The translations under genes and the position numbers were made by a program. Below are positions 1 to 64,000 of a DNA stretch of 64,000 bases, in pieces (the stretch's first letter is position 1; the number at the start of each line of letters is the position of its first letter). The DNA is taken from contig NZ_VFNC01000002.1 in the NCBI RefSeq assembly GCF_006715395.1, positions 620,001-684,000 on the forward strand. The letters run 5' to 3'. The notes under the pieces were generated by a model, which saw nothing but the letters and a program-made list of their open reading frames with translations, ran no database searches and was not told the DNA's origin. The DNA is from Streptomyces sp. SLBN-31 (lineage in GTDB: Bacteria; Actinomycetota; Actinomycetes; Streptomycetales; Streptomycetaceae).

Positions 1-1
1 C

Positions 2-394
2 TTCCAGCCCGGCCGGCCCACCCTCACCTGGGCCGCCGCCGGCCACCCGCCGCCGCTGCTGCGCACCCCCGACGGACAGGTGCACACGCTGGACGCCAAA
101 CCGGGCGCCATGCTGGGCATCCCGTTGCACCAGCGGATCGACGACCACACGGTGGACCTCCCGCCCGGGTCAACACTGGCGCTCTACACGGACGGGCTGG
201 TCGAACGCCGGGCGGCGGGGATCGATCCGGGCATAGCGCGCCTGGCGGCGTCGCTCGGCGGCTTCCGGCCGGACGAGCTCGAGCGGGATCTGGACGGCTC
301 GGCCGACCGCGTCCTCGACCCCCTGCTCGTCGACTCCGAGCGCGACGACGACGTGTGCCTGCTGCTGTGTCACACCACGGAGGGCTTCGTCTAG
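2..394 (+). CDS. SpoIIE/RsbU-type PP2C serine phosphatase, C-terminal part
   Basis: The reading frame enters from the left edge, so only the last 130 residues are visible. They match the C-terminal half of the SpoIIE/RsbU phosphatase family: an AAGHPPPLL segment, a GxxLGIP segment, then LYTDGLVERR and a closing DDDVCLLL strand that carries metal-binding acidic residues in this family. Known members dephosphorylate anti-anti-sigma (STAS) proteins, often with N-terminal PAS or GAF sensors that would lie outside this window. A stress sigma factor and an RsbW-like kinase sit about 6 kb downstream, but nothing in the sequence ties them to this enzyme. Confidence 0.88.
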   Translation, partial: FQPGRPTLTWAAAGHPPPLLRTPDGQVHTLDAKPGAMLGIPLHQRIDDHTVDLPPGSTLALYTDGLVERRAAGIDPGIARLAASLGGFRPDELERDLDGSADRVLDPLLVDSERDDDVCLLLCHTTEGFV

Positions 395-604
395 ACGCGG
401 TCCGGCCATTTCCTTCACTTTTCACCCGGTGCGTTTCCGCCCCCGCGGGGGCAGGGTTGACCCCGACGCGTTCGTCTGCCTGCCGTGCCCGGCTGGCGGT
501 ACGGCTCAAGGCACGGTGGGATCGATGTGGTGCAAGCAGAGATCCAGGGCAGGCGAAGGGCGTTGGAAGTGACCGCCTGGAGCCGCAGAGAGGGATGAAG
601 AACC
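395..604. other. Intergenic region with GC palindrome
   Basis: This 210-base gap separates the phosphatase gene from the NADH dehydrogenase gene. A 14-base perfect palindrome of C and G runs lies at 439-452 and could act as a weak terminator, but it has almost no room for a loop. A TTGACC hexamer follows at 457-462 without a convincing -10 box at normal spacing. No supported ORF is present. Confidence 0.4.
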
Positions 605-1969
605 GTGACACGACCCAGGATCCTGGTGGTCGGCGCAGGTTTCGCCGGCGTGGAGTGCGTGCGCCGTCTGGAGCGGAAGCTCGCGCCCGACGAGGCCGAC
701 GTCACCCTGGTGACGCCCTTCGCCTACCAGCTTTATCTGCCCCTGCTGCCCCAGGTCGCCTCCGGGGTGCTGACGCCCCAGTCGATCGCCGTCTCCCTGC
801 GCCGCAGCAAGCGGTACCGCACCCGGATCATCCCGGGCGGCGCGATCGGCGTCGACCTGAAGGCGAAGGTGTGTGTCATCCGCACCATCACCGACCAGAT
901 CGTCAACGAGCCGTACGACTACATCGTGCTGGCGCCCGGCAGCATCACCCGCACCTTCGACATCCCGGGGCTGACCGACAACGCCTTCGGGATGAAGACC
1001 CTCGCCGAGGCCGCCTACATCCGCGACCACGTCATCTCGCAGCTGGATCTGGCCGACGCCAGCCAGGACCCGGCCGAGCGGGCCGCCCGGCTGCAGTTCG
1101 TGGTCGTCGGCGGCGGGTACGCCGGCACCGAGACCGCGGCCTGTCTGCAGAAGCTCACGCACGCCGCCGTCAAGCGCTACCCGCGCATCGACCCGTCGCT
1201 GATCAAGTGGCACCTGATCGACATCGCGCCGAAGCTGATGCCCGAGCTGGGCGACAAGCTCGGCCGCAGCGCCCAGAAGATCCTGGCGCGCAGGGGCATC
1301 GACGTGTCCCTGGGCGTCTCCATCGAGAAGGCCGGTCCCGAGGAGGTCACCTTCACCGACGGCCGGGTGGTGCCCACGCGGACCCTGATCTGGACCGCCG
1401 GCGTCGTCGCCAGCCCGCTCATCGCCACCCTCGGCGCCGAAACGATTCGCGGGCGGCTCGCGGTCACCGCGGAGATGACGCTGCCGGGCGAGGACGGCGT
1501 CTTCGCGCTCGGCGACTCCGCCGCGGTGCCCGACCTCGCCCAGGGCGACGACGCGCTCTGCCCGCCCACCGCACAACACGCCATGCGGCAGGGCCCGCAG
1601 GTCGCCGACAACATCATCGCCACCCTGCGGGGCCGGCCGATGCAGCCGTACCACCACAAGGACCTCGGTCTCGTCGTCGACCTCGGCGGCACGGACGCCG
1701 TCGCCAAGCCGCTCGGCATCGAACTGCACGGTCTGCCCGCCCAGTTCGCGGCCCGCGGCTACCACTGGGCGGCGCTGCGCACCAACGTGGCGAAGGTCCG
1801 CGTGGCTACCAACTGGACGCTCAACGCCATCGCGGGCGACGACTTCGTCCGTACCGGCTTCCAGGCCCGCAGGCCCGCCAAGCTCAAGGACTTCGAGTAC
1901 ACCGACGCGTACCTGAGTCCGGAGCAGGTGCGGGCCCAGATCGAGGGGGCGCGTCGCGAGCAGCTGTGA
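605..1969 (+). CDS. ndh: Type II NADH dehydrogenase (NDH-2 family)
   Basis: A 454-residue FAD/NAD-dependent oxidoreductase. The N-terminal GxGxxG FAD motif is at residues 10-15. A second GGGYAG dinucleotide motif near 169-174 would bind NADH. A GVFALGDSA segment near residue 300 is the usual second FAD contact. Length and order fit NDH-2, the single-subunit, non-proton-pumping NADH:quinone oxidoreductase that feeds the respiratory chain. The C-terminal ~90 residues contain amphipathic stretches suitable for peripheral membrane attachment. The GTG start is chosen because the GxGxxG motif follows at once and a purine-rich GAGAGGGATGAAG lies upstream. The downstream FUSC gene is codirectional with an 80-base gap. 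Quinone specificity cannot be read from sequence. Confidence 0.9.
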   Translation: MTRPRILVVGAGFAGVECVRRLERKLAPDEADVTLVTPFAYQLYLPLLPQVASGVLTPQSIAVSLRRSKRYRTRIIPGGAIGVDLKAKVCVIRTITDQIVNEPYDYIVLAPGSITRTFDIPGLTDNAFGMKTLAEAAYIRDHVISQLDLADASQDPAERAARLQFVVVGGGYAGTETAACLQKLTHAAVKRYPRIDPSLIKWHLIDIAPKLMPELGDKLGRSAQKILARRGIDVSLGVSIEKAGPEEVTFTDGRVVPTRTLIWTAGVVASPLIATLGAETIRGRLAVTAEMTLPGEDGVFALGDSAAVPDLAQGDDALCPPTAQHAMRQGPQVADNIIATLRGRPMQPYHHKDLGLVVDLGGTDAVAKPLGIELHGLPAQFAARGYHWAALRTNVAKVRVATNWTLNAIAGDDFVRTGFQARRPAKLKDFEYTDAYLSPEQVRAQIEGARREQL

Positions 1970-2048
1970 GGGCGGGCGCCGGCCTTCCCGGCGGGCCGTG
2001 TCATGCTGGATACGGATCTTGACGTGAAGCGGGAGTGAGTACGGCGGC

Positions 2049-4289
2049 GTGAGGGCAGCGGTGGGGTCGGTCCGGGCGCGTCTGCGCGATCTCGTCGCTG
2101 CCAACGACCCGGGCCTGCTGCGCCTCGCCGCGGGTCTGCGGACGGTGGGGGCCATCGCCCTCACGCTCGCCGTGCTCGGCCTGGTGGGGACCGACGTACG
2201 CCATCTGGTGGCCGGGGCCATCGCCGCGATGGTCTCCACCTTCGCCATCAGGGAGAAGCAGCGGTCGCGGCAGGCCGTGACCCTGGCGCTGGGCCTTCCG
2301 GTGGCCCTGGCCTCGCTGACGCTGGCGGCGGTCCTGAACTCCCGCGTGGGCGGCGACGTCGTCTTCGTCGCGCTGATCTTCTGCGCCGTCTACGCCCGCC
2401 GGTTCGGCGACCGCGGCACCGCGCTCGGCCTGATCGGCTTCCAGGTGTACTTCATGTCCCTGTTCGTCGGCGCCACCGTCTCGGCCCTGCCGCAGCTGTA
2501 CGGGGTGGTCGCGGTGGCGTTCGCGAGCAGCGCCCTGGTGCGTTTCGCACTCGTGCCCGAGACGCCCGCGGGAATCCTGGCACGGCTGCGCGAGGCCTTC
2601 CGGGCCCGGCTCGCACAGCTGGTGACCGCGCAGCTGGCGCTGCTCGACGCCGGTCCGGAGGAGATCGACGGGGCGCTCACGGACGTCCGCGTCGGGACCG
2701 CGCGGCTGCACGAGACGGCCATGATGATCCAGGGGCGGCTGGAGGACGGCACCGACGACGAGGCCGTGGCCCGGCTGGTGCAGCGCCGCGTCGCGGACGC
2801 CGAGATCGCCGCCGAGCGCCTGGGCCTGCTGTTGCTGACCGCGCGCAGCGCCGAGCGGGCCGACACCCTCACCCTGCATCTGCCGGGCGCGCCCGTCCCC
2901 GAGGGCGGGCTGCTGCCGGTGCGGGAGGAGGCGACCACCACACTTCGCCGGGACCTCGAGGCGCTGCGCATGCTGGTGCTGCGTCCGGTGTCGGCCGACA
3001 CGGGGACCGGTCTGGCGCAGGTGCGCAACCGGCTGCTGGGCTACCGGGACGAGGAGAACCTGCCGAAGGCCTCGCCCGCCGTGCAGGACGTCTTCCGGGG
3101 TGTCGGCGAGGCGGCCCGGGCGGTGCTGGGGCTGCGGATCGCGCTCGGCGGGGCGCGGGACGAGTCGGACGACTCGCCGTCGACGGCCCGTTCACGCGAG
3201 GAGCTGGACGCCGAGGACGCGGCGATCGACGCCGGCGAGGAGGCCGCCGAGGCTCCGGCCTCGGGGTGGCAGCGCCCGACCACCCGGGCCGCCGTACAGG
3301 TCGCGGTGGGCTCGTCCCTGGCGATCGTCGGCGGCGAGTTCCTGTCCGCCCAGCGCTGGTACTGGGCGGTACTGACCTGCTGGATCGTGTTCATCAACAC
3401 CGCGTCGACGGGCGAGATCCTGGTCAAGGGCTACCGGCGGCTGCTGGGCACGGTGCTCGGCGTCGTGGCCGGGCTGCTCCTGGCCGGCCTGGTGGGCCAC
3501 CACACCTGGACGGCGTTCGCGCTGGTGCTGCTGTGCGTGTTCGCGATGTTCTACACGGCACCGCTGTCGTACACGCTGATGTCGTTCTTCGTCACGGCGG
3601 CCCTCGGCGTGCTCTACACGCTGCTGCACACCTACAGCCTGTCGGTCCTGGTGCTGCGGGTGGAGGAGACGGCGCTCGGTGCCGCCTGCGGGATCATCGC
3701 CGCCGCGTTCGTGCTGCCGGTGCACACCGACCGCCGTACCAACGACCTGCTGGGTACCGTGCTGGACCGGCTCGCCCAGGTTGCGGAGGCGGCCATCGAC
3801 CAGCTCAGCGGCGGGCCGCCGGACGATCTGCTGGACCGGGCGCGGGATCTGGACCAGGCGCTGGCCGACCTGCGGGCCGCCACCCAGCCGCTCACCCACC
3901 CCGTCACGCCGCTGCGCACCCGGCGCAACACCGCCCGGTACGTCGTCGCCCTGCTGGAGACCTGCGCGTATCACGCGCGTTCCCTGGCCGCGATGGCCGA
4001 GCTGCTGCCCACCCATCCCTCCATCGCGGCGGACCCGCGACTGCGCAGGGCCGGGCAGCGCATCCTGGACAACATCGCGGCGATCGCCGCGCGCGCCGCG
4101 GACGAGCGGGCCTCGGCACAGGTCGAGACGGGCGCGAGCATCGCGTCCCTGGTGGAGTCCGAGCTGCCGGGCGTCTCCCGGTACGGGCGGATCACCGACC
4201 GCGTGCTCAGGCACCTTCAGCGGCTGGACGAGGCCGTGGTGGGCCTGGCCCGGCCGCTGAAGGTGCCCGTGGCGGCGCCGAAGCGGTGA
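2049..4289 (+). CDS. FUSC-family membrane protein (putative aromatic compound exporter)
   Basis: A 746-residue protein with two hydrophobic blocks, residues ~30-170 and ~410-560. Each block is followed by a long charged helical region, which is the duplicated layout of the FUSC / aromatic acid exporter (ArAE) family. The second block contains the family-like segment RWYWAVLTCWIVF followed by a glycine-rich pair of helices. Known relatives export p-hydroxybenzoate or other aromatic acids; the substrate here is unknown. An acidic insertion around residues 370-405 sits between the halves. The GTG start gives a short basic N-terminus before the first helix, with GGGAG at 2031-2035. The gene ends 7 bases before a convergent gene. 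Confidence 0.82.
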   Translation: MRAAVGSVRARLRDLVAANDPGLLRLAAGLRTVGAIALTLAVLGLVGTDVRHLVAGAIAAMVSTFAIREKQRSRQAVTLALGLPVALASLTLAAVLNSRVGGDVVFVALIFCAVYARRFGDRGTALGLIGFQVYFMSLFVGATVSALPQLYGVVAVAFASSALVRFALVPETPAGILARLREAFRARLAQLVTAQLALLDAGPEEIDGALTDVRVGTARLHETAMMIQGRLEDGTDDEAVARLVQRRVADAEIAAERLGLLLLTARSAERADTLTLHLPGAPVPEGGLLPVREEATTTLRRDLEALRMLVLRPVSADTGTGLAQVRNRLLGYRDEENLPKASPAVQDVFRGVGEAARAVLGLRIALGGARDESDDSPSTARSREELDAEDAAIDAGEEAAEAPASGWQRPTTRAAVQVAVGSSLAIVGGEFLSAQRWYWAVLTCWIVFINTASTGEILVKGYRRLLGTVLGVVAGLLLAGLVGHHTWTAFALVLLCVFAMFYTAPLSYTLMSFFVTAALGVLYTLLHTYSLSVLVLRVEETALGAACGIIAAAFVLPVHTDRRTNDLLGTVLDRLAQVAEAAIDQLSGGPPDDLLDRARDLDQALADLRAATQPLTHPVTPLRTRRNTARYVVALLETCAYHARSLAAMAELLPTHPSIAADPRLRRAGQRILDNIAAIAARAADERASAQVETGASIASLVESELPGVSRYGRITDRVLRHLQRLDEAVVGLARPLKVPVAAPKR

Positions 4290-4296
4290 GCGCCGC

Positions 4297-4728
4297 TCAG
4301 AAGTCGGTGGGCAGCCCGCTGACCTCGGCGATGCCGCGCAGTTCCTCGTTCTGCCGGTGCCGTTCCCGGATGAAGTCGGCTATCTCGCCGAGCCGTGCCG
4401 GGTCCGAGGCGGTGTCCGCGTCGGTGACCACCCGGACCGGGCCGGTCTCCTCCAGCTGTATCTCGACGACCTCGTTGTCCAGCCTGCCGGTGACCGCCGC
4501 GGCGATGACCAGGGCGGCCTCGTCGCGGACCTCCTGGGGCAGGCCGTCGGCCTGTTCGCCGTCGAGCGCGAAGTCCAGCGCGGGCAGCTGCTCGTGGTCG
4601 ATGGCCCGCAGGACGGGTTCGACGAGGTCGAGCAGCAGCCGGTAGTCGTCCGTGTCCATCCGGTTGCGCAGGAGGCCGAGGTACATGTCGACGGGCCGGT
4701 GCTCGGGCGAGAACTCGGATTCGTTCAT
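4297..4728 (-). CDS. Conserved hypothetical small acidic protein
   Basis: A 143-residue acidic soluble protein with no signal peptide, membrane segment or recognisable catalytic motif. The start is placed at the ATG beginning MNESEFSPEH. The frame stays open upstream, but that part overlaps the DUF1206 gene and reads as its shadow. The middle alternates hydrophobic strands and acidic turns, and the C-terminal third (ARLGEIADFIRERHRQNEEL) looks like one long helix. It starts 28 bases after the DUF1206 gene on the same strand, so the two are probably cotranscribed. Function unknown. Confidence 0.72.
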   Translation of the reverse strand: MNESEFSPEHRPVDMYLGLLRNRMDTDDYRLLLDLVEPVLRAIDHEQLPALDFALDGEQADGLPQEVRDEAALVIAAAVTGRLDNEVVEIQLEETGPVRVVTDADTASDPARLGEIADFIRERHRQNEELRGIAEVSGLPTDF

Positions 4729-4756
4729 CTCGTGCGTGTGCCCCGTCTCGCGCGCG

Positions 4757-5596
4757 TCAGACCCGCCGCCAGCGGGCGAGTGCGAAGGAGAAGATTCCGA
4801 AGAGGACGAAACCCGCCGCGACGCAGACCAGCAGCCACGGCCCCAGGGGGGTGTGGGCGAAGGAGCGCAGGGTGTCGTCGAGTCCCTTGGCCCGGTCCGG
4901 CCGGTAGTCGACGGCCGAGCGCACCGCGAAGCCGCCGGCGACGGCGAAGACGAGGCCGCGCGCCGTGCCGCCGGCGACGCCGGTGATGTCGACGAGCCGG
5001 CTCGCCCATCGGGGCATCTGGGCATGCTTGAGCTTGCGCCGGTAGTCACGCCGGATGGCGCGCACGCCCACCCATATGCCGGCCACCACGACGCCGGCCC
5101 CGGCCAGGCCGACGATCCACTGGCCGCCGGGCCAGTGCAGGACCCGCGCGGTGACGTCACGGGACCGGGCGTCGCTGGAACCGCTGCCGCTGCCGTGCGG
5201 GCCGGCCGCGAAGGACAGCACGGAGTAGGCGACGAACGAGTAGAAGACGCAGCGGCCCAGCGCGAGCAGCCGCTTGTGCGCCTTGCGTCCGTCGGCGCCC
5301 GCCGATCCGAAGACCGCTTCGGACAGCCGCCACAGGGCCATTCCGACGAGCCCGAGGCCCAGCGTCCACAGCAGGAACTTGCCGAAGGGCTGCTGGGCCA
5401 GTTCGGCGACCGCTCCGCCGCGGTCGGCCTGGCGGTGTGTGTCGCCGAAGGCGATCTTCAGGGCGATCACCCCGACCAGTAGATAGATCACTCCTCTCGC
5501 CGTGAGCCCCGCCCGTGCGGCGCCCTCCGTCATCGATCCCCGCGCCGTCCGCTCGGCCTCGATGCGGCCGGAGCGCGCCATGGTACTCGCGTTCAT
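4757..5596 (-). CDS. DUF1206 family integral membrane protein
   Basis: A 279-residue membrane protein with about six hydrophobic segments arranged as three repeats. Each repeat opens with an A-R-x-G-x-x-A-[RK]-G-x-[VI]-like motif (for example ARAGLTARGVIYLLVG), the signature of DUF1206. Between repeats two and three is a poorly conserved Gly/Ser-rich loop (GSGSGSS). The start is the ATG at 5596, preceded at good spacing by GGGAGG on the minus strand. The longer open frame to 5677 lacks such a site. Function is unknown in this family. It is probably cotranscribed with the small protein at 4297-4728. Confidence 0.85.
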   Translation of the reverse strand: MNASTMARSGRIEAERTARGSMTEGAARAGLTARGVIYLLVGVIALKIAFGDTHRQADRGGAVAELAQQPFGKFLLWTLGLGLVGMALWRLSEAVFGSAGADGRKAHKRLLALGRCVFYSFVAYSVLSFAAGPHGSGSGSSDARSRDVTARVLHWPGGQWIVGLAGAGVVVAGIWVGVRAIRRDYRRKLKHAQMPRWASRLVDITGVAGGTARGLVFAVAGGFAVRSAVDYRPDRAKGLDDTLRSFAHTPLGPWLLVCVAAGFVLFGIFSFALARWRRV

Positions 5597-5711
5597 GTGT
5601 ACCTCCCGTCGTCCGGATGCCCCGGCGCCGGGCGAGCACGCCCAGCACCTCGGGACCTGAATGTGCGGGGCGACCACCCGCTCGCCCCGTCCGGTCGCCG
5701 ATCAGGCAGCA

Positions 5712-5750
5712 GCCGCGCCCGCGAGCGCTTCCTTCGCTCGCGGGCGCGGC
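5712..5750 (-). terminator. Strong hairpin terminator downstream of the sigma-factor unit
   Basis: A perfect 16-bp stem (5712-5727 pairing with 5735-5750) encloses a 7-base loop, with no T-tract. Such T-less, very GC-rich hairpins are common terminators in Streptomyces. It lies after the stop of the DUF5133 gene (minus strand) and before the DUF1206 start, so it would end the sigma-DUF5133 transcript and insulate DUF1206. Confidence 0.8.
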
Positions 5751-5792
5751 TATTGCCTGCTGCCCTCCCCGCCCCGTGGGACGGGGGTGCGG

Positions 5793-6035
5793 TCACTCGG
5801 CCCTGGGGGCGGCGGTCGTCCGGTGGCGCGGTGCCATGGACTCGGCCGCCAGAAGACGGTGGGCGGTTTCCAGGGCCCGTCTGACGTCACGCGTGCCGGT
5901 CGTCACGCACAGGGTGTAGGCGAGGTCCTGCGCCCGTGGACTCGACCAGCCGCTGCCGGTCTCGGCCTCCTCGGCCAGCAGGGATTCGTACTCGTCCACG
6001 AGTTTGCGCAAAAGGGCGGGATGAGGGATCAGCAT
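5793..6035 (-). CDS. DUF5133 domain protein (small regulator-like)
   Basis: An 80-residue protein opening with MLIPHPALLRKLVDEYESL, the signature I associate with DUF5133, a small actinobacterial domain. The remainder holds RAQDLAYTLCVTTGTRDVRRALETAHRLL, probably two helices, followed by a basic tail. There are no catalytic motifs. AAGGAG precedes the ATG at suitable spacing. It begins 30 bases after the stop of the upstream sigma factor gene on the same strand, so cotranscription and a role near stress-sigma regulation are plausible. Its biochemical function is unknown. Confidence 0.75.
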   Translation of the reverse strand: MLIPHPALLRKLVDEYESLLAEEAETGSGWSSPRAQDLAYTLCVTTGTRDVRRALETAHRLLAAESMAPRHRTTAAPRAE

Positions 6036-6065
6036 GGCTCTCGCTCCTTCTCGGTTCCGATGGGC

Positions 6066-6923
6066 TCAGGCCGCGCTCGGCCCGCGGCCGCCGCCCTTGC
6101 GGCCGTTGTGGCCCATGGCTTCGGCGCGTACCCGGGCACAGCTGCGGCTGATGAGGCGGGAGACGTGCATCTGGGAGATGCCGAGTTGGTCGGCGATCCG
6201 GCTTTGTGTCATGTCCTCGAAGAAGCGCATGTAGAGGATGGCGCGCTCGCGCTCGGGCAGACGACGCAGGCCCTCCTTGGCGGACTCGCGGTCGATCACG
6301 ACGTCGTACGACGCGTCGGGCGCGCCCAGGGTGTCCGCGAGGCTGTAGCCGTCGTCGTCGCCGGAGAGTTCGGCGTCCAGGGACAGGGTGCTGAAGCTCT
6401 CGAGGGCTTCCAGGCCGCAGTTGATCTCGTCCTCGGTGAGCCCGGTGTGGGCGGCGAGGGCCGCGACAGTGGGTTCGGGGCTGCCCGGCGTCTGGGTGAG
6501 TTCGCGGCGGGCCACGCGGACCTTGTTGCGCAGTTCCTGGACGCGGCGGGGCACGCGCAGCGCCCACATGCGGTCCCGGAAGTGCCGCTTGACCTCACCG
6601 GTGATGGTGGGCACGGCGTAGCTCTCGAAGGCGCCGCGCTCCGGGTCGAAGCGGTCGATGGCCTTGACGAGGCCGAGGGCCGCGACCTGGCGCAGGTCCT
6701 CGACCGACTCACCGCGGTCGCGGAATCGGCCGGCGATCCGGTGGGCCATGGGGAGCCATGCGGTGACGAGTTCGTCGCGTACGGCGTCCCGCTCGGGGCC
6801 GTCCTCCATGACGGCCAGGCGGGCGAAGAGCTCGGCTGTGTCGGGGGCGTCGTCGTGGCGCCGCGCGGCGGTGGTCTGAGGGGTCTGCGTGCCGGGTCGG
6901 CTGGTCGACGTGTCGATGAGCAT
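6066..6923 (-). CDS. RNA polymerase sigma factor, SigB/SigF/SigG family
   Basis: A 285-residue group 3 sigma factor. Region 2 is seen in DLRQVAALGLVKAIDRFDPE followed by GAFESYAVPTITGEVKRHFRD and W. Region 3 covers the central acidic part. Region 4 ends with RERAILYMRFFEDMTQSRIADQLGISQMHVSRL, a helix-turn-helix for -35 recognition. These match the SigB/SigF class that controls osmotic, oxidative and developmental stress genes in Streptomyces. An alanine/threonine-rich N-terminal ~50 residues precede region 2. The start ATG has CAGGAG upstream. Partners such as RsbW-like kinases bind this class, and one is encoded just upstream on the same strand. I cannot assign which paralogue this is. Confidence 0.93.
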   Translation of the reverse strand: MLIDTSTSRPGTQTPQTTAARRHDDAPDTAELFARLAVMEDGPERDAVRDELVTAWLPMAHRIAGRFRDRGESVEDLRQVAALGLVKAIDRFDPERGAFESYAVPTITGEVKRHFRDRMWALRVPRRVQELRNKVRVARRELTQTPGSPEPTVAALAAHTGLTEDEINCGLEALESFSTLSLDAELSGDDDGYSLADTLGAPDASYDVVIDRESAKEGLRRLPERERAILYMRFFEDMTQSRIADQLGISQMHVSRLISRSCARVRAEAMGHNGRKGGGRGPSAA

Positions 6924-7033
6924 GCGGATTGGCTCCTGAACGAGGGGTTTCAGGGACTTACCGCGGGATCGTCGCCGCCCGGACCGGTACGAGGGCCCGG
7001 GGCGGCATACCGCTCCCGCTGGGCGCCTCCGGT

Positions 7034-7081
7034 CCGAAGCACGAAACTCCGTCTGCCCTGCCGCCGGAGGAACAAACTCCG
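7034..7081. repeat. Two 18-base imperfect repeats 30 bp apart upstream of the sigma gene
   Basis: Positions 7034-7051 and 7064-7081 share 14 of 18 bases and both end in AAACTCCG. Their centres are 30 bp apart, close to three helical turns. The second copy is itself an interrupted palindrome, CGGAG-N7-CTCCG. They lie between the RsbW-like gene stop and the sigma factor start, where the sigma promoter must be if it has its own. They are candidate binding sites for a dimeric regulator. Confidence 0.45.
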
Positions 7082-7114
7082 CCGCTCGAAAAAATGTGAT
7101 CGGCGCGAATTCCC

Positions 7115-7558
7115 TCAGGTCAGAGCCACCACGGCAGTGATGCGCTTGCCGCCGGCGGGCAGCTCTGACACACGCACGTCACGGGCCAGCCGGCACACGA
7201 TGGGCCAGCCGCGGCCGCCCACCCGGTACCGCCCGTGCGCGTCGACCGACGGCCTGGCCACCGGCACCTCGTCGCTGCGGTCGCTCACCGACACGCACAG
7301 ACAGGGACCGGCGATGTCGACGTGGAAGTCGGTGACCCCGCCGCCGTGCAGGATCGCGTTGGACGTCAGTTCCGAGGCGACCAGCACGGCGTCGCCGAGG
7401 GCCTGCGGATCGCACGAGGTGTGCGTCGTACGGCAGCGCTCGGCCACCGCCCGCTCCACCGCCCGGCGCGCCTCGGCCGGCCTGCACAGCCGGGTCGGCC
7501 CGGAGCCCTGAGCACCCGACGGCTCGTAGGCTGGTTCGGTCGTGTGCCTCTCGCACAT
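7115..7558 (-). CDS. RsbW-like ATP-binding protein (anti-sigma / serine kinase type)
   Basis: A 147-residue HATPase_c protein of the kind found in anti-sigma factors. The N-box is in ALGDAVLVASELTSNAILHG. The nucleotide lid region follows later as VGGRGWPIVCRLA, with a Trp where many relatives have a Leu or Met. It lacks a HisKA dimerisation domain, so it is not a two-component kinase. In this family the protein binds a SigB-type sigma factor or phosphorylates a STAS antagonist. The nearest target is the sigma factor encoded just downstream, but no STAS gene is nearby. The start at 7558 has GGGAG seven bases upstream; the frame stays open further but has no better site. Confidence 0.85.
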   Translation of the reverse strand: MCERHTTEPAYEPSGAQGSGPTRLCRPAEARRAVERAVAERCRTTHTSCDPQALGDAVLVASELTSNAILHGGGVTDFHVDIAGPCLCVSVSDRSDEVPVARPSVDAHGRYRVGGRGWPIVCRLARDVRVSELPAGGKRITAVVALT

Positions 7559-7672
7559 CGCCTGGCTCCCTGTGGGCTGAGTGAACGGACTCCTGGAACG
7601 GTGAACGGCGCGCCCGGGCAGGCCCGGGGCGTCTTCGGAGCGGCGGGTGCGCGTCCCGTCGCGGCGGGGTTT

Positions 7673-7687
7673 CTCACGCTGCGTGAG
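7673..7687. promoter_or_regulatory. 15-bp palindrome between divergent genes
   Basis: CTCACGC-T-GCGTGAG is a perfect palindrome with 7-bp arms and a single central base. It lies between the minus-strand RsbW-like gene and the plus-strand small gene at 7796, where divergent promoters are expected. The arrangement suggests a dimeric repressor site, but the cognate regulator is not known. Confidence 0.45.
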
Positions 7688-7795
7688 CAATGCGCGGACT
7701 CTTCTTCCGGCTCACCTGCATACGCCCGGCCAAACCTCGTGGCCACGCCCGTCGAAACCGGCCATGCCGGGGCGCGAGAGGGGTACTGGCACGGA

Positions 7796-8017
7796 ATGAC
7801 CGATGTCGTGGACTCAGACGAACTGCTGCGCCGCCTCCAGCGCGCCCGGGCCTGCGCGCAGCAGGAGGAACGGGTGTGGCGGGACCGGCGGGAGGACCTC
7901 GGGGCGGCCGACCCCGACCCGGCCCGCGACGCCGTGGTGCGGGCGCTGGCGTACGAGACGGTGGTGCGGGTGCTGGACGAGATCCTGACCCCGGGAAAGC
8001 ACGACGAGCCGGGCTGA
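7796..8017 (+). CDS. Small hypothetical helical protein
   Basis: A 73-residue charged protein (MTDVVDSDELLRRLQRARAC onward), predicted by eye to be mostly helical with two long amphipathic segments. It has no membrane segment and no motif I recognise. The ATG at 7796 is chosen because coding character starts there. GAGAGGGG lies about 13 bases upstream. A GGGTAC at 7781-7786 resembles the -10 element of SigB-type promoters, which would give a very short leader, but no clear GTTT -35 partner is seen. It is probably a stress-related accessory protein because of its neighbours; that is inference only. Confidence 0.55.
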   Translation: MTDVVDSDELLRRLQRARACAQQEERVWRDRREDLGAADPDPARDAVVRALAYETVVRVLDEILTPGKHDEPG

Positions 8018-8077
8018 CCGGCCCCTCCCCCGGCCGGGCTCCCGATTGGCACCCCCGGCCGGGGGAACCCGGTGCGC

Positions 8078-9565
8078 ATGACAGCTGATCACCACCGAGC
8101 ACCGGTACTGGAAGCCCTGGTCGACTACCACCGGCGAGGACAGCTCGCGTTCTCGCCCCCGGGACACAAGCAGGCGCGCGGGGCCGACCCCTCCGTGCGT
8201 GAGGCACTGGGTGACGCGGTGTTCCTCGGTGACCTGCTGGCCTCCGGCGGACTGGACGACCGCCTCACCCGTGGGCAGGTGCTGGAGCGCGCAGAGGAGC
8301 TGATGGCCGACGCGGTGCACGCCGACCACACGTTCTTCACCACCTGCGGCAGCTCGCTGTCCGTCAAGGCGGCCATGCTGGCCGTCGCGGGTCCGCACGA
8401 GAAGCTGCTGATCGGGCGGGACGCCCACAAGTCGGTGGTGTCGGGGCTGATCCTGTCCGGTATCGAGCCGGTCTGGGTGGAGCCCTGTTGGGACGCCGAG
8501 CGGCGCATCGCGCATCCGCCGTCCGCCGAGAGTTACGAGAAGGCCTTCGAGATCCATCCCGACGCCAAGGGCGCGCTGGTCACCAGCCCGACACCGTACG
8601 GCGCCTGCGCCGAGCTGGACGCGATCGCCGAGGTCTGCCACCGTCGCTCCCTGCCGCTGGTCGTGGACGAGGCCTGGGGAGCGCATCTGCCCTTCCATCC
8701 GGCCCTGCCGTCCTGGGCCATGGACGCGGGCGCCGACATCTGCGTGACCAGCATCCACAAGATGGGCAGCGGCCTGGAGCAGGGCTCCGTCTTCCATCTG
8801 CAGGGCGATCTCGTCCAGCCGCAGGTGCTGAAGATGCGTTCGGACCTGCTCGGCACGACCAGCCCGTCGGTCCTGCTGTACGCCGGGATGGACGGCTGGC
8901 GACGTCAGATGGCCCTGCACGGCCGGGAGCTCATGGGCGGGGCGCTGGAGCTGGCGACCGATGTCCGGGCCGCCATCGAGGAGATCGACGGCATGCACGT
9001 CAACGACCGTGACGACTTCTGCCGGCAGGGTCTCGCCGACGACTTCGACCCGCTGCCCTGCGTCATCGACCTGACGGAGCTCGGGATCACGGGCTTCCAG
9101 GCGGCCGACTGGCTGCGGGAACACCGGCACGTGGACATGCATCTGACCGACCACCGCCGGATCGGCGCCCAGATCACCCACGCCGACGACCGGGACACGA
9201 CGTCCCAGCTGCTCACCGCGCTCGAGGATCTCGCGCAGGCCGCGCCCCACCTGCCGCGAGCCCCGCGCGTGGAGGTGCCGGAGCCGGCCGAACTCCGGCT
9301 CGCACAGGCCATGCTGCCCCGGGACGCCTTCTTCGGCCCGACGGAGGACGTCCCCGTCTCGGCCGCCGCGGGCCGCGTCACGGCCGAGATGATCACGCCG
9401 TACCCCCCGGGCATCCCGGCGATCCTGCCGGGGGAACGGCTCACCGAGCCCGTCGTGCGCTACCTGACCACGGGCATGAAGGCCGGTATGAACCTGCCCG
9501 ACCCGAGCGACCCTGAGCTCAAAACGATCCGGGTGGTTGCGGCGGACGCGGATCCCGCCGAGTGA
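8078..9565 (+). CDS. Orn/Lys/Arg decarboxylase family PLP enzyme
   Basis: A 495-residue fold-type I PLP enzyme of the Orn/Lys/Arg decarboxylase family, without the N-terminal receiver-like wing of the enterobacterial enzymes. Seen in order: LAFSPPGHKQ near residue 25, the CGSSLSVKAAMLA segment near residue 90, VVDEAWGAH, and the Schiff-base motif SIHKMGSG with Lys about 228. The C-terminal domain ends with TPYPPGIPAILPGE, also a family hallmark. Known members decarboxylate arginine, lysine or ornithine to polyamine precursors; the substrate cannot be decided here. ATG 8078 is preferred over GTG 8072 because of spacing to GGGGGAA. The gene is followed by a structured intergenic region. Confidence 0.9.
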   Translation: MTADHHRAPVLEALVDYHRRGQLAFSPPGHKQARGADPSVREALGDAVFLGDLLASGGLDDRLTRGQVLERAEELMADAVHADHTFFTTCGSSLSVKAAMLAVAGPHEKLLIGRDAHKSVVSGLILSGIEPVWVEPCWDAERRIAHPPSAESYEKAFEIHPDAKGALVTSPTPYGACAELDAIAEVCHRRSLPLVVDEAWGAHLPFHPALPSWAMDAGADICVTSIHKMGSGLEQGSVFHLQGDLVQPQVLKMRSDLLGTTSPSVLLYAGMDGWRRQMALHGRELMGGALELATDVRAAIEEIDGMHVNDRDDFCRQGLADDFDPLPCVIDLTELGITGFQAADWLREHRHVDMHLTDHRRIGAQITHADDRDTTSQLLTALEDLAQAAPHLPRAPRVEVPEPAELRLAQAMLPRDAFFGPTEDVPVSAAAGRVTAEMITPYPPGIPAILPGERLTEPVVRYLTTGMKAGMNLPDPSDPELKTIRVVAADADPAE

Positions 9566-9604
9566 AACAGGTCACTCGACCCGGTTTCCGCTACGCGAAA
9601 GCCA

Positions 9605-9714
9605 CTTGAATGGTTTACGGTTCATTCATACGTGGTGACGGAGTGGACCGTACCGTCCTCCGACATCACCGCTTACGGCCCTGGCTGGCCTCCCCCGTCC
9701 AGCCAGGGCTTTTT
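9605..9714 (+). ncRNA. Candidate structured small RNA with C-rich loop
   Basis: After the decarboxylase stop there is a TTGAAT at 9606-9611 and a loose -10 (TACGTG, 9629-9634) at 17 bp. Two hairpins follow. The first is 9634-9670: GGTGA pairs with TCACC, CGGAG with CTCCG, plus an inner GAC/GTC. The second is a terminator at 9678-9709 with a T-run. The second loop reads CCUCCCCCGU and the first has CCUCC near its base, both complementary to Shine-Dalgarno sequences. It could be a free small RNA, the 3' UTR of the decarboxylase mRNA or a leader of the next gene. Confidence 0.45.
9678..9714 (+). terminator. Intrinsic terminator with T-run
   Basis: An 11-bp perfect stem (9678-9688 with 9699-9709) closes a 10-base C-rich loop and is followed by five T residues. 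It is the most canonical Rho-independent terminator in the window. It can end the decarboxylase transcript or the candidate small RNA, and lies 117 bases before the next gene. Confidence 0.85.
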
Positions 9715-9831
9715 CATGCCCTCGGACCGATCGGCGGGAAAGCCGCCGTCCGCCGAGGTGCTCTCGCCGCCCGCAGCGGCTGAAATGGGCATAGGCAGAC
9801 ACCGGACCCGGCCGGCGAGGAGCCCCGCGCC

Positions 9832-10287
9832 ATGACCAAAGCCATCAAACTGCTGACCGCCCTTCCCCCGCCGCAACGCCAGCGCCTGATGACACTCGCC
9901 AGGGAGGTGTCCTTCCCGGAGGACGCCCGGATCTTCGAGGCCGGGGGCCGGGCCGACCGGTTCTGGGTCATCCGCTCCGGCGCGGTCTCCCTCGACCAGC
10001 GGGTCAACTCCCTGCAGCGGGTGACCGTGGCGAGCCTGGGCTCGGGCGATCTGCTCGGCTGGTCATGGCTGTTCCCACCGCACGAGTGGGACTTCGGCGC
10101 CGAGGCGTTCAGCCCCGTACGAGCCTACGAGTTCGACGCGGCGGAGGTGCTGCGGCTGTGCGAGGAGGATCCGCAGCTGGGGATGGTACTGGTACGCAGC
10201 GTGGCCGAGATCCTCGCGCACCGGCTGGAGATGACGCGCGGCAAGCTCATGGAGCAGTACACCACCCAGCGGCGCCGCGCCCTGTAG
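9832..10287 (+). CDS. Cyclic nucleotide-binding (Crp-type sensor) domain protein
   Basis: A 151-residue protein consisting almost only of a cupin-like cNMP-binding domain: RIFEAGGRADRFWVIRSGAV, then LGSGDLLGWSWLFPP, then a C-terminal helix (LVRSVAEILAHRLEMTRGKL). Unlike Crp/Fnr regulators it ends before a DNA-binding helix-turn-helix. The phosphate-binding cassette does not show the classical cAMP-contacting RA pair, so the ligand may not be cAMP. Stand-alone members usually act by protein contact. It ends 4 bases from the stop of the convergent MFS gene. Confidence 0.85.
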   Translation: MTKAIKLLTALPPPQRQRLMTLAREVSFPEDARIFEAGGRADRFWVIRSGAVSLDQRVNSLQRVTVASLGSGDLLGWSWLFPPHEWDFGAEAFSPVRAYEFDAAEVLRLCEEDPQLGMVLVRSVAEILAHRLEMTRGKLMEQYTTQRRRAL

Positions 10288-10291
10288 TGCC

Positions 10292-11590
10292 TCAGACGCG
10301 GTAGCGGCGCAGGGCCGGCACCGCGGCGGCCAGGGCCAGCATCACCGCGACGACCAGCAGGCCCCCGCCCGCCACGGCCGCGCGCGGGCCGAAGGCCGAG
10401 CCCGCCGTGCCGTGCAGGACGTCGGCGAGGCGCGGGCCGCCCGCCACGACGACCGTGAAGACGCCCTGCATACGGCCCCGCATCTCGTCGGTGGCGGCGG
10501 ACAGCAGGATCGCGCCGCGGAAGACCATCGAGACCATGTCGGCGACGCCGGCCACGGCGAGGCAGGCGGCCGCGACCCACAGGTTGCCGCTCAGTCCGAA
10601 GCCGGTGATCGCCAGGCCCCAGGCGACGACCGCGCCGATGACCATCACGCCGTGCCGGCGGGCCCGGGAGAAGGTGCCGGAGAACAGCCCGCCGAGCACG
10701 GCGCCGATGGGGATCGAAGCGAACAGCAGACCGAGGGCGAGGCCTTCACCGTAGGAGCCGTAGGTCTCCGCGGCCAGCTGCGGGAACAGGGCGCGGGGCA
10801 TGCCGAAGACCATCGCGATGATGTCGGCGAGGAAGGACAGCAGCAGCACCTTGTGCAGGGAGATGTAGCGGAAGCCCTCCGCGATCTCGCGCACGCCGGC
10901 CCGCCGGGTCGCGGTGCCCGCGAGCGGCGGCAGCGACGGCAGCCGGTAGACCGCCCACACGGTGACGCACAGCGCGAGCGCGTCGATCAGGTACAGCTCC
11001 GGCAGGCCGATGACGGGGATCAGGGCGCCGGCGAGCAGGGGGCCGACGACCTGTCCGGTCTGCATGACGGTCGAGCCGAGCGCGTTGGCGGCGGGCAGCT
11101 GGCCCTCGGGCACGAGACGGGCGATGGAGGCGTTGCGGGCGGGGGCGTTGAGTCCCCAGAAGGCCTGCTGAATCGCCAGCAGCACCATCAGCACGGCCAC
11201 CGACTCCAGCCCGGTGACGGCCTGGAGCCAGAACAGCAGTGAGGTCACCGCGATGCCGGTGTTGGTGATCAGCAGCAGCTTGCGGCGGTCCATGCTGTCG
11301 GCGACGGCGCCGCCCCACAGCGCGAACACGATCAGCGGGAGCAGGCCTGCGAGGCTGGCGGCGCCGACCCACGCCGAGGAACCGGTGATGTCGTAGATCT
11401 GCTTCGGTACGGCGACCGCGGTGAGCTGGCTGCCGACCGCGGTGACGATGGTGGAGGACCAGAGCCGGCGGTAGGCCGGGATGCGCAGCGGGCGGGTGTC
11501 CATGGCCCAGCGGCGCCAGCCGCGCCGGGGCGGGTCGACCGCGACGGGGTCCGGACTCTGCGGTTCGGTGCTGCTCTCGCTGGTGTCCAC
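10292..11590 (-). CDS. MFS transporter (drug/siderophore exporter type)
   Basis: A 432-residue major facilitator protein with about 12 hydrophobic segments. It shows the loop 2-3 motif region GGAVADSMDRRKLLL, equivalent to the conserved GxLaDrxGrkp signature. The order and the NALGSTVMQTGQVVGPLLAG segment (motif C-like, antiporter group) fit the EntS/MefA-like proton-driven exporters. A basic, Pro-rich cytoplasmic N-terminus precedes helix 1. The GTG start at 11590 has AGGAAG at good spacing. The upstream region carries two CTATCG copies 19 bases apart (11616-11640), a possible operator. Substrate unknown. Confidence 0.88.
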   Translation of the reverse strand: MDTSESSTEPQSPDPVAVDPPRRGWRRWAMDTRPLRIPAYRRLWSSTIVTAVGSQLTAVAVPKQIYDITGSSAWVGAASLAGLLPLIVFALWGGAVADSMDRRKLLLITNTGIAVTSLLFWLQAVTGLESVAVLMVLLAIQQAFWGLNAPARNASIARLVPEGQLPAANALGSTVMQTGQVVGPLLAGALIPVIGLPELYLIDALALCVTVWAVYRLPSLPPLAGTATRRAGVREIAEGFRYISLHKVLLLSFLADIIAMVFGMPRALFPQLAAETYGSYGEGLALGLLFASIPIGAVLGGLFSGTFSRARRHGVMVIGAVVAWGLAITGFGLSGNLWVAAACLAVAGVADMVSMVFRGAILLSAATDEMRGRMQGVFTVVVAGGPRLADVLHGTAGSAFGPRAAVAGGGLLVVAVMLALAAAVPALRRYRV

Positions 11591-11686
11591 GGGCTTCCTG
11601 GTTGCTCGCTACATCTATCGGGTGCGGGGTTCACTATCGCAGCAGCGGACGGGAGTTCGGGACACACGGTCTCAACGGGCGGACGG

Positions 11687-12301
11687 TCAGGCCCTGACGA
11701 CGAGCATGCCGCCGATGGCGATCATCGTCGCGGCGACCAGTCCGTCCAGGACCCGCCAGGCCGAGGGCCTGGCCAGCACGCGCCCGAGCAGCCGGCCGCC
11801 GAAGCCGAGCGCCGCGAACCAGCAGAGGCTGGCCAGGACGGCGCCGAGGCCGAAGGTCCAGCGCAACGCGCCACGGTCGGCGGCGATCGAGCCGAGCAGG
11901 AACACGGTGTCGAGGTAGACGTGCGGGTTGAGCCAGGTCAGCGCCAGGCAGGTGAGCACGGCGCGCCTGCGGGAGCCCGTCGCCTCCCCCTCCGCCCGCA
12001 GGGCGCCCTGCGGCCTGAACACCCGGCGGGCGGCCAGGGCGCCGTAGCAGAGCAGGAAGGCGCCGCCGATCCAGCCGACCGCGGTCAGCGCCTGCGGATA
12101 CGCCACCACGACCGCGCCGACGCCCCCGACGCCCAGGGCGATCAGAACGGCGTCGGACAGCGCGCAGATGCCCACCACGGCCAGGACGGCGTCCCGGCGG
12201 ATGCCCTGCCTGAGGACGAAGGCGTTCTGGGCGCCGATGGCGACGATGAGCGAGAGGCCGGTACCGAATCCTGCGGCCGCGGCGGTCAGGGCGTTGGTCA
12301 T
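11687..12301 (-). CDS. lysE: LysE/ArgO family basic amino acid exporter
   Basis: A 204-residue membrane protein with about six hydrophobic segments. The N-terminal LSLIVAIGAQNAFVLRQGI is the LysE/ArgO signature, where GxQN and the following positive residues are conserved. Known members export L-lysine and L-arginine. It is divergently transcribed from a LysR-type regulator closely resembling ArgP/LysG, the standard genetic arrangement for this exporter, so regulation by intracellular basic amino acids is well supported. The start is ATG 12301, probably leaderless (see the promoter entry). Confidence 0.92.
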   Translation of the reverse strand: MTNALTAAAAGFGTGLSLIVAIGAQNAFVLRQGIRRDAVLAVVGICALSDAVLIALGVGGVGAVVVAYPQALTAVGWIGGAFLLCYGALAARRVFRPQGALRAEGEATGSRRRAVLTCLALTWLNPHVYLDTVFLLGSIAADRGALRWTFGLGAVLASLCWFAALGFGGRLLGRVLARPSAWRVLDGLVAATMIAIGGMLVVRA

Positions 12302-12367
12302 GACGTCGACGCTAGGGAAACGATCTCTGGACGTACAACTAAAGATTCTTACGTATCATTAGCAGGC
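12302..12367. promoter_or_regulatory. Divergent lysE-argP promoter region
   Basis: Only 66 bases separate the two start codons. For lysE (minus strand) there is TTGTAC (12333-12338 complement), an 18-bp spacer and TAGCGT (12309-12314 complement), 7 bases before the ATG, so the mRNA is probably leaderless. For argP, TATCAT at 12354-12359 lies 8 bases before its ATG, also leaderless-like. The A/T-rich core between them, containing TACGTA, is the likely ArgP binding site, placing the regulator over both promoters. Confidence 0.7.
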
Positions 12368-13276
12368 ATGAAGAACGAGCTGACCGAGCTTCCACTCGAC
12401 CAGGTGCGCACCCTGTTGGCCGTGGTGGACGAGGGCACCTTCGACGCGGCCGCCTCCGCGCTGCACGTGACGCCCTCCGCGGTCAGCCAGCGGGTCAAGG
12501 CACTGGAACAGCGCACCGGACGGGTGCTGCTGATGCGCACGAAACCGGTGCGGCCGACGGAGTCCGGCGAGGTCGTGGTGCGGTTCGCCCGGCAGCTGGC
12601 CAGGCTGGAGCGCGACGCCCGCGCCGAGCTGGGCATGAGCGGGGCGGGCGAGCCGACCCTGGTGTCGATCGCCGTGAACGCCGACTCACTGGCGACCTGG
12701 CTGCTGCCGGCGCTCACCGGGGTACGGCACGAGCCACCGCTCTGCTTCGAGCTGCGCCGGGAGGACGAGACCCGCACCGCCTCCCTGCTGCGCGAGGGCA
12801 TGGTGATGGCGGCGGTGACCTCCTCGCCCGAGGCCGTCACGGGATGTTCGGTGCACGCCCTCGGCCGGATGCGCTACCTGCCGGTGGCCAACCCCGGCTT
12901 CGCCCGCGAGCACCTCGACGGGCCGCTGCCGGACGTGCTCGCCACCGCGCCCACGGTGGCCTTCGACCGCAGCGACGACCTCCAGGACGCCTTCGTCCGC
13001 CGGCTGCGGCCCGCCGCCCAGGGCGCCAGCCGGGTACGGCACTTCGTGCCCACCTCGGAGGGGTTCGCGCAGTCGGTGGCCGCGGGCCTGGGCTGGGGCC
13101 TGGTGCCCGAGGTGCAGGCCGAGCCGCTGCTGCGCGCCGGCCGCCTCGTGAACTTCGCGCCGGGACGCCGGCTGGACGTCCCCCTGTACTGGCAGCAATG
13201 GAAACTCGACTCCCCCGCGCTGGCGACGGTGGCCGAGGCGGTCACCCGCGCGGCCGCGGAGGCCCTGCGCCCCTGA
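12368..13276 (+). CDS. argP: LysR-type regulator, ArgP/LysG (IciA) family
   Basis: A 302-residue LysR-type regulator. The N-terminal winged helix-turn-helix reads TFDAAASALHVTPSAVSQRVKAL, which is near-identical in pattern to ArgP/LysG proteins. The remaining ~210 residues form the two-lobed effector domain. In known systems arginine or lysine (or a basic dipeptide) activates this regulator to turn on the divergent exporter gene. The start is the ATG at 12368, seven codons ahead of the conserved L-x-L-D-Q-V-R-T-L-L segment. Its 3' end overlaps the convergent TetR gene by 35 bases. Confidence 0.92.
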   Translation: MKNELTELPLDQVRTLLAVVDEGTFDAAASALHVTPSAVSQRVKALEQRTGRVLLMRTKPVRPTESGEVVVRFARQLARLERDARAELGMSGAGEPTLVSIAVNADSLATWLLPALTGVRHEPPLCFELRREDETRTASLLREGMVMAAVTSSPEAVTGCSVHALGRMRYLPVANPGFAREHLDGPLPDVLATAPTVAFDRSDDLQDAFVRRLRPAAQGASRVRHFVPTSEGFAQSVAAGLGWGLVPEVQAEPLLRAGRLVNFAPGRRLDVPLYWQQWKLDSPALATVAEAVTRAAAEALRP

Positions 13277-13985
13277 TCCCGTCCCGCAGCGCCTCCAGCT
13301 GCGCGGCGGCAGAGTCCAGCAGCATCTCAAGCGCCGTCGGATAGGCGCTGTCGACCATCCGTGCGCTCAGCAGCCGGGCGGCCTCGGCAATGCGCGGGTG
13401 GGTGGCCGCGGGCAGGCGGGCGTAGGTGGAGCGCCACATGTTCTCGTCGGCGCGCAGCGCGGCGCTCGGCAGGGTCAGGGAGGCGGCGTCGAGGGCGGCG
13501 AAGGCCAGGGTCTGGTCGATGAAGGCGTGGTAGACACGCACGGTGTCGGCGAGCGGGAAGCCCGCGGTGCGCAGGATGTCCAGGACGGTCTCGTCGGCGG
13601 CCAGTTCGTTGGCCCGGCCGGTGACTCGGCTCGTGGTCAGCACGGCCGCCTGCGGGTGGGCGACGTAGGCGGCGTGGATGCGCAGGCCGACGGCGCGCAG
13701 GTCCGCCCGCCACTCCCCCGTCGGCCGCCACCCGTCCAGAGCCTGCCCGATGAGGGCGTCGCCGATGGCGAGCGTGAGGTCGTCCATGCCGCGGAAGTAC
13801 CGGTAGAGCGTGCTCGGGTCGGCGTCCAGGGCCAGGCCGAGACGGCGGGCGGTCAGGCCCGCGCTGCCGTGTTCGCGCAGCATCCGCAGTGCCGTCTCCA
13901 CGATCAGCCGCTCGGACAGCACGGTTCCGCTCTTGGTGGGCCGGCGCCGGCGCCGCTTGTCCTCGGGCACCACGGCCTTGGGCAT
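13242..13985 (-). CDS. TetR/AcrR family transcriptional regulator
   Basis: A 247-residue regulator. The N-terminal HTH reads TALRMLREHGSAGLTARRLG then LDADPSTLYRYFRGMDDL, the classic TetR fold, preceded by a strongly basic stretch (DKRRRRRPTK). The C-terminal ligand domain resembles TetR_C-type regulators, with DQTLAFAALDAASLTL in a helix. It is divergent from the saccharopine-dehydrogenase-like gene, whose promoter carries an inverted repeat, so it probably represses that gene. GGGGAGC precedes the ATG. The 3' end overlaps argP antisense. Confidence 0.9.
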   Translation of the reverse strand: MPKAVVPEDKRRRRRPTKSGTVLSERLIVETALRMLREHGSAGLTARRLGLALDADPSTLYRYFRGMDDLTLAIGDALIGQALDGWRPTGEWRADLRAVGLRIHAAYVAHPQAAVLTTSRVTGRANELAADETVLDILRTAGFPLADTVRVYHAFIDQTLAFAALDAASLTLPSAALRADENMWRSTYARLPAATHPRIAEAARLLSARMVDSAYPTALEMLLDSAAAQLEALRDGIRGAGPPRPRG

Positions 13986-14015
13986 CGCCGCTCCCCTTCG
14001 CTCCCGCTCTTATGC

Positions 14016-14053
14016 CAACGCCATTGACCTTACGCGAGAGCCGGGCGTTGTAT
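14016..14053 (+). promoter_or_regulatory. Promoter with inverted repeat upstream of the SDH-like gene
   Basis: TTGACC (14024-14029), an 18-bp spacer and TTGTAT (14048-14053) form a plausible primary-sigma promoter for the gene at 14105. CAACGCC at 14016-14022 and its complement GGCGTTG at 14044-14050 flank the -35 box and overlap the -10 box, a geometry suited to repression by the divergent TetR protein. Confidence 0.55.
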
Positions 14054-14104
14054 CTGCGGCGGGGCCCCTCCTACTTCGACCCCGATCGACAGGGAGTGCT
14101 TGTC

Positions 14105-15319
14105 ATGCGTGTACTGCTCGTGGGCGCCGGCGGCGTCGGCACCGCCATCACCCGGATCGCGGCCCGCCGCCGCTTCTTCGACGCGATGATCGTGGCCGAC
14201 TACGACCCGGCGCGCGCCGAGGCGGCCGTGGCCGCGGTCGGCGACGACCGGTTCGGCGCGGCCCAGGTGGACGCGAGCGACGAGACGGCGGTGACGCAGC
14301 TGCTGCGCCGGCACGCCTGTGACGTGCTGCTCAACGCCACCGACCCGCGGTTCGTGATGCCGCTGTTCCGGGCGGCCCGCGCCGCCGACGCCACCTATGT
14401 CGACATGGCGATGTCGCTGTCGCACCCGCACCCCGAGCGCCCGTACGCCGAGTGCGGGGTCAAGCTCGGCGACGACCAGTTCGCCCGGGCCGAGGAGTGG
14501 GAGAAGGCCGGCGCGCTGGCCCTGGTCGGCATGGGCGTGGAGCCCGGTCTGTCGGACGTGTTCGCGCGCTACGCCGCCGACGAACTCTTCGACGAGATCG
14601 AGGAGATCGGCGTCCGCGACGGCGCGAACCTCACCGTCGACGGCTACGACTTCGCCCCCTCCTTCAGCATCTGGACCACGATCGAGGAGTGCCTCAACCC
14701 GCCGGTCGTGTACGAGGCCGGGCGCGGCTGGTTCACCACGGAGCCGTTCAGCGAGCCGGAGGTCTTCGACTTCCCCGAGGGCATCGGGGAAGTCGAGTGC
14801 GTGAACGTGGAGCACGAGGAGGTCCTGCTCGTCCCGCGCTGGGTCGACGCCGGTCGCGTGACCTTCAAGTACGGCCTGGGCAAGGAGTTCATCGACACCC
14901 TCAGGACACTGCACCTGCTGGGCCTGGACAGCACCACGCCGGTGACCGTGCCCGGCCCGGCCGGTCCGGTGGCGGTCTCGCCCCGGGACGTCGTCGCCGC
15001 GTGCCTGCCCGACCCGGCGACGCTCGGCGAGCGGATGCACGGCAAGACCTGCGCGGGCACCTGGGTCCGGGGCACGAAGGACGGGGCGCCCCGCGAGGTG
15101 TACATCCACCACGTGGTCGACAACCAGTGGTCCATGAAGGAGTACGGCAGCCAGGCCGTCGTCTGGCAGACCGCCGTGAACCCGGTGGTCGCCCTCGAAC
15201 TCCTCGCCGACGGCGCCTGGTCGGGCTCCGGCGTCCTCGGTCCGGAGGCTTTCCCGGCCCGCCCGTTCCTGGATCTGCTCACGGCGTACGGCTCGCCGTG
15301 GGGCGTCCGCGAGCAATGA
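14105..15319 (+). CDS. Saccharopine dehydrogenase-like oxidoreductase
   Basis: A 404-residue NAD(P)-dependent enzyme starting MRVLLVGAGGVGTAI, an N-terminal Rossmann motif at residues 7-15. It continues with the pattern of saccharopine dehydrogenase / carboxynorspermidine synthase relatives: LLNATDPRF, YVDMAMS, LVGMGVEPGLSDVFARYA and a C-terminal dimer domain. Related enzymes join or cleave an amino acid and an aldehyde or keto acid, as in lysine or polyamine pathways; the exact substrates are unknown. The ATG at 14105 has AGGGAG ten bases upstream, and the frame upstream of it overlaps promoter elements. It is divergent from the TetR gene, likely its regulator. Confidence 0.85.
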   Translation: MRVLLVGAGGVGTAITRIAARRRFFDAMIVADYDPARAEAAVAAVGDDRFGAAQVDASDETAVTQLLRRHACDVLLNATDPRFVMPLFRAARAADATYVDMAMSLSHPHPERPYAECGVKLGDDQFARAEEWEKAGALALVGMGVEPGLSDVFARYAADELFDEIEEIGVRDGANLTVDGYDFAPSFSIWTTIEECLNPPVVYEAGRGWFTTEPFSEPEVFDFPEGIGEVECVNVEHEEVLLVPRWVDAGRVTFKYGLGKEFIDTLRTLHLLGLDSTTPVTVPGPAGPVAVSPRDVVAACLPDPATLGERMHGKTCAGTWVRGTKDGAPREVYIHHVVDNQWSMKEYGSQAVVWQTAVNPVVALELLADGAWSGSGVLGPEAFPARPFLDLLTAYGSPWGVREQ

Positions 15320-15431
15320 ACACCGATTCCGTACAACTTCCTTCGTTTCACATGCGCATCGACAGGTGACCCGAAAGCGAGTAAGCCATTCGCGAGGGCA
15401 CGTACGACTCGATCGCAGGTGACTTTTTTTC

Positions 15432-15686
15432 ATGGACTACTGGCGAGACCAGGCCGCGTGCCGCAACGAGGACCCCGAGCTGTTCTTCCCGATCGGCACC
15501 TCCGGCCCCGCGTTGATGCAGACAGCACAGGCCAAGGCGGTGTGCGCTCGCTGCCCGGTGCAGGAGCAGTGCCTCGAATGGGCGCTGGAGCACGGGGAGA
15601 TCCTGGGTGTGTGGGGCGGCACCGGCGAGAACGAACGGCGCGCGCTGCAGCGCAGGCGTCGGCGCACGGCCGCGCGCAACGGCTGA
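15432..15686 (+). CDS. WhiB-like (Wbl) iron-sulfur transcription factor, WblE-like
   Basis: An 84-residue Wbl protein. The four Fe-S cysteines are at positions 10, 38, 41 and 47 (C-X27-C-X2-C-X5-C), followed by the G(V/I)WGG turn at 59-63 and a strongly basic C-terminal tail (RRRRRTAARNG) for DNA contact. Wbl proteins carry a [4Fe-4S] cluster, bind region 4 of the primary sigma factor and respond to redox or NO signals. Overall sequence is closest in my memory to WblE of Streptomyces. A run of seven T residues sits directly before the start codon, between AGGTGA and the ATG. It is convergent with the histidine kinase gene, 12 bases apart. Confidence 0.93.
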   Translation: MDYWRDQAACRNEDPELFFPIGTSGPALMQTAQAKAVCARCPVQEQCLEWALEHGEILGVWGGTGENERRALQRRRRRTAARNG

Positions 15687-15698
15687 CCAGGGGCGCGG

Positions 15699-17522
15699 TC
15701 AGCGCCCGGGCGTTTCGGTTCCCGGCAGGCGGAGAGTGAATGCTGCTCCCCTGCCGGGTTCCCTCTGTGCCGTGACCGTTCCGCCGTGCGCGGCGACCAG
15801 GTGGCGGACGATCGGCAGACCGAGGCCGCTGCCTCCGGTGCGCCTGCTGCGTGACTTCTCCGCGCGCCAGAACCGCTCGAAGACATGCGGCAGATCCTCG
15901 GCCGCGATGCCGCTGCCGGTGTCCGTAACGGTGAAGACGACGTCGTCGCCGTCGCGGCGGGCGGCCACCGCGACCGTGCCGCCGGCCGGGGTGTGCCGCA
16001 GCGCGTTGGAGACCAGGTTGCCGAGCGCCTGCCGCATGCGCACCGGGTCGGCGTCCAGCCACGGATCGCCGTCCACGCCGGTGCGCACCTCGACGTCCGC
16101 CGCGACGGCCGCGACGCGGTGGGCGGCGGCGACCTGGTCGAGCAGATCCTCGGCGCGCACCGGCTCCCGGTGCAGGCGCAGGGTGCCCGCGTCGGCGGCG
16201 GCGAGGTCCTGCAGATCGTCGATGATGCGCTGGAGCACCAGCGACTCCTCGTGCAGGGAGCCGAGCAGGGCGGGGTCGGGGTCGACGACGCCGTCGCGGG
16301 TGACCTCCAGCCAGCCGCGGATGTTGGTGAGCGGGGTGCGCAGTTCGTGCGCGATGTCGCTGACCATGGCCTTGCGCTGCTCCTCCAGGCGTTCCCGGCG
16401 CTCGGTGAGGTCGTTGAAGGCCTCCGCGAGGATGCCGGTCTCGTCCCGGGTCGTCACCGGGGCCCGCACGTGCAGCTCGGGGGGCTGCTGGGCGGCCGCG
16501 GTGAGCGCCCTGAGCGGGCGGACGAGCCGGGTGGCGACGACGGCCGTGACCGCGACGGTGACGGCGAGGACCAGCCCGACGACACCGACGATCTTGGCCT
16601 TGTTGGCCGGGGACATGTCGAAGCGGGGCGGGGTCGTCTCGTCGCCGCCCAGGTAGAGGTCGGCCACGGGGGCGACGTACGGGTCGAGTTGGGCGCGCAG
16701 GGCGTTGTCGGTGCAGGCCTGTACGGTCTTCAGGTCCTTGACGTCGCCCGTTCCGGCGAACTTGCCGATGACGTAGCGGCTCAGCGGGTCCCTGCCGGTG
16801 GGGTTGATGAACAGGTACAGCCGTGAGCCCTTTCCCCAGCCGTGTTCGCGCAGACAGGTGAGGGCGGCCTCGCTCAACGCGTCCAGGGCCTTCCGCTCGG
16901 TCCGGACGGGCGTGTTCTGGCTGTAGCCGCACTCCTCGGGCAGGGACTGGGACGCGTCCTTGCCGTCCGGGTCGAGCAGCACCGCCCGGCCGCTCGGAAT
17001 GTGCACGATCTTCGTGTCGACGCCGTACCTGGTGAAGCAGACGCGGATCTTGCCGGTCAGCGCGTCCAGTTCGGCGCGTTCGCGAGCCGTGAGCCGGTAG
17101 GGCCCCACGGCGCGCGGGTCGACACCCCTGAGCTGTGCGCCGGCCTGGGTGTAGGTGTCGGTGTGCAGGGGGTCGACGGTGGCGGCGGCGCCGAGCGGCA
17201 GGGCGGTGCCCTTGCGCGCCGAGTCGGCGACGGGGACGCGGTCGGTGGTGGTCAGGGCGATGCGCCGCCCCGTCCGGGTGGCGAGGCGGTCGACGAGGGA
17301 CTGCACACCCTTCCAGTCGGGATGGGTGGCGGCGTACCCGCTGAGCTCGGCCAGGATCTTCATGTCGTCGGCGAGGTCCTGGCCCTGTTCCTCGCGCAGG
17401 GCACGCGTGGTGGTCTCCACCGCCAGCCAGGTCGTGGCCGCCACGGAGCAGACCGCGATCAGGGCGGAGGCGAACAGCAGCCGCACCAGCAGGCGTTTGC
17501 GCAGCGGTATGCGGCGCTTCAC
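15699..17522 (-). CDS. Membrane sensor histidine kinase
   Basis: A 607-residue two-component kinase. A basic N-terminus (MKRRIPLRKR) leads into TM1 (~11-33). A ~265-residue extracytoplasmic sensor region with several cysteines and a second membrane span near residues 300-325 follow. Then come HAMP, the HisKA motif VSDIAHELRTPLTNIRGW, an N-box (NLVSNALRHTP), G1 (DTGSGIAAEDL) and G2 (GGSGLGLPIVRHL). The cysteines in the sensor suggest disulfides outside the cell. The GTG start at 17522 overlaps the stop of the response regulator by 4 bases (GTGA), giving translational coupling. The nearby L,D-transpeptidase points to an envelope signal. Confidence 0.92.
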   Translation of the reverse strand: MKRRIPLRKRLLVRLLFASALIAVCSVAATTWLAVETTTRALREEQGQDLADDMKILAELSGYAATHPDWKGVQSLVDRLATRTGRRIALTTTDRVPVADSARKGTALPLGAAATVDPLHTDTYTQAGAQLRGVDPRAVGPYRLTARERAELDALTGKIRVCFTRYGVDTKIVHIPSGRAVLLDPDGKDASQSLPEECGYSQNTPVRTERKALDALSEAALTCLREHGWGKGSRLYLFINPTGRDPLSRYVIGKFAGTGDVKDLKTVQACTDNALRAQLDPYVAPVADLYLGGDETTPPRFDMSPANKAKIVGVVGLVLAVTVAVTAVVATRLVRPLRALTAAAQQPPELHVRAPVTTRDETGILAEAFNDLTERRERLEEQRKAMVSDIAHELRTPLTNIRGWLEVTRDGVVDPDPALLGSLHEESLVLQRIIDDLQDLAAADAGTLRLHREPVRAEDLLDQVAAAHRVAAVAADVEVRTGVDGDPWLDADPVRMRQALGNLVSNALRHTPAGGTVAVAARRDGDDVVFTVTDTGSGIAAEDLPHVFERFWRAEKSRSRRTGGSGLGLPIVRHLVAAHGGTVTAQREPGRGAAFTLRLPGTETPGR

Positions 17523-18226
17523 GGCCGGCCACCGCTGAGCTTGTAGCCCACCCCGAACACGGTCAGCAGCCTGACCGGCCTGCGTGGGTCGGCCTCGATC
17601 TTCTTGCGCAGGTTCATGATGTGCACGTCGACGGCCCGCTCGGTGGAGGACCGGTCGAAGCCGCGGGTGGCCTGCAGCAACTGCCGCCGGGTGAAGACCC
17701 GTTCCGGCTCGCCGGCCATGGCCAGCAGGATCTGGAACTCGGCCGGGGTGCACTCCACCGGCTCGCCGTCACAGCGCACCTCGTGCCGATCCGGGTCGAC
17801 GGCGAGGCCGGCCGCGCGGACCACCGGGTCCTCGCGCACGCCCACCGTCCGCCCACTGCGCCGCAGCACGGTGCGGATCCGGGCCATCAGCTCGCGCGGA
17901 CTGTAGGGCTTGGTCATGTAGTCGTCCGCACCCAGCTCCAGGCCGAGCAGGACGTCGTCCTCCTCGGAGCGGGCGGTCAGCATCAGCACCGGGATGCCGT
18001 CGCCCGCGGGGTCGGAGCCGCGCAGCACACGGCACACCCCGAAGCCGTCGACCACGGGCAGCATCAGGTCCAGGACGACCAGGTCGGGTCTCAGCCGCCG
18101 GGCGGCGTCCAGCGCCGCCGCACCGTCGTGCACGACGGTGGCCGTGTGTCCCTCGGCCAGCAGGGAACGGCGTATGAGTTCGGCCTGCATCTCGTCGTCC
18201 TCGGCGACCAGCACATGTGCGCACAC
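17519..18226 (-). CDS. OmpR/PhoB-family response regulator
   Basis: A 235-residue regulator. The receiver domain has the acidic pair in VAEDDEM, the phospho-acceptor Asp in VVLDLMLP and the conserved Lys in MTKPYSP. The C-terminal winged helix (TPAEFQILLAMAGEPERVFTR, then ERAVDVHIMNLRKKIE and a wing ending GVGYKLS) is of the OmpR class. It is the cognate partner of the kinase encoded immediately after, with GTGA overlap. The annotated GTG start gives MCAHVLVAEDDE; an alternative GTG four codons later would also retain the receiver. It begins 19 bases after the L,D-transpeptidase stop, so the two may share an mRNA. Confidence 0.93.
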   Translation of the reverse strand: MCAHVLVAEDDEMQAELIRRSLLAEGHTATVVHDGAAALDAARRLRPDLVVLDLMLPVVDGFGVCRVLRGSDPAGDGIPVLMLTARSEEDDVLLGLELGADDYMTKPYSPRELMARIRTVLRRSGRTVGVREDPVVRAAGLAVDPDRHEVRCDGEPVECTPAEFQILLAMAGEPERVFTRRQLLQATRGFDRSSTERAVDVHIMNLRKKIEADPRRPVRLLTVFGVGYKLSGGRP

Positions 18227-18245
18227 GCGGCGGAATCCTAGGCGC

Positions 18246-19007
18246 TCAGCGGGCGAGGGCGTCGGCGTCGCCCATCACGACGACGGGGTGGCGGCCGGGG
18301 TCCAAGGCGCGCAGCAGCTCCTTCATGTGCTGCTCGGCGATGCTGACGCAGCCGTGGGTGGGGCCGCCGTGGTCCACGTGGATCCATACGCCGCCGCCGC
18401 GCTTCGCCCCGAGCGGACGGGTCCAGTCGAGGGGCGAAGTACCGTTCTTGCGGTTGTAGTTGATGGCGACGACATAGTCGAAGGAGCCCGCGAGCGACTC
18501 CCCCTCGAACCCTGTGCCGGGCGAGGTGAAGCCCCAGGAGTGGTGGTACGGCAGCCGGGTGCCGGGGTCGGCGCGCAGGCCGCCCGCGTCGGTGAGGCCA
18601 TAGACGCCGATGGGCGAGCGCAGGTCACCGGCCATGTGGTGGTCGCTCCAGCCGCGAAGTGCGTTGTGCGCGGGCCAGTTGGCGTCGGCTCGCCAGCCGG
18701 TGGCGGTACGTTCGTACAGGACGAGCGTGGACATCGGGGAGTTGCGGCCCTTGCCGGTGACCACGACGGCCTGGCGGGCGTCGGCGGGTATCGCGGCCAG
18801 TGTCTTCGGCCCCAGGCCGGGCAGGCCGCTCGGGGCGGACTCGGCGGTCGTCGCGGACGACGGCTCGGGGACCGGTATGGCCGGGGATGTCGTCCTCGGC
18901 GTGGCGGCGCCGGAGGGGTGGCCCTGCGAGGCCACGGCCCCGCTGCCGCATCCCGTCAGCAGGAGGGACGCGGCGAGCAGGACGACATGGTGTCTGCGCG
19001 TGATCAT
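18246..19007 (-). CDS. L,D-transpeptidase (YkuD) lipoprotein
   Basis: A 253-residue exported protein. The N-terminus MITRRHHVVLLAASLLLTGC has a lipobox with Cys20, so the mature protein is a lipoprotein outside the membrane. A Ser/Thr/Pro-rich linker (~residues 21-60) precedes a YkuD catalytic domain, with a conserved upstream His and the nucleophile motif HGCVS. Known enzymes make 3-3 peptidoglycan crosslinks or attach proteins; some relatives only cleave. It lies 41 bases after the M1 peptidase gene and 19 bases before the response regulator, all on the minus strand, which suggests envelope remodelling under two-component control. Confidence 0.88.
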   Translation of the reverse strand: MITRRHHVVLLAASLLLTGCGSGAVASQGHPSGAATPRTTSPAIPVPEPSSATTAESAPSGLPGLGPKTLAAIPADARQAVVVTGKGRNSPMSTLVLYERTATGWRADANWPAHNALRGWSDHHMAGDLRSPIGVYGLTDAGGLRADPGTRLPYHHSWGFTSPGTGFEGESLAGSFDYVVAINYNRKNGTSPLDWTRPLGAKRGGGVWIHVDHGGPTHGCVSIAEQHMKELLRALDPGRHPVVVMGDADALAR

Positions 19008-19048
19008 GAACGCATCCTGGCGCAGACATGTAAGGAACTGGTCAGGAA

Positions 19049-20452
19049 CTACGCCCTGTTCGGCTTGCCCGGGGCGTAGAGCCAGGTCTGGAACAGGCTG
19101 TTCAGGTCCTTGCCGGACTCCTGTCGGGCCAGGTTCACGAACTGCTCCGTCGTGCCGTGGCCGCCCCGGTGCCGGCCGGCCCAGTCCCGCAGGATGCGGA
19201 AGAACACCGGGTCGCCGACGGCCTTGCGCAGTTCGTGGAGGGTCATGGCGCCGCGGGCGTAGACGGGGTTGCCGAAGATGTTCTTGCCGCTGCCGGGGTC
19301 GCCGGGCGGGAAGGCCCACAGGCCGTCGCTCGCGGGGCGGGCGTAGAGGGTGTCGAAGATCTTCTGGGCGGTGGCGGCGCCGTGCTGCTCGCTGTAGAGC
19401 CACTCGGCATAGGTGGCGAAGCCCTCGTTGAGCCAGATGTCCTTCCAGGAGGTCAGGGACACGGAGTCGCCGAACCACTGGTGGGCGTTCTCGTGCACCA
19501 GGGTGCCCAGGTCGGGTGCCCGGTCGTAGAGGGGACGCGACTGGGTCTCCAGGGCGTAGCCGACGTTCGCCTTGTCGACGATCGAGCCCGCGTCGCGGAA
19601 CGGGTAGGGCCCGAAGACCTTGCTCTGCCACTCCAGGACGGACGGCAGTTGCTTGAGCACGGGCGCGGCGGCGGCCGCCTCGCGCGGATCGACGGCGTTG
19701 TAGACGTGGAGGCCGTCGCGGGTGGTGTACTGCTCGACCTTGAACCTGCCGACGGTCGCGGTGGCCAGGTAGGCGGCCATGGGCTCGCTCTGGCGCCAGT
19801 GGAACGTGGTACGCCCGTGCGCGGTGCGCCGGCCCAGCAGCCGGCCGTTGGAGACGGCGGTGCGGCCCTTGGGGACGGTGATCGTGATGTCGTAGGACGA
19901 CTTGTCCTTGGGGTGGTTGTTCGCCGGGAACCAGGTCATCGCGCCCTGCGGCTCCCCGGCGACGAAGGCGCCGTCGTCGGTGGCGATCCAGCCGTCCGCC
20001 GACCCGTCGGGGTCGGTGACCTTCCTGGGGACGCCGCCGTAGGTGACTTTGACGCGGAACTCCTGGCCCGGGTGGAGGGTTCGGCGCGGGGTGACGACGA
20101 GTTCCTGGCCGTCGCGACGGAAGCCGGCCGCCGCGCGGTCGACCGTCAGGCCGGTGACCTTCAGCCCCTTGAAGTCGAGGTCGAAGCGCGAAAGGCGCTG
20201 GGTGGCACGGACGGTCAGGACCGCGGTGCCGTCCAGGTGGCGGCTTCCGGTGTCGTAACGGAGCGTCAGGTCGTAGTGCTCGACGTGGTAGCCGCCGTTG
20301 CCGGCGAGCGGGAAGTACGGGTCGCCGACGCCGGAGGTGCCGGCGGTGTCGGCGACCGCCGTTCCGGCGCCGGCGAGCAGGGCCGCGACGGCGACGGGGA
20401 CCGTCAGGGTCACGACGGTACGTCTGACGGCCCGTGGACGGGACTGGCTCAC
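19049..20452 (-). CDS. Secreted M1 family metallopeptidase
   Basis: A 467-residue exported peptidase. A basic signal peptide with a hydrophobic stretch ends near AGTAVA. The beta-rich M1 N-terminal domain follows, then the catalytic zinc motif HENAHQW with the downstream glutamate in NEGFATYAEW. This HEXXH-X18-E pattern is that of aminopeptidase N-like enzymes. The protein is about half the length of full M1 aminopeptidases, stopping after the catalytic domain, as in many short secreted actinobacterial members. The GTG at 20452 is chosen over an upstream ATG because AAGGAG sits six bases before it. Likely role: extracellular peptide degradation. Confidence 0.9.
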   Translation of the reverse strand: MSQSRPRAVRRTVVTLTVPVAVAALLAGAGTAVADTAGTSGVGDPYFPLAGNGGYHVEHYDLTLRYDTGSRHLDGTAVLTVRATQRLSRFDLDFKGLKVTGLTVDRAAAGFRRDGQELVVTPRRTLHPGQEFRVKVTYGGVPRKVTDPDGSADGWIATDDGAFVAGEPQGAMTWFPANNHPKDKSSYDITITVPKGRTAVSNGRLLGRRTAHGRTTFHWRQSEPMAAYLATATVGRFKVEQYTTRDGLHVYNAVDPREAAAAAPVLKQLPSVLEWQSKVFGPYPFRDAGSIVDKANVGYALETQSRPLYDRAPDLGTLVHENAHQWFGDSVSLTSWKDIWLNEGFATYAEWLYSEQHGAATAQKIFDTLYARPASDGLWAFPPGDPGSGKNIFGNPVYARGAMTLHELRKAVGDPVFFRILRDWAGRHRGGHGTTEQFVNLARQESGKDLNSLFQTWLYAPGKPNRA

Positions 20453-20607
20453 ATGCGCTCCTTGGGGGGTGGCGAGTGACAAATCCGCCCCAGGCTAGAT
20501 GCCGGGCCGCCCGGTTTCCTCCTCCTTTCGGCCAAGTCACGCAAGGCCACCCGGCGCTCCCCGATTACGCTCGAAATCACCCGCAGCCACCGGAGAAAGA
20601 GGCCGAA

Positions 20608-20967
20608 GTGAGCGTTCGTGTGCGCCGTGTCTACGAACCGCCCGAGCCGGACGACGGCGTCCGTGTCCTGGTCGACCGGTTGTGGCCGCGCGGCCTGTCC
20701 AAGGACGCGGCGCACGTCGACGAGTGGCCCAAGGCCCTGACCCCGTCGACCGAACTGCGCCGCTGGTACCACGCCGGCGTGGGTTCCTACGACGAGTTCG
20801 GCAGCCGGTACGAGGCGGAGCTGGAGGCCGCCGAGGCCGCCGAACTCCTCGATCATGTCCGGGAGTTGTCGGACAAGGGCGCGGTGACGCTGCTGACCTC
20901 CGCCAAGGACCCCGAGCACAGTCACGCGGCCGTGCTGGTCCGCGTGCTCACCTCCCGTTCCAGGTAG
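20608..20967 (+). CDS. DUF488 family protein
   Basis: A 119-residue soluble protein with the DUF488 signature VDRLWPRGLSKD, then W-x-K-x-L-x-PS-x-x-L-R and a C-terminal LLTSAKDPEHSHAAVL. Family members are small single-domain proteins of unknown function, often in stress or metal-related contexts. GTG 20608 is selected because GAGAAAGAGG lies upstream and the family N-terminus MSVRVRRVYEP begins there. Its 3' end overlaps the convergent GMC oxidoreductase gene by 46 bases. Confidence 0.88.
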   Translation: MSVRVRRVYEPPEPDDGVRVLVDRLWPRGLSKDAAHVDEWPKALTPSTELRRWYHAGVGSYDEFGSRYEAELEAAEAAELLDHVRELSDKGAVTLLTSAKDPEHSHAAVLVRVLTSRSR

Positions 20968-22778
20968 TTCTCCGTGACGGCCAGCGCGGCCGCCATGATG
21001 CTCAGCTGGGGGTTCACCTCGGGGCAGCCCGGCAGCACGGAGGCGTCCACCACGAGGACGCCGCGCACGCCCCTCAGCCGCCCCTCGGAGTCGGCCGGGG
21101 CCCGCTGCGGGTCCCCGCCCGCCGCGACCGTGCCGGTCGGGTGGAAGGCCGACAAGTGCAGATCGCGCGGGGTGACCGTGTCGAGCAGGGAGTCCAGGCC
21201 GGCGGGGGTGTCGGCGCGTGGTGCGCGCGGGATTCCGGTGAGGACCTCCTGGGCGCCGGCCGCGAAGAGCAGCCGGCCCATGGCGCGTACGGCGGTGATC
21301 AGCCGGGCGCCGTCCCGGGGGTCGAGGCGGTAGCGCACGAGCGTACGGTCGCGACCGCGCACCCGGCCCGACGGCCGGTCCGCGATCATGGCGCCGAGGA
21401 CCGCGAGCCGGTCGGCGGTCTCCAGTTCTCGGCGCAGGGAGCGTCCCAGGCCGGGCAGCACGAAGCTGCTCATGCCGGGCGGGCTGGCGGTCGCCTCGAT
21501 CAGGATTCCCTGGTCGTGCAGTTCCTCGACGCCGACGCTCTGCAGGACGCCCGTCCAGGAGTCGACCGGTTCGGCGAAGCGGCCCGCGACGCTGGTGGCG
21601 GGATGCACGCTGAGGTTGCGGCCCAGGCGGGGGTGGCGGCCCAGGCCCGAGCGGCGCAGCAGCGCCGGGGTCTGCAGGGCGCCCGCGGCCGTGACGACCA
21701 GGGGGCTGAGGATCTCCAGTTCGCTGCCGTCGGCCCGGCGCGCCCGGACGCCCGCCGCCCGTGGCCCGCCCGGGCCGTCGCGGTCGAGGAGGACGCGCAG
21801 CACGCGGGCGCCGGTGACGATGCGCGCTCCCGCGGCGCACGCCTCGGGCAGCACGGACAGCTGGACGCTCTGCTTCGCGCCGGTGGGACAGCCCACCACG
21901 CACTGGCAAAGGCCCTTGCAACCGGGTGCGTTGCGGCGCAGCGGTCCGGCCCGCCAGCCGAGCCGTTCGGCTCCGGCAAGTGCCAGCAGACCGTTGACGC
22001 CGAGGACGTCGAGGGGCTGGGTGGCCACGCGCAGCGTGCGTTCGATCTCGTCGAGCCGGGATGGGAGTCCGTCGGCGAGGTGGAAGCCGTACCGGCTGCT
22101 CCAGCGGTCGATGACGTGGTCCGGGGTGCGGTAGCAGGTGCCGGAGTTGACGACGGTGGTGCCGCCGACGGCCCGTCCTACCGGCAGCAGGAGGGGCGGG
22201 TCGCCCAGGGCCGCGGTCGCGCCGCCGTCGCGGTACAGGTCGGTGAAGCGCTCCAGCGGCGCGCGGGCGCCGAAGGACGCCGTGGTGTGGTGCTCGCCCT
22301 CCTCGAGGACGACGACGTCGAGTCCGGCACGCGCGAGGGTGCGGGCTGCGACCGCGCCGCCGGCGCCCGATCCCACGACGACGGCGTCGGCCCGGGCCCG
22401 GGTGGGCCAGTCCCCGGCCGGGACGCAGTCCAGGGGCGGGTCGGTGAAGGCGGCGGCCGGCGGTGGAGCCGGGGTGCGCTCGGTGGCCGCGGCGAGCAGG
22501 ACGGGGACCTTCAGCAGGTCGAGGGCCGGCAGGAGCCGGGGGCGGGCGGCGAGCGAGTCGAGCACCGCCTGCCGTTCGTCCGGCGTCAGGGCGTTCAGCC
22601 GGCGCCCGCTGTGCAGGACGGCGTAGGCGTCCACGACGCCGGTGCCCGCGCGCACCGCGGTCCGCACGGGCGCGGGCAGTGCGGACAGGAACGCCTCCAG
22701 CCTCCCGGGCACCCTGCCCGGCCACTCCTCGTCGCCGGTGTCGGCGAGCAGTGCGGCGACCAGCCCGGGCGCCGTCAC
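20922..22778 (-). CDS. GMC family oxidoreductase (long-chain alcohol/sterol oxidase type)
   Basis: A 618-residue flavoenzyme. A helical N-terminal ~110 residues (ALTPDERQAVLDSL) precedes the FAD motif DAVVVGSGAGGAVAARTL. A cysteine-rich segment, CKGLCQCVVGCPTGAKQS, is typical of long-chain fatty alcohol oxidase-like GMC enzymes. The C-terminal catalytic region has SAFHPTGTVAAGG, with the active-site His, and CPEVNPQLSIMAAALAV, with the second catalytic position (Asn). The GTG start overlaps the upstream stop by 4 bases (GTGA), so it is translationally coupled to the accessory gene. Likely substrate: a sterol or long-chain alcohol. Confidence 0.87.
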   Translation of the reverse strand: MTAPGLVAALLADTGDEEWPGRVPGRLEAFLSALPAPVRTAVRAGTGVVDAYAVLHSGRRLNALTPDERQAVLDSLAARPRLLPALDLLKVPVLLAAATERTPAPPPAAAFTDPPLDCVPAGDWPTRARADAVVVGSGAGGAVAARTLARAGLDVVVLEEGEHHTTASFGARAPLERFTDLYRDGGATAALGDPPLLLPVGRAVGGTTVVNSGTCYRTPDHVIDRWSSRYGFHLADGLPSRLDEIERTLRVATQPLDVLGVNGLLALAGAERLGWRAGPLRRNAPGCKGLCQCVVGCPTGAKQSVQLSVLPEACAAGARIVTGARVLRVLLDRDGPGGPRAAGVRARRADGSELEILSPLVVTAAGALQTPALLRRSGLGRHPRLGRNLSVHPATSVAGRFAEPVDSWTGVLQSVGVEELHDQGILIEATASPPGMSSFVLPGLGRSLRRELETADRLAVLGAMIADRPSGRVRGRDRTLVRYRLDPRDGARLITAVRAMGRLLFAAGAQEVLTGIPRAPRADTPAGLDSLLDTVTPRDLHLSAFHPTGTVAAGGDPQRAPADSEGRLRGVRGVLVVDASVLPGCPEVNPQLSIMAAALAVTENYLEREVSTRTSTAA

Positions 22779-24157
22779 CGGTCCCCCACTTCGGCGTGCG
22801 CGGTCCCCTTCAGCGTCCAGGTGGCCTCGGTGCGCCAGCGGCCCCACCAGCGTTCCAGCAGGATCGTCGCGTCGGCGCTCTCGCTGTTGCGGCACACCGC
22901 CGGGGCTCCGTCCGGGTCGCGGTAGTCGAGGGCGAGGGTGCGCTCGTCGGGCTGGGTGACGTCGACGCGGACGCGGCGCAGCAGCGTGCGGCCGGTCACC
23001 GTCCAGCGGGGCAGGCCGATGTCGGCGCGAAAGCGTCCGATGCCGAGCAGGCCGACCGCGGAGCGCTCCGCCCGGCGCGGCCAGGTGCGGCCGCGGTGCC
23101 TCAGACGCAGGAAGACCAGCGGGGGCAGCCGCCGCAGCACGGGTCTGGTCGACACGGCGGCGACAACTTCCAGGACGCCGCCGTCGCCCAGGTCGGCGTG
23201 CAGCCAGGCCCAGCGGCGGGCGTTGCCGTGGCCGTTGATGCGGGCGGAGGCTCCGGGAGCGCCCCGCAGGGTGAGCGTGCGGTCCTGGTCGGCGAACGTG
23301 CCGTCGTAGGTGGCCCGGGCCGCCGGGAGCATGTGGGTGGCGGGGAGCAGGGGGCGCCGCCAGGACCAGCGGGGAAAGGTGAACAGGGGTTCCGCCGCGG
23401 GCTGTTCGGTGAGGTTCCAGCTGAGGTCGCCGGCGCTGCCGCTCAGCCGCCCGGGGACCGCCGTGACGTCTCCGGCCGCGAAGCCGTGGGCGGGGCCGGT
23501 CCAGGGGACGGGGCCGAAGCGGGCGTGGGTGACCTTGCCCTCCGGGGGGAAGACGGCCGCCCAGCCGTGCGCCATCGGCGCGGATCCGTCGGTGGGGGCG
23601 ACCAGTTCGTGGTGCAGCCAGAGTCCGGTGCCGGTGGCCGGGTCGGTCAGCGTGGTGTACCAGACCTCGGTGCGGCCGGGACTGCCGTCCCAGCGCGGGG
23701 CGTGGTGGTCGGCGGCGTTCTCCCGCCGGGGGAAGCGGAAGCTGAGGAGGAAGGGCGCGAGGCCGGTGGCGAGGGGGAAGCGGAGGGTGCCCTGTCCGAC
23801 CTGTGCGCCGTCCTCGTGGAGCGAGAAGGGCAGGACCGTCATCGACCGCACCGGGTGACGCGCCGTCACCGACTTCCAGCCGTCCAGGGTGAGGCGGCGG
23901 CCCTGCGCGGTGAACGACAGCCGGTAGCGGATGCGGCGCCCGGCGAGCGGGGAGATCTCCAACTCGCCCGTGGCGCCCGGGTCGTCGGCCAGTCCGGTGA
24001 CGCGGACGCGGCCGTCGATCCGGGCCCGGACCGTGCGGTGGGGGTGCAGGACCTCCTCGGCCCGGGCGCGCAGGTCCAGGCGGATACGGCGGACGGGGTC
24101 GGCGGCGTCGAGCCGGACCGTGCCGAGCATGGTCTCCGTGAACCGGGTGCCCCTCAT
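22775..24157 (-). CDS. Cholesterol-oxidase-type accessory domain protein, fused to a beta-rich lipocalin-like half
   Basis: A 460-residue protein without signal peptide or membrane segment. Residues 1-150 (RFTETMLGTVRLDAADPVRR, then GRRIRYRLSFTAQGRRLTLDG) resemble, in my memory, the accessory domain found inside large GMC cholesterol-oxidase-like proteins. The remaining 300 residues are Trp-rich beta structure (RWDGSPGRTEVWYTTLTD, AHGWAAVFPPEGKV), similar in style to CrtC/AttH lipocalin-like domains that bind hydrophobic ligands. It overlaps both neighbours by 4 bases (ATGA with the GntR gene, GTGA with the GMC gene). Such tight coupling suggests that it presents or processes the hydrophobic substrate of the GMC enzyme. 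Confidence 0.65.
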   Translation of the reverse strand: MRGTRFTETMLGTVRLDAADPVRRIRLDLRARAEEVLHPHRTVRARIDGRVRVTGLADDPGATGELEISPLAGRRIRYRLSFTAQGRRLTLDGWKSVTARHPVRSMTVLPFSLHEDGAQVGQGTLRFPLATGLAPFLLSFRFPRRENAADHHAPRWDGSPGRTEVWYTTLTDPATGTGLWLHHELVAPTDGSAPMAHGWAAVFPPEGKVTHARFGPVPWTGPAHGFAAGDVTAVPGRLSGSAGDLSWNLTEQPAAEPLFTFPRWSWRRPLLPATHMLPAARATYDGTFADQDRTLTLRGAPGASARINGHGNARRWAWLHADLGDGGVLEVVAAVSTRPVLRRLPPLVFLRLRHRGRTWPRRAERSAVGLLGIGRFRADIGLPRWTVTGRTLLRRVRVDVTQPDERTLALDYRDPDGAPAVCRNSESADATILLERWWGRWRTEATWTLKGTAHAEVGDR

Positions 24158-24840
24158 GCCAGTCCCTCCAGCATGATCCGCTCGGTGTCCCGCAGGTAGG
24201 CGTCGGCGGCGGCGTGCGCCCGACGGCCGTCGCCGGACACCACCGCGTCCACGACCGGCCCGAGCCGCCGGTGGGCGGCTTCGGCGTCGGTGAAGGGCCC
24301 GCGCAGGGCGGCCCGGACGGGGAGGTAGGCCTTGAAGAGGGTGTTGGTCAGCAGCGCGTACACGCGGTTGCCGGTGGCCCGGGCGAGGGCCCGGTGCACC
24401 TCGATGTCGGCCAGCTGCACGGCGTCGGCGTCGCCCGCTTCCCGTACGGCCTCCAACAGGCGCCGTAGTTCGGCGTGTTGGTACCGGGTCGCTCGGGCGG
24501 CGGCCCGCTCGGCGATGAGGGCGCCGATCGAGCGCCGCACCTCGAAGATCTCGTGGAGCCACTTCGGGTCGTGCCGGACGAGCATCGGCAGCAGGTCCGC
24601 GCCGCCCTGCCGGGCGTAGTCGAGGACCCTGGTGCCGACACCGTGCCGGGTCTCCAGGAGTCCGGCCTGGACGAGCCGCCCGAAGGCGTGTTTGAGGGTG
24701 GTGCGGGTGACGCCGTAGCCGTCGGCCAACTGGCGTTCCGGCGGCAGGTAGCTGCCCGCGGGATGCCGGCCCGCGAGGATGTCCTCGCGCAGCCGCTCCT
24801 CGAGCACGTCCACGATCGTCTCGCGGGGCAGGGCCTCCAC
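24154..24840 (-). CDS. GntR/FadR-family (FCD) transcriptional regulator
   Basis: A 228-residue regulator. The N-terminal winged helix includes LAGRHPAGSYLPPERQLADG and GVTRTTLKHAFGRLVQAGLL. The all-helical C-terminal FCD domain carries the metal/ligand histidine pattern (DIEVHRALARATGN, then HRRLGPVVDAV). FadR-type relatives bind acyl-CoA or organic acids. GTG 24840 is chosen because GAGGAG lies seven bases upstream and the helix-turn-helix follows normally; the frame open to 24909 runs through a perfect operator-like palindrome. It leads the three-gene oxidase operon and probably represses it. Confidence 0.9.
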   Translation of the reverse strand: MEALPRETIVDVLEERLREDILAGRHPAGSYLPPERQLADGYGVTRTTLKHAFGRLVQAGLLETRHGVGTRVLDYARQGGADLLPMLVRHDPKWLHEIFEVRRSIGALIAERAAARATRYQHAELRRLLEAVREAGDADAVQLADIEVHRALARATGNRVYALLTNTLFKAYLPVRAALRGPFTDAEAAHRRLGPVVDAVVSGDGRRAHAAADAYLRDTERIMLEGLA

Positions 24841-24859
24841 GGATGTCTCCTCACGGTGC

Positions 24860-24882
24860 AGTGGCTCAGTGGCTGAGCCACT
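24860..24882. promoter_or_regulatory. Perfect palindromic operator upstream of the GntR gene
   Basis: AGTGGCTCAG-TGG-CTGAGCCACT has 10-bp perfect arms around a 3-base centre. It is 20-42 bases upstream of the GTG of the GntR gene, where the core promoter should be. FadR-type regulators bind such palindromes. It is a strong candidate for autoregulation of the GntR-accessory-GMC operon. Confidence 0.75.
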
Positions 24883-24941
24883 CAACCAAGAGGAGCACGG
24901 GCGAGTCAATCCCTGTGCGGCGACGCGGTGTTCACAAAAAG

Positions 24942-24974
24942 GTGGGCGGCCGGCTGCCCGCGCCGACCGCCCAC
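24942..24974 (-). terminator. Terminator of the FAD dehydrogenase gene
   Basis: GTGGGCGG (24942-24949) pairs with CCGCCCAC (24967-24974). Read on the minus strand, the stem is followed by five T residues (A-run 24936-24940 on the plus strand). It lies 14 bases after the stop of the FAD dehydrogenase gene, separating it from the GntR operon. Confidence 0.75.
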
Positions 24975-24988
24975 GACGTCTGTGCCGG

Positions 24989-26659
24989 TCAGGCCGACTG
25001 CGCGGCCGCCGCCCGGCCGGCCGCCCGGCCCGAGAAGAGACAGCCGCCGAGGAAGGTGCCCTCCAGGGCGTTGTAGCCGTGCACCCCGCCGCCGCCGAAG
25101 CCGGCGACCTCGCCGGCCGCGTACAGGCCGTCGATGGGAGTGCCGTCGGTGCCGAGGGCGCGGGAGTCGAGGTCGGTCTGGATGCCGCCGAGGGTCTTGC
25201 GGGTCAGGACGTGCAGCTTGACGCCGATCAGGGGGCCGGCGGCGGGGTCGAGAATGCGGTGCGGGGTGGCGACGCGGCCGAGGCGGTCGCCGATGTAGCG
25301 GCGGGCGTTGCGGATGCCCTGGATCTGGGCGTCCTTGCTGTAGGGGTTGGCCAGTTGCAGGTCGCGGGCCTCGATCTGGCGGCGCAGTTCGGCCGCGTCG
25401 AGGAGCGGCTTGTCCGTCAGCTCGTTCATCTTCGCCACCAGCTGCTCCAGGTTCGGGGCGGTCACGAAGTCGGCGCCCTTGCGCAGGAAGGCGTCGACCG
25501 GGCCCGGGACGCCCTTGCCGAGGCGGTTCTTGAGGACGGCCGCCCGGTCCTTGGCGGTGATGTCGGGGTTCTGCTCGGAGCCGGAGAGCGCGAACTCCTT
25601 CTCGATGATCTTCCGGGTGAGGATGAACCAGGAGTGGTCGTATCCGGCGATGTCCTCGGTGGTGCGCAGGTGTTCGAGGGTGCTGAGGGTGTCGTAGCCG
25701 GGCAGGCACGGGTCGGGCAGCCGGCGGCCGAGCGCGTCGAACCACATGGAGGACGGGCCCGGCAGGATGCGGATGCCGTGACCGGGCCAGATCGGGTCCC
25801 AGTTCCGCACGCCCTCGGTGTAGTGCCACATGCGGTCGCGGTTGACCAGGCGTACGCCCGCCTCGGCGCTGATGTCGAGCATGCGGCCGTCGACGTAGGC
25901 GGGCACGCCGGTGACCATCTCGGCGGGCGGGGTGCCCAGGCGCTCGGGCCAGTAGCGGCGCACGATGTCGTGGTTGGCGCCGATGCCGCCGGTGGTGACG
26001 ACGACGGCCTGGGCGGTGAGTTCGAAGTCGCCGACCCGGTCGCGGTTGGAGGCGACGCCGCGCGCCGAGCGGTCCTCGGCGAGCACCGTGCCGCGTACGC
26101 CGCGGGCGGCGCCGTCCTCGATCACGAGCTCGTCGACCTGGTGGCGGTGGTAGAAGGTGAGCAGCCCGTCGCGAGCGGCCTGCCGGGCGGAGTCCACGAA
26201 GGGCTCGACCACACCGGTGCCGGTGCCCCAGGTGACGTGGAAGCGAGGTACGGAGTTGCCGTGCCCGTCGGCGCGCAGGTCGCCGCGCTCGGCCCAGCCG
26301 ACCGTCGGCAGCAGCTTGATGCCGTGCCCGTCCAGCCAGGACCGTTTCTCCCCGGCCGCCCACTCGACATAGGCGCGCGCCCAGCGCACCGCCCAGGAGT
26401 CCTCGTCGGCCACCCGGTCGAACCGTGCGCTGCCCTGCCAGTCGCTCCAGGCCAGGTCGAAGGAGTCCTTGATGCCCAGGCGGCGCTGCTCCGGGGTGTC
26501 GACGAGGAAGAGCCCGCCGAAGGACCAGAACGCCTGGCCGCCGAGGTTGGCGGCGTTCTCCTGGTCGACCAGGGCGACGCGCCGCCCCTTGCCGGTGAGT
26601 TCGTGCGCGGCGACCAGGCCCGCCAGGCCCGCTCCGACGACGATGACGTCCGCATCCAT
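24989..26659 (-). CDS. FAD-binding dehydrogenase (fumarate reductase/KstD-like flavoprotein)
   Basis: A 556-residue flavoprotein opening with MDADVIVVGAGLAGLVAA, a classic GxGxxG FAD site, then a second FAD contact LYAAGEVAGFGGGGVHGYNAL near the C-terminus. This is the FAD_binding_2 layout shared by fumarate reductase flavoproteins and 3-ketosteroid 1-dehydrogenases. Full-length similarity is to the broad FAD-binding dehydrogenase group rather than to proven KstD, and I cannot assign the KstD catalytic tyrosines. AAGGGAA precedes the ATG. It follows its TetR gene by 17 bases on the same strand, so the two form an operon. Confidence 0.87.
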   Translation of the reverse strand: MDADVIVVGAGLAGLVAAHELTGKGRRVALVDQENAANLGGQAFWSFGGLFLVDTPEQRRLGIKDSFDLAWSDWQGSARFDRVADEDSWAVRWARAYVEWAAGEKRSWLDGHGIKLLPTVGWAERGDLRADGHGNSVPRFHVTWGTGTGVVEPFVDSARQAARDGLLTFYHRHQVDELVIEDGAARGVRGTVLAEDRSARGVASNRDRVGDFELTAQAVVVTTGGIGANHDIVRRYWPERLGTPPAEMVTGVPAYVDGRMLDISAEAGVRLVNRDRMWHYTEGVRNWDPIWPGHGIRILPGPSSMWFDALGRRLPDPCLPGYDTLSTLEHLRTTEDIAGYDHSWFILTRKIIEKEFALSGSEQNPDITAKDRAAVLKNRLGKGVPGPVDAFLRKGADFVTAPNLEQLVAKMNELTDKPLLDAAELRRQIEARDLQLANPYSKDAQIQGIRNARRYIGDRLGRVATPHRILDPAAGPLIGVKLHVLTRKTLGGIQTDLDSRALGTDGTPIDGLYAAGEVAGFGGGGVHGYNALEGTFLGGCLFSGRAAGRAAAAQSA

Positions 26660-26676
26660 GGCGACCGTTCCCTTTC

Positions 26677-27309
26677 TCAGTGGCCTTGCTGGGGGGCGCC
26701 GCTGCCGTCGGTCAGCAGGGCGGTGAGCAGTTGCTTGAGCCAGACACGGGCGTGTTCGACGTCCTTGTCCAGCAGGAGCTGGGTGGTGACCCCGTCGTAG
26801 GCGGCGACCACGGCGTGCGCCGCGCCGTCGATGTCGCCGAGCACGGCGGCCGGCGGGGTGAATCCCCGGGCGCGGGCGAGCCGCTCGGCGATCGCGCCGC
26901 GCAGCCGGGCCCGGTGCTCCAGGAGGGTCTCGGCCACTTTCGGATCGCGGGCCGCGTGCACCAGGAAGTCCGTTTTCACCAACAGCCAGTCGAGGTCGAG
27001 GAGCAGCACCTCGGTGACGCGGTCCACGGCGGCGGTTACGTCGAGGTCCGGGCCGTCCAGGGCGAGGGCGCCGGAGACCTGCTCGGCGATCAGGTCGGCG
27101 CGCTGCCGGTAGAGGGCGAAGAACAGCTCGTCCAGGCTGTCGAAGTTGGAGTAGAAGGCGCCCCTGCTGTAGCCGGCCGCCTCGCACACCTCCTCGATCG
27201 AGACGCGCCCGAAGCCCTTGGCGGCGAACACCTCGAACGCGGCGTCGAGCAGGTTCGCACGGGTGCGCACCCGGCGCTTTGTCACGCGCCGCGTGGTCTC
27301 CTCGGTCAC
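26677..27309 (-). CDS. TetR family regulator of the FAD dehydrogenase
   Basis: A 210-residue regulator. The HTH is FEVFAAKGFGRVSIEEVCEAAGYSRGAFYSNFDSLDELFF in family pattern (quoted in part: EVCEAAGYSRGAFYSNF). The C-terminal domain is helical with a VVAAYDGVTTQLLL segment. GTG 27309 is chosen because GGAGG precedes it and the basic N-arm (VTKRRVRTRANLL) follows; the frame open to 27393 runs through duplicated operator-like sites. It is probably autoregulatory and controls the downstream FAD dehydrogenase. It is divergent from alkB. Confidence 0.9.
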   Translation of the reverse strand: MTEETTRRVTKRRVRTRANLLDAAFEVFAAKGFGRVSIEEVCEAAGYSRGAFYSNFDSLDELFFALYRQRADLIAEQVSGALALDGPDLDVTAAVDRVTEVLLLDLDWLLVKTDFLVHAARDPKVAETLLEHRARLRGAIAERLARARGFTPPAAVLGDIDGAAHAVVAAYDGVTTQLLLDKDVEHARVWLKQLLTALLTDGSGAPQQGH

Positions 27310-27328
27310 CAATGGCCCGCCTCCGTTC

Positions 27329-27361
27329 GATACGGGAATGTATCCGATACACAGATGTATC
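27329..27361. promoter_or_regulatory. Two adjacent GATAC-N6-GTATC operators
   Basis: GATAC (27329-27333), N6, GTATC (27340-27344), one base, then GATAC (27346-27350), N6, GTATC (27357-27361). The two 16-bp palindromes have 17-bp centre spacing, and the inner halves form another palindrome, TGTATC-C-GATACA. They lie 20-52 bases upstream of the TetR start and match the style of TetR operators that bind two dimers. The likely ligand is the adjacent TetR protein. Confidence 0.8.
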
Positions 27362-27387
27362 GAAAGGTCCGCGTACGAATTCGAGGG

Positions 27388-27399
27388 GAACATATTTTC
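27388..27399. promoter_or_regulatory. LexA-like (SOS) box at the alkB promoter
   Basis: GAACATATTTTC differs at one base from the Gram-positive/actinobacterial LexA core GAAC-N4-GTTC. It sits directly upstream of a TAAGCT -10 box (27410-27415), which is 6 bases before the alkB ATG, implying a leaderless transcript. Placement over the spacer and -35 region suits repression. The downstream DNA-repair gene supports the assignment. Confidence 0.6.
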
Positions 27400-27421
27400 G
27401 AATCAGGGGTAAGCTGGAGTC

Positions 27422-28048
27422 ATGAGCACGCACCTCCAGGGCTCCCTCTTCGACCAGACCGACCACCTGTGTCTCGGCCCCCTCGACGGGATCCGCCGGA
27501 CGACGCTGGGGTTCGGCGCCTGGATCGACGTGCTGCCCGGGTGGCTGAGCGGTTCGGACGCGCTGTTCGAACGGCTGGCCGCCGAGGTGCCCTGGCGGGC
27601 CGAGCGCCGCCAGATGTACGACCAGGTCGTGGACGTACCCCGGCTTCTGGCGTTCTACGGCGTCGACGACCCGCTGCCGCACCCGGTGCTGGACGAGGCC
27701 CGCGCGGCCCTGTGCGCGCACTACGCCGAGGAGCTCGGCGAGCCGTTCACCACGGCCGGGCTGTGCTACTACCGCGACGGCCGGGACAGCGTGGCCTGGC
27801 ACGGCGACCGGATCGGCCGGGGCGCGCGGGAGGACACGATGGTGGCCATCGTCTCCGTGGGCGCCCCGCGCGACCTGCTGCTGCGTCCGGTGCGTGGGGG
27901 CGAGAGCGTGCGCCGGCCGCTGGGGCACGGCGACCTGATCGTGATGGGCGGCTCCTGCCAGCGGACCTGGGAGCACTGCGTACCCAAGAGCACGCGGGCT
28001 TCGGGACCGCGGATCAGCATTCAGTTCCGCCCGCACGGCGTGCGCTGA
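27422..28048 (+). CDS. alkB: AlkB family 2OG-Fe(II) dioxygenase (DNA/RNA alkylation repair)
   Basis: A 208-residue AlkB-type dioxygenase. The iron ligands are visible as H127-x-D129 (WHGDRIG) and H185 (WEHCVPK). The 2-oxoglutarate-binding arginines follow in RISIQFR (R197, R203). YYRDGRDSVAWH is the family's nucleotide-recognition-loop region. These enzymes remove 1-methyladenine and 3-methylcytosine lesions by oxidative demethylation. ATG 27422 lies close behind a -10-like element and a LexA-like box, suggesting a leaderless, damage-inducible mRNA. A strong hairpin terminator follows the gene. Confidence 0.92.
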   Translation: MSTHLQGSLFDQTDHLCLGPLDGIRRTTLGFGAWIDVLPGWLSGSDALFERLAAEVPWRAERRQMYDQVVDVPRLLAFYGVDDPLPHPVLDEARAALCAHYAEELGEPFTTAGLCYYRDGRDSVAWHGDRIGRGAREDTMVAIVSVGAPRDLLLRPVRGGESVRRPLGHGDLIVMGGSCQRTWEHCVPKSTRASGPRISIQFRPHGVR

Positions 28049-28080
28049 GGCGGAGAGGCGGCCGCTTCGGGCGCACGCGG

Positions 28081-28115
28081 GGGCGGCCTCCGGCGGACGG
28101 TGCCGGAGGCCGCCC
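28081..28115 (+). terminator. Hairpin terminator after alkB
   Basis: A perfect 14-bp GC stem (28081-28094 with 28102-28115) around a 7-base loop, followed by TTCCTT. It lies 32 bases after the alkB stop and separates alkB from the MBL hydrolase gene, which therefore needs its own promoter in 28116-28223. Confidence 0.8.
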
Positions 28116-28223
28116 TTCCTTCGCCGGAGGCCGTGCCGAGGTTGGCGCGGACCCGATGCCTCAGCTCCCGCCCGGGTCTGCTTTGCTGATGCCGTCGGAC
28201 AGGAGCCGAGACGTGGGGCGGTC

Positions 28224-28970
28224 ATGCGGGCAGACGTACGGCAAGTCGCCGACGGCATTCATCTGGTGCACGGCAGCGACACCAACTGGGTGATCCTCAC
28301 CGAGGGCGACGAACTCACCCTGGTCGACACCGGCTATCTCGGTGACCGGCAGCAGGTCCTCGACTCCCTCATCGCGGTCGGCGGCGCACCGGAGGCGGTC
28401 GCGGCGGTGCTCGTCACCCACGCCCACAACGACCACCTGGGCTCGGCCGAGTACCTGCGCTGCACCTACGGCACGCCCGTGTACCTGCACGAGGCCGAAG
28501 TGCCGCACGCCCGCCGGGAGTTCCTGCAACAGGTGACCGTCGGCCAGATCGCCCGCAACGGCTGGCGGCCCGGTGTGCTGCCCTGGGCGCTGCACGCCAT
28601 GCGCTCCGGCGGCCTGACCGACGTCCCGGTCGCCGCGCCCGAGCCGTTCCCCGCACCGGGCGCCCTGGACCTGCCCGGCCGGCCGGTCCCGGTGCACACT
28701 CCCGGCCACACCGACGGACACGCGGTCTTCCACCTCCCGCACGCCGGCGTCGTGATCGCCGGTGACGCGATCGCCACCGCCCACCCCACCTCGCGCCTGA
28801 GCGGACCCCACCTGCTGCCCGACATGTTCCAGCACGAGCGCGCACGGGCCGTCGCCTCCCTCGATGTCATCGCCGCGCTGGAGGGTGATCTGTTGTTGCC
28901 CGGTCACGGTCCGGAGCACCGCGGTCCGATCCGTGAAGCGGCATTTCAGGCCAAGGAGCGCGCGCTCTAA
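28224..28970 (+). CDS. MBL-fold metallo-hydrolase
   Basis: A 248-residue metallo-beta-lactamase-fold hydrolase. The zinc motif THAHNDHLG gives HxHxDH with H66, H68, D70 and H71. Further ligand segments are HTPGHTDGH, VIAGDAI and LLPGHGPEH near the C-terminus. No signal peptide is seen, so it is cytoplasmic. Family members include glyoxalase II, lactonases and RNases; the pattern here fits a general small-molecule hydrolase and the substrate is unknown. It starts at ATG 28224 with GGGG close upstream. DUF4032 follows 40 bases later. Confidence 0.9.
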   Translation: MRADVRQVADGIHLVHGSDTNWVILTEGDELTLVDTGYLGDRQQVLDSLIAVGGAPEAVAAVLVTHAHNDHLGSAEYLRCTYGTPVYLHEAEVPHARREFLQQVTVGQIARNGWRPGVLPWALHAMRSGGLTDVPVAAPEPFPAPGALDLPGRPVPVHTPGHTDGHAVFHLPHAGVVIAGDAIATAHPTSRLSGPHLLPDMFQHERARAVASLDVIAALEGDLLLPGHGPEHRGPIREAAFQAKERAL

Positions 28971-29010
28971 GGTGAGGTGACGATCACGGCGAGGCGAGGA
29001 CACGCGACCC

Positions 29011-30246
29011 ATGGCACTGCAGATCAGCGCGACGAACCCGGAGCACCCCGCGCTCCTGCTGGAACTGCCGTGGCACCTGCCGCTGGAGGAGTGGCCGGAG
29101 AGGTACCTGGTCCCGCTGCCGCGCGGCATCTCCCGGCACGTGGTGCGCTACGCCCATGCCGGGGACGAGGTGATCGCGGTCAAGGAACTCGCCGAGCGGC
29201 CCGCCCTGCGGGAGTACGAGCTGCTGCGCGACCTGGACCGGCTCGGCATCCCCTCGGTCGACCCGCTGGCCGTGGTCACCGGCCGCACCGACGCCGAAGG
29301 CACCGCGCTGGAGCCGGTGCTGATCACCCGTCACCTGCGCGGCTCGCAGCCGTACCGGTCGATGTTCGAGACGACCATGCGCCCGGCCACCATGCACCGC
29401 CTCATGGACGCCCTCGCCGTCCTGCTGGTCCGCCTGCACCTGGCGGGCTTCGCCTGGGGCGACTGCTCGCTGTCCAACACCCTCTTCAGGCGCGACGCGG
29501 GTGCCTACGCCGCCTACCTCGTCGACGCCGAGACCGGCGACCTGCACCCCCAGCTCAGCACCGGGCAGCGCGAGTACGACCTCGACCTCGCCCGCGTGAA
29601 CATCAGCGGCGAGCTGCTGGACCTGGAGGCGTCCGGGGCGCTGCACCCCTCGGTGGATCCGATCGAGTTCGGCATGGAGATCTGCGCCCGCTACCGTGGC
29701 CTGTGGGAGGAGCTGACCCGCACCTCCGTGTACCCGGCGGGCAAGTACCACTACATCGAGCGCCGGATCCGCCGTCTGAACGACCTCGGCTTCGACGTGG
29801 CCGAGATGCAGATCGAGCACTCCTCGAACGGCGACACGGTCACGTTCGTGCCCAAGGTCGTCGACGCCGGCCACCACCAGCGCCAACTGCTGCGCCTGAC
29901 CGGCCTGGACGCCGAGGAGAACCAGGCCCGGCGGCTGCTCAACGACCTGGAGAGCTGGATGGCCACCCAGGACGACTACGCCCCGGGCGACCCCCTCGCC
30001 GCCCGCCCCGAGGTGCTGGCCCACCGCTGGGTGCGGGACGTCTTCCGGCCCACCGTGCGCGCCGTGCCGCTGGAACTGCGCGGCTCCATGGACGCGGCGG
30101 AGATCTACCACGAGCTGCTGGAGCACCGCTGGTACCTGTCCGAGCGGGCGCAGCAGGACATCGGGCTGGACACGGCGGTCGAGGACTACATCACGAACAT
30201 CCTGCCCAAGGCGCGGGAGACGCTGCAGCCCACGACCGCCGAGTGA
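29011..30246 (+). CDS. DUF4032 domain protein with kinase-like N-terminal half
   Basis: A 411-residue cytoplasmic protein. The N-terminal half has a kinase-like pattern: VIAVKELAERPALREYELL (a VAxK-like lysine and possible C-helix glutamate), then HLAGFAWGDCSLSNTLF, which resembles the catalytic loop of LPS-kinase/RIO-like proteins, and YLVDAETGD (a DxE-type metal site). The C-terminal half is the DUF4032 domain, conserved across actinobacteria. Substrate and role are unknown. The start has GAGGCGAGGA upstream. It is convergent with the universal stress protein gene, 2 bases apart. Confidence 0.85.
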   Translation: MALQISATNPEHPALLLELPWHLPLEEWPERYLVPLPRGISRHVVRYAHAGDEVIAVKELAERPALREYELLRDLDRLGIPSVDPLAVVTGRTDAEGTALEPVLITRHLRGSQPYRSMFETTMRPATMHRLMDALAVLLVRLHLAGFAWGDCSLSNTLFRRDAGAYAAYLVDAETGDLHPQLSTGQREYDLDLARVNISGELLDLEASGALHPSVDPIEFGMEICARYRGLWEELTRTSVYPAGKYHYIERRIRRLNDLGFDVAEMQIEHSSNGDTVTFVPKVVDAGHHQRQLLRLTGLDAEENQARRLLNDLESWMATQDDYAPGDPLAARPEVLAHRWVRDVFRPTVRAVPLELRGSMDAAEIYHELLEHRWYLSERAQQDIGLDTAVEDYITNILPKARETLQPTTAE

Positions 30247-30248
30247 CC

Positions 30249-31121
30249 TCAGGAGTGCGGTACGACGGCCACCGGGCACTCCGCGTGGTGCAGCACCCCG
30301 TGCGCCACCGAGCCGATCCGGGCGCCCACGGCCGTACGGTGCGCCCGGCGCCCGACGACCATCAGCTGGGCGCGCGCCGCCACCGACAGCAGCACCTGCC
30401 CGGCGCTGCCCATCTCCACGTGCTCCACCACCGGGACGTCAGGGAAGCGCTCCCGCCACGGCCGCAGGGCTGCCGCCAGTGCCTTCTTCTCGAACGGCTC
30501 CAGTCCCCCGGCCTGGTCGAGGATCTGCATCGAACCGGGGCTGTAGGCGAACACCGGCGGTAGCGTCCACGCGCGCACCGCTCGCACGCCGGCCCCGCGG
30601 GCGGACGCCGTCTCGAAGGCGAACCGCAGCGTGTCGGCGCTGTCCTGCGGATCACCCTGCTGGCCGACGACGATCTCCCGCCCCGCCGCCTCGGCCGACG
30701 GCTGGTCACCTGCGCGCACCAGCACTACCGGACGTCTGGCCTCGGCGATCACCTGCTGACCCACGGACCCGATCAGGAAGCCGACGACCGGTCCGTGCCC
30801 GCGTGAGCCGAGGACCAGCATCTCGGCCTCGGCCCCGGCGCCGACCAGGGTGTCGACGGTGTCCCCCTCCAGCACGTCGGTGATCACCTCCAGACCCTTG
30901 TGCCGCGCCTCGACGGCACGGGCCGCGTCGGCGACCGCGTTCTTCACCCATCCGGCCTGGGTCTCCCGGTCGCCGGCGTCGATCGCCTCGTACGGCTGGA
31001 ACCGCCAGGCCTGCACCACGCGGAGGGCGAGGTTCCGGCGGACGGCCTCCCGGGCCGCCCACTCCAGCGCGGCGAGGCTCTCCTCGGTTCCGTCGACCCC
31101 GGCGGTGATCGGACGCGTCAT
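30249..31121 (-). CDS. Universal stress protein, two tandem UspA domains
   Basis: A 290-residue protein with two UspA domains of ~145 residues. Domain 1 starts ITAGVDGTEESLAALEWA and ends with the ATP-binding motif LGSRGHGPVVGFLIGSVGQQ. Domain 2 starts EIVVGQQGDPQDSADTLRFA and ends VVGRRAHRTAVGARIGSVAH. The G-2x-G-9x-G(S/T) nucleotide-binding pattern is recognisable in both. Tandem Usp proteins respond to starvation, hypoxia or redox stress in actinobacteria. ATG 31121 is chosen because GGGAGG lies seven bases before it. It is divergent from the VOC gene. Confidence 0.92.
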   Translation of the reverse strand: MTRPITAGVDGTEESLAALEWAAREAVRRNLALRVVQAWRFQPYEAIDAGDRETQAGWVKNAVADAARAVEARHKGLEVITDVLEGDTVDTLVGAGAEAEMLVLGSRGHGPVVGFLIGSVGQQVIAEARRPVVLVRAGDQPSAEAAGREIVVGQQGDPQDSADTLRFAFETASARGAGVRAVRAWTLPPVFAYSPGSMQILDQAGGLEPFEKKALAAALRPWRERFPDVPVVEHVEMGSAGQVLLSVAARAQLMVVGRRAHRTAVGARIGSVAHGVLHHAECPVAVVPHS

Positions 31122-31170
31122 GCGGTTGCCTCCCAGTGTCGTGCTCACGTCGGTCGGACCCAGTCTTCAC

Positions 31171-31176
31171 TACACT
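31171..31176 (+). promoter_or_regulatory. -10 box giving a leaderless VOC mRNA
   Basis: TACACT lies 6 bases before the GTG of the VOC gene at 31183. No Shine-Dalgarno sequence precedes that GTG, so transcription probably starts at the start codon. A -35 box is not obvious at 17-18 bp. Confidence 0.5.
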
Positions 31177-31182
31177 GTGCCC

Positions 31183-31539
31183 GTGATCTTGGAATGGGAA
31201 CAGGTGATCGTGGACGCCGCCGACCCCGTGGCTCTGGGCCGCTGGTGGGCCGAGGCGCTGGGCTGGGTCGTGGTCGACGAGTCGCCCGACGAGTACGAGA
31301 TCCGGCCCGCGAAGGACCGGCTGCCGGGGCTGCTGTTCGGGCGCTCCACCGACTCGAAGACCGTCAAGAACCGCCTCCACCTCGACTTCCGTCCCGAGGA
31401 CCAGGAGGCCGAGGTGGCCCGGTTGCTGGCGCTGGGCGCGCGGCACGCGGACGTCGGGCAGACGGGCGACGAGCCCTGGGTGGTGCTGGCGGACCCCGAG
31501 GGCAACGAGTTCTGTGTCCTGGGGCCGAGGCGCGGCTGA
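31183..31539 (+). CDS. VOC (glyoxalase/dioxygenase fold) family protein
   Basis: A 118-residue single-domain VOC protein: WEQVIVDAADPVALGRWWAE at the N-terminus, LHLDFRPED in the middle and WVVLADPEGNEFCVL at the end. This is the glyoxalase-like pattern with candidate metal ligands H and E. It belongs to the small actinobacterial 'glyoxalase-like' group without known substrate. GTG 31183 is chosen because the fold starts directly and a -10 box sits at leaderless distance. The frame open further upstream lies within the divergent Usp gene and is a shadow. Confidence 0.85.
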   Translation: MILEWEQVIVDAADPVALGRWWAEALGWVVVDESPDEYEIRPAKDRLPGLLFGRSTDSKTVKNRLHLDFRPEDQEAEVARLLALGARHADVGQTGDEPWVVLADPEGNEFCVLGPRRG

Positions 31540-31673
31540 GCGTCCGCCGTCCGTCTCATGGCGGAGCGAAGCGGGACGATCGAACATACGATGGGCGGAA
31601 GCCGACGCGGTGACCGCCTCTCACGACAGCGCTCATCATGCCGTCGGTCCGATCCACTCGGGGTGGGAGAGGT

Positions 31674-33350
31674 ATGGCACAGGCGTCCGACGCCGCACGG
31701 ACCGTGATCATGACCGTGGACGACGACCCGGGAGTCTCCCGCGCCGTCGCCCGTGATCTGCGGCGCCGCTACGGCGAGTCGTACCGCATCGTGCGCGCCG
31801 AGTCCGGCGAGTCCGCGCTGGACGCGCTGCGCGAGCTGAAGCTGCGCGGTGACCTGGTGGCCGTCATCCTGGCCGACTACCGAATGCCGCAGATGAACGG
31901 CATCGAGTTCCTGGAACAGGCCCTGGACGTGTATCCGGGGGCACGCCGGGTGCTGCTGACCGCCTACGCGGACACGAACGCGGCGATCGACGCGATCAAC
32001 GTCGTCGACCTGGACCACTACCTGCTCAAGCCCTGGGACCCGCCGGAGGAGAAGCTCTACCCGGTGCTGGACGACCTGCTGGAGGCCTGGCGGTGCAGTG
32101 ACTTCCGGCCGGTGCCCAGCACCAAGGTGGTGGGGCACCGCTGGTCGGCGCGCTCGTCGGACGTCCGGGAGTTCCTGGCCCGCAACCAGGTGCCCTACCG
32201 CTGGTACTCCGCCGACGAGCCGGAGGGCAAGCGGCTGCTGGCGGCCGCCGGGGCGGACGGGCAGCGGCTGCCGCTGGTCATCACCCCCGACGGCACGCCG
32301 CTGGTGGAGCCGGAGGCCCCCGAACTCGCCGCCCGGGTCGGGCTCGCGACGACACCGGCCGCCGACTTCTACGACCTCGTCGTCATCGGCGGCGGGCCCG
32401 CCGGGCTCGGTGCCGCGGTGTACGGCGCCTCCGAAGGACTGCGGACCGTTCTCGTGGAGCGGTCGGCGACCGGCGGACAGGCCGGGCAGAGCTCCCGGAT
32501 CGAGAACTACCTCGGCTTCCCCGACGGTGTGTCGGGAGCCCAGCTCACCGAGCGGGCGCGCCGCCAGGCCGCCAAGTTCGGCGCCGAGATCCTCACCGCG
32601 CGCGAGGTGACGGGACTGGAGGTCAACGGGGCCGCCCGCACGGTGCGGTTCTCCGACGGCTCCGCGGTCGCCGCGCACAGCGTCATCCTGGCCACCGGTG
32701 TGTCGTACCGGCAGCTGGCGGCGCCGGGCTGCGACGACCTCACCGGCTGCGGGGTGTTCTACGGCTCGGCCCTGACCGAGGCCGCCTCCTGCCAGGGGCA
32801 GGACGTGTACATCGTCGGCGGCGCCAACTCGGCCGGGCAGGCGGCGATGTACCTGTCCAGGGGCGCCAAGTCGGTGACGCTGCTGGTGCGCGGCCCGGAC
32901 CTGGCGGCGTCGATGTCGTACTACCTGATCCAGCAGATCAACGAGGCGCCGAACATCTCGGTGCGCGCGCGTACCGTCGTCGAGACCGCACACGGAACCG
33001 ACCACCTCGAACAGCTCACCCTGCGCGACGTCGACACCGGCGAGACCGAACTCGTCGACGCGCAGTGGATGTTCGTGTTCATCGGCGCGGCCCCGCTGAC
33101 CGACTGGCTGGACGGCACGGTCCTGCGCGACGAGCACGGGTTCATCCTCGCCGGACCCGACCTCACCCCGGACGGCCGGCCGCCCGCGGAATGGGAACTG
33201 GACCGGCCGCCTTATCACCTGGAGACCAACATTCCCGGCGTGTTCGTGGCGGGCGACGCGCGCGCCGAGTCCGCGAAGCGCGTCGCGTCCGCCGTCGGAG
33301 AGGGAGCCATGGCCGTGATGCTCGTCCACCGGTACCTGGAGCAGTCGTGA
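31674..33350 (+). CDS. Receiver domain fused to a thioredoxin-reductase-like flavoprotein
   Basis: A 558-residue three-part protein. Residues 10-140 are a response-regulator receiver: D16/D17, phospho-acceptor D68 in ILADYRMP, T96 and K119. Residues ~150-225 resemble a cysteine-free glutaredoxin/thioredoxin-like module (REFLARNQVPYRWY, LPLVITPDGTPL). Residues 232-558 are a thioredoxin-reductase-type domain with FAD motif GGGPAG (239-244) and an NADPH-type motif near 382-388. The redox CxxC pair expected between them is replaced by FYGSALTEAASC, so it cannot be a standard disulfide reductase. GGGAGAGG precedes the ATG. The next gene, a histidine kinase, overlaps by GTGA. A phosphorylation-controlled flavoenzyme is likely. 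Confidence 0.92.
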   Translation: MAQASDAARTVIMTVDDDPGVSRAVARDLRRRYGESYRIVRAESGESALDALRELKLRGDLVAVILADYRMPQMNGIEFLEQALDVYPGARRVLLTAYADTNAAIDAINVVDLDHYLLKPWDPPEEKLYPVLDDLLEAWRCSDFRPVPSTKVVGHRWSARSSDVREFLARNQVPYRWYSADEPEGKRLLAAAGADGQRLPLVITPDGTPLVEPEAPELAARVGLATTPAADFYDLVVIGGGPAGLGAAVYGASEGLRTVLVERSATGGQAGQSSRIENYLGFPDGVSGAQLTERARRQAAKFGAEILTAREVTGLEVNGAARTVRFSDGSAVAAHSVILATGVSYRQLAAPGCDDLTGCGVFYGSALTEAASCQGQDVYIVGGANSAGQAAMYLSRGAKSVTLLVRGPDLAASMSYYLIQQINEAPNISVRARTVVETAHGTDHLEQLTLRDVDTGETELVDAQWMFVFIGAAPLTDWLDGTVLRDEHGFILAGPDLTPDGRPPAEWELDRPPYHLETNIPGVFVAGDARAESAKRVASAVGEGAMAVMLVHRYLEQS

Positions 33351-34804
33351 GCGGGCGGGCGCTGCCCTGCAACCCGCAGGAGATCGGGTCGCTGTTCCTG
33401 TTCGAGAAACTGTCCGCCGAGCAGCTCGGACAGCTGTGCAGCGCCGGCCGGGTGGAGCAGTTCGAGCCCGGGCCCGTCTACACCGAGGGTGACCCCGCCA
33501 CCTGCTTCTACGTGATGGTCGAGGGCACCGTCGTGCTGTCCCGGCGGGTCGGCGGGGACGACGTGGAGGTCACCCGGACCTCCCAGCGGGGCGCCTACGC
33601 GGGTGCGATGCAGGCCTACCTCGGGGACCGGGTGCGGCAGGTCTACCACAACTCCATGCGGGTGACGGAGCCCTCGCGGTTCTTCGTGCTGCCCGCCGAG
33701 AAGTTCGCGGCCTTCATGGAAGAGAACTTCCCGATGGCGGTCCATCTGCTGGAGGGCCTGTTCTGGGGCTCGAAGAACACCCAGCGGGCGGTCGGCCAGC
33801 GCGAACGGCTGCTGGCGCTCGGCTCGTTGTCGGCCGGTCTCACGCACGAGCTCAACAACCCCGCGGCCGCGGCGGTCCGGGCCACGGCCACGCTGCGCGA
33901 GCGGGTGGGCAAGATGCGGCACAAGCTCGCCGTGATCTCCCAGAGTTCGTACACGCCCGAGGACATGGCGAACCTGATCGACATCCAGGAGCGCACCGCC
34001 GAACGCGTCGCCAAGGCGCCGGTGCTCAGTCCGCTGGAGGCCTCGGACCGGGAGGACGCCCTCGCCGACTGGCTCGACGACCACGGCATCCAGGAGGGCT
34101 GGCGCATCGCCCCCACCTTCGTGCAGGCCGGCCTGGACGTGGACTGGCTGGATCAGATCGCCGCGGCCGTCAACGATGAGATCCTGCCGAACGCGATCGG
34201 CTGGCTCAACTACACCGTCGAGACCGAGCTGTTGATGGACGAGATCAACGACTCCACCGCCCGCATCTCGCACCTCGTCGACGCGGCCAAGCAGTACTCG
34301 CAGCTGGACCGGGCGCCCTTCCAGGTCGCGGACGTCCACGAACTCCTCGACAGCACACTGCTGATGCTCTCCGGGAAGACCGGCGAGCGGATCAAGGTCG
34401 TCAAGGACTACGACCGGACGCTGCCGAGGATCCCGGCGTACCCGGCGGAGCTCAACCAGGTGTGGACCAACCTGATCGACAACGCCGTCTCCGCCATGAA
34501 CAGCACCGGCGGGGACGGCACGTTGACCGTGCGGACGGCCCTGGAGAACGACCGGCTGCTGGTGGAGTTCAAGGACACCGGGCCGGGCGTGCCGCGGGAG
34601 ATCCGCGACCGTATCTTCGATCCGTTCTTCACCACCAAGCCGGTCGGCGAGGGCACCGGCCTGGGGCTGGACATCTCCTGGCGGATCGTCGTGAACAAAC
34701 ACCACGGCACGCTCCAGGTGGAGTCCGAACCCGGTGACACCCGGTTCCAGGTCCTGCTTCCGTTGACGGCCCCGGCCGACGAGACACCCGAGGAGAGCGC
34801 ATGA
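33347..34804 (+). CDS. Soluble histidine kinase with cyclic-nucleotide-binding-type sensor domain
   Basis: A 485-residue kinase without transmembrane segments. Residues ~15-135 form a cNMP-binding-type beta-roll (EFEPGPVYTEGDPATCFYVM, then a C-terminal helix). HisKA has the unusual motif GLTHELNNPAAA with H167, and a long helical insertion (residues ~180-300) follows before the dimer/catalytic part. The ATPase carries NLIDNAVSAM, DTGPGVP and GEGTGLGLDIS. The HELNNP form is typical of kinases near CheY- or NtrB-like systems. It is coupled to the receiver-flavoprotein (GTGA overlap), its probable phosphorylation partner, and to the zinc-finger gene (ATGA overlap). Confidence 0.92.
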   Translation: MSGRALPCNPQEIGSLFLFEKLSAEQLGQLCSAGRVEQFEPGPVYTEGDPATCFYVMVEGTVVLSRRVGGDDVEVTRTSQRGAYAGAMQAYLGDRVRQVYHNSMRVTEPSRFFVLPAEKFAAFMEENFPMAVHLLEGLFWGSKNTQRAVGQRERLLALGSLSAGLTHELNNPAAAAVRATATLRERVGKMRHKLAVISQSSYTPEDMANLIDIQERTAERVAKAPVLSPLEASDREDALADWLDDHGIQEGWRIAPTFVQAGLDVDWLDQIAAAVNDEILPNAIGWLNYTVETELLMDEINDSTARISHLVDAAKQYSQLDRAPFQVADVHELLDSTLLMLSGKTGERIKVVKDYDRTLPRIPAYPAELNQVWTNLIDNAVSAMNSTGGDGTLTVRTALENDRLLVEFKDTGPGVPREIRDRIFDPFFTTKPVGEGTGLGLDISWRIVVNKHHGTLQVESEPGDTRFQVLLPLTAPADETPEESA

Positions 34805-35154
34805 GCAGCGGCGACGGTATCGATCCCGGCGTTCCGCCGAGCGGCACCGGCTGCGTGGAGTGCGAGGAGGCGGGCGGCTGGTGGTTCCATCTGCGGCGCT
34901 GCGCGCAGTGCGGGCACATCGGCTGCTGCGACGACTCCCCGGCCAAGCACGCCACCGCGCACTTCCGGACCACCGGACACCCGGTGATCCGCAGTTTCGA
35001 GCCGGGCGAGGAGTGGTTCTGGGACTTCGAGAGCTCCCAGCTGTACGAGTCGGGGCCCGAGCTGGCGCCGCCGTCGAGCCATCCGGCGGAGCAGCCCGCG
35101 CCGGGGCCGGCGGGACGGGTGCCGGAGGACTGGGCGCGGACCTTGAGGGGATGA
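34801..35154 (+). CDS. UBP-type zinc finger protein
   Basis: A 117-residue protein with a ZnF-UBP domain at ~15-75: C18, C21, C34, C37, C42, H50, H54 and H60 in the usual spacing (CVECEEAGGWWFHLRRCAQC). The C-terminal third is Pro/Glu-rich and probably disordered. In eukaryotes this domain binds free ubiquitin C-termini; actinobacteria lack ubiquitin, so it must recognise something else, perhaps a C-terminal peptide. The ATG overlaps the kinase stop by 4 bases, so it is made together with the kinase and flavoprotein and probably acts in the same pathway. Confidence 0.88.
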   Translation: MSSGDGIDPGVPPSGTGCVECEEAGGWWFHLRRCAQCGHIGCCDDSPAKHATAHFRTTGHPVIRSFEPGEEWFWDFESSQLYESGPELAPPSSHPAEQPAPGPAGRVPEDWARTLRG

Positions 35155-35248
35155 CCTCTCGCGGGGCGGCGCGTACGGGCTGTCCGTGGCCCGTCGCGCC
35201 CCTCGGGCCGGCATCCCCGCTGTCAGTGGTGGGTGCCAGGATGGGCGT

Positions 35249-38203
35249 GTGACTGAAACCGGCTTCGCCACTCCGCTGATCGGGCGCGACGAGGATCTCG
35301 CCCGGCTCGACGACGTGCTCGCGCGTGCCCGGCGGGGCGAGGCGGGAGCCGTGCTCGTGGCCGGGGACGCCGGAGTGGGCAAGACCCGGCTGCTGGACGA
35401 GGTCGCCCGGCGGGCCGCGGCTGCCGGCACGACCGTGCTGACCGGGCACTGCGTCGACCTCGGTGACGTGGGCCTGCCGTACCTGCCGTTCACCGAGATC
35501 CTCGGGATGCTCGCCGCCGACGAGCTGTTCGCGCCGGTGCTGTCGGCACATCCCGTGGTGGACCGGCTGCTCGGCTCGGGGTCGGAGGCGGTGCGGGACG
35601 CGGGCGGGCGGCTGCGGCTGTTCGAGGGCATGGCCCAGCTGCTGGCCGACCTCGCCGATCACGCGCCCGTGCTGCTGGTCCTGGAGGATCTGCACTGGGC
35701 CGACCAGTCCTCCCGCGACCTGCTGCGCTTCCTGCTCAGCCGGGGTGTCCTGCAGCGCCCCGCGGGCGGCGCCCCCGCCCACCGGCTCGCCGTCCTCGCC
35801 TCCTACCGCTCGGACGACCTGCACCGCCGTCATCCGCTGCGTCCCCTCCTGGCCGAGCTGGTACGGCTGCCGGCCGTGGAGCGGCTCGAACTGCGCCCCC
35901 TGGCTGACGCCGAGGTCACCCGTCTGGTGCGGGCGCTGCGGACCAGCCCGCTGCCGGAGGCCACGGTCCGCCGCATCGTCGAGCGGGCCGAGGGCAACGC
36001 CTTCTACGCGGAGGAACTGGTCGCCGCCACCGGTTCGGAGCCCGGCGGGGTGCCGAGCGGCCTGGCCGACGTGCTGCTCATCCGTGTCGAGCAGCTGTCC
36101 GACACCGCCCAGCAGGTGCTGCGCACGGCCGCCGTCGCCGGCCGCCGCGTCGAGCACGATCTGCTGCGGGACGCCGTGGGGCTTCCCGAGGACGAGCTGG
36201 AGTCGGCGCTGCGCGAGGCCGCCGGACACCAGCTCCTCGTCCCCGGGGACCGGGACACCTACGCCTTCCGGCACGCGCTGGCGCGGGAGGCCGTCTACGC
36301 GGATCTGCTGCCGGGCGAACGGGCGCGGCTGCACGGCGCGTTCGCCCGCCTGCTGGCGGGCCGTGGCCGCTCGGGAGAGACCGCGGCCGAGCGCGCCCAC
36401 CACTACCGCGAGAGCCACGACCTGGCCGAGGCGCTCGCCGCCTCGCTGGAGGCCGCCGACCACGCCCAGCGGGTGGGCGCGCCCGCCGAGGAGCTGCGGC
36501 ATCTGGAAACCGCGCTCGACCTGTGGGCGTCGGTGGACGCGGCGGCCCGCCCCTCCGGCGAGGGCGTCGACCGGGTGACGCTCACCCTGCGGGCCTCGGC
36601 GGCGGCCGCGCACGCCGGTGAGACGCACCGGGCCGTGTCCCTCACCCGGGCCGCCCTCGCCGGAATCGGCGCGGACGCGGACGCCGAGCTCGCCGCCCGG
36701 GTCCGGTACACGCTGGCCGGCAACCTGATGAGCGTCGACAGTCTGACGGCCGCCTTCGCCTACAGCAGCGAGGCACTGTCGCTGATCCCCGCCGAGCCGC
36801 CGAGCCGCACCTGGGTGTGGGCCGCCGCCACACATGTCATCGCCGCACGCCAGATCGGCGAGAACGAGGTCGCGCTACGGGTGGCGCGGCACGCGCTGGG
36901 CGTCGCCGAGCAGCTGCGGGTGAAGGACGCACAGGCCGACCTGCTCGTCTCCCTGGCCGTCCTGGGCCCCGGCGGCCGCGGCGGGGCAGCGGGGCGCGCG
37001 CAGCTGGCGGAGGCCCGTGAACTGGCCCGCGGCGCGGGCAACGCGCCCGTGGAGATGCGGGCCCTGTTCAACCTCGCCATCGGCAGCTACGAGTCCGGTG
37101 ACCTCGAAGGGTCCTTGCGGTGGGTGACCGAGGGCCTGGAGCGCGCCCGCCGGGCCGGGCTGCTGTCCTCGCCGTATCCGCTGGAGATGCGCTACCTGCA
37201 CTTGGTGGTGCTGTACACGCTGGGCCACTGGGACGAGTGCCTGCGGGCAGCGGCCGCCGACTCGGCGGTGCTCCCCTCGGCGGGCGGGTACGCGATGGCC
37301 CCGGCCTTGTACGTGGCGCTGGCGCGCGGTGATCTGGAGGCCGCCGAACGGGCGCGGGCCCTGCTGGAGGGGCCGTTCGACTGGATGGCCACGCTGGTCG
37401 CCGGCATCGTGCTGACCGAGGCGGCCGTGCTGCGCGGCGATGCGCGGGCGGCCGTGGAGCGGGTGCGGGCCACGGTCGAGGCGCTGACCGACGAGACGGG
37501 CGCGCGCCCCGACGTGAGCGTCCGGCTGGCGGCGCTCGCGCTGGCGGCGGTGGCCGACGCCGCCGTGGAGCTGCGGTCGGCCGGCGGCGAGGCCCACCAG
37601 TGGCGGGAGACCGCCGACGAGCTGGTCGCGCTGGCCCGCGAGGTGGCCCGGCGCGACGAGGACGAGCCGCCGCAGGGCCCCGAGGGCCGGGCCTGGCTGG
37701 CCCGCGCGGAGGCGGAGTGGACGCGGGCCGTCACGGGGCCGGACGCGACGGCCTGGGAGAAGGCGGTGGCCGCCTTCGACTATGGGGACGTGTACGAGCG
37801 GTTGCGCTGCCAAGTGCGTTATGCGGAAGCCCTGTTGGCGTCGGATCAGCGGCAGGAGGCGGCGGCGCAGGCCGGTGCGGCGCGGGCGGTGGCCGAGCGG
37901 CTCGGGACGGCGCCCCTGCTGGAGCGTCTGGACGGTCTGATACGCCGCGGCCGGCTCGCCGCCTCCCCGGCGGACGGGGAGCGCAGTTCGCCGCTCACCG
38001 CCCGCGAGCAGGACGTGCTGCGGCTCCTGGCCCGCGGCCGCAGCAACCGGCAGATCGGCGAGGAGCTGTTCATCACCGGCAAGACGGCGAGCGTGCACGT
38101 CTCCAACATCCTGGCCAAGCTGGGCGCGGCGAGCCGTACCGAGGCGGTGGCGATCGCCTACCGGCAGGGTCTCGTCGCGCCCGAGCACCAGGCGTCCGGC
38201 TGA
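35249..38203 (+). CDS. LAL-type (large LuxR) ATP-dependent regulator
   Basis: A 984-residue regulator of the LAL/MalT-like class. The N-terminal AAA ATPase has Walker A GDAGVGKT (39-46) and Walker B LLVLEDLHWAD. A ~600-residue middle part is alpha-helical, with TPR-like helical repeats (AERAHHYRESHDLAEALAAS and similar). The C-terminal LuxR HTH reads LTAREQDVLRLLARGRSNRQ, then GKTASVHVSNILAKLGAASR. Known LALs activate antibiotic or sugar gene clusters when bound to ATP and an inducer. GTG 35249 begins directly at the ATPase; no strong ribosome site is seen, so the mRNA may be leaderless. It is convergent with the SGNH gene, 10 bases apart. Confidence 0.92.
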   Translation: MTETGFATPLIGRDEDLARLDDVLARARRGEAGAVLVAGDAGVGKTRLLDEVARRAAAAGTTVLTGHCVDLGDVGLPYLPFTEILGMLAADELFAPVLSAHPVVDRLLGSGSEAVRDAGGRLRLFEGMAQLLADLADHAPVLLVLEDLHWADQSSRDLLRFLLSRGVLQRPAGGAPAHRLAVLASYRSDDLHRRHPLRPLLAELVRLPAVERLELRPLADAEVTRLVRALRTSPLPEATVRRIVERAEGNAFYAEELVAATGSEPGGVPSGLADVLLIRVEQLSDTAQQVLRTAAVAGRRVEHDLLRDAVGLPEDELESALREAAGHQLLVPGDRDTYAFRHALAREAVYADLLPGERARLHGAFARLLAGRGRSGETAAERAHHYRESHDLAEALAASLEAADHAQRVGAPAEELRHLETALDLWASVDAAARPSGEGVDRVTLTLRASAAAAHAGETHRAVSLTRAALAGIGADADAELAARVRYTLAGNLMSVDSLTAAFAYSSEALSLIPAEPPSRTWVWAAATHVIAARQIGENEVALRVARHALGVAEQLRVKDAQADLLVSLAVLGPGGRGGAAGRAQLAEARELARGAGNAPVEMRALFNLAIGSYESGDLEGSLRWVTEGLERARRAGLLSSPYPLEMRYLHLVVLYTLGHWDECLRAAAADSAVLPSAGGYAMAPALYVALARGDLEAAERARALLEGPFDWMATLVAGIVLTEAAVLRGDARAAVERVRATVEALTDETGARPDVSVRLAALALAAVADAAVELRSAGGEAHQWRETADELVALAREVARRDEDEPPQGPEGRAWLARAEAEWTRAVTGPDATAWEKAVAAFDYGDVYERLRCQVRYAEALLASDQRQEAAAQAGAARAVAERLGTAPLLERLDGLIRRGRLAASPADGERSSPLTAREQDVLRLLARGRSNRQIGEELFITGKTASVHVSNILAKLGAASRTEAVAIAYRQGLVAPEHQASG

Positions 38204-38213
38204 GCCGGTGTCC

Positions 38214-39449
38214 TCACCCGCGTCCGGCGCAGTCGAGGCGGGAGAGGTCGACGGCGTCGGCCATCGCCTGCATGCCCTTGTCGTTGGGGTGGATGTGGTC
38301 GCCGCCGTCGAAGAACGGCAGCATCCGTTCGTGGTCGTAGGGGCTGCGCAGGATGTGGTCGAAGTCGGTGACGGCGTCGAAGTCCCCGCTGCCGCGGAGG
38401 TAGGTGTTGACCTCCTGGCGTACGGCCTCCCCCGCCGGGTCCCACTCGGACCAGCCCTTGAAGGGGGCGACGGTGGCGGCGACGACGCACTTGCCGGCCG
38501 CGTGGACCCGCTGGGCGATCTCGCGGTAGCCGGCGATCAGGTCCTGGGCGGTGACCCCGGTGTGGGCCTTGATGTCGTTGACGCCCTCGAAGAGGAAGAC
38601 GGTGCGCACGCCGGGCTGGGAGAGGACGTCGCGCCGCAGGCGGTTCAGGGCGCTCTGGCCGGCGCCGTCGGCGAGGACCTGGTTGCCGGAGATCCCCTCG
38701 TTCGCGACGCCCTTGACCTGGGTGTGGGCGGTGCTCAGACGGCGGGCGAGGTAGTCGGGCCAGCGGCGGTCGAGGTCGGTGGTGGACTGCCAGCCGTCGG
38801 TGATGGAGTCGCCGAGGGCGACGACGGCCGCGGTGCCGGTGGGCGGGCGTACGGAGACTGCGTCGAGGTAGGTCCAGGACCCGGTCGTCTCCGCCCAGGA
38901 ACCGGCGCTCTCCTCGGCGGTGTGGTCGCCCTGGGTGGCGTAGGAGGTCTGCATGGCCATCCAGTGACCGGTCGCCGGGCCCGCGGCATCCGGGGTGTGG
39001 ATGCTGATCACCAGGTCGGTCGCGGCCGGCAGCCGGCCCGGCAGCGGGTCGCTGAGCGCGACGCCGCCGGCGGGGACGACGACGGAACGCGCGCCGGAGA
39101 AGGTCAGCGGGCGGTTGCTGCCATGGACGAGCGCGGCGCCGTCCCTGCGCAGGCCCGCGTGGACGCTGTCGAAGGTCACGGGCCGGTCCCCGAAGGCGTT
39201 GGAGAGCCGGATGCGCAGATGGCCGCCGCCGACGCTGGTGTGGACGACCAGCCGGTAGCTGCGGTCGGCGACGCCGTCGCCCATCCGGTCGGCGCTCGCG
39301 CCCCAGGTCACCACGTCACGCCGGTCCGGGGTGCCCAGGACGGTGAACGGGTGCGCCACCTCGGATGCGTGCACCGGCGCCGCCTGTACCGTGCCGGCCA
39401 GCACCAGCAGGGCGGCCAGCCGGGCGGCTCGCGCGAATCGGCCCCTCAC
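38214..39449 (-). CDS. Secreted SGNH/GDSL hydrolase
   Basis: A 411-residue exported esterase-type enzyme. A signal peptide (ARLAALLVLAGTVQAAPVHA) is followed by a ~150-residue beta-rich N-terminal module and then the SGNH domain: block I VALGDSITDGW (Ser), block II GISGNQ, block III FEGVNDI and block V DHIHPND (Asp/His). It is probably a carbohydrate esterase removing acetyl groups from plant or microbial glycans. GTG 39449 overlaps the GH95 stop by 4 bases (GTGA). As the last gene of the ROK-GH27-GH95-SGNH unit it likely acts on the same polysaccharide. Confidence 0.9.
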   Translation of the reverse strand: MRGRFARAARLAALLVLAGTVQAAPVHASEVAHPFTVLGTPDRRDVVTWGASADRMGDGVADRSYRLVVHTSVGGGHLRIRLSNAFGDRPVTFDSVHAGLRRDGAALVHGSNRPLTFSGARSVVVPAGGVALSDPLPGRLPAATDLVISIHTPDAAGPATGHWMAMQTSYATQGDHTAEESAGSWAETTGSWTYLDAVSVRPPTGTAAVVALGDSITDGWQSTTDLDRRWPDYLARRLSTAHTQVKGVANEGISGNQVLADGAGQSALNRLRRDVLSQPGVRTVFLFEGVNDIKAHTGVTAQDLIAGYREIAQRVHAAGKCVVAATVAPFKGWSEWDPAGEAVRQEVNTYLRGSGDFDAVTDFDHILRSPYDHERMLPFFDGGDHIHPNDKGMQAMADAVDLSRLDCAGRG

Positions 39450-41812
39450 CGCACGAAGTCCTTCCCTTTGAGGATCATGGATGCGCCGGGTTCCACGATC
39501 ACGGTCCGGGATGCGCCGCGGTAGGCCACCGTCGTACTGCGGCCGCCCACGCTGCGGATGCGCACCTCGGTCGGCCTGCCGTCCGTCCAGCGTAGGTCGA
39601 CGACGAATCCGCCGCGCGCGGGAGCCGCGGTGAGGGAGCCGGAGGCGGCCCAGGCGTCGGGCAGGGCCGGGAGGAGCTCCAGGTGGCCCGGGCGGGAGTA
39701 CAGGAGCATCTCGGTCACGGCCGCGGGGGTGCCGAAGTTGGCGTCGATCTGGAAAATGCCGTCGCCCGGTCCGAGTTCGTAGATGTCGAAGAGGTTGGGT
39801 GCGGTGCCGTTGCCGCCGCCGGTCGACGGGCGGAGGTTGTTGACGATCAGCTCGTAGGCGTTGTCGGCGTTCTTCAGGCGGGCCCAGCACAGGCTGCGCC
39901 AGGCGTTGGCCCAGCCGAAGCTGTTCATGCCGCGCGCGGTGAGCAGGGCGGTGGCACCGTCCACGATGTCGGCCGGGGTGGAGCCGTCGGGGCGGATGCG
40001 GTCGCCTGGGAACAGGCCGACGAGCGGGGAGAGATGACGGTGGGTGGTCTCCCCGAGGTTGTCGGGGGACATCCACTCCTCCAGCCAGCCGGTCCTGGGG
40101 CTGACCTGGGGCAGGTAGAGGCGCTTGCGCAGGCCGGAGACGGTCTGCGCGTAGCCGCTGTCGCGCTTCAACGCGGCCGCGGCCACGCAGTAGTTGCCGA
40201 ACAGGGCGTGGACGAGCTCCTGGGCGTAGGTGATCCCCTTGGCGTCCAGCGGCCCCTGTTCGGGCGACCAGTCGCTGTCGGCGATGAGCACCTCCCGGGT
40301 GGTGCCGGGCAGGGTCGTCGTCAGCAGCCGCGCCTCCCAGAACTCGCAGGCGCCCTTGAGGAGCGGGTAGATCTTCTCCAGGTGGGAGCGGGAGAGGGTG
40401 TACTCGTAGTGCTCCCAGAGCGTGTTGCACAGCCAGGCGTTGCCGGCGGGGTGCCACCACCAGCCGCCTCCGCCGTAGGGGTTGGTGGAGATGGCGACGG
40501 TCCAGCCGGCGTTCTTGCCGCTGGAGTTGCGGTAGCGGTTGCGCGGGTCGTTGAACAGGCGGCGGGTCAGGTCGGTCCAGGACGGCAGCTGGGCGACGCA
40601 GTAGTCGGTGAACGCCTCGAAGCAGCCGGTCAGGCCGACGCGGTCGGCCATCCAGTAGTTCATCTGGATGTTGATGTCGGTGTGGTAGTCGCCCATCCAC
40701 GCCGGGTCGTTGCCGTCGAGCCACAGGCCCTGCAGCCCCATGGGCAGGCTGCCGCGCGATCCGGAGATCATCAGGTAGCGGCCGAAGTGCACGTAGGCGG
40801 CCTCGAGTTCTGGGTCGGGCTCGCCGTCGCGGGCGCGGGCCCGGATGCGTTCCCAGGTGTCGAGGGAGCGCTGTTCGGGGGTCGAGGTGCCCAGGGAGAG
40901 ACCGAACGCGCCGGAGGCCGCGCGGTGGTCGGCGACATGGGTGCGCAGCAGGGTGTCGGCCGAGTGGGCGGCGGCGTGGCGCACCTTGGCGATGGCCAGC
41001 TTTCGGGGATCGAGGGACGGATCGCGGTATTTCTTGGCCGCGTCGGGCGCGTAGTTCGTGCCGCCGCTGACCACGACGGTGAGGTCCTTGCAGCCGGCGA
41101 AGGAGATGTGCCCGCCGTCCACGGTGACGCGGCCCGCGGTGCCGTGGGCGGTGACGGCGGCCCCGTACTTCAGGCCGTTGGGCAGGGCCGCTCCGAAGGA
41201 GACGGCGGGGTCCTCGCCGTGTGTGCCGGACAGCGTGACGGTGCCGGTGTAGCGGCCTCCCCCGCTCTGGGTGAAGTGCAGGACGATGACGTCGTCGGGC
41301 CGGCTGGCGAAGATCTGCCGCCGGTAGGTGACGCCCGAGCGGATGTACGACGTGGTCACCACGCCCCGCTCCAGGTCGAGGGTGCGGCGGTAGCCGGAGA
41401 CGGCGCCCAGATCGTGGTCGGGGATGTCGACCGTGAGCCGGGCGAGCAGGGTGAGGGAGCCGAAGTCGTCGCGTCCGTAGGGGAACTGGCCGTCGGCGTC
41501 GAGGGTGTCGTTGAGGCCCCCGGTCCACATCGTGGCGTCGGTGAGGAGGAGGAGTTCGTGGCCGGGGTCGTTGCTCGCGAGGGCGCCGAGGCGGCCGTTG
41601 CCGACCGGGAGACCCTGTTCGATCATGGAGTTGTCGTCGGCTGGGGCCTGCCACCACAGCTCGTGGCGAGGGTCGGCGCCGTGGACGGTCTCGGTGGTGG
41701 CGGGCCGCTGGGGTGCGGCCGACGCGGTGAAGGCGGGCAGGGTGGCGAGGGCGGCGCCGGTCGCGGTGGTGAGGGCGAGCACGTCACGTCTGGGCAGCGG
41801 GGTGTTGTTCAT
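39446..41812 (-). CDS. Glycoside hydrolase family 95 (alpha-L-fucosidase-type), secreted
   Basis: A 788-residue enzyme with a twin-arginine signal (PRRDVLALTTATGAALA), so it is exported folded. The N-terminal beta domain (ELWWQAPADD, GLPVGNGRLGALA) leads into an alpha/alpha barrel with NDPAWMGDYHTDINIQMNYW and SNPYGGGGWW-type segments, all characteristic of GH95. The usual activity is 1,2-alpha-L-fucosidase or related L-galactosidase. AGGAG precedes the ATG. It follows the GH27 gene by 20 bases and overlaps the SGNH gene. Confidence 0.9.
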   Translation of the reverse strand: MNNTPLPRRDVLALTTATGAALATLPAFTASAAPQRPATTETVHGADPRHELWWQAPADDNSMIEQGLPVGNGRLGALASNDPGHELLLLTDATMWTGGLNDTLDADGQFPYGRDDFGSLTLLARLTVDIPDHDLGAVSGYRRTLDLERGVVTTSYIRSGVTYRRQIFASRPDDVIVLHFTQSGGGRYTGTVTLSGTHGEDPAVSFGAALPNGLKYGAAVTAHGTAGRVTVDGGHISFAGCKDLTVVVSGGTNYAPDAAKKYRDPSLDPRKLAIAKVRHAAAHSADTLLRTHVADHRAASGAFGLSLGTSTPEQRSLDTWERIRARARDGEPDPELEAAYVHFGRYLMISGSRGSLPMGLQGLWLDGNDPAWMGDYHTDINIQMNYWMADRVGLTGCFEAFTDYCVAQLPSWTDLTRRLFNDPRNRYRNSSGKNAGWTVAISTNPYGGGGWWWHPAGNAWLCNTLWEHYEYTLSRSHLEKIYPLLKGACEFWEARLLTTTLPGTTREVLIADSDWSPEQGPLDAKGITYAQELVHALFGNYCVAAAALKRDSGYAQTVSGLRKRLYLPQVSPRTGWLEEWMSPDNLGETTHRHLSPLVGLFPGDRIRPDGSTPADIVDGATALLTARGMNSFGWANAWRSLCWARLKNADNAYELIVNNLRPSTGGGNGTAPNLFDIYELGPGDGIFQIDANFGTPAAVTEMLLYSRPGHLELLPALPDAWAASGSLTAAPARGGFVVDLRWTDGRPTEVRIRSVGGRSTTVAYRGASRTVIVEPGASMILKGKDFVR

Positions 41813-41832
41813 GGCGGCTCCTGGTGGCTCGT

Positions 41833-43632
41833 TCAGGACGACTTGGGCACGTCGATCCGGTCGATGTCGGGCGCGTAGCCGTTGCCGCTGTCGAAGGTGA
41901 TCGTGTTGGAGCCGGCCTTGAGGGTCAGGGGCACGCTGACCGTTCCGGTCGTTCCCCAGTCGCCGGTCGAGGGGAACCTGTGGTTCGTCGCGCCGCCGCC
42001 GTTCGCGGAGACGGCCACCGAGCGGGCGTCACCGCTGACGTAGGCGATCCGCACCTGGTAGGTGCCCGCCTTGGGCACGACGACGTCGTTGACGGTGAGC
42101 TTGCCGCCCAGGTAGAGGTTGCCGACCTTCTTGCCGCCGGAGCAGGCGGAGCAGTCGGCGACGGAGGCGTTGCCGGCCAGGGTGTTTGCCGCGGCCTCGG
42201 CTTCGTAGCCGGTGTAGGCGAGCGCGGTGCCGTGCGGGGTGACGGTGAACAGACGGGAGCCGTGGGCGGGCAGGGCCTCGGTGATCCTGTCCTTGAAGCT
42301 GCCGAGGTTCTCGTGGTTCCACAGGTCGCGCACGGCCGCCTTGCCGGTGAAACCGAGGGAGGCCCAGGGGGCGGAGACTGCGGCGGGGCTGTCGGCGAGG
42401 TTGAACAGGGCGACGGTGTAGCTGCCGTCGGGGTTCTTCGCGGCCCACACCTGCTGCGGGTCGGAGGGGGTGATCGGGCGTGCGGGCGGCGTGGCGCCCT
42501 GGTTGAGCGCGATCACTTCCTTGTTGGTGAGCAGGGACAGGCCGTAGGAGTCGAGCCGTGTGAGGTCGTCGCCGGTGTAGAGGGGCGACTTGGCGATGGT
42601 CCAGAGGGTGGCGTAGCTCTGGCGCTCGGCCTTGGTCAGGCCGTCCATCGCGCCGTTGCCGACGTCGAGGGAGTCGAGGTCGTTCCAGCCGCCGGGGCCC
42701 GCGTGGCGGGTCCAGCCGGGGGCGTCGTCCCAGCGGTCGTCGACGGAGTTCTCCCAGCTGACGAGGGTGTTGCAGTAGCACTCGACGTCGGTGTCGATCC
42801 GCCAGCCGTTGGAGTACTTCTTCCAGTCGTCGGCGTGGCCGATGTCCAGCGACCAGGAGATCTCGAGGTGGATCGGGCGGCCGGTGGCGGCGATGGCCCT
42901 GTGCCAGGCGGCCACGTCGGCAACGTTGTCGTACTGGTCGCCGCTCTTTCCGGAGCCGGGCCCGACGCCGTCGAGCTTGAGGAAGTCGTAGCCCCAGCCG
43001 GCGATCAACTGGGCCTGGGAGTCTATGTACTTCTGGGTGCAGGGGCGGGAGAAGTCGAGCTTGTAGGAGCTGTCCCAGCCGTTGGTGGTGCGCAGGTCGC
43101 CGTAGACGATGTCGGCGGTGGTGCAGCCGTCGGCGTTCCGGATCGGGGTCTTGCCGTCGCCGTACGCCTCCTTCTCCAGGCCGGCGGGGAGATAGATGCC
43201 GGCCTTGAGGCCCTTGGCGTGGATGCGGTCGGCGACGGCCTTCATCCCGCTGGGGAAGCGCTTGGGGTCGGCTTTCTGGCGGCCGTACTGGTCGTACTCG
43301 GGTTTCCAGGTGTTGTCGCGCCACCAGCCGGCGTCGATGTTGACGTACTCGTAGCCGTACTTCTTGAGCTTGGCGGCCAGGGCGTCGGTCTGCTTGGTGA
43401 CGTTGGCCTCGGTGAGGTAGCTGTAGTCGCCATCCGGGTTGAGGCCGGGGTACTTGGACGACTGCATGCTCCAACTCGACCAGCCCATGTAGGGCTTGGC
43501 GGCGATCGGCGCCGGGTCGGCGGTCGCGGCGTGGGCCGCGGGGGCGACGGTGACGGCTCCCGCGGCGAGGGCCAGGACCACCGCGGCTCTCATTGCGCGT
43601 GCGGGCAGGACGGAGTACGAGGATGACCGCAT
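41833..43632 (-). CDS. Glycoside hydrolase family 27 alpha-galactosidase with CBM35-like C-terminus, secreted
   Basis: A 599-residue secreted enzyme. A signal peptide ends near APAAHA. The GH27 barrel starts MGWSSWSMQSS and includes YEYVNIDAGWW, the nucleophile segment YDFLKLDGVG and DTDVECYCN near the acid/base region. The C-terminal ~130 residues (YEAEAAANTLAGNASVADC, then GTYQVRIAYVSGDARS) form a CBM35/CBM6-like beta-sandwich for galactose- or uronate-containing glycans. GGAGG is nine bases before the ATG. The gene is 26 bases after the ROK stop and opens the sugar-hydrolase operon. Confidence 0.92.
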   Translation of the reverse strand: MRSSSYSVLPARAMRAAVVLALAAGAVTVAPAAHAATADPAPIAAKPYMGWSSWSMQSSKYPGLNPDGDYSYLTEANVTKQTDALAAKLKKYGYEYVNIDAGWWRDNTWKPEYDQYGRQKADPKRFPSGMKAVADRIHAKGLKAGIYLPAGLEKEAYGDGKTPIRNADGCTTADIVYGDLRTTNGWDSSYKLDFSRPCTQKYIDSQAQLIAGWGYDFLKLDGVGPGSGKSGDQYDNVADVAAWHRAIAATGRPIHLEISWSLDIGHADDWKKYSNGWRIDTDVECYCNTLVSWENSVDDRWDDAPGWTRHAGPGGWNDLDSLDVGNGAMDGLTKAERQSYATLWTIAKSPLYTGDDLTRLDSYGLSLLTNKEVIALNQGATPPARPITPSDPQQVWAAKNPDGSYTVALFNLADSPAAVSAPWASLGFTGKAAVRDLWNHENLGSFKDRITEALPAHGSRLFTVTPHGTALAYTGYEAEAAANTLAGNASVADCSACSGGKKVGNLYLGGKLTVNDVVVPKAGTYQVRIAYVSGDARSVAVSANGGGATNHRFPSTGDWGTTGTVSVPLTLKAGSNTITFDSGNGYAPDIDRIDVPKSS

Positions 43633-43658
43633 GGGTCGTACCTCCAGGGGGAGTCGGT

Positions 43659-44846
43659 TCAGCTGCTCGGGTGCGGGTCGTCGGGGGTGATGAAGGACTG
43701 GATCGCGGTGGCGGCGGCGCCGCGGGCCCACTCCTCGAAGGGCAGCGGGCGGGTCTTCACGTCGCATTCGGCGGCGGAGCCGAATGCGGCCGCGGTCAGG
43801 GTGTCGCGGATCTGCTCGGCGAAGAGGTCGTAGGCGGCCAGGCCCTCGCCGGAGATGATCACGCGTTCGGGGCCGAGGAGGTTGGCGACGGTGGCGATGC
43901 CGCGGCCGATGGCCTCGCCGGCCCGGGCGTACACCTCCCGTACGCCGGGGACGTCCCGGTGGGCGAGGGTCACGGCCTCGGTCGCGTCGCGGACCTCGAT
44001 GCCCGTGACCTCGCGGACCTGGCGGACGATCGCCGCCTCCCCCGCGATCGCCTCAACGCAGCCGCGGTTGCCGCAGTGGCAGGGCGGGCCCGCCGGGTCG
44101 ACGGTGACATGGCCGATCTCGCCCGCCACGCCATGGGCTCCGGCGACGACCCGGCCGTGGACGACGAGGCCGCAGCCGATCCCGGCGCCGACGGTCACCA
44201 CGGCGAAATCGGACAGGCCCACGCCGGCGCCGAACCACTGCTCGGCGACGGTGAGGGCGCGTACATCGTTGTCGACGGTGACCGGCAACCCGACCGTCAT
44301 GGCGGCGAGTTCGGCGAGGGGGACGTCGCGCCAGTTCAGGAAGGGCGAGTAGCGTACGACGCCTTCGGCGCGGTCGACGTCCCCGGAGACGGCGATTCCG
44401 AGGCCGTGGACACCGACGCCCAACTCGGCTGCCTGAGTGAGGAGTTCGCCCACCAGGTCCGCGATCCCCGCGAGGACCGGTTTGGGGGCGCGGTCGGTCA
44501 GCGGCACACGGCGGGCGCTGCGGGTGCGGCAGCACAGGTCGGTGAGGACACCGATGATCTCGTCGCCGGTCACCTTGACCCCGAGGAACAGCGCCCGCCC
44601 GCCGTCGACCCGGACGGGGTTGGCGGGCCGGCCGAGCGCCGGGCGCATCTCGTCGGCGGCGCCCTCCACCAGGTACCCGGCCTCGATCAGCGGCTTGACC
44701 GCCTTGGTGACGGCGGCCGGGGACAGCGCGGTACGGCGGGCCACCTCCAGCCGGGTGAGGGGCCCTTGGGACAGGACCGTGGTGAAGATCTGCGAGGCGG
44801 CCGGCGTGTTCGCCGGGAACGTCTCGACGCGAGGGGTCGGGCGCAT
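43659..44846 (-). CDS. ROK family transcriptional repressor
   Basis: A 395-residue regulator. The N-terminal winged helix (TRLEVARRTALSPAAVTKAV) is joined to a sugar-kinase-like ROK domain containing VDNDVRALTVAEQ, GAGIGCGLV and the zinc motif CHCGNRGC. These are xylose/NagC-type repressors that sense a sugar. The promoter carries a matched inverted repeat that this protein probably binds. The ATG at 44846 has no Shine-Dalgarno but sits 6 bases after a -10 box, so it is probably leaderless. It heads the operon with GH27, GH95 and SGNH genes. Confidence 0.92.
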   Translation of the reverse strand: MRPTPRVETFPANTPAASQIFTTVLSQGPLTRLEVARRTALSPAAVTKAVKPLIEAGYLVEGAADEMRPALGRPANPVRVDGGRALFLGVKVTGDEIIGVLTDLCCRTRSARRVPLTDRAPKPVLAGIADLVGELLTQAAELGVGVHGLGIAVSGDVDRAEGVVRYSPFLNWRDVPLAELAAMTVGLPVTVDNDVRALTVAEQWFGAGVGLSDFAVVTVGAGIGCGLVVHGRVVAGAHGVAGEIGHVTVDPAGPPCHCGNRGCVEAIAGEAAIVRQVREVTGIEVRDATEAVTLAHRDVPGVREVYARAGEAIGRGIATVANLLGPERVIISGEGLAAYDLFAEQIRDTLTAAAFGSAAECDVKTRPLPFEEWARGAAATAIQSFITPDDPHPSS

Positions 44847-44852
44847 GGCCGG

Positions 44853-44891
44853 AACCTATTCCGCTTCTTTTCCGTCGTCAATAAAAGAAGC
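44853..44891 (-). promoter_or_regulatory. Leaderless ROK promoter with operator inverted repeat
   Basis: On the minus strand: TTGACG (44876-44881 complement), a 17-bp spacer, TAGGTT (44853-44858 complement), 6 bases, then ATG. GCTTCTTTT (44863-44871) and AAAAGAAGC (44883-44891) form a 9-bp perfect inverted repeat that covers the spacer and the base just upstream of the -35 box. Binding there would block polymerase, so autorepression of the whole hydrolase operon is expected. Confidence 0.75.
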
Positions 44892-45046
44892 CGGATTGGT
44901 CTGTGAGAGGGCTGTCAGCGCCGGCCGGCGCGAGAGGAGACGGCGGGCCGGGATGGCCGACAGGGCCCACCGCCCCTCCCGCGGCGCCGAGTTCGGCGTG
45001 TCCGACGAGGTGGAGGGGCAGTGGGCGTGACGCGGGCGGTGCGACG

Positions 45047-46837
45047 TCAGTGCCGGTCGGCCGGGGTGTTGGCCGCGGTGACATTGACGGCGGCCCAGGA
45101 CTGGTCCACCGTCCGGTACTCGACGCTGTTCGCCCCGTACAGGTCCTGCGCCGCCTTCAGCGTCGCGACGCGCGCGTCGTGGAAGTCGGTCGTGGAGACC
45201 ATGTAGCGGGTCAGGGCGCGGTAGTAGATCGCCGTGGCCTTGGTGCGGCCGATGCCCTTGACCGTGGAGCCGTCGAAGGTGGGCGAGTCGTACTTGACGC
45301 CGCCGATCGTCTTCTGGCCGCTGCCCTCGGCGAGCAGGTAGTACGCGTGCGAGGAGACGCCGGAACCGGCGTGCACCTCGGCGTCGTACACCTCGGGCGC
45401 CCAGTAGTCGATGGTGCCCTCGAGTCTGTCCAGCGACGGGTGATCGAGGCGGCGCAGGAACTTCTGGGCCAGGCCCATCTTCTCGCCGATGAGGTAGTCC
45501 GGCTTGTCCGTCGCGTTGTTGGTGGCGAACTCGACGTTGGAGGCGAAGATGTCGGCGAGGGACTCGTTCAGCGAGCCGGGCTCGCCGAACTGGTTGCCCT
45601 GGGAGTCCACCCGCGTCGGCTCCAGCTTGGCGGTGGCGTCCACCACGCCGTGGGTCAGCTCGTGGCCGGTGACGTCCAGGGCGACCAGCGGCTTCTTGAA
45701 CATGTCGCCGTCGCCGTCGCCGTACAGCATGCAGCCGCAGTCGGAGTCCCAGAAGGCGTTGGCGATCTGCTTGCCCCAGTGCACCATCGCCTTGGCGGGC
45801 TTGCTGTTGTTGGCGATGCCCTTGCGACCGAAGGTCTTCTTGTAGAAGTCCAGGGTCTTGGTGATGCCGTACTGGGCGTCGGCCGCGGCGCTGTTGCGGC
45901 TCGTGGTGGCGCCGTTGCCGAAGACGTCGTTCTTGGTGGTGATCTTCGTGCCGCGGCCGAAGCTCTCCGTGTAGCTGCCCTTGGCGTCCCGGGTCTCGCT
46001 GCCGTAGCGGGTGGGGTCCTTGAGCTGGAAGGTGGTGCGGGCCGTCTGGGTCGTCTTCAGCGGAACCTTGCCGACGAACAGGGACTTGCCCGTGCCGTTC
46101 GCCGTCACCGGGTAACGGGTGGCGGCGGACGCCGATCCCGCCAGGAGGCCGGCGCTCTGCGCGCCGGCGCCGGTGACGGGCGCCGAGGTCTCGCCGCGCT
46201 CGCGCAGGGTGTCGAGCAGCTTCGGCGAGAGGAACTCGTCGTTGTCCGGCGTGTTGCTGCGTACCTTGCCGCTCACGGCGTCGATGACGACCGTGCGGGA
46301 GCCGGTGCCCTGCGTGGTGGAGCTGTCGGCCACCGGCACCCGGTAGGCGAGGGCGGAGGCTCCGTCGCGGGCGTCGACGACGAGTTCGGCCGAACCGGCG
46401 TCGCCCTTGGCGACCGACGCCGCCTTCTGCTCCGCCTCGGCGGCGGAGAGCTTCGCGCCGGTGGTCGCGGCCTTGACGGTGTGGTCGGCGGCCCGGGTCA
46501 CGCCCGCGTACGAGAGCTGCCGGGTGAGGTGGACGACGAGGTCCCCGCCCAGGACCGGCAGGCCCTGGTGCGTCCGGGTGAAGCGGACGTGCCGCGCCCC
46601 CTCGGGATCGATCATGACGTCGTGGGCCTGCAGGGCGTCCCCCCGGGAGACGCCCGTCGCCGCGGCGTGGGCGAAGGCGGCCGACCTGGCGGCCGACACG
46701 ACGGCGGCGGCCGAGGCGTCGGCGGCGGTCGCGTGGGTCCCCGTGTCCGGGCCCGCGAAAGCGGTGCCCGCAAGGCCGGTGGCGGCCGTCGTCACGACGA
46801 CGGCGACCGCCACGCTGCGTATGTGCGGTCTGCGCAC
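45047..46837 (-). CDS. Secreted M4 family (thermolysin-like) metallopeptidase
   Basis: A 596-residue secreted zinc protease. A Sec signal (HIRSVAVAVVVTTAATGLAG and following) leads to an FTP/PepSY propeptide (~40-220) and the catalytic domain with VTGHELTHGVVDAT (HEXXH) and the third ligand in NESLADIFAS. The C-terminal helical domain has the conserved GSGVSSHAYYLLAE His region. These proteases are autoprocessed and degrade extracellular protein. GTG 46837 is preferred over ATG 46879 because AGGAAGGA lies nine bases upstream and the signal peptide starts correctly there. A short palindrome lies in the leader (46892-46911). Confidence 0.92.
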   Translation of the reverse strand: MRRPHIRSVAVAVVVTTAATGLAGTAFAGPDTGTHATAADASAAAVVSAARSAAFAHAAATGVSRGDALQAHDVMIDPEGARHVRFTRTHQGLPVLGGDLVVHLTRQLSYAGVTRAADHTVKAATTGAKLSAAEAEQKAASVAKGDAGSAELVVDARDGASALAYRVPVADSSTTQGTGSRTVVIDAVSGKVRSNTPDNDEFLSPKLLDTLRERGETSAPVTGAGAQSAGLLAGSASAATRYPVTANGTGKSLFVGKVPLKTTQTARTTFQLKDPTRYGSETRDAKGSYTESFGRGTKITTKNDVFGNGATTSRNSAAADAQYGITKTLDFYKKTFGRKGIANNSKPAKAMVHWGKQIANAFWDSDCGCMLYGDGDGDMFKKPLVALDVTGHELTHGVVDATAKLEPTRVDSQGNQFGEPGSLNESLADIFASNVEFATNNATDKPDYLIGEKMGLAQKFLRRLDHPSLDRLEGTIDYWAPEVYDAEVHAGSGVSSHAYYLLAEGSGQKTIGGVKYDSPTFDGSTVKGIGRTKATAIYYRALTRYMVSTTDFHDARVATLKAAQDLYGANSVEYRTVDQSWAAVNVTAANTPADRH

Positions 46838-48296
<1,459 letters not shown>

Positions 48297-48482
48297 CCGG
48301 AACCGGCAAGGGACCGGTGGGGGCGACCGCGTACCGTGCGGCGACCGCCGCCGGGGCAGGGTCGACGGGTGGTGGCCGCACCGCCCGTTCGCCCCGGGCC
48401 GCCGCGCGTGCTTGCGCACCCGATGCAGGCACTCCGGTCCGCGATCTTGGCGGAACGGATCCCTCCGGGCCAGGATGCCCGC
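48297..48482. other. Intergenic region
   Basis: A 186-base GC-rich gap between the serine hydrolase and the AIM24 gene. The plus-strand frame stays open through part of it, but codon use is irregular and the AIM24 family N-terminus begins at 48483. I see no clear terminator or promoter. Confidence 0.4.
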
Positions 48483-49160
48483 ATGAAGGGTTCCCTCTTT
48501 TCCAGCGAGCACATGGTGCAGCCGGCCACCGCGCCCGGCATGACCGTCGAGAACGCCAAGTGCATCAAGTACGCGGTCAACGGCGAGATGCTCGCCCGCC
48601 AGGGCGCGATGATCGCCTATCGCGGCAACCTGCAGTTCGAGCGCAAGGGCCAGGGCGTCGGCGGCATGCTCAAACGCGCGATGACCGGTGAGGGGCTGCC
48701 CCTCATGGCGGTGCGCGGGCAGGGCGAGGCCTGGTTCGCGCACGAGGCGCAGAACTGCTTCATCGTGGACGTCGACCCCGGTGACGAGTTCACGGTCAAC
48801 GGCCGCAACGTGCTGTGTTTCGACGCCTCGTTGTCCTACCGGATCTCCACCGTGAAGGGCGCGGGCATCGCCGGTGGCGGACTGTTCAACAGCGTCTTCA
48901 CCGGGCAGGGCAGGCTCGGCCTGATCTGCGAGGGAAACCCGCTGGTCATCCCGGTCTCACAGCAGTACCCGGTGTTCGTCGACACCGACGCGGTCGTGGG
49001 CTGGACGGCCGGCCTGCAGACTTCGCTGCACCGCTCGCAGTCGATCGGCTCGATGCTGCGCGGCGGCTCGGGCGAGGCGGTGCAGCTGATGCTGCAGGGC
49101 GAGGGGTACGTGGTCGTACGGCCCAGCGAGGCGACTCCGCAGAAGGCGCAGCAGCACTGA
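48483..49160 (+). CDS. AIM24 family protein
   Basis: A 225-residue soluble protein of the AIM24/TerD-like beta-sandwich family: MLARQGAMIAYRGNLQFER, then GQGEAWFAHEAQNCFIVDV, then RSQSIGSMLRGGSGEAVQLM near the end. AIM24 proteins are widespread and of unclear function; some bacterial ones cluster with tellurite-resistance or stress genes. ATG 48483 is the family start, with CAGG about ten bases upstream. A perfect terminator follows. It is not obviously linked to its neighbours. Confidence 0.87.
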   Translation: MKGSLFSSEHMVQPATAPGMTVENAKCIKYAVNGEMLARQGAMIAYRGNLQFERKGQGVGGMLKRAMTGEGLPLMAVRGQGEAWFAHEAQNCFIVDVDPGDEFTVNGRNVLCFDASLSYRISTVKGAGIAGGGLFNSVFTGQGRLGLICEGNPLVIPVSQQYPVFVDTDAVVGWTAGLQTSLHRSQSIGSMLRGGSGEAVQLMLQGEGYVVVRPSEATPQKAQQH

Positions 49161-49234
49161 CGCCCCGTCGGGTGATCTACGCCTCACAGGCAACCTCCCC
49201 GGCGCACGCGACGTCTTGACCGACATCAGGTGAT

Positions 49235-49257
49235 GCCCTGGCCCCCTGGGCCAGGGC
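49235..49257 (+). terminator. Hairpin terminator after the AIM24 gene
   Basis: A perfect 10-bp stem (49235-49244 with 49248-49257) and a 3-base loop, followed by ACTTCTTC. It lies 75 bases after the AIM24 stop and just before the TACAC/GTGTA array, so it insulates the next promoter. Confidence 0.8.
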
Positions 49258-49272
49258 ACTTCTTCGACGTTC

Positions 49273-49342
49273 TATACACGCCATGTATACGCAGAGTGTA
49301 GAGACTCCATGTAGATACGGCATGTACACGCCGCGTGTATAG
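49273..49342. promoter_or_regulatory. Array of TACAC/GTGTA operator half-sites
   Basis: Within 70 bases there are TATACA-CGCCA-TGTATA, an isolated AGTGTAGA, CATGTAGA and the perfect TACACG-CCG-CGTGTA (49325-49339). The half-sites alternate in orientation at roughly 10-20 base intervals. GC content falls well below the surroundings. The array ends about 16 bases before the TPR gene start, so it overlaps that promoter. PadR- or GntR-like regulators bind similar sites; no such gene is adjacent. Confidence 0.65.
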
Positions 49343-49358
49343 CGACCGAAAGGGATGC

Positions 49359-50444
49359 ATGTACGGCAAGGCATTCGCTCCGGAGTACCAGGGCGCCCTC
49401 ACCACTCTGTCCGTCAACGCGTCACTGACCGACGTACTGGACGCCGGGACAAGGCAGTTGAGGGAGGCCGAGCGGGACGGGCGGCACGGGGAGGCGGCCC
49501 GTTCCGGCCTCGCGGTCGCCGAGGCGCAGCGCCGACTGGGCCGGATCGGGGACGCGGACCGCGCATGGAAGGCGAGCTACCGCGCCGCCCGGCAGGCCGG
49601 CGACACGGCGGCGATGGCCTGGGCCCTGTGGAGCGGCGGCACCCTGGCCCGGCAGCGGGGCGCGTTCCCACTGGCCCGGCGGCTGCTGGCCCTGGCGGCC
49701 GAACTCGGTGAGCGCGGCGGCGACGTGGTCGTGCGGGGCTACTCGCTCGCGGGGCTCGCCGAGACCGGCCGCATCCAGGGCGACTACGAGGAGGTCGCGC
49801 GACTGCACGAGCAGCTGCTGGCCGAGGCCCGGCGGCGCGGCGAGGCACGGCACACGGTGTGGGCGCTGGAGGGCATCGCGCAGATCCACCGCAACCGGGG
49901 AGACTACGACACCGCCTACGCCCTGTTCGAGGAGGCGGCCGGGATCGCCGCACAGGCCGACGACCGGCGTGGGCACGCCTGGGCACTGCGCGGCCTGGCC
50001 GACATCGTCTCGGTCCGCGACGGTGACGTCGAGCGGGCGCTCGGGCTGCTCTCGGAGGCGGAGCGCACCTGCCGCGCCATGAGCCTGTCCAGCGCCCTGG
50101 CCTACAACCACAAGATGCGCGGCAACGTCCTGTACCGGGCCGGGCGTTACACCGAGGCCCGGGACCTCTACGAGCAGGCGCTGGCGGAGTTCCGGGCGAT
50201 GAGCGAGCCCCGCGGGCAGGCGCTGGCGCGGCTCGGGCTGACCAAGGCGCTGGCCCGGCTGGGCCGCGACCGCTCCGAGACGGCTGCCGAACTCGCCTCG
50301 CTCGCCGATGAGTTGGACCGCATAGGTCTCAGGCACGCCCGGGAGATGGTGGCGCGGGCGCAGAAGGAGCTCCTGGACTCCGACGCGCGGCGGACCGGGC
50401 CGGGGTCCATCCCGGCCGCCGTCCGGGCGGAGGCGGCACGGTGA
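49359..50444 (+). CDS. Tetratricopeptide repeat protein
   Basis: A 361-residue alpha-helical protein of tandem TPR-like helix pairs: AYRQAGDTAAMAWALWSGG-type, GYSLAGLAETGRIQGDYEEV, ALEGIAQIHRNRGDYDTAYA, MRGNVLYRAGRYTEARDLYE. About seven repeats cover residues ~35-340. TPR proteins serve as scaffolds or, in actinobacteria, as regulator domains; no DNA-binding or signal sequence is visible. ATG 49359 is chosen because GAAAGGG precedes it; an upstream ATG in frame (49335) would lie inside the operator array. The polyprenyl synthase overlaps its stop by 4 bases (GTGA), so this protein may steer isoprenoid synthesis. Confidence 0.82.
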   Translation: MYGKAFAPEYQGALTTLSVNASLTDVLDAGTRQLREAERDGRHGEAARSGLAVAEAQRRLGRIGDADRAWKASYRAARQAGDTAAMAWALWSGGTLARQRGAFPLARRLLALAAELGERGGDVVVRGYSLAGLAETGRIQGDYEEVARLHEQLLAEARRRGEARHTVWALEGIAQIHRNRGDYDTAYALFEEAAGIAAQADDRRGHAWALRGLADIVSVRDGDVERALGLLSEAERTCRAMSLSSALAYNHKMRGNVLYRAGRYTEARDLYEQALAEFRAMSEPRGQALARLGLTKALARLGRDRSETAAELASLADELDRIGLRHAREMVARAQKELLDSDARRTGPGSIPAAVRAEAAR

Positions 50445-51478
50445 CGGCGCCGTCCTCGGCGCTGTCCGCGCCGCTCGACACGGCCAGGATCCTCGAACGC
50501 TGCCGGGAGTTGGTGGGGCCCGCGCTGGCCGATGCGGTCGGGCGGCTGCATCCGTGGGTGGGCGAGATGGCCGCGTACTCCTTCGGCTGGTGCGAGGTGG
50601 GCGGCGCGGCGGCCGTCGCCTCCGGCGGCAAGGGGGTGCGGCAGGCACTGGCCGTGCTCGGCGCCGAGGCGTCGGGCGCGCCCGGGCGGGCCGGAGTACC
50701 GGCGGCGGTGGCGGTGGAACTCGTGCACGCCTTCTCGCTGCTGCACGACGACATCATGGACGGCGATCAGGCCCGGCGCGGACGCCCCGCCGTCTGGCGG
50801 GCCTACGGCACCGGACCGGCCGTCCTCGCCGGCGACGGGTTGTTCGCCCTGGCCGTCGGGACGCTCGCGGCGGCGCCCGCGGGCGGTCGGGCGGTGCGGA
50901 TGCTCTCCGTGGCCCTGGGCGACCTGGTGCACGGGCAGGCCGACGACCTGCTCTTCGCCGGGCGGCCGTGGACGGGGCGTGGGCGGGTGCGGCCGGCCGA
51001 GTACCGGTCGATGGCCGAGGGGAAGACGGGTTCCCTGCTGGGCTGCTCGCTCGCGCTGGGCGCGCTGCTCGGCGGTGCGGCGCCGCCCACGGTCGCCGCT
51101 CTGGACCGGGCGGGGCGGCAGCTCGGGGTCGCCTTCCAGATCGTCGACGACATGCTGGGCATCTGGGGCGACAGCGCCGTCACCGGCAAGCCCGTCCACG
51201 CCGACCTGCGGGAACGGCGCAAGACGTTCCCCGTGCTGGCCGCGCTCGCCTCGACTGCCCCCGAGACCCGCCGTCTCGCCGTGCTGCTCGAAACCGGTGA
51301 CGCCCCCGAGGAGGCCGCCGCGCTGATCGACGCGGCCGGCGGGAGAACGGCGGCCCTGGCCGAGGCGCACCGCCACATCACCACCGCCGAGACCGTCCTC
51401 GCCGACGCCCCGCTGGACGACAGGGCCCGGGAGGAACTGCGGTCACTGGTGGGATTCCTGGTCCGACGCGAGCAGTGA
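50441..51478 (+). CDS. Trans-polyprenyl diphosphate synthase
   Basis: A 345-residue isoprenyl synthase. The first Asp-rich motif is in LLHDDIMDGD with the usual RRGRPAVW after it. The second is in FQIVDDMLGIWGD. Length and motifs fit FPP/GGPP-type synthases that condense IPP with an allylic diphosphate using Mg2+. Small residues before the first motif (AFSLLHDD) suggest a chain length of C15-C20, not certain. It resembles prenyltransferase cargo of family 2 encapsulins, but no encapsulin gene lies in this window. GTG overlaps the TPR stop (GTGA). Confidence 0.88.
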   Translation: MTAPSSALSAPLDTARILERCRELVGPALADAVGRLHPWVGEMAAYSFGWCEVGGAAAVASGGKGVRQALAVLGAEASGAPGRAGVPAAVAVELVHAFSLLHDDIMDGDQARRGRPAVWRAYGTGPAVLAGDGLFALAVGTLAAAPAGGRAVRMLSVALGDLVHGQADDLLFAGRPWTGRGRVRPAEYRSMAEGKTGSLLGCSLALGALLGGAAPPTVAALDRAGRQLGVAFQIVDDMLGIWGDSAVTGKPVHADLRERRKTFPVLAALASTAPETRRLAVLLETGDAPEEAAALIDAAGGRTAALAEAHRHITTAETVLADAPLDDRAREELRSLVGFLVRREQ

Positions 51479-51615
51479 CCGAGGGGCGTGCCGTCCGATG
51501 CGCCGGGCCGCCGCGGAGCCGCCCCGGCCGCGGACCGGCGCGGGCCCGGGTTGACCAGGGGCGTTCTTGGGGGTCAGGGTGCAGATGGTGCGGATCGTCG
51601 TCCCGCGCCGGAAGG

Positions 51616-52584
51616 ATGAGCGCCTTGATCGGGATCTCGGAGATCGAAGCCACCGCCGAGCGCATCGCCGGGCACGTCGTGCGCACCCCGACCGTGCCCA
51701 GCCCCGGCCTGTCCGCGCTGCTCGGCGTCCCGGTCACCGTCAAGCTCGAATTGCTGCAGCGCACCGGCTCCTTCAAGGCGCGCGGAGCGACGGCCAAGCT
51801 GCTGTCGCTGAGCGAGGAGGAACGCGCGGCCGGCGTGGTGGCGGTCAGCGGCGGCAACCACGGGATCGCCCTGGCGGTCATGGCCGCCGCCCTGGATGTG
51901 AAGGCGACGGTCGTCATGCCTCGCTCCGCGCCCGCGCGTGCCGTCGAGATCGCCCGGGAGTCCGGCGCATCGCTGCGGCTGACCGACGACATGGCCGGGG
52001 CGTTCGCGCTCATGACACGGCTGCAGGAGGAGGGGTTGACGCTGGTCCACCCCTTCGACGACCCGGTCGTGATCGCCGGACAGGGCACGGTGGGGCTGGA
52101 GTTCGCGGCCGACGCCGGCGAGCTCACCGATGTCCTGGTCAGTATCGGGGGCGGCGGGCTGATCTCCGGCGTGGCGGCCGCGCTGCGCCGGCGCCGGCCG
52201 GACGTGCGGATCTGGGGTGTGGAGACCGAGGGCGCCGAGGCGATGTCGCGGGCGCTGGGGGCGGGCGGTCCGGTGCCGGTCGCCCTGTCGTCCCTCGTCT
52301 CCACGCTCAGCGCGCCGTCGGTGTCGCAGCTGACGTACGAGCATGTGTCCGCGCTGGTCGACGACGTGCTCGTGGTGCCGGACCGGGAGGCGGTGCGGGG
52401 CACGCTGGATCTCGCCGACCACGCCAAGGTGTGGGCCGAGCCCGCGGCCGGCTGTCTGCTGCCGGCGGCCCGCCGGGTGCTCGAGCGGGTCGGCGAGGAG
52501 GCCCGGCTCGGGCTGGTGGTGTGCGGGGGCAACGCCACGACCGGTGATGTCATGGGCTGGGCGGAGCGCTTCGGCCTGCGCTGA
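51616..52584 (+). CDS. Threonine/serine dehydratase-type PLP enzyme
   Basis: A 322-residue fold-type II PLP enzyme. The Schiff-base lysine is K54 in RTGSFKARGA, the phosphate loop is SGGNHG, and SIGGGGLISG binds the cofactor. It lacks the C-terminal ACT-like regulatory domain of biosynthetic IlvA, so it resembles catabolic threonine dehydratase or serine racemase-like enzymes. It deaminates Thr or Ser to 2-oxobutyrate or pyruvate and ammonia. The ATG at 51616 is in frame; a TTG nine bases later with GGAAGG upstream is an alternative start. A 20-bp tandem duplication covers the stop codon. Confidence 0.88.
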   Translation: MSALIGISEIEATAERIAGHVVRTPTVPSPGLSALLGVPVTVKLELLQRTGSFKARGATAKLLSLSEEERAAGVVAVSGGNHGIALAVMAAALDVKATVVMPRSAPARAVEIARESGASLRLTDDMAGAFALMTRLQEEGLTLVHPFDDPVVIAGQGTVGLEFAADAGELTDVLVSIGGGGLISGVAAALRRRRPDVRIWGVETEGAEAMSRALGAGGPVPVALSSLVSTLSAPSVSQLTYEHVSALVDDVLVVPDREAVRGTLDLADHAKVWAEPAAGCLLPAARRVLERVGEEARLGLVVCGGNATTGDVMGWAERFGLR

Positions 52585-52617
52585 GTTCCTACGGCCCGCG
52601 CTGAGTTCCTATGGCCG
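52578..52617. repeat. 20-bp tandem duplication over the dehydratase stop
   Basis: GCGCTGAGTTCCTACGGCCC is followed directly by GCGCTGAGTTCCTATGGCCG, a 20-bp period with 18 identities. The first copy includes the TGA stop codon. It probably arose by slippage or local duplication. The second copy repeats the TGA in the 3' UTR. Confidence 0.75.
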
Positions 52618-52800
52618 CACCTGCGGAATGCCCCCTCTTGAATTACGTTCAGTAAAAGGGGACTTCCGCGAATTCGGCCGACTCCGCGTGAACAAAACGC
52701 TTCATCCACGGGCGAGTTGCAGATTCTTTGAACACATCCCGTTGTACCTCCCGTACCTCTGCGTGAAAGGTGAGAGCCAGGGGTTCAGCGAGGGATGACC

Positions 52801-54444
52801 ATGGTCAAGGCGCACGTCTTCACACACGAGTTGGTGGCCGGAAGGTACCGGCTCGTCGATGTCGTCCATCGGGAGACCAACCGCGTCTGCTGGTACGGCA
52901 AGGGCGTGGAGGGCGCCCAGCGTCCTTATCTGCTCACCGAGATCGCCCTCCCCGCCGAGCCGGAGGGAGAGGCGGCGCCCCGAGCGAGCGCGACCGTCAT
53001 CCGGATGTCGGAGACCATGGGGATGCTGTGCCCGGGCAGGGTCGCCACGGTCGTCGACGCCGTGGAGGAGAACGGCACCCTGTGGACCGTCACCGAGTGG
53101 ATCGACGGCACGCCGCTGGGCGAACTCCTCGCCCAGCAGGGCACGTTCAACTACGTGCGGGCCGCGCGCATCGGCCTGGAGCTGTTGGACGTGCTGGAGA
53201 CGGCGCACGGCGAGGGCATCACCCATGGCGAGCTGAGCCCGGGCCAGGTGTTCGTGCCGGACCGCGGCCCCGTCGTGGTCACCGGCTTCGGCCTCGCGGG
53301 CGCCACCCTGGCCCCCAGGCTCACCGCACCGTCGTACGCCTCCCCCGAACAGGCCCGTGACGAGCGGATCGGGCCGGCGGCCGATCTGTGGGCGCTCGGC
53401 GCGATCCTCTACACGATGGTCGAGGGACGGCCGCCCTTCCGGGACCGGGACCGGCCGGAGGCCACCCTGAAGGGCGTGGACCGGCTGCCGCTGCGCACAC
53501 CGGTGCACGCCGGCCCGCTCACCCAGACCGTGCAGGGACTGCTGCGCAAGGACTCCCGGGAACGGCTGACCCGCAATACGGTCCGCGAGGCCCTGAACCG
53601 CGTGCTGACCGAGGACCCCGACACTCTCGCGGAGGCCGCCGTACCGCGGCCGCGGCTGCGCGGCGTCTACACCGCCGCCGTCCACGCGGTACCGGGGTGG
53701 AGCCGGACCACGCTGGCCGCCGGGACCGCCCTGGCCGTCGTCACCATCGCCGTGGCCGCCCTCGCCGTCGCCCACCGGCTGCCCGGGACCGACTCGTCCT
53801 CGACCGACGCGGGCTCCCGGCAGACCGCCTCCGCTCCCCCGCCCCCGCCCTCGGCCTCCGACCGCACCGACGGCAGAAGCGGCACCCCTTCCGCGTCGCC
53901 CACACCCACCCCCTCCCCGAGCCGCACCTCGCCGGCGTCACCCTCCGCTCCCCCGTCGTCCGCCTCGGCCGCCGCCCCGCGGCAGGTCTTCCACCGGTAC
54001 ACCGCTCCCGAGGGCTTCTCCGTCGACCTCCCCAGCGGCTGGAAGCGGACCGACACGACGCGCGTCGGCGACCTGTCGTACCGCGTGACCTTCGGCGCGA
54101 AGGGCGATCCGCGCTCACTCGCCGTCACGTACAGCACGGTCCTGGGCCCGGACCCCGTCGCCGTCTGGCGCGACGACGTCGAGCCCGAACTGCGCAAGCA
54201 GGGCGTCTACCAGCGGATCGGCGCCATCGAGGCGACCACGTACCAGGGCCACAAGGCCGCCGACATGGAGTGGTACTCCGAGGTCGACGGCGTGCGGACG
54301 CGGACCTTCGGACGCGGTTTCCTCCTCGGCGGCGGCCGCGGCTTCTCTCTGCGCTGGACGACTCCGGCCGACGACTTCGACGGCACCGCCAGTCAGCAGG
54401 CGCTCAAGACCTTCCTGGCGACCTTCCGGGTGCCGTCAACCTGA
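52801..54444 (+). CDS. Membrane-anchored serine/threonine pseudokinase
   Basis: About 547 residues. The N-terminal 270 residues have the Hanks kinase fold (LVAGRYRLVDVV, LWALGAILYTMVEGRPPF with APSYASPEQARDE) but lack key catalytic residues. The catalytic-loop HRD reads HGE (THGELSPGQV), the DFG is GFG, and no VAxK lysine is clear. A Pro/Arg stretch leads to one membrane helix (TLAAGTALAVVTIAVAALAV), a long Ser/Pro/Thr-rich extracellular linker and a ~150-residue outer domain (YTAPEGFSVDLPSGWKR onward). The ATG at 52801 follows GAGGG by 6 bases; ATG 52795 is the alternative. It probably senses or scaffolds, not phosphorylates. Confidence 0.88.
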   Translation: MVKAHVFTHELVAGRYRLVDVVHRETNRVCWYGKGVEGAQRPYLLTEIALPAEPEGEAAPRASATVIRMSETMGMLCPGRVATVVDAVEENGTLWTVTEWIDGTPLGELLAQQGTFNYVRAARIGLELLDVLETAHGEGITHGELSPGQVFVPDRGPVVVTGFGLAGATLAPRLTAPSYASPEQARDERIGPAADLWALGAILYTMVEGRPPFRDRDRPEATLKGVDRLPLRTPVHAGPLTQTVQGLLRKDSRERLTRNTVREALNRVLTEDPDTLAEAAVPRPRLRGVYTAAVHAVPGWSRTTLAAGTALAVVTIAVAALAVAHRLPGTDSSSTDAGSRQTASAPPPPPSASDRTDGRSGTPSASPTPTPSPSRTSPASPSAPPSSASAAAPRQVFHRYTAPEGFSVDLPSGWKRTDTTRVGDLSYRVTFGAKGDPRSLAVTYSTVLGPDPVAVWRDDVEPELRKQGVYQRIGAIEATTYQGHKAADMEWYSEVDGVRTRTFGRGFLLGGGRGFSLRWTTPADDFDGTASQQALKTFLATFRVPST

Positions 54445-55875
54445 GGCACGGGGCGCACACATCCGGCGCAGCGGTGTGCTGCGCAGCGGTGTCGTGTGCC
54501 AGCGGGCCGTGAACGTCCTCTCGGGCAGCGAGCAGGTCACGGTCAGCCGGTGGGGTGTCTCCAGGAAGACCAGATCCACGGCGAGCGTGTCCGCGTCGGA
54601 CCAGCCGCCGCTGACCGCGACCGGCACCGGCTTCTCGGCGACCGTCCAGCCGCTCGCGCCGAGCCGCAGTTCCAGAGGCTCACCGCCCTCGGTGAGCGTC
54701 AGGCTCCAGCCGTCCGCGGCCGGCGTCACGGCGACCGACGTCAGCTTCGGCACGCCGGCGCAGGCGCCTCCCCGCGGGGTGAACTTGGCCTGCGTCCACC
54801 GCGCCGCGCGCTCGGGCAGGGCGGGCTTGCCCGCGGCCGGCGGCAGCGCGAGCCGGGCGAGCCGCTCCCGCAGGGCCGCGTCCGCCTCGTCGGCGCCGGT
54901 CAGCGGTTCGGGCCGGAAGGCCGGCAGCAGGTGCTCCCAGACCAGGTCGAGCAGTTGCGGCATCTGCTCGGTGGCCGCCGTGGTCGCGATCACGGCGTCC
55001 TGCTCGGGCAGCACCAGGCAGTACTGGCCATAGGCCCCGTCGCCGCGGTAGCCGTCCCGGGACATCCAGAACTGGTAGCCGTAGCCGCGCTGCCAGTCCG
55101 AAGTGACGGGCTCGCCCCCGGAGTTGTCGATGTGCGGGCGCGTGGCCTCGGCCACCCAGCCCTCGGGCAGCAGCCGCTCGCCCTCCCAGACCCCGTCGCG
55201 CAGGTAGAGCTGGCCGAGCCGGGCGACGGCGTCGGTGCAGGCGTGCAGTCCGCTGAAGCCGATCTCGCGGCCGGCCCGGTCGGACTGCCAGGCCGCCTCG
55301 CCGATGCCGAGCGGATCCAGCAGACGTGGGCGGAGGTAGTCGGTGAGCGACTGTCCCGTGACCCGCTGCACGATCGCGGCCAGCGTGTACGTGGTGGGCT
55401 GGTTGTAGGCGAAGACGGTCCCGGGGTCGCGCTCGGGCGGCACCAGGAGGAAGCCGCGCACCAGTTCCTCGCGGTCGGCGGCGAGCGCCCGCTCCAGGGT
55501 CTCGGCCTGGTGCCCGCTGGACATGGAGGCCACGTGCCGCACCAGCATCGCGCGGCTGCGCGGGTCCGTGATGTCGGCCTCGAACTCGGGGAAGTACGAG
55601 ATCACCGGATCGTCGAAGCGCAGCAGCCCCTCGGCGGCGGCGAGGCCGGCGGCCGTCGCCGTGAAGCTCTTGCTCAGCGAGTACAGCAGGTGGGGGCGGT
55701 CCGCGGTGTACGGCGCCCACCAGCCGGAGGCCACGAGCCGGCCGTGCCTGAGGATCATCAGGCTGTGCGGCTCGATGTCGGGGGCGGCTTCGAGGGCGTC
55801 GAGGAAGGCGTGGACACCGGCGGCGTCGACGCCCTGGGTGGCGGGGGCAGCGGGCGGCAGCGGGCGAACGGTCAT
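54436..55875 (-). CDS. Serine hydrolase of the beta-lactamase family, cytosolic
   Basis: A 479-residue enzyme without signal peptide. Motifs: LLYSLSKSFTATAAG (SxxK), FAYNQPTTYTL (YxN) and a third segment near GDGAYGQYCLVLP. The C-terminal ~130 residues form a separate beta-rich domain (WSLTLTEGGEPLELRLG) found with some esterase-like members. No export signal suggests an intracellular esterase or amidase rather than a penicillin-binding protein. Its 3' end overlaps the pseudokinase gene by 9 bases. It starts 74 bases from the divergent LLM gene. Confidence 0.87.
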   Translation of the reverse strand: MTVRPLPPAAPATQGVDAAGVHAFLDALEAAPDIEPHSLMILRHGRLVASGWWAPYTADRPHLLYSLSKSFTATAAGLAAAEGLLRFDDPVISYFPEFEADITDPRSRAMLVRHVASMSSGHQAETLERALAADREELVRGFLLVPPERDPGTVFAYNQPTTYTLAAIVQRVTGQSLTDYLRPRLLDPLGIGEAAWQSDRAGREIGFSGLHACTDAVARLGQLYLRDGVWEGERLLPEGWVAEATRPHIDNSGGEPVTSDWQRGYGYQFWMSRDGYRGDGAYGQYCLVLPEQDAVIATTAATEQMPQLLDLVWEHLLPAFRPEPLTGADEADAALRERLARLALPPAAGKPALPERAARWTQAKFTPRGGACAGVPKLTSVAVTPAADGWSLTLTEGGEPLELRLGASGWTVAEKPVPVAVSGGWSDADTLAVDLVFLETPHRLTVTCSLPERTFTARWHTTPLRSTPLRRMCAPRASG

Positions 55876-55949
55876 GACCGCATCCTCGCCAATGATCCTT
55901 CCAGAGGCGAGACCCGTTTTCCGTCGCCGGGGCAGGGGACCCGTGCCCT

Positions 55950-56921
55950 ATGGTGCAAATCGGATACACGATGATGACCGAGCAGGCAGGTCCGCGTGAG
56001 CTGGTGGACCATGTGGTGCGCGCCGAGGAGGCCGGTTACGACTTCTCGGTGACCTCGGACCACTACTTCCCCTGGCTGCGCTCGCAGGGGCACTCCCCGT
56101 ACGCGTGGAGCGTACTGGGCGCCGCCGCCCAGGCGACCTCGCGCATCCCGCTGATGACGTACGTGACGTGTCCGTCCTTCCGCTACCACCCGGCGGTCGT
56201 GGCGCAGAAGGCCGCCACCATGCAACTGCTGTCCGAGGGCCGGTTCCGGCTGGGGCTCGGCTCCGGGGAGAACCTCAACGAGCATGTGGTGGGCGGGGGT
56301 TGGCCGTCGGCCGACGTGCGCCACGAGATGCTGGAGGAGGCGGTGGAGGTCATCCGGGCGCTGTTCGAGGGCGGCCATGTCAACCACCGCGGCAAGCACT
56401 TCGACGTGGAGTCGGCCCGGCTGTGGGACCTGCCGGACGAGCCGCCGCCCATCGGTATCGCCGTCTCCGGGGAGCAGTCCTGCGCCCTCGCGGGCCGGCT
56501 CGCCGACCTGGTCATCGCCACGGAGCCCAAGGAGGGGCTGCTGACGGCGTTCGACCGGCACGGCGGCGAGGGCAAGCCGCGGGTGGGTCAGCTGCCCGTC
56601 TGCTACGCCCCGGACCGGGACGCGGCCGCCAAGCGGGCGCACGCGCAGTTCCGCTGGTTCGGCAACGGCTGGAAGGTCAACTCCGAGCTGCCGCACCCGG
56701 ACGCGTTCGAATCGGCCACCCAGTTCGTCACCCCCGACGACGTCGCGGCGTCGATTCCGTGCGGCGACGACCCGGAGGACTTCGTCGAGGCCGTACGACC
56801 GTACGCCGAGGCGGGGTTCGGCGAGATCGCGCTCGTGCAGATCGGCGGCGAGTCCCAACCGGCGTACCTGGACTGGGCGGAGAAGACGCTGCTGCCCGCG
56901 CTGCACGACGCGTTCGGCTGA
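55950..56921 (+). CDS. LLM-class F420-dependent oxidoreductase
   Basis: A 323-residue TIM-barrel flavin/F420 enzyme of the luciferase-like monooxygenase family: DFSVTSDHYFPWLRSQGHSP, then GRFRLGLGSGENLNEH, then PIGIAVSGEQSCALAGRLAD. The pattern matches the actinobacterial F420-dependent glucose-6-phosphate-dehydrogenase-related subgroup, whose members use F420 to oxidise or reduce small molecules. Substrate unknown. GGCAGGGGA precedes the ATG. Confidence 0.9.
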   Translation: MVQIGYTMMTEQAGPRELVDHVVRAEEAGYDFSVTSDHYFPWLRSQGHSPYAWSVLGAAAQATSRIPLMTYVTCPSFRYHPAVVAQKAATMQLLSEGRFRLGLGSGENLNEHVVGGGWPSADVRHEMLEEAVEVIRALFEGGHVNHRGKHFDVESARLWDLPDEPPPIGIAVSGEQSCALAGRLADLVIATEPKEGLLTAFDRHGGEGKPRVGQLPVCYAPDRDAAAKRAHAQFRWFGNGWKVNSELPHPDAFESATQFVTPDDVAASIPCGDDPEDFVEAVRPYAEAGFGEIALVQIGGESQPAYLDWAEKTLLPALHDAFG

Positions 56922-57028
56922 CCGCCAGCGTGCCGACGCCGAGCCCTGCCGAACCATGCCCAAGCGGTGCATATAGGCTTCCGGTCTGCACTTCGCAGCC
57001 CGACAAGCTTTGCACAGGAGAGTCATCG

Positions 57029-58069
57029 GTGACACTGGCGATCGACCCGTCCGAGGCGTCTGAGACCTCTCAACCCGAGCCGGCCCCCGCGCCCCTGTCC
57101 GACCTGGTGGCGCGCGACGCCCGAGAGTTCGGGGTGTACGCGCGCACCGGCGGCTGGGCGTTCGGCCTGATGGTGGCGCGCAGCGTACGGCCCGGCGGTC
57201 AGGGCGCGGACGAGACGCCGAAGGTGTCCGCGAAGGAGTTCGCGGAGCTGGCCGGGTGCTCCCCGGAGCGTGTGACGCGCTACTACAAGGCCTGGGACCG
57301 GGCCGCCGACGACGGCCTCGTCCCGCACTTCGAGGAGCTCGCCCCGGGTCAGGAGGTGGAGCTGCCGGACGCCGACGTGTGGCTGGGCTACTACGTCTCC
57401 CGCAGCAGCGCCGGCTCCGAGCGCGGCACCGCCATCGCGGAGGCCGCCGAGGCCGAGGGGATCAGGCCCACCAAGGCGCTGGAGGTCGCCGAGAACCCCA
57501 CCGCGCTGCGCGCCGCGATCCTCGCCGACCCCTCCACCGCCCGCGCGGCCCGCCAGGCGCTCCTGGACCGCGTACGCGAGGACCCCGACCTGCAGGCCGA
57601 ACTGGCCCGGGACGTGGTGCGCACCGACGACCTGAAGAAGGCGATCGCCACCGAGAGCCGGGCCGCCGACCGCATCGGGTACGTCCGCCGGATCGCCGAG
57701 TCGGGGCAGGTGAGGACCCCTGCCGGACAGACCGTCGACGCCCCGGCCGACGTGCGCCAGGAGGCCGAGCGGCACCTGTCGCTCATCGACGAGCTGGACG
57801 AGGACGAGGACACCGGCGAGTGGGCCACCGAGGCCTACGACAGCATGAAGTCCCTGGTCGCCGAGGCCGTGGAGGCCGATCCCGAACTGCGCGTCACGGA
57901 GCGGCGCACCAGGTTCTACAGCAGCCTGCAGAAGGCGACGAAGGCGTTCGAGGAGCTGACCTTCGACGATGTTCAGGAGTTCGCCGAGGACGACATGGTG
58001 CAGCAGCTGGAGGAGCTCCAGCGGGCCATCGTCTCGTGCCTGAGCGCGCTGCGCGGGGCCGAGGACTGA
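57029..58069 (+). CDS. Unknown protein with N-terminal helix-turn-helix-like segment
   Basis: A 346-residue acidic cytoplasmic protein. Residues ~67-90 (SAKEFAELAGCSPERVTRYY) look like a helix-turn-helix. Later parts are highly charged helices (TARAARQALLDRVREDPDLQ; AEDDMVQQLEELQRAIVS) with an Asp/Glu-rich patch DELDEDEDTGE. No enzyme motif is seen. GTG 57029 follows AGGAG by 8 bases. The overall build, HTH plus acidic helical body, recalls ParB/KorB-like or nucleoid-associated proteins, but I do not recognise the family. It is a single-gene unit with a TAGGCT -10-like element at 56974-56979. Confidence 0.75.
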   Translation: MTLAIDPSEASETSQPEPAPAPLSDLVARDAREFGVYARTGGWAFGLMVARSVRPGGQGADETPKVSAKEFAELAGCSPERVTRYYKAWDRAADDGLVPHFEELAPGQEVELPDADVWLGYYVSRSSAGSERGTAIAEAAEAEGIRPTKALEVAENPTALRAAILADPSTARAARQALLDRVREDPDLQAELARDVVRTDDLKKAIATESRAADRIGYVRRIAESGQVRTPAGQTVDAPADVRQEAERHLSLIDELDEDEDTGEWATEAYDSMKSLVAEAVEADPELRVTERRTRFYSSLQKATKAFEELTFDDVQEFAEDDMVQQLEELQRAIVSCLSALRGAED

Positions 58070-58133
58070 GGCGCACATACCCGGGCGGCGCTGAGTAGCG
58101 GTACTCATGCCCCCGGGTGGCCGCCGCGGTCAG

Positions 58134-58166
58134 CATGGGGGCTCCCAGTCAGGAGGAGCCCCCATG
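58134..58166 (+). promoter_or_regulatory. Perfect hairpin over the ribosome site and start codon of the DUF2238 gene
   Basis: CATGGGGGCTCC (58134-58145) pairs perfectly with GGAGCCCCCATG (58155-58166). The right arm contains the start ATG (58164-58166) and the end of the AGGAGG Shine-Dalgarno (58151-58156), the rest of which is in the 9-base loop. In RNA this 12-bp GC-rich stem would hide the start codon. It could be a translational switch or, as DNA, an operator. Confidence 0.7.
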
Positions 58167-58874
58167 TCGATCGCTCTGCGTCCAGCCGTTCCGCGACGGC
58201 ACCTGCCTGCCGTGGCCGTCACCGTCACGGTCGTCGGACTGGCGGTGTCGGCGTGGAAGCCGCACGACCGCCCGACCTGGTTCCTGGAGACGGTGTGGGT
58301 GCTCATCGGCCTCCCCCTTGTCGTGCTCACCCGGCGCCGCTTCCCGCTCACGGACCTGCTGTGCTGTCTGCTGGCCGCGCACGCGCTCGTGCTCGCCGTG
58401 GGCGGCCACTACACCTACGCGCAGGTTCCCGCCGGGGACTTGGTGCGCGACACCTTGGGCCTGGCCCGCAACCCCTACGACCGCTTCGGCCACCTCATGC
58501 AGGGTTTCGTGCCGGCGGTGCTGGTGCGCGAGCTGCTCAGCCGGACCTCACCGCTGCGCGGCAGCCGCTGGCTGGCTCCCCTGACGGTCTGCGCCTGCCT
58601 CGCCTTCAGTGCCGTCTTCGAGATGCTGGAGTGGCTGGCCGCGGTGGTCGGCGGGCACTCCGCGGACGCCTTCCTCGCCACGCAGGGCGACGTGTGGGAC
58701 ACCCAGTGGGACATGTTCTGCGCGCTGATCGGCGCGACGGTATCGGTGCTGGTGCTCTCCCGGCTGCACGACCGGCAGCTCGACGCGCTGGGCGTCAGCG
58801 ATTCGTATGCCGGCGCAGCGTCCACATCGGCACCACGAACCAGCACAGGCCGTACCACGCGACGACCACGCTGA
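58164..58874 (+). CDS. DUF2238 (YjdF-like) integral membrane protein
   Basis: A 236-residue membrane protein with about six hydrophobic segments. Family marks are GGHYTYAQVPAGDLVRD, NPYDRFGHLMQGF, FEMLEWLAAVVGG and DVWDTQWDMFCALIGA, the conserved D-x-x-x-H and D-T-Q-x-D pairs of DUF2238. Function unknown. AGGAGG is at ideal spacing from ATG 58164, but it lies in a perfect hairpin. The last ~30 residues after RQLDALGVS are low-complexity Ser/Thr/Arg and overlap the DUF6328 gene antisense by 80 bases; they may be an extension gained by loss of an earlier stop. Confidence 0.87.
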   Translation: MSIALRPAVPRRHLPAVAVTVTVVGLAVSAWKPHDRPTWFLETVWVLIGLPLVVLTRRRFPLTDLLCCLLAAHALVLAVGGHYTYAQVPAGDLVRDTLGLARNPYDRFGHLMQGFVPAVLVRELLSRTSPLRGSRWLAPLTVCACLAFSAVFEMLEWLAAVVGGHSADAFLATQGDVWDTQWDMFCALIGATVSVLVLSRLHDRQLDALGVSDSYAGAASTSAPRTSTGRTTRRPR

Positions 58875-59295
58875 CGATCCAGGGGACGATCGCGTTGTGC
58901 GTCGCGACCCGCAGGACCAGCAGGAGTGAGGACGTCATGGTCGCGAGCAGCAGTACCAGGCCGGCCAGGGTCATCCGGGAGGCCCACTCCACGGCCTCCG
59001 CCTTGACCCGCTGCCCGGACACCAGGCGGTGCAGCGAGACCGGCCCGATGAGGGCGCCCGTCGTGGCGGCGCCCAGGATCACCGTGATGATGTAGATGGT
59101 CTTGTCGGTCTGTTCCAGCGAGGCGTACTTCTGCTGGAACACCACCGTGAGCAGGAATCCGAACAGGATCTGCACGCCGGTCTGGGCGACCCTGACCTCC
59201 TGGATCAGCTCACCCCACTTGCGGTCGGCCCTCTCCTCCGCGGTCTCGTGCCGACCCCACTCGTTCACGTCCGAACCGCTTTTCGAGACCGTCAA
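58795..59295 (-). CDS. DUF6328 membrane protein
   Basis: A 166-residue protein with about four membrane helices (VQILFGFLLTVVF, TIYIITVILGAATTGALIG, MTLAGLVLLLATMTSSLLLV, IVPWIVSVVVAWYGLCWFVV). The N-terminal part is acidic and helical (RHETAEERADRKWGELIQEV). This is the actinobacterial DUF6328 pattern; function unknown. The start is TTG 59295, with GGGAGGAACA directly upstream. Its 3' end overlaps DUF2238 by 80 bases on the opposite strand. Confidence 0.85.
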   Translation of the reverse strand: MTVSKSGSDVNEWGRHETAEERADRKWGELIQEVRVAQTGVQILFGFLLTVVFQQKYASLEQTDKTIYIITVILGAATTGALIGPVSLHRLVSGQRVKAEAVEWASRMTLAGLVLLLATMTSSLLLVLRVATHNAIVPWIVSVVVAWYGLCWFVVPMWTLRRHTNR

Positions 59296-59454
59296 TGTTC
59301 CTCCCGTTCATCGGCCCGCGCCTCTCCTGGTCCGGGTTCCCTGATCGCGCGGTTTTGACCGGCCCTTTGCGGAAAAGGGCGGCTGTTTGGACGATCACGG
59401 GACGGTTACACGGTGCTGACGGCCCACGACGACCATCCGAGGAGTCCGACCAAC

Positions 59455-59808
59455 ATGTCCGGCACCGAACTCACGCTCACTCTCAGCGGCGCCACCGCCG
59501 CCGACGCGCGCGCCGTCGTGCACGTCCTGGAACCGGCCTTCGGCAGCCCGAAGGAGGAACTGCCCGCCGACGACCGCGTGACGGTGTACACGGCGAGGTT
59601 CGCGCACGATCCGGCGGACCGGCCGTCCGGGGGCGCGCCGGCCGGCGGCACCGGTCATCTCTCGGGGGCGGTCACGGTGACCGTCCAGGGCGCCCCGGAC
59701 GCGGTGGCCCGGGCTCGCGAGGTGCTGTCCCGCTCCTTCACCACGCAGGACCAGGGCGCGGTCTCCGGCGACCAGGAGCAGGAGAGCCAGCTGCTCCTGG
59801 AGCCGTGA
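59455..59808 (+). CDS. Hypothetical protein
   Basis: A 117-residue soluble protein with no motif that I recognise. The N-terminal half (TELTLTLSGATAADARAVVH) looks like a small alpha-beta fold. The middle is Gly/Pro-rich and the end acidic. ATG 59455 has GAGGAG about ten bases upstream; an ATG or GTG further up in the same frame is possible. Codon use is typical of the region, so it is probably real. Confidence 0.6.
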   Translation: MSGTELTLTLSGATAADARAVVHVLEPAFGSPKEELPADDRVTVYTARFAHDPADRPSGGAPAGGTGHLSGAVTVTVQGAPDAVARAREVLSRSFTTQDQGAVSGDQEQESQLLLEP

Positions 59809-59853
59809 GCGCAGGGACCGCGGCCGAAGCCGTGAACGGGCGGACGGCGGCCG

Positions 59854-60837
59854 CTACCAGCGGCCTTCCACCTGGTCCTTGATCCGGCGGTCGTAGAGGT
59901 CGCGGATCGCGGAGAGGGTCTCGTCGGAAAGTTCCGGCAGCTTGGCGGCGGCCGCGTTGGCGCGGGCCTGCTCGGGCGAGCGGGCGCCGGGGATCACGGT
60001 GGTGACGCCGGGCTGCTGGACGATCCAGCGCAGGGCGAGCTGCGCCGGGGTGTACCCCTCGGGGGCGAGGGCTGCGAACTCGGCTGCCGCTTCGACGCCG
60101 GTCGCGTAGTCCACGCCGGCGAAGGTCTCGCCGACGTCGAAGGCCTCGCCGTGCCGGTTGTAGGCGCGGTGGTCGTTGTCCGGGAAGACGGTGTCCTTGG
60201 TGTACTTGCCCGACAGCAGGCCGGAGGCGAGCGGGACGCGGGCGACGATGCCGACGCCGGCCTCGCGGGCGGCCGGGAGGACCTCGCGCAGGGGCTTCAT
60301 ACGGAACGGGTTGAGAATGATCTGCACGCTCGCCACACCAGGACGCGCGATCGCGGTGAGCGCCTCCTGGCAGGTCTCCACGCTGACGCCGTAGTGGGCG
60401 ATGCGCTCCTCCTCCACGAGGGTGTCCAGGGCGTCGAACACCTCGTCCGTGGAGTACACGGCCGTGGGCGGGCAGTGCAGCTGGACCAGGTCGATGCGGT
60501 CGACCCCGAGGTTGCGCCGCGAACGGTCGTTCCAGGCGCGGAAGTTGTCGAGGACGTAGTTCTCCGGGATCTGGTCGACCCGGCGGCCCATCTTGGTGGC
60601 GACCATCACGTGCAGGTCCGGCCGGCCCGCCAGGAACGCGGCGATGGTCTGCTCGCTGCGTCCGTCGCCGTACACATCGGCGGTGTCGAAGAAGGTCACG
60701 CCGGACTCGGCGGCCGCCTCCAGGACCGCCAGGGCTTCCTTGTCGTCGACGTCTCCCCAGTCGGCGCCCAGCTGCCACGTGCCGAGACCGATGACGGAGG
60801 CGTGCTGACCCGACCTGTCGAAAGTGCGCTCGTCCAT
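59854..60837 (-). CDS. Aldo/keto reductase
   Basis: A 327-residue (alpha/beta)8 NADPH-dependent reductase. The catalytic tetrad is visible: D51 and Y56 in FFDTADVYGDGRSE, K82 in VATKMGRR and the His in DLVQLHCPP. The C-terminal PEQARANAAAAKLPELSDE is the cofactor-specificity region. It reduces aldehydes or ketones to alcohols; substrate unknown. It is divergent from the cholesterol-oxidase-like gene, so it might act on related carbonyl products, but that is only positional. Confidence 0.92.
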   Translation of the reverse strand: MDERTFDRSGQHASVIGLGTWQLGADWGDVDDKEALAVLEAAAESGVTFFDTADVYGDGRSEQTIAAFLAGRPDLHVMVATKMGRRVDQIPENYVLDNFRAWNDRSRRNLGVDRIDLVQLHCPPTAVYSTDEVFDALDTLVEEERIAHYGVSVETCQEALTAIARPGVASVQIILNPFRMKPLREVLPAAREAGVGIVARVPLASGLLSGKYTKDTVFPDNDHRAYNRHGEAFDVGETFAGVDYATGVEAAAEFAALAPEGYTPAQLALRWIVQQPGVTTVIPGARSPEQARANAAAAKLPELSDETLSAIRDLYDRRIKDQVEGRW

Positions 60838-60938
60838 GCCGTCAGTCTGTCATCCACCGCACCCGAGTGCGGAACGAGCCGCTCCGGTGCGCTCCTTGCG
60901 AATCTTTCACTCACACGAGTGACGTGTTTCGACAGCGG

Positions 60939-60973
60939 GTGGACTCGTGTCACCACGCGCCTAGCGTGGCTCC
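60939..60973 (+). promoter_or_regulatory. Leaderless promoter of the cholesterol-oxidase-like gene
   Basis: GTGGAC (60939-60944), a 17-bp spacer and TAGCGT (60962-60967) end 6 bases before the GTG start at 60974. No Shine-Dalgarno precedes the GTG, so a leaderless mRNA is likely. Confidence 0.55.
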
Positions 60974-62707
60974 GTGACTGATCGTTCAGTGAGCAACCCC
61001 CCGTCCGGGGCCGGGGACTACCCGTCCTGGAGCCGCCGTGGCTTCCTGCTGTCCGCCGCCGCTCTGGCCGCCCTTCCCGTCCTGGTGGACGTGGATCCGG
61101 CGGTGGCGGCCCAGGAGCTGCCGGACTTCCCCGAAGGCGTCGCGCTGTACCGCTCGGCGTACCGCAACTGGGTGGGCGAGATCACCGCCGACGGCCTGTG
61201 GGCGTGCGCTCCCGAGAGCCCCGGCCAGGTCGTCGACGTCGTCAACTGGGCCTGGCGGCACGGCTGGGCGGTGCGCGCCCGCGGTGCCTCGCACGGCTGG
61301 TCGCCGCTGACCGTCACCGCGCACACCTCCTCGGACACCCCCGTCCTTCTCGTCGACACCGCCCGGCACCTCACCGGCCTGAGCCTCGACTCACCGTCCG
61401 CCATCCGCGCGGGAACCGGCGTCACGATGGACGCCCTGCTCGGCCATCTGGAGCAGCACGGCCTCGGGGTCACCGCCGCTCCGGCCCCGGGCGACCTCAC
61501 CCTGGGCGGTGCCCTGGCCGTCGACGCCCACGGCACCGCCGTACCGGCGCGGGGCGAACAGCGGCCGCCGGGGCACACCTACGGCTCGCTCAGCAATCTG
61601 GTGCTGTCGCTGACGGCGGTCGTGTGGGACGAGGGCTCGGGGGCGTACGTCCTGCGCACCTTCCGCCGGGACGAGGCGGACTGCGCAGCGCTGCTCACCC
61701 ATCTCGGCCGCTCGCTGGTGACCGAGGTCGTGCTGCGCGTGGGCGCGAACGCCAACCTGCGGTGCGTGAGCCGTACGGACATCCCGGCGGCCGAGCTGTT
61801 CGCCGCGCCGGGCACCGACGGGCGCACCCTGGCGGGCTTCCTCGACAAGGCCGGGCGTGTGGAGGCCATCTGGTTCGCCTTCACCGAGGTCCCGTGGCTG
61901 AAGGTGTGGAGCGTGGCGCCGACCCGGCCGCTGACCTCACGGCATGTGACGTCGCCGTACAATTACCCCTTCTCCGACAACGTGCCGACCGTGGTGGCGG
62001 ACCTGGTGGGGCGGATGACCTCGGAGGCCGCCTGGTACCTGGCCCCGGTGCTGGGCAACGCGCAGTACGACGTCGCCGCGACCGGACTGGTCGCGACGCT
62101 GTCGGCCGACATCTGGGGGCCGTCGAAGAACACCCTGCTCTACATCAAACCGACGACACTCCGGGTCACCGCGAACGGGTACGCGGTGCTCACCGGGCGG
62201 GACCAAGTGCAGCGGGTGGTGCACGAGTTCACGTCCTACTACCGGGAGCGGCTCGCCGCGTACGCCGCCGTGGGCCGCTACCCGGTCAACGGCTCGGTCG
62301 AGATCCGGGTGACGGGTCTGGACGATCCCGCCGACACCGAACTCGACGGCGCCCGCGCCCCGTTGCTGTCGGCGCTGCGGCGCGAGGCGAGGCGTCCCGA
62401 GTGGGACACGGCGGTGTGGCTGGACGTGCTGACACTGCCCGGCACCCCGTATGCGGAGCGGTTCCTGCGGGAGTTGGAGCAGTTCCTGCTGCGCGAGTTC
62501 GACGGCGAGGACGCCCTGACCCGGGTCGAGTGGTCCAAGGGCTGGGCGTACACCGACGACGCGGTCTGGAGCGACGAGGAGGTGCTGGGGACGGTGATTC
62601 CAGGTTCCTTCGGCGAGGCGGCCTGGGGGCAGGCCGCCGGAATCCTGGACCGGCTCGACCCGCACCGGGTCTTCGGCAACGGCTTCCTCGACCGCCTGTT
62701 CCGATAA
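60974..62707 (+). CDS. VAO-type cholesterol-oxidase-like FAD enzyme, exported by Tat
   Basis: A 577-residue enzyme. Tat signal SRRGFLLSAAALAALPV near residues 20-35. The PP-loop/covalent FAD domain follows, with RARGASHGWSPLT placing a His at about 107 for 8-alpha-histidyl flavin as in class II cholesterol oxidases. The GDLTLGGALAVDAHGTAVPA loop and a cholesterol-oxidase-type substrate-binding domain complete it (TRPLTSRHVTSPYNYPFSDN, LDRLDPHRVFGNGFLDRLF). Such enzymes oxidise 3-beta-hydroxysterols with O2. It is unrelated in fold to the GMC oxidase at 20.9 kb. Confidence 0.9.
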   Translation: MTDRSVSNPPSGAGDYPSWSRRGFLLSAAALAALPVLVDVDPAVAAQELPDFPEGVALYRSAYRNWVGEITADGLWACAPESPGQVVDVVNWAWRHGWAVRARGASHGWSPLTVTAHTSSDTPVLLVDTARHLTGLSLDSPSAIRAGTGVTMDALLGHLEQHGLGVTAAPAPGDLTLGGALAVDAHGTAVPARGEQRPPGHTYGSLSNLVLSLTAVVWDEGSGAYVLRTFRRDEADCAALLTHLGRSLVTEVVLRVGANANLRCVSRTDIPAAELFAAPGTDGRTLAGFLDKAGRVEAIWFAFTEVPWLKVWSVAPTRPLTSRHVTSPYNYPFSDNVPTVVADLVGRMTSEAAWYLAPVLGNAQYDVAATGLVATLSADIWGPSKNTLLYIKPTTLRVTANGYAVLTGRDQVQRVVHEFTSYYRERLAAYAAVGRYPVNGSVEIRVTGLDDPADTELDGARAPLLSALRREARRPEWDTAVWLDVLTLPGTPYAERFLRELEQFLLREFDGEDALTRVEWSKGWAYTDDAVWSDEEVLGTVIPGSFGEAAWGQAAGILDRLDPHRVFGNGFLDRLFR

Positions 62708-62711
62708 CCGG

Positions 62712-62747
62712 TTGCCCCCGCCGGGTGCGGCTGCGAGGCTCACGATC
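62712..62747 (+). promoter_or_regulatory. Leaderless promoter of the alpha/beta hydrolase gene
   Basis: TTGCCC (62712-62717), a 17-bp spacer and GAGGCT (62735-62740) are followed 7 bases later by the ATG. No ribosome site is seen between. A separate promoter just after the cholesterol-oxidase-like gene is therefore possible. Confidence 0.5.
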
Positions 62748-63590
62748 ATGCCTGCCTTCGCCGCGCCCGACGGGACCGAACTCGCCTATCACGTCCTCGG
62801 GGACGACGGGCCGCCCGTGGTCTGTCTGCCCGGCGGGCCCATGCAGGCGTCCGCCTATCTCGGCGAGCTCGGCGGTCTGTCCGCGCGCCGTCGGCTCGTG
62901 CTGCTGGACTTCCGGGGGACCGGCGACTCCGCGCTCCCCGAGGATCCCGCCACCTTCCGGTGCGACCGGCTGGTGGACGACATCGAGGCCCTGCGCGCGC
63001 ACCTGGGCCTGGATTCGATGGACTTGCTCGGACACTCCGCCGGCACCAACCCCGCCGTGCTGTACGCGGCCCGCCACCCGCGGCGCGTGGACAGACTCGC
63101 GCTGATCACGCCGAGCGCCGGGGCCGTCGGACTGACGGTCGCGCCGCAGGTGCGGCGGGAGAGCGCGCAGTCGCGGCACGACGAGCCGTGGTTCCCGACC
63201 GCGTTCGCCGCCCTGCAGGACATCACCACCGGCCGCGCCACCGTCGACAGCTGGGAGGCCATCGCGCCCTTCCTGTACGGGCGTTGGGACGACACGGCCC
63301 GTGCGCATCATGCCGCCGGGGCCTCCCAGCGGAATGACGAGGCCGCCGCGGTCTTCGGCGGGGAGGGGGCGTTCGACCCGGCCGCCACCCGGGCCGCGCT
63401 CGCCGGTCTGGCGGCGCCGGTGCTGCTGCTGGCCGGTGAGGTCGACCTCAACTCCCCGCCGTCCATGGTCGCCGAGTTCGCCGGGCTCTTCGCCAAGGCC
63501 GAGTCGGTGGTGCAGCCGGGAGCCGGTCACTTCCCCTGGCTGGACGATCCCGAGCGGTTCGCGGCTACGGTCGGGGAGTTCCTGGCGTGA
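62748..63590 (+). CDS. Alpha/beta-fold hydrolase (proline iminopeptidase-like)
   Basis: A 280-residue cytoplasmic hydrolase. The N-terminal VVCLPGGPMQASAYL contains the oxyanion-hole G-G-P motif of the prolyl aminopeptidase subgroup. DFRGTGDSALP, the nucleophile elbow LLGHSAGTN (Ser) and an Asp/His near the end (LLAGEVDLNSPP, GAGHFPWLDD) complete the triad. Substrate could be a peptide, ester or lactone. The 3' end overlaps the TetR gene antisense by 26 bases. Confidence 0.9.
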   Translation: MPAFAAPDGTELAYHVLGDDGPPVVCLPGGPMQASAYLGELGGLSARRRLVLLDFRGTGDSALPEDPATFRCDRLVDDIEALRAHLGLDSMDLLGHSAGTNPAVLYAARHPRRVDRLALITPSAGAVGLTVAPQVRRESAQSRHDEPWFPTAFAALQDITTGRATVDSWEAIAPFLYGRWDDTARAHHAAGASQRNDEAAAVFGGEGAFDPAATRAALAGLAAPVLLLAGEVDLNSPPSMVAEFAGLFAKAESVVQPGAGHFPWLDDPERFAATVGEFLA

Positions 63591-64000
63591 GGTGCCCCTG
63601 GACGAGCGGGGCGTACCGCTCCACGATCTCGTCCAGTTCCGCCGCGCGGACGTGGGGGCCGCGGGCGAGACCGTAGATCACGCCGAGACCGAGCAGCGCG
63701 GCCACGGCGAGTTCGGCGCGCAGGCCCGCGTCGGGGCCCGTGAGCCGCTCGGTGAGGCGTTCGGTGACCTGGGTGCGGAAGTTGGCGCGCAGAATGTCGC
63801 CCTGTTCGGCGTGCAGGGGCGCGAACACGATGCGCAGCAGCGGGTCGGCGCCGTGCCGGGACTGACCGACCAGCACGTGCCGCACCATGTGCCGGCCGAG
63901 GTCGTCCAGCGGGGCGTCCAGCAGGGCGTCGGCGTCGGTCTCGAAGGACATCACGCGGGCGAAGAGCGCGTCCTTGTTTCCGAAGTACTTGAGGATCAAC
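63565..64000 (-). CDS. TetR family regulator, N-terminal part cut by window edge
   Basis: The visible part starts at the end of the HTH (LILKYFGNKDALFARV, typical of the TetR 'YYFGxKxxL' segment) and covers the ligand domain to the stop at 63565. The gene continues beyond the right edge. The regulated gene is unknown. It overlaps the convergent hydrolase gene. Confidence 0.88.
   Translation of the reverse strand, partial: LILKYFGNKDALFARVMSFETDADALLDAPLDDLGRHMVRHVLVGQSRHGADPLLRIVFAPLHAEQGDILRANFRTQVTERLTERLTGPDAGLRAELAVAALLGLGVIYGLARGPHVRAAELDEIVERYAPLVQGHLTPGTPRP

Follow-up and report, generated by a model that had tools for sequence, protein, structure and literature searches.

In the soil bacterium Streptomyces sp. 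SLBN-31, three overlapping genes may well form a two-component system in which a redox enzyme, not a DNA-binding protein, is the output, with a zinc-finger protein as partner; judging from their sequences, we consider this reading moderately likely. The genes lie on the forward (+) strand, as do all features given below, within the 64,000-nucleotide stretch analyzed here (the window). The first (31674..33350) encodes a 558-residue protein that joins a receiver, a glutaredoxin (Grx)-like segment and a Cys-less FAD/NAD(P)H flavoprotein domain of the thioredoxin reductase (TrxR) fold, with orthologues of 67–100% identity in the genus. The second (33347..34804, GTG start) encodes a soluble, 485-residue histidine kinase with a sensor domain of the cyclic-nucleotide-binding (CNB) fold, and the third (34801..35154) a 117-residue UBP-type zinc-finger protein. 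An earlier note on this DNA described the genes as overlapping by GTGA and ATGA, and both overlaps were found again, at 33347–33350 and 34801–34804. The open reading frame listing offers an upstream alternative ATG for the first gene at 31638; the Met at 31674 is favored, as 558 residues is the length of most among the 120 homologues listed. No DNA-binding domain was found by Pfam in any of the three proteins, and a 19-residue hydropathy scan revealed no membrane-like segment (maxima of 1.36, 0.89 and 0.03, in gene order). Since the arrangement is conserved across genomes, it goes beyond chance.

The signaling components are well preserved. The receiver (residues 12–124; 31707..32045; Pfam PF00072 Response_reg, E = 1.4e-14) is complete, as the note had held from D68 and K119: D16, D17, D68 (codon 31875–31877) and K119 are present, and T96 occupies the Thr/Ser position. 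Of 52 aligned receivers, all with matches of E < 1e-20, 51 or 52 keep each of these residues, and the exceptions were gaps. In the kinase, the predicted phosphoacceptor of the H box is H167 (33845..33847) in the motif HELNNP, the N, G1, F and G2 boxes are intact, and the HATPase_c catalytic domain covers residues 367–474 (34445..34768; PF02518, E = 2.6e-24). With this motif and no membrane-like segment, its description as a soluble histidine kinase stands.

Kinase and receiver genes were paired in the genus, in loci of the phylum and in three further phyla. Among 61 genomes of the genus, orthologues of the flavoprotein (67–100% identity) were detected in 30, one of them broken, and a kinase lay within 2 kb in all 30; for five paralogues (54–55% identity), the nearest kinase of the gene 2 type was about 24 kb away. 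Within a sample of 30 loci fetched from the phylum (L140–L169), the kinase adjoined an intact receiver in 13 of 13 loci (L140–L152) and was beside none of the 11 loci with other forms (L153–L163), a difference that mainly represents one contrast between clades rather than independent events. L155 passes a looser receiver cut-off, keeping D16, D17, D68 and K119 with T96 changed, and no kinase was seen in its fetched stretch, which reaches about 0.9 kb downstream. A receiver-flavoprotein followed by a CNB-kinase was also present in Deinococcus aetherius, Caballeronia, Gloeothece and Nostoc. The exception is Nostoc edaphicum, where two genes intervene and the kinase, 2.6 kb away, carries a receiver instead of the CNB domain. 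Across 31 hand-picked loci, the kinase core begins 432–513 nt past the flavoprotein, and distances among flavoproteins tracked those among kinases with a Spearman coefficient of 0.91, given here without a null model. We consider phosphotransfer between the two proteins very likely: the kinase would autophosphorylate on H167, and the phosphate would pass to D68 of the flavoprotein receiver.

What the kinase senses is probably neither cAMP nor cGMP. Its sensor domain (about residues 10–140; 33374..33766; Pfam PF00027, E = 1.2e-9) matches the cNMP_binding family over residues 44–127 with 38.4 bits against a cut-off of 27.5, as expected if the kinase took part in classical cyclic-nucleotide signaling by sensing cAMP or cGMP, and an intact GE...R cassette is retained by kinases from three distant genomes in the phylum. 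However, alignment with canonical relatives places A87 and Y100 of the gene 2 kinase at the Glu and Arg positions of the phosphate-binding cassette. Matches to the cassette pattern, a simple one that could miss variants, were confined to 5 of 64 kinase rows, which come from those same three genomes, and the Arg is also absent in four kinases of other phyla, in an alignment judged by eye. Its residues set the domain apart from canonical cyclic-nucleotide receptors, and we regard such signaling here as quite unlikely; the CNB-type domain that the note had named is thus upheld as a family assignment but not as a canonical receptor. The same region (residues 11–138) is matched by DNR (PDB 2z69; E = 7.7e-8), which we take to be a CRP/FNR-type transcription factor with a haem/NO role, whereas the gene 2 product is a kinase. 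H101 of this kinase is not common to the other kinases in the alignment.

The predicted output enzyme lacks both CxxC pairs. Its TrxR-fold domain (residues 229–558; 32358..33347; Pfam PF07992), in which Pyr_redox_2 spans residues 233–544, has the two-domain FAD/NAD(P)H fold as judged by sequence matches. In alignments with PDB 7jyp and with a set of Grx-TrxR fusions (L164–L168), FYGSALTEAASC (residues 362–373; 32757..32792) stands at the CxxC place of thioredoxin reductase, the two Cys of 7jyp falling opposite G364 and T368, which bears out the note's claim of a TrxR-like domain without this pair. In the Grx-like segment (about residues 152–228; 32127..32357), S158-A159-R160-S161 (32145..32156) faces the CPDC, CGDC or CSDC of the active fusions. 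The entire Cys set of the protein is 141, 353, 359 and 373, with none between 141 and 353, that is, none in this segment. As to the note's Grx/Trx-like module, PF00462 occurs at the equivalent place in a Nostoc relative and in L164, L166 and L168, but the gene 1 protein itself has no Pfam glutaredoxin match.

Could the flavoprotein nevertheless act as a thioredoxin reductase, through Cys elsewhere or by reducing thioredoxin via another route? Public names carry the label “thioredoxin-disulfide reductase” (among them “cyclic nucleotide-binding domain-containing thioredoxin-disulfide reductase”), and on one Rhodococcus plasmid trxA directly precedes the zinc-finger gene. Against this, no Cys was found at positions 364–368 in 80 aligned rows of relatives, C373 was present in 64 of them, and there was no second conserved Cys, so that no redox pair is restored elsewhere. 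Two of the grounds on which the note would have abandoned its reading, a restored pair and genes that do not stay together in other genomes, are not borne out. In addition, the score for NCBI's TIGR01292 (218.7 bits) is below its cut-off of 343.45, and the relatives with both Cys pairs form a separate, more distant set (35–39% identity). We therefore consider this activity very unlikely, and the data suggest that the public label is wrong for the Cys-less family.

Known enzymes resemble the flavoprotein in part. Alignment with low-Mr thioredoxin reductases (TIGR01292; PDB 7jyp) covers residues 223–549; unlike them, it lacks the CxxC, scores below the TIGR01292 cut-off and has an additional receiver and Grx-like segment. 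It shares a TrxR fold without a redox disulfide with 5xhu, 3ab1 and 3lzw, which we take to be Cys-less ferredoxin-NADP reductases, but these have no fused signaling domains. The TrxR-like part of AhpF matches residues 229–549 (TIGR03140). AhpF also has an N-terminal extension and catalytic Cys in both parts (PMC8945050), whereas the gene 1 flavoprotein has none.

In sister clades, the place of the receiver is taken by a CNB domain, by a diverged receiver or by nothing. A tree of 62 enzymes groups the input types, with one change each for the receiver, the diverged receiver and no input, and two for CNB; the receiver group is weakly supported (75/49). The next relatives out, L164–L168 (35–39% identity), share the Grx-like plus TrxR arrangement of gene 1 but retain their own CPDC/CGDC/CSDC and CATC and have no signaling domain, and their fetched flanks gave no kinase, receiver, CNB or zf-UBP match. 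L169 is a TrxR with CATC. Because these next relatives keep both pairs, with no adjacent kinase, both Cys pairs appear to have been lost together in the flavoprotein family.

The flavoprotein, with both disulfides lost, retains its FAD and nucleotide motifs, as a sensor might. Signal flow could then run in reverse: the FAD/NAD(P)H state would alter phosphate uptake or loss by the receiver, so that the flavoprotein would serve as a redox sensor and draw phosphate from the kinase as a redox-gated sink, and the lack of a Pfam DNA-binding domain in the three proteins fits this as well. We find it unlikely, as the enzyme of the CNB clade has an input domain while no kinase was seen nearby, pointing to an N-terminal domain that acts on the enzyme. 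Because a CNB domain occupies the position of the receiver in this sister clade, the note had good reason to propose that the flavoenzyme is controlled directly, and control by the receiver seems probable to us.

The third gene is clearly a UBP-type zinc finger, as the note had stated, with a PF02148 match at residues 18–79 (34852..35037; 50.1 bits, cut-off 22.7). C18, C21, C34, C37, C42, C43, H50, H54 and H60 are invariant in ten aligned zf-UBP proteins. The nearest solved relative is the bacterial zf-UBP protein PDB 2ida (E = 4.8e-26), entered as “Hypothetical protein”, a name that gives no function. Eukaryotic PDB relatives presumably include readers of the ubiquitin tail, and with the clear family match they would suit a finger that reads a ubiquitin-like tail, for example that of Pup or some other small modifier, and so connects the module with protein tagging. 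In HDAC6 and USP49, the Arg of the GRY motif holds the ubiquitin carboxylate or Gly-Gly tail. Here, however, D44-D45-S46 faces this motif, and the ten aligned bacterial proteins have D-x-S at that place (x = D, S, T, Q or E). Judged by these residues, the gene 3 zinc finger is not a ubiquitin reader, and reading of a related tail is highly improbable. The protein ends in a C-terminal tail, PGPAGRVPEDWARTLRG (35101..35151), and similar ones can be seen in some other members, among them L082, L117 and L061.

The note took the three genes as a set. In the genus this largely held, the zinc finger lying within 3.4 kb of the flavoprotein in 26 of 30 orthologues; of the other four, one lies on a contig that stops within the kinase, one has its finger divided between two frames, and two lack it. 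Nevertheless, the finger is not exclusive to the kinase-receiver pair, because it also adjoins CNB-type and input-less flavoproteins. Across the phylum, 7 of 37 flavoprotein copies had it within 6 kb, a full flavoprotein was missing within 4 kb at 41 of the 80 loci located through the finger, and no finger was seen beside the flavoprotein-kinase pair in Deinococcus, Caballeronia, Paraburkholderia and cyanobacteria. By genome, zf-UBP was present in 20 of 24 with the Cys-less flavoprotein versus 7 of 95 others, and one CNB-kinase-UBP fusion ORF adjoins a receiver-flavoprotein.

In the mechanism we favor, a redox output under kinase control, the phosphorylated receiver would gate the activity of the flavoenzyme or its access to partners. 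NAD(P)H would supply electrons that pass via FAD to an acceptor outside the enzyme's own disulfide relay, because both CxxC pairs are missing, much as in Cys-less ferredoxin/flavin reductases of the TrxR fold. The zinc finger would mainly be the flavoprotein's partner, probably recruiting or presenting a target protein; as to this adaptor role, our confidence is somewhat short of even.

A bacterial ZF-UBP “cyclic nucleotide-dependent redox signaling system” was reportedly predicted by Burroughs, Iyer and Aravind in 2011. That system reportedly links bacterial zf-UBP genes to redox flavoproteins and CNB domains, and zf-UBP is linked to a redox flavoprotein here too; probably unlike it, the present set has a receiver as input, a kinase acting in trans and a kinase CNB domain without the canonical ligand residues. 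The three-gene set is thus probably a variant of a kind predicted before, which makes the surprise moderate. The note knew of no defined function, and the literature we searched gave none for the receiver-flavoprotein fusion or the three-gene set, but the 2011 prediction of a similar system qualifies that claim. The title of the 2011 paper is reference 9 in PMC4506424.

The proposal for flavoprotein, kinase and zinc finger is highly testable. If it is true, direct coupling of a sensor kinase to a flavin enzyme exists in at least four bacterial phyla, and a redox response would not depend on gene expression; some of the bacterial UBP zinc fingers, which are related to ubiquitin readers, would gain a testable partner. 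The CNB, receiver, diverged-receiver and input-less enzymes, with the distant ones bearing two Cys pairs, offer a natural series from disulfide relay to regulated switch. Tentatively, a glutaredoxin-TrxR relay of NADPH, flavin and disulfide may have been rebuilt as a signal-gated flavoenzyme, losing its disulfides as it gained inputs; one line would have acquired the receiver and the kinase, whose CNB sensor turned to another signal, and the zinc finger would be the redox target or its carrier. Such a history would imply a post-translational redox switch that is widespread and relies on neither thioredoxin nor transcription.

The window (G000:C2:620001-684000, G000 being the source genome and C2 one of its three contigs) lies within a 9.47-Mb genome, and the organism-named database proteins nearest to the module proteins are from Streptomyces. 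All three module genes are on the plus strand: gene 1 (31674-33350) encodes the flavoprotein, with the Pfam domains Response_reg and Pyr_redox_2; gene 2 (33347-34804) the kinase, with cNMP_binding and HATPase_c; and gene 3 (34801-35154) the zinc finger, with zf-UBP. Both junctions have a four-base overlap, inspection of the sequence found the phosphorelay residues of receiver and kinase all present, and no membrane-like segment was seen in any of the three proteins. The earlier note's account of gene order, overlaps, domains and phosphorelay residues holds.

The proposal that the three genes form a unit agreed well with their conservation together across 61 genomes of the genus. Flavoprotein orthologues at 67-100% identity were found in 30 of these (in genome G127 the copy is split into two pieces); in all 30 the start of a kinase match is no more than 2 kb from the flavoprotein, and a zf-UBP gene lies within 3.4 kb in 26. 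No zf-UBP was scored in G119, where the contig ends within the kinase, or in G023, where the zinc finger is split across two reading frames; none was found near the flavoprotein in G171 and G145. Five paralogues at 54-55% identity all adjoin a zf-UBP gene, and in each of the five the closest module-type kinase is about 24 kb distant. Among 12 distant copies at 43-48% identity, a zf-UBP gene lies within 2 kb in eight, and no module-type kinase was found within 40 kb of any. Two Streptomyces loci carry short flavoprotein/kinase remnants beside a zf-UBP (L078 7791-7985 and L079 7780-8001; L numbers denote compared loci), as would be left by a partial loss of the module. The source genome holds two further zf-UBP domains (G000:C2:374852-375043 and G000:C1:694551-694703), and no such flavoprotein was found in their fetched flanks.

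We then considered the flavoprotein itself, for which the earlier note had described a missing CxxC pair. In an alignment with PDB entry 7jyp, G364 and T368 of gene 1 stand opposite its two Cys. Cys is absent from positions 364-368 in all 80 aligned flavoprotein rows, which were chosen by a match to the window TrxR domain at E <1e-60 (the window protein and truncated rows are included, 78 are distinct by core piece, and the CxxC-bearing L164-L169 are left out). C373 is kept in 64 of the 80 rows and is the only conserved Cys column, while the FAD and nucleotide motifs are strongly kept. A restored Cys pair elsewhere in the protein was ruled out for these 80 rows: a CxxC occurs anywhere in two of them (L128 and L175), both times near residue 430 and not at the active site. 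Gene 1 also scores below the NCBI cut-off for thioredoxin reductase.

Just outside the aligned set, at 35-39% identity, are L164-L168 from five actinobacterial genomes, which among Cys-bearing relatives stand nearest to the window enzyme. These are Grx-TrxR fusions whose Grx part carries CPDC, CGDC or CSDC and whose TrxR part carries CATC, a full flavin-disulfide relay in a single chain. Pfam Glutaredoxin was found in all three that were scanned, and their fetched flanks gave no match to receiver, CNB, kinase or zf-UBP. At the sites of their Cys pairs the window enzyme has SARS and GSAL. Because of this alignment, the Grx-like segment of gene 1 is predicted to be a true but inactive glutaredoxin relative. 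In the window protein, the Grx/Trx-like part described earlier carries neither Cys nor a Pfam match. Enzymes with signalling partners lack both redox pairs at once, and the pairs were probably lost rather than gained (L164-L168 do not root the enzyme tree described below). Database names for these enzymes, such as "thioredoxin reductase (NADPH)" or "cyclic nucleotide-binding domain-containing thioredoxin-disulfide reductase", look wrong as to the disulfide.

The pairing of kinase and receiver could be followed across the phylum in 30 fetched loci, each the best match per genome (G013, G028 and G042 hold several copies). An intact receiver with an adjoining kinase is found in 13 of 13 loci in L140-L152, as against none of 11 in L153-L163, whose N-termini, assigned by query and in some cases checked with Pfam, are two CNB domains, seven diverged receivers and two unassigned. 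One diverged receiver, in L155, keeps D16, D17, D68 and K119 and has lost T96; the stretch fetched for this locus stops about 0.9 kb downstream. A maximum-likelihood tree of 62 enzymes, from which near-identical Streptomyces, truncated rows and L162 were excluded by choice, groups the enzymes by input type, that is, by the N-terminal domain of the flavoprotein (the "diverged receiver" label of L156 is by alignment alone). It holds one change for receiver (support 75/49), one each for diverged receiver and for no input domain (both starred), and two for CNB. This grouping, with its few changes, suggests that the input domain has been swapped few times, and that the contrast of 13 with 0 mainly sets one clade against others.

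Over 31 hand-picked loci from four phyla, the kinase core starts 432-513 nt past the flavoprotein. The pairwise distances among kinases are correlated with those among flavoproteins (Spearman 0.91) and among receivers (0.84), both values being computed without a null model. A CNB-kinase follows the receiver-flavoprotein directly in Deinococcus aetherius, Caballeronia, Gloeothece and Nostoc sp. C052 (by Pfam), with no zf-UBP in the 5-kb flanks of these pairs. Nostoc edaphicum differs: its flavoprotein and kinase are separated by two genes, one of them for a transposase, and in its kinase a receiver takes the place of the CNB domain. Paired genes kept over four phyla are good evidence that kinase and receiver would work together, in line with the coupling that had been proposed. 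In records from Deinococcus, Caballeronia and Paraburkholderia (L187, L188 and L191), the receiver-flavoprotein has an additional module-type kinase upstream.

The CNB domain of the kinase appears non-canonical. Aligned with module kinases that keep the GE...R cassette (L028 and L016), the window kinase has A87 for the Glu and Y100 for the Arg. When 64 kinase rows were searched with a simple pattern of the complete cassette, five matched, all of them in the three genomes G097, G045 and G118. By eye, ten flavoprotein-fused CNB domains keep GE and have no Arg in the usual place, and four kinases from other phyla are without the cassette Arg. Residues 11-138 of the window kinase, its CNB domain, are matched by DNR, a CRP/FNR-family regulator with a haem/NO role. 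Because of these replacements, the relatives without Arg and the DNR match, we doubt that the window kinase senses cyclic nucleotides.

Among solved structures, the nearest relative of gene 3 is the bacterial "Hypothetical protein" PDB 2ida. Ten aligned bacterial zf-UBP sequences share nine invariant Cys/His positions and read D-x-S (x being D, S, T, Q or E) at the G-R-Y site of HDAC6 and USP49; the Arg of G-R-Y holds the ubiquitin tail. Since the zinc finger adjoins receiver-type, CNB-type and input-less flavoproteins alike, its gene context points to the flavoenzyme as its probable main partner. A link between zinc finger and kinase exists too, given that in G097 a single ORF directly after the receiver-flavoprotein encodes CNB, kinase and zf-UBP (fusion region L181 5774-10310, minus strand). 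Upstream of the receiver-flavoprotein, L181 has a second zf-UBP and an ORF that we take to resemble a metallophosphatase, with a similar ORF at L182 9886-10716; gene calls at some compared loci were made by a simple GC3 criterion, with wrong frames among them. On a Rhodococcus plasmid (L174 560-5927), a J-domain gene, cbpM, clpB and trxA are followed by zf-UBP and a CNB-flavoprotein, an order that hints at a tie of zinc finger and flavoprotein to protein quality control.

Across the phylum, the Cys-less flavoprotein was found in 24 of 119 genomes, with 37 copies at ≥45% identity (weaker rows excluded). A zf-UBP gene is present in 20 of these 24 genomes versus 7 of the 95 others (Fisher 3e-13, uncorrected for kinship). 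The 95 include the five genomes with Cys-bearing fusions, which are without zf-UBP; counting these (G007, G052, G073, G095 and G117, the sources of L164-L168) as flavoprotein genomes gives 20/29 versus 7/90. The zf-UBP gene lies within 6 kb of the flavoprotein for only 7 of the 37 copies, short contigs being common. Among the best 80 of 589 zinc-finger loci from a scan of named genomes, 34 contain the complete set of three and another is truncated where its contig ends; in four the flavoprotein is present but no kinase matched, and in the other 41 a full flavoprotein is missing within 4 kb. Mycobacterial loci, such as L085 7524-7970 (minus strand), carry a zf-UBP of the same type without flavoprotein, in L085 beside an ORF that presumably resembles a START/SRPBCC-fold protein. 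A minus-strand ORF cluster overlapping the L085-type place, antisense frames included, was seen at 18 of the 41 loci. On plasmids, flavoprotein and zinc finger lie at most 6 kb apart in 31 of 32 records common to both lists, a comparison drawing on 82 of 137 records for the flavoprotein and 76 of 87 for the zinc finger, with many close strains among them; hosts include Rhizobium, Burkholderia, Paraburkholderia and Gemmatirosa.

No neighbour beyond the three module genes was widely shared in the loci compared. In the flanks examined (28224-31539 and 35186-38203) are genes for a metallo-beta-lactamase-fold protein, a DUF4032 protein and a universal stress protein (minus strand); genes of these three kinds also lie close to the module in some further Streptomyces. 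A glyoxalase-like domain (31201-31521) lies inside an ORF at 30850-31539, a 1005-aa AAA/LuxR-type regulator is encoded downstream of the module, and imperfect inverted repeats span 35106-35218. No regulatory RNA or tRNA was found within the window, and a promoter/terminator scan returned nothing, which is uninformative in a GC-rich genome. Elsewhere, 4 of the 17 actinobacterial loci from outside Streptomyces (L192 8556-9641; L091, L092 and L117) have, close to the module, a gene for S-(hydroxymethyl)mycothiol dehydrogenase (a name from the annotation of the Tsukamurella record) or a homologue, and "low temperature requirement protein A" is annotated near the receiver-flavoprotein in two Nostoc records and one Deinococcus record (L170, L187 and L190). 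An anti-phage defence role was dropped, as the PADLOC scan gave no match for the three module proteins. The zinc finger, scanned alone, had no PHROG match. A search of phage records with gene 1 yielded 17 matches, none reaching 60% identity. The best of them (MT838110.1, 4243-5826, 38.9% identity over 99% of the query) comes from a 14-kb human faecal record without annotation that is labelled "Bacteriophage sp." and may be a stray bacterial contig.

Burroughs, Iyer and Aravind reportedly placed bacterial ZF-UBP domains in a "novel cyclic nucleotide-dependent redox signaling system" in 2011. Among the titles and abstract openings listed by our searches of the open literature, we found no paper on the module and no experiment on this predicted kind of redox signalling. 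The module appears to be a variant of the predicted kind of system, apparently set apart by a receiver and kinase in trans, a non-canonical CNB domain and the absence of both disulfides. The best reading of the module, as predicted from sequence, is a phospho-controlled flavoenzyme: phosphorylation would control the enzyme, whose electrons would go to some acceptor that is not a disulfide relay of its own.
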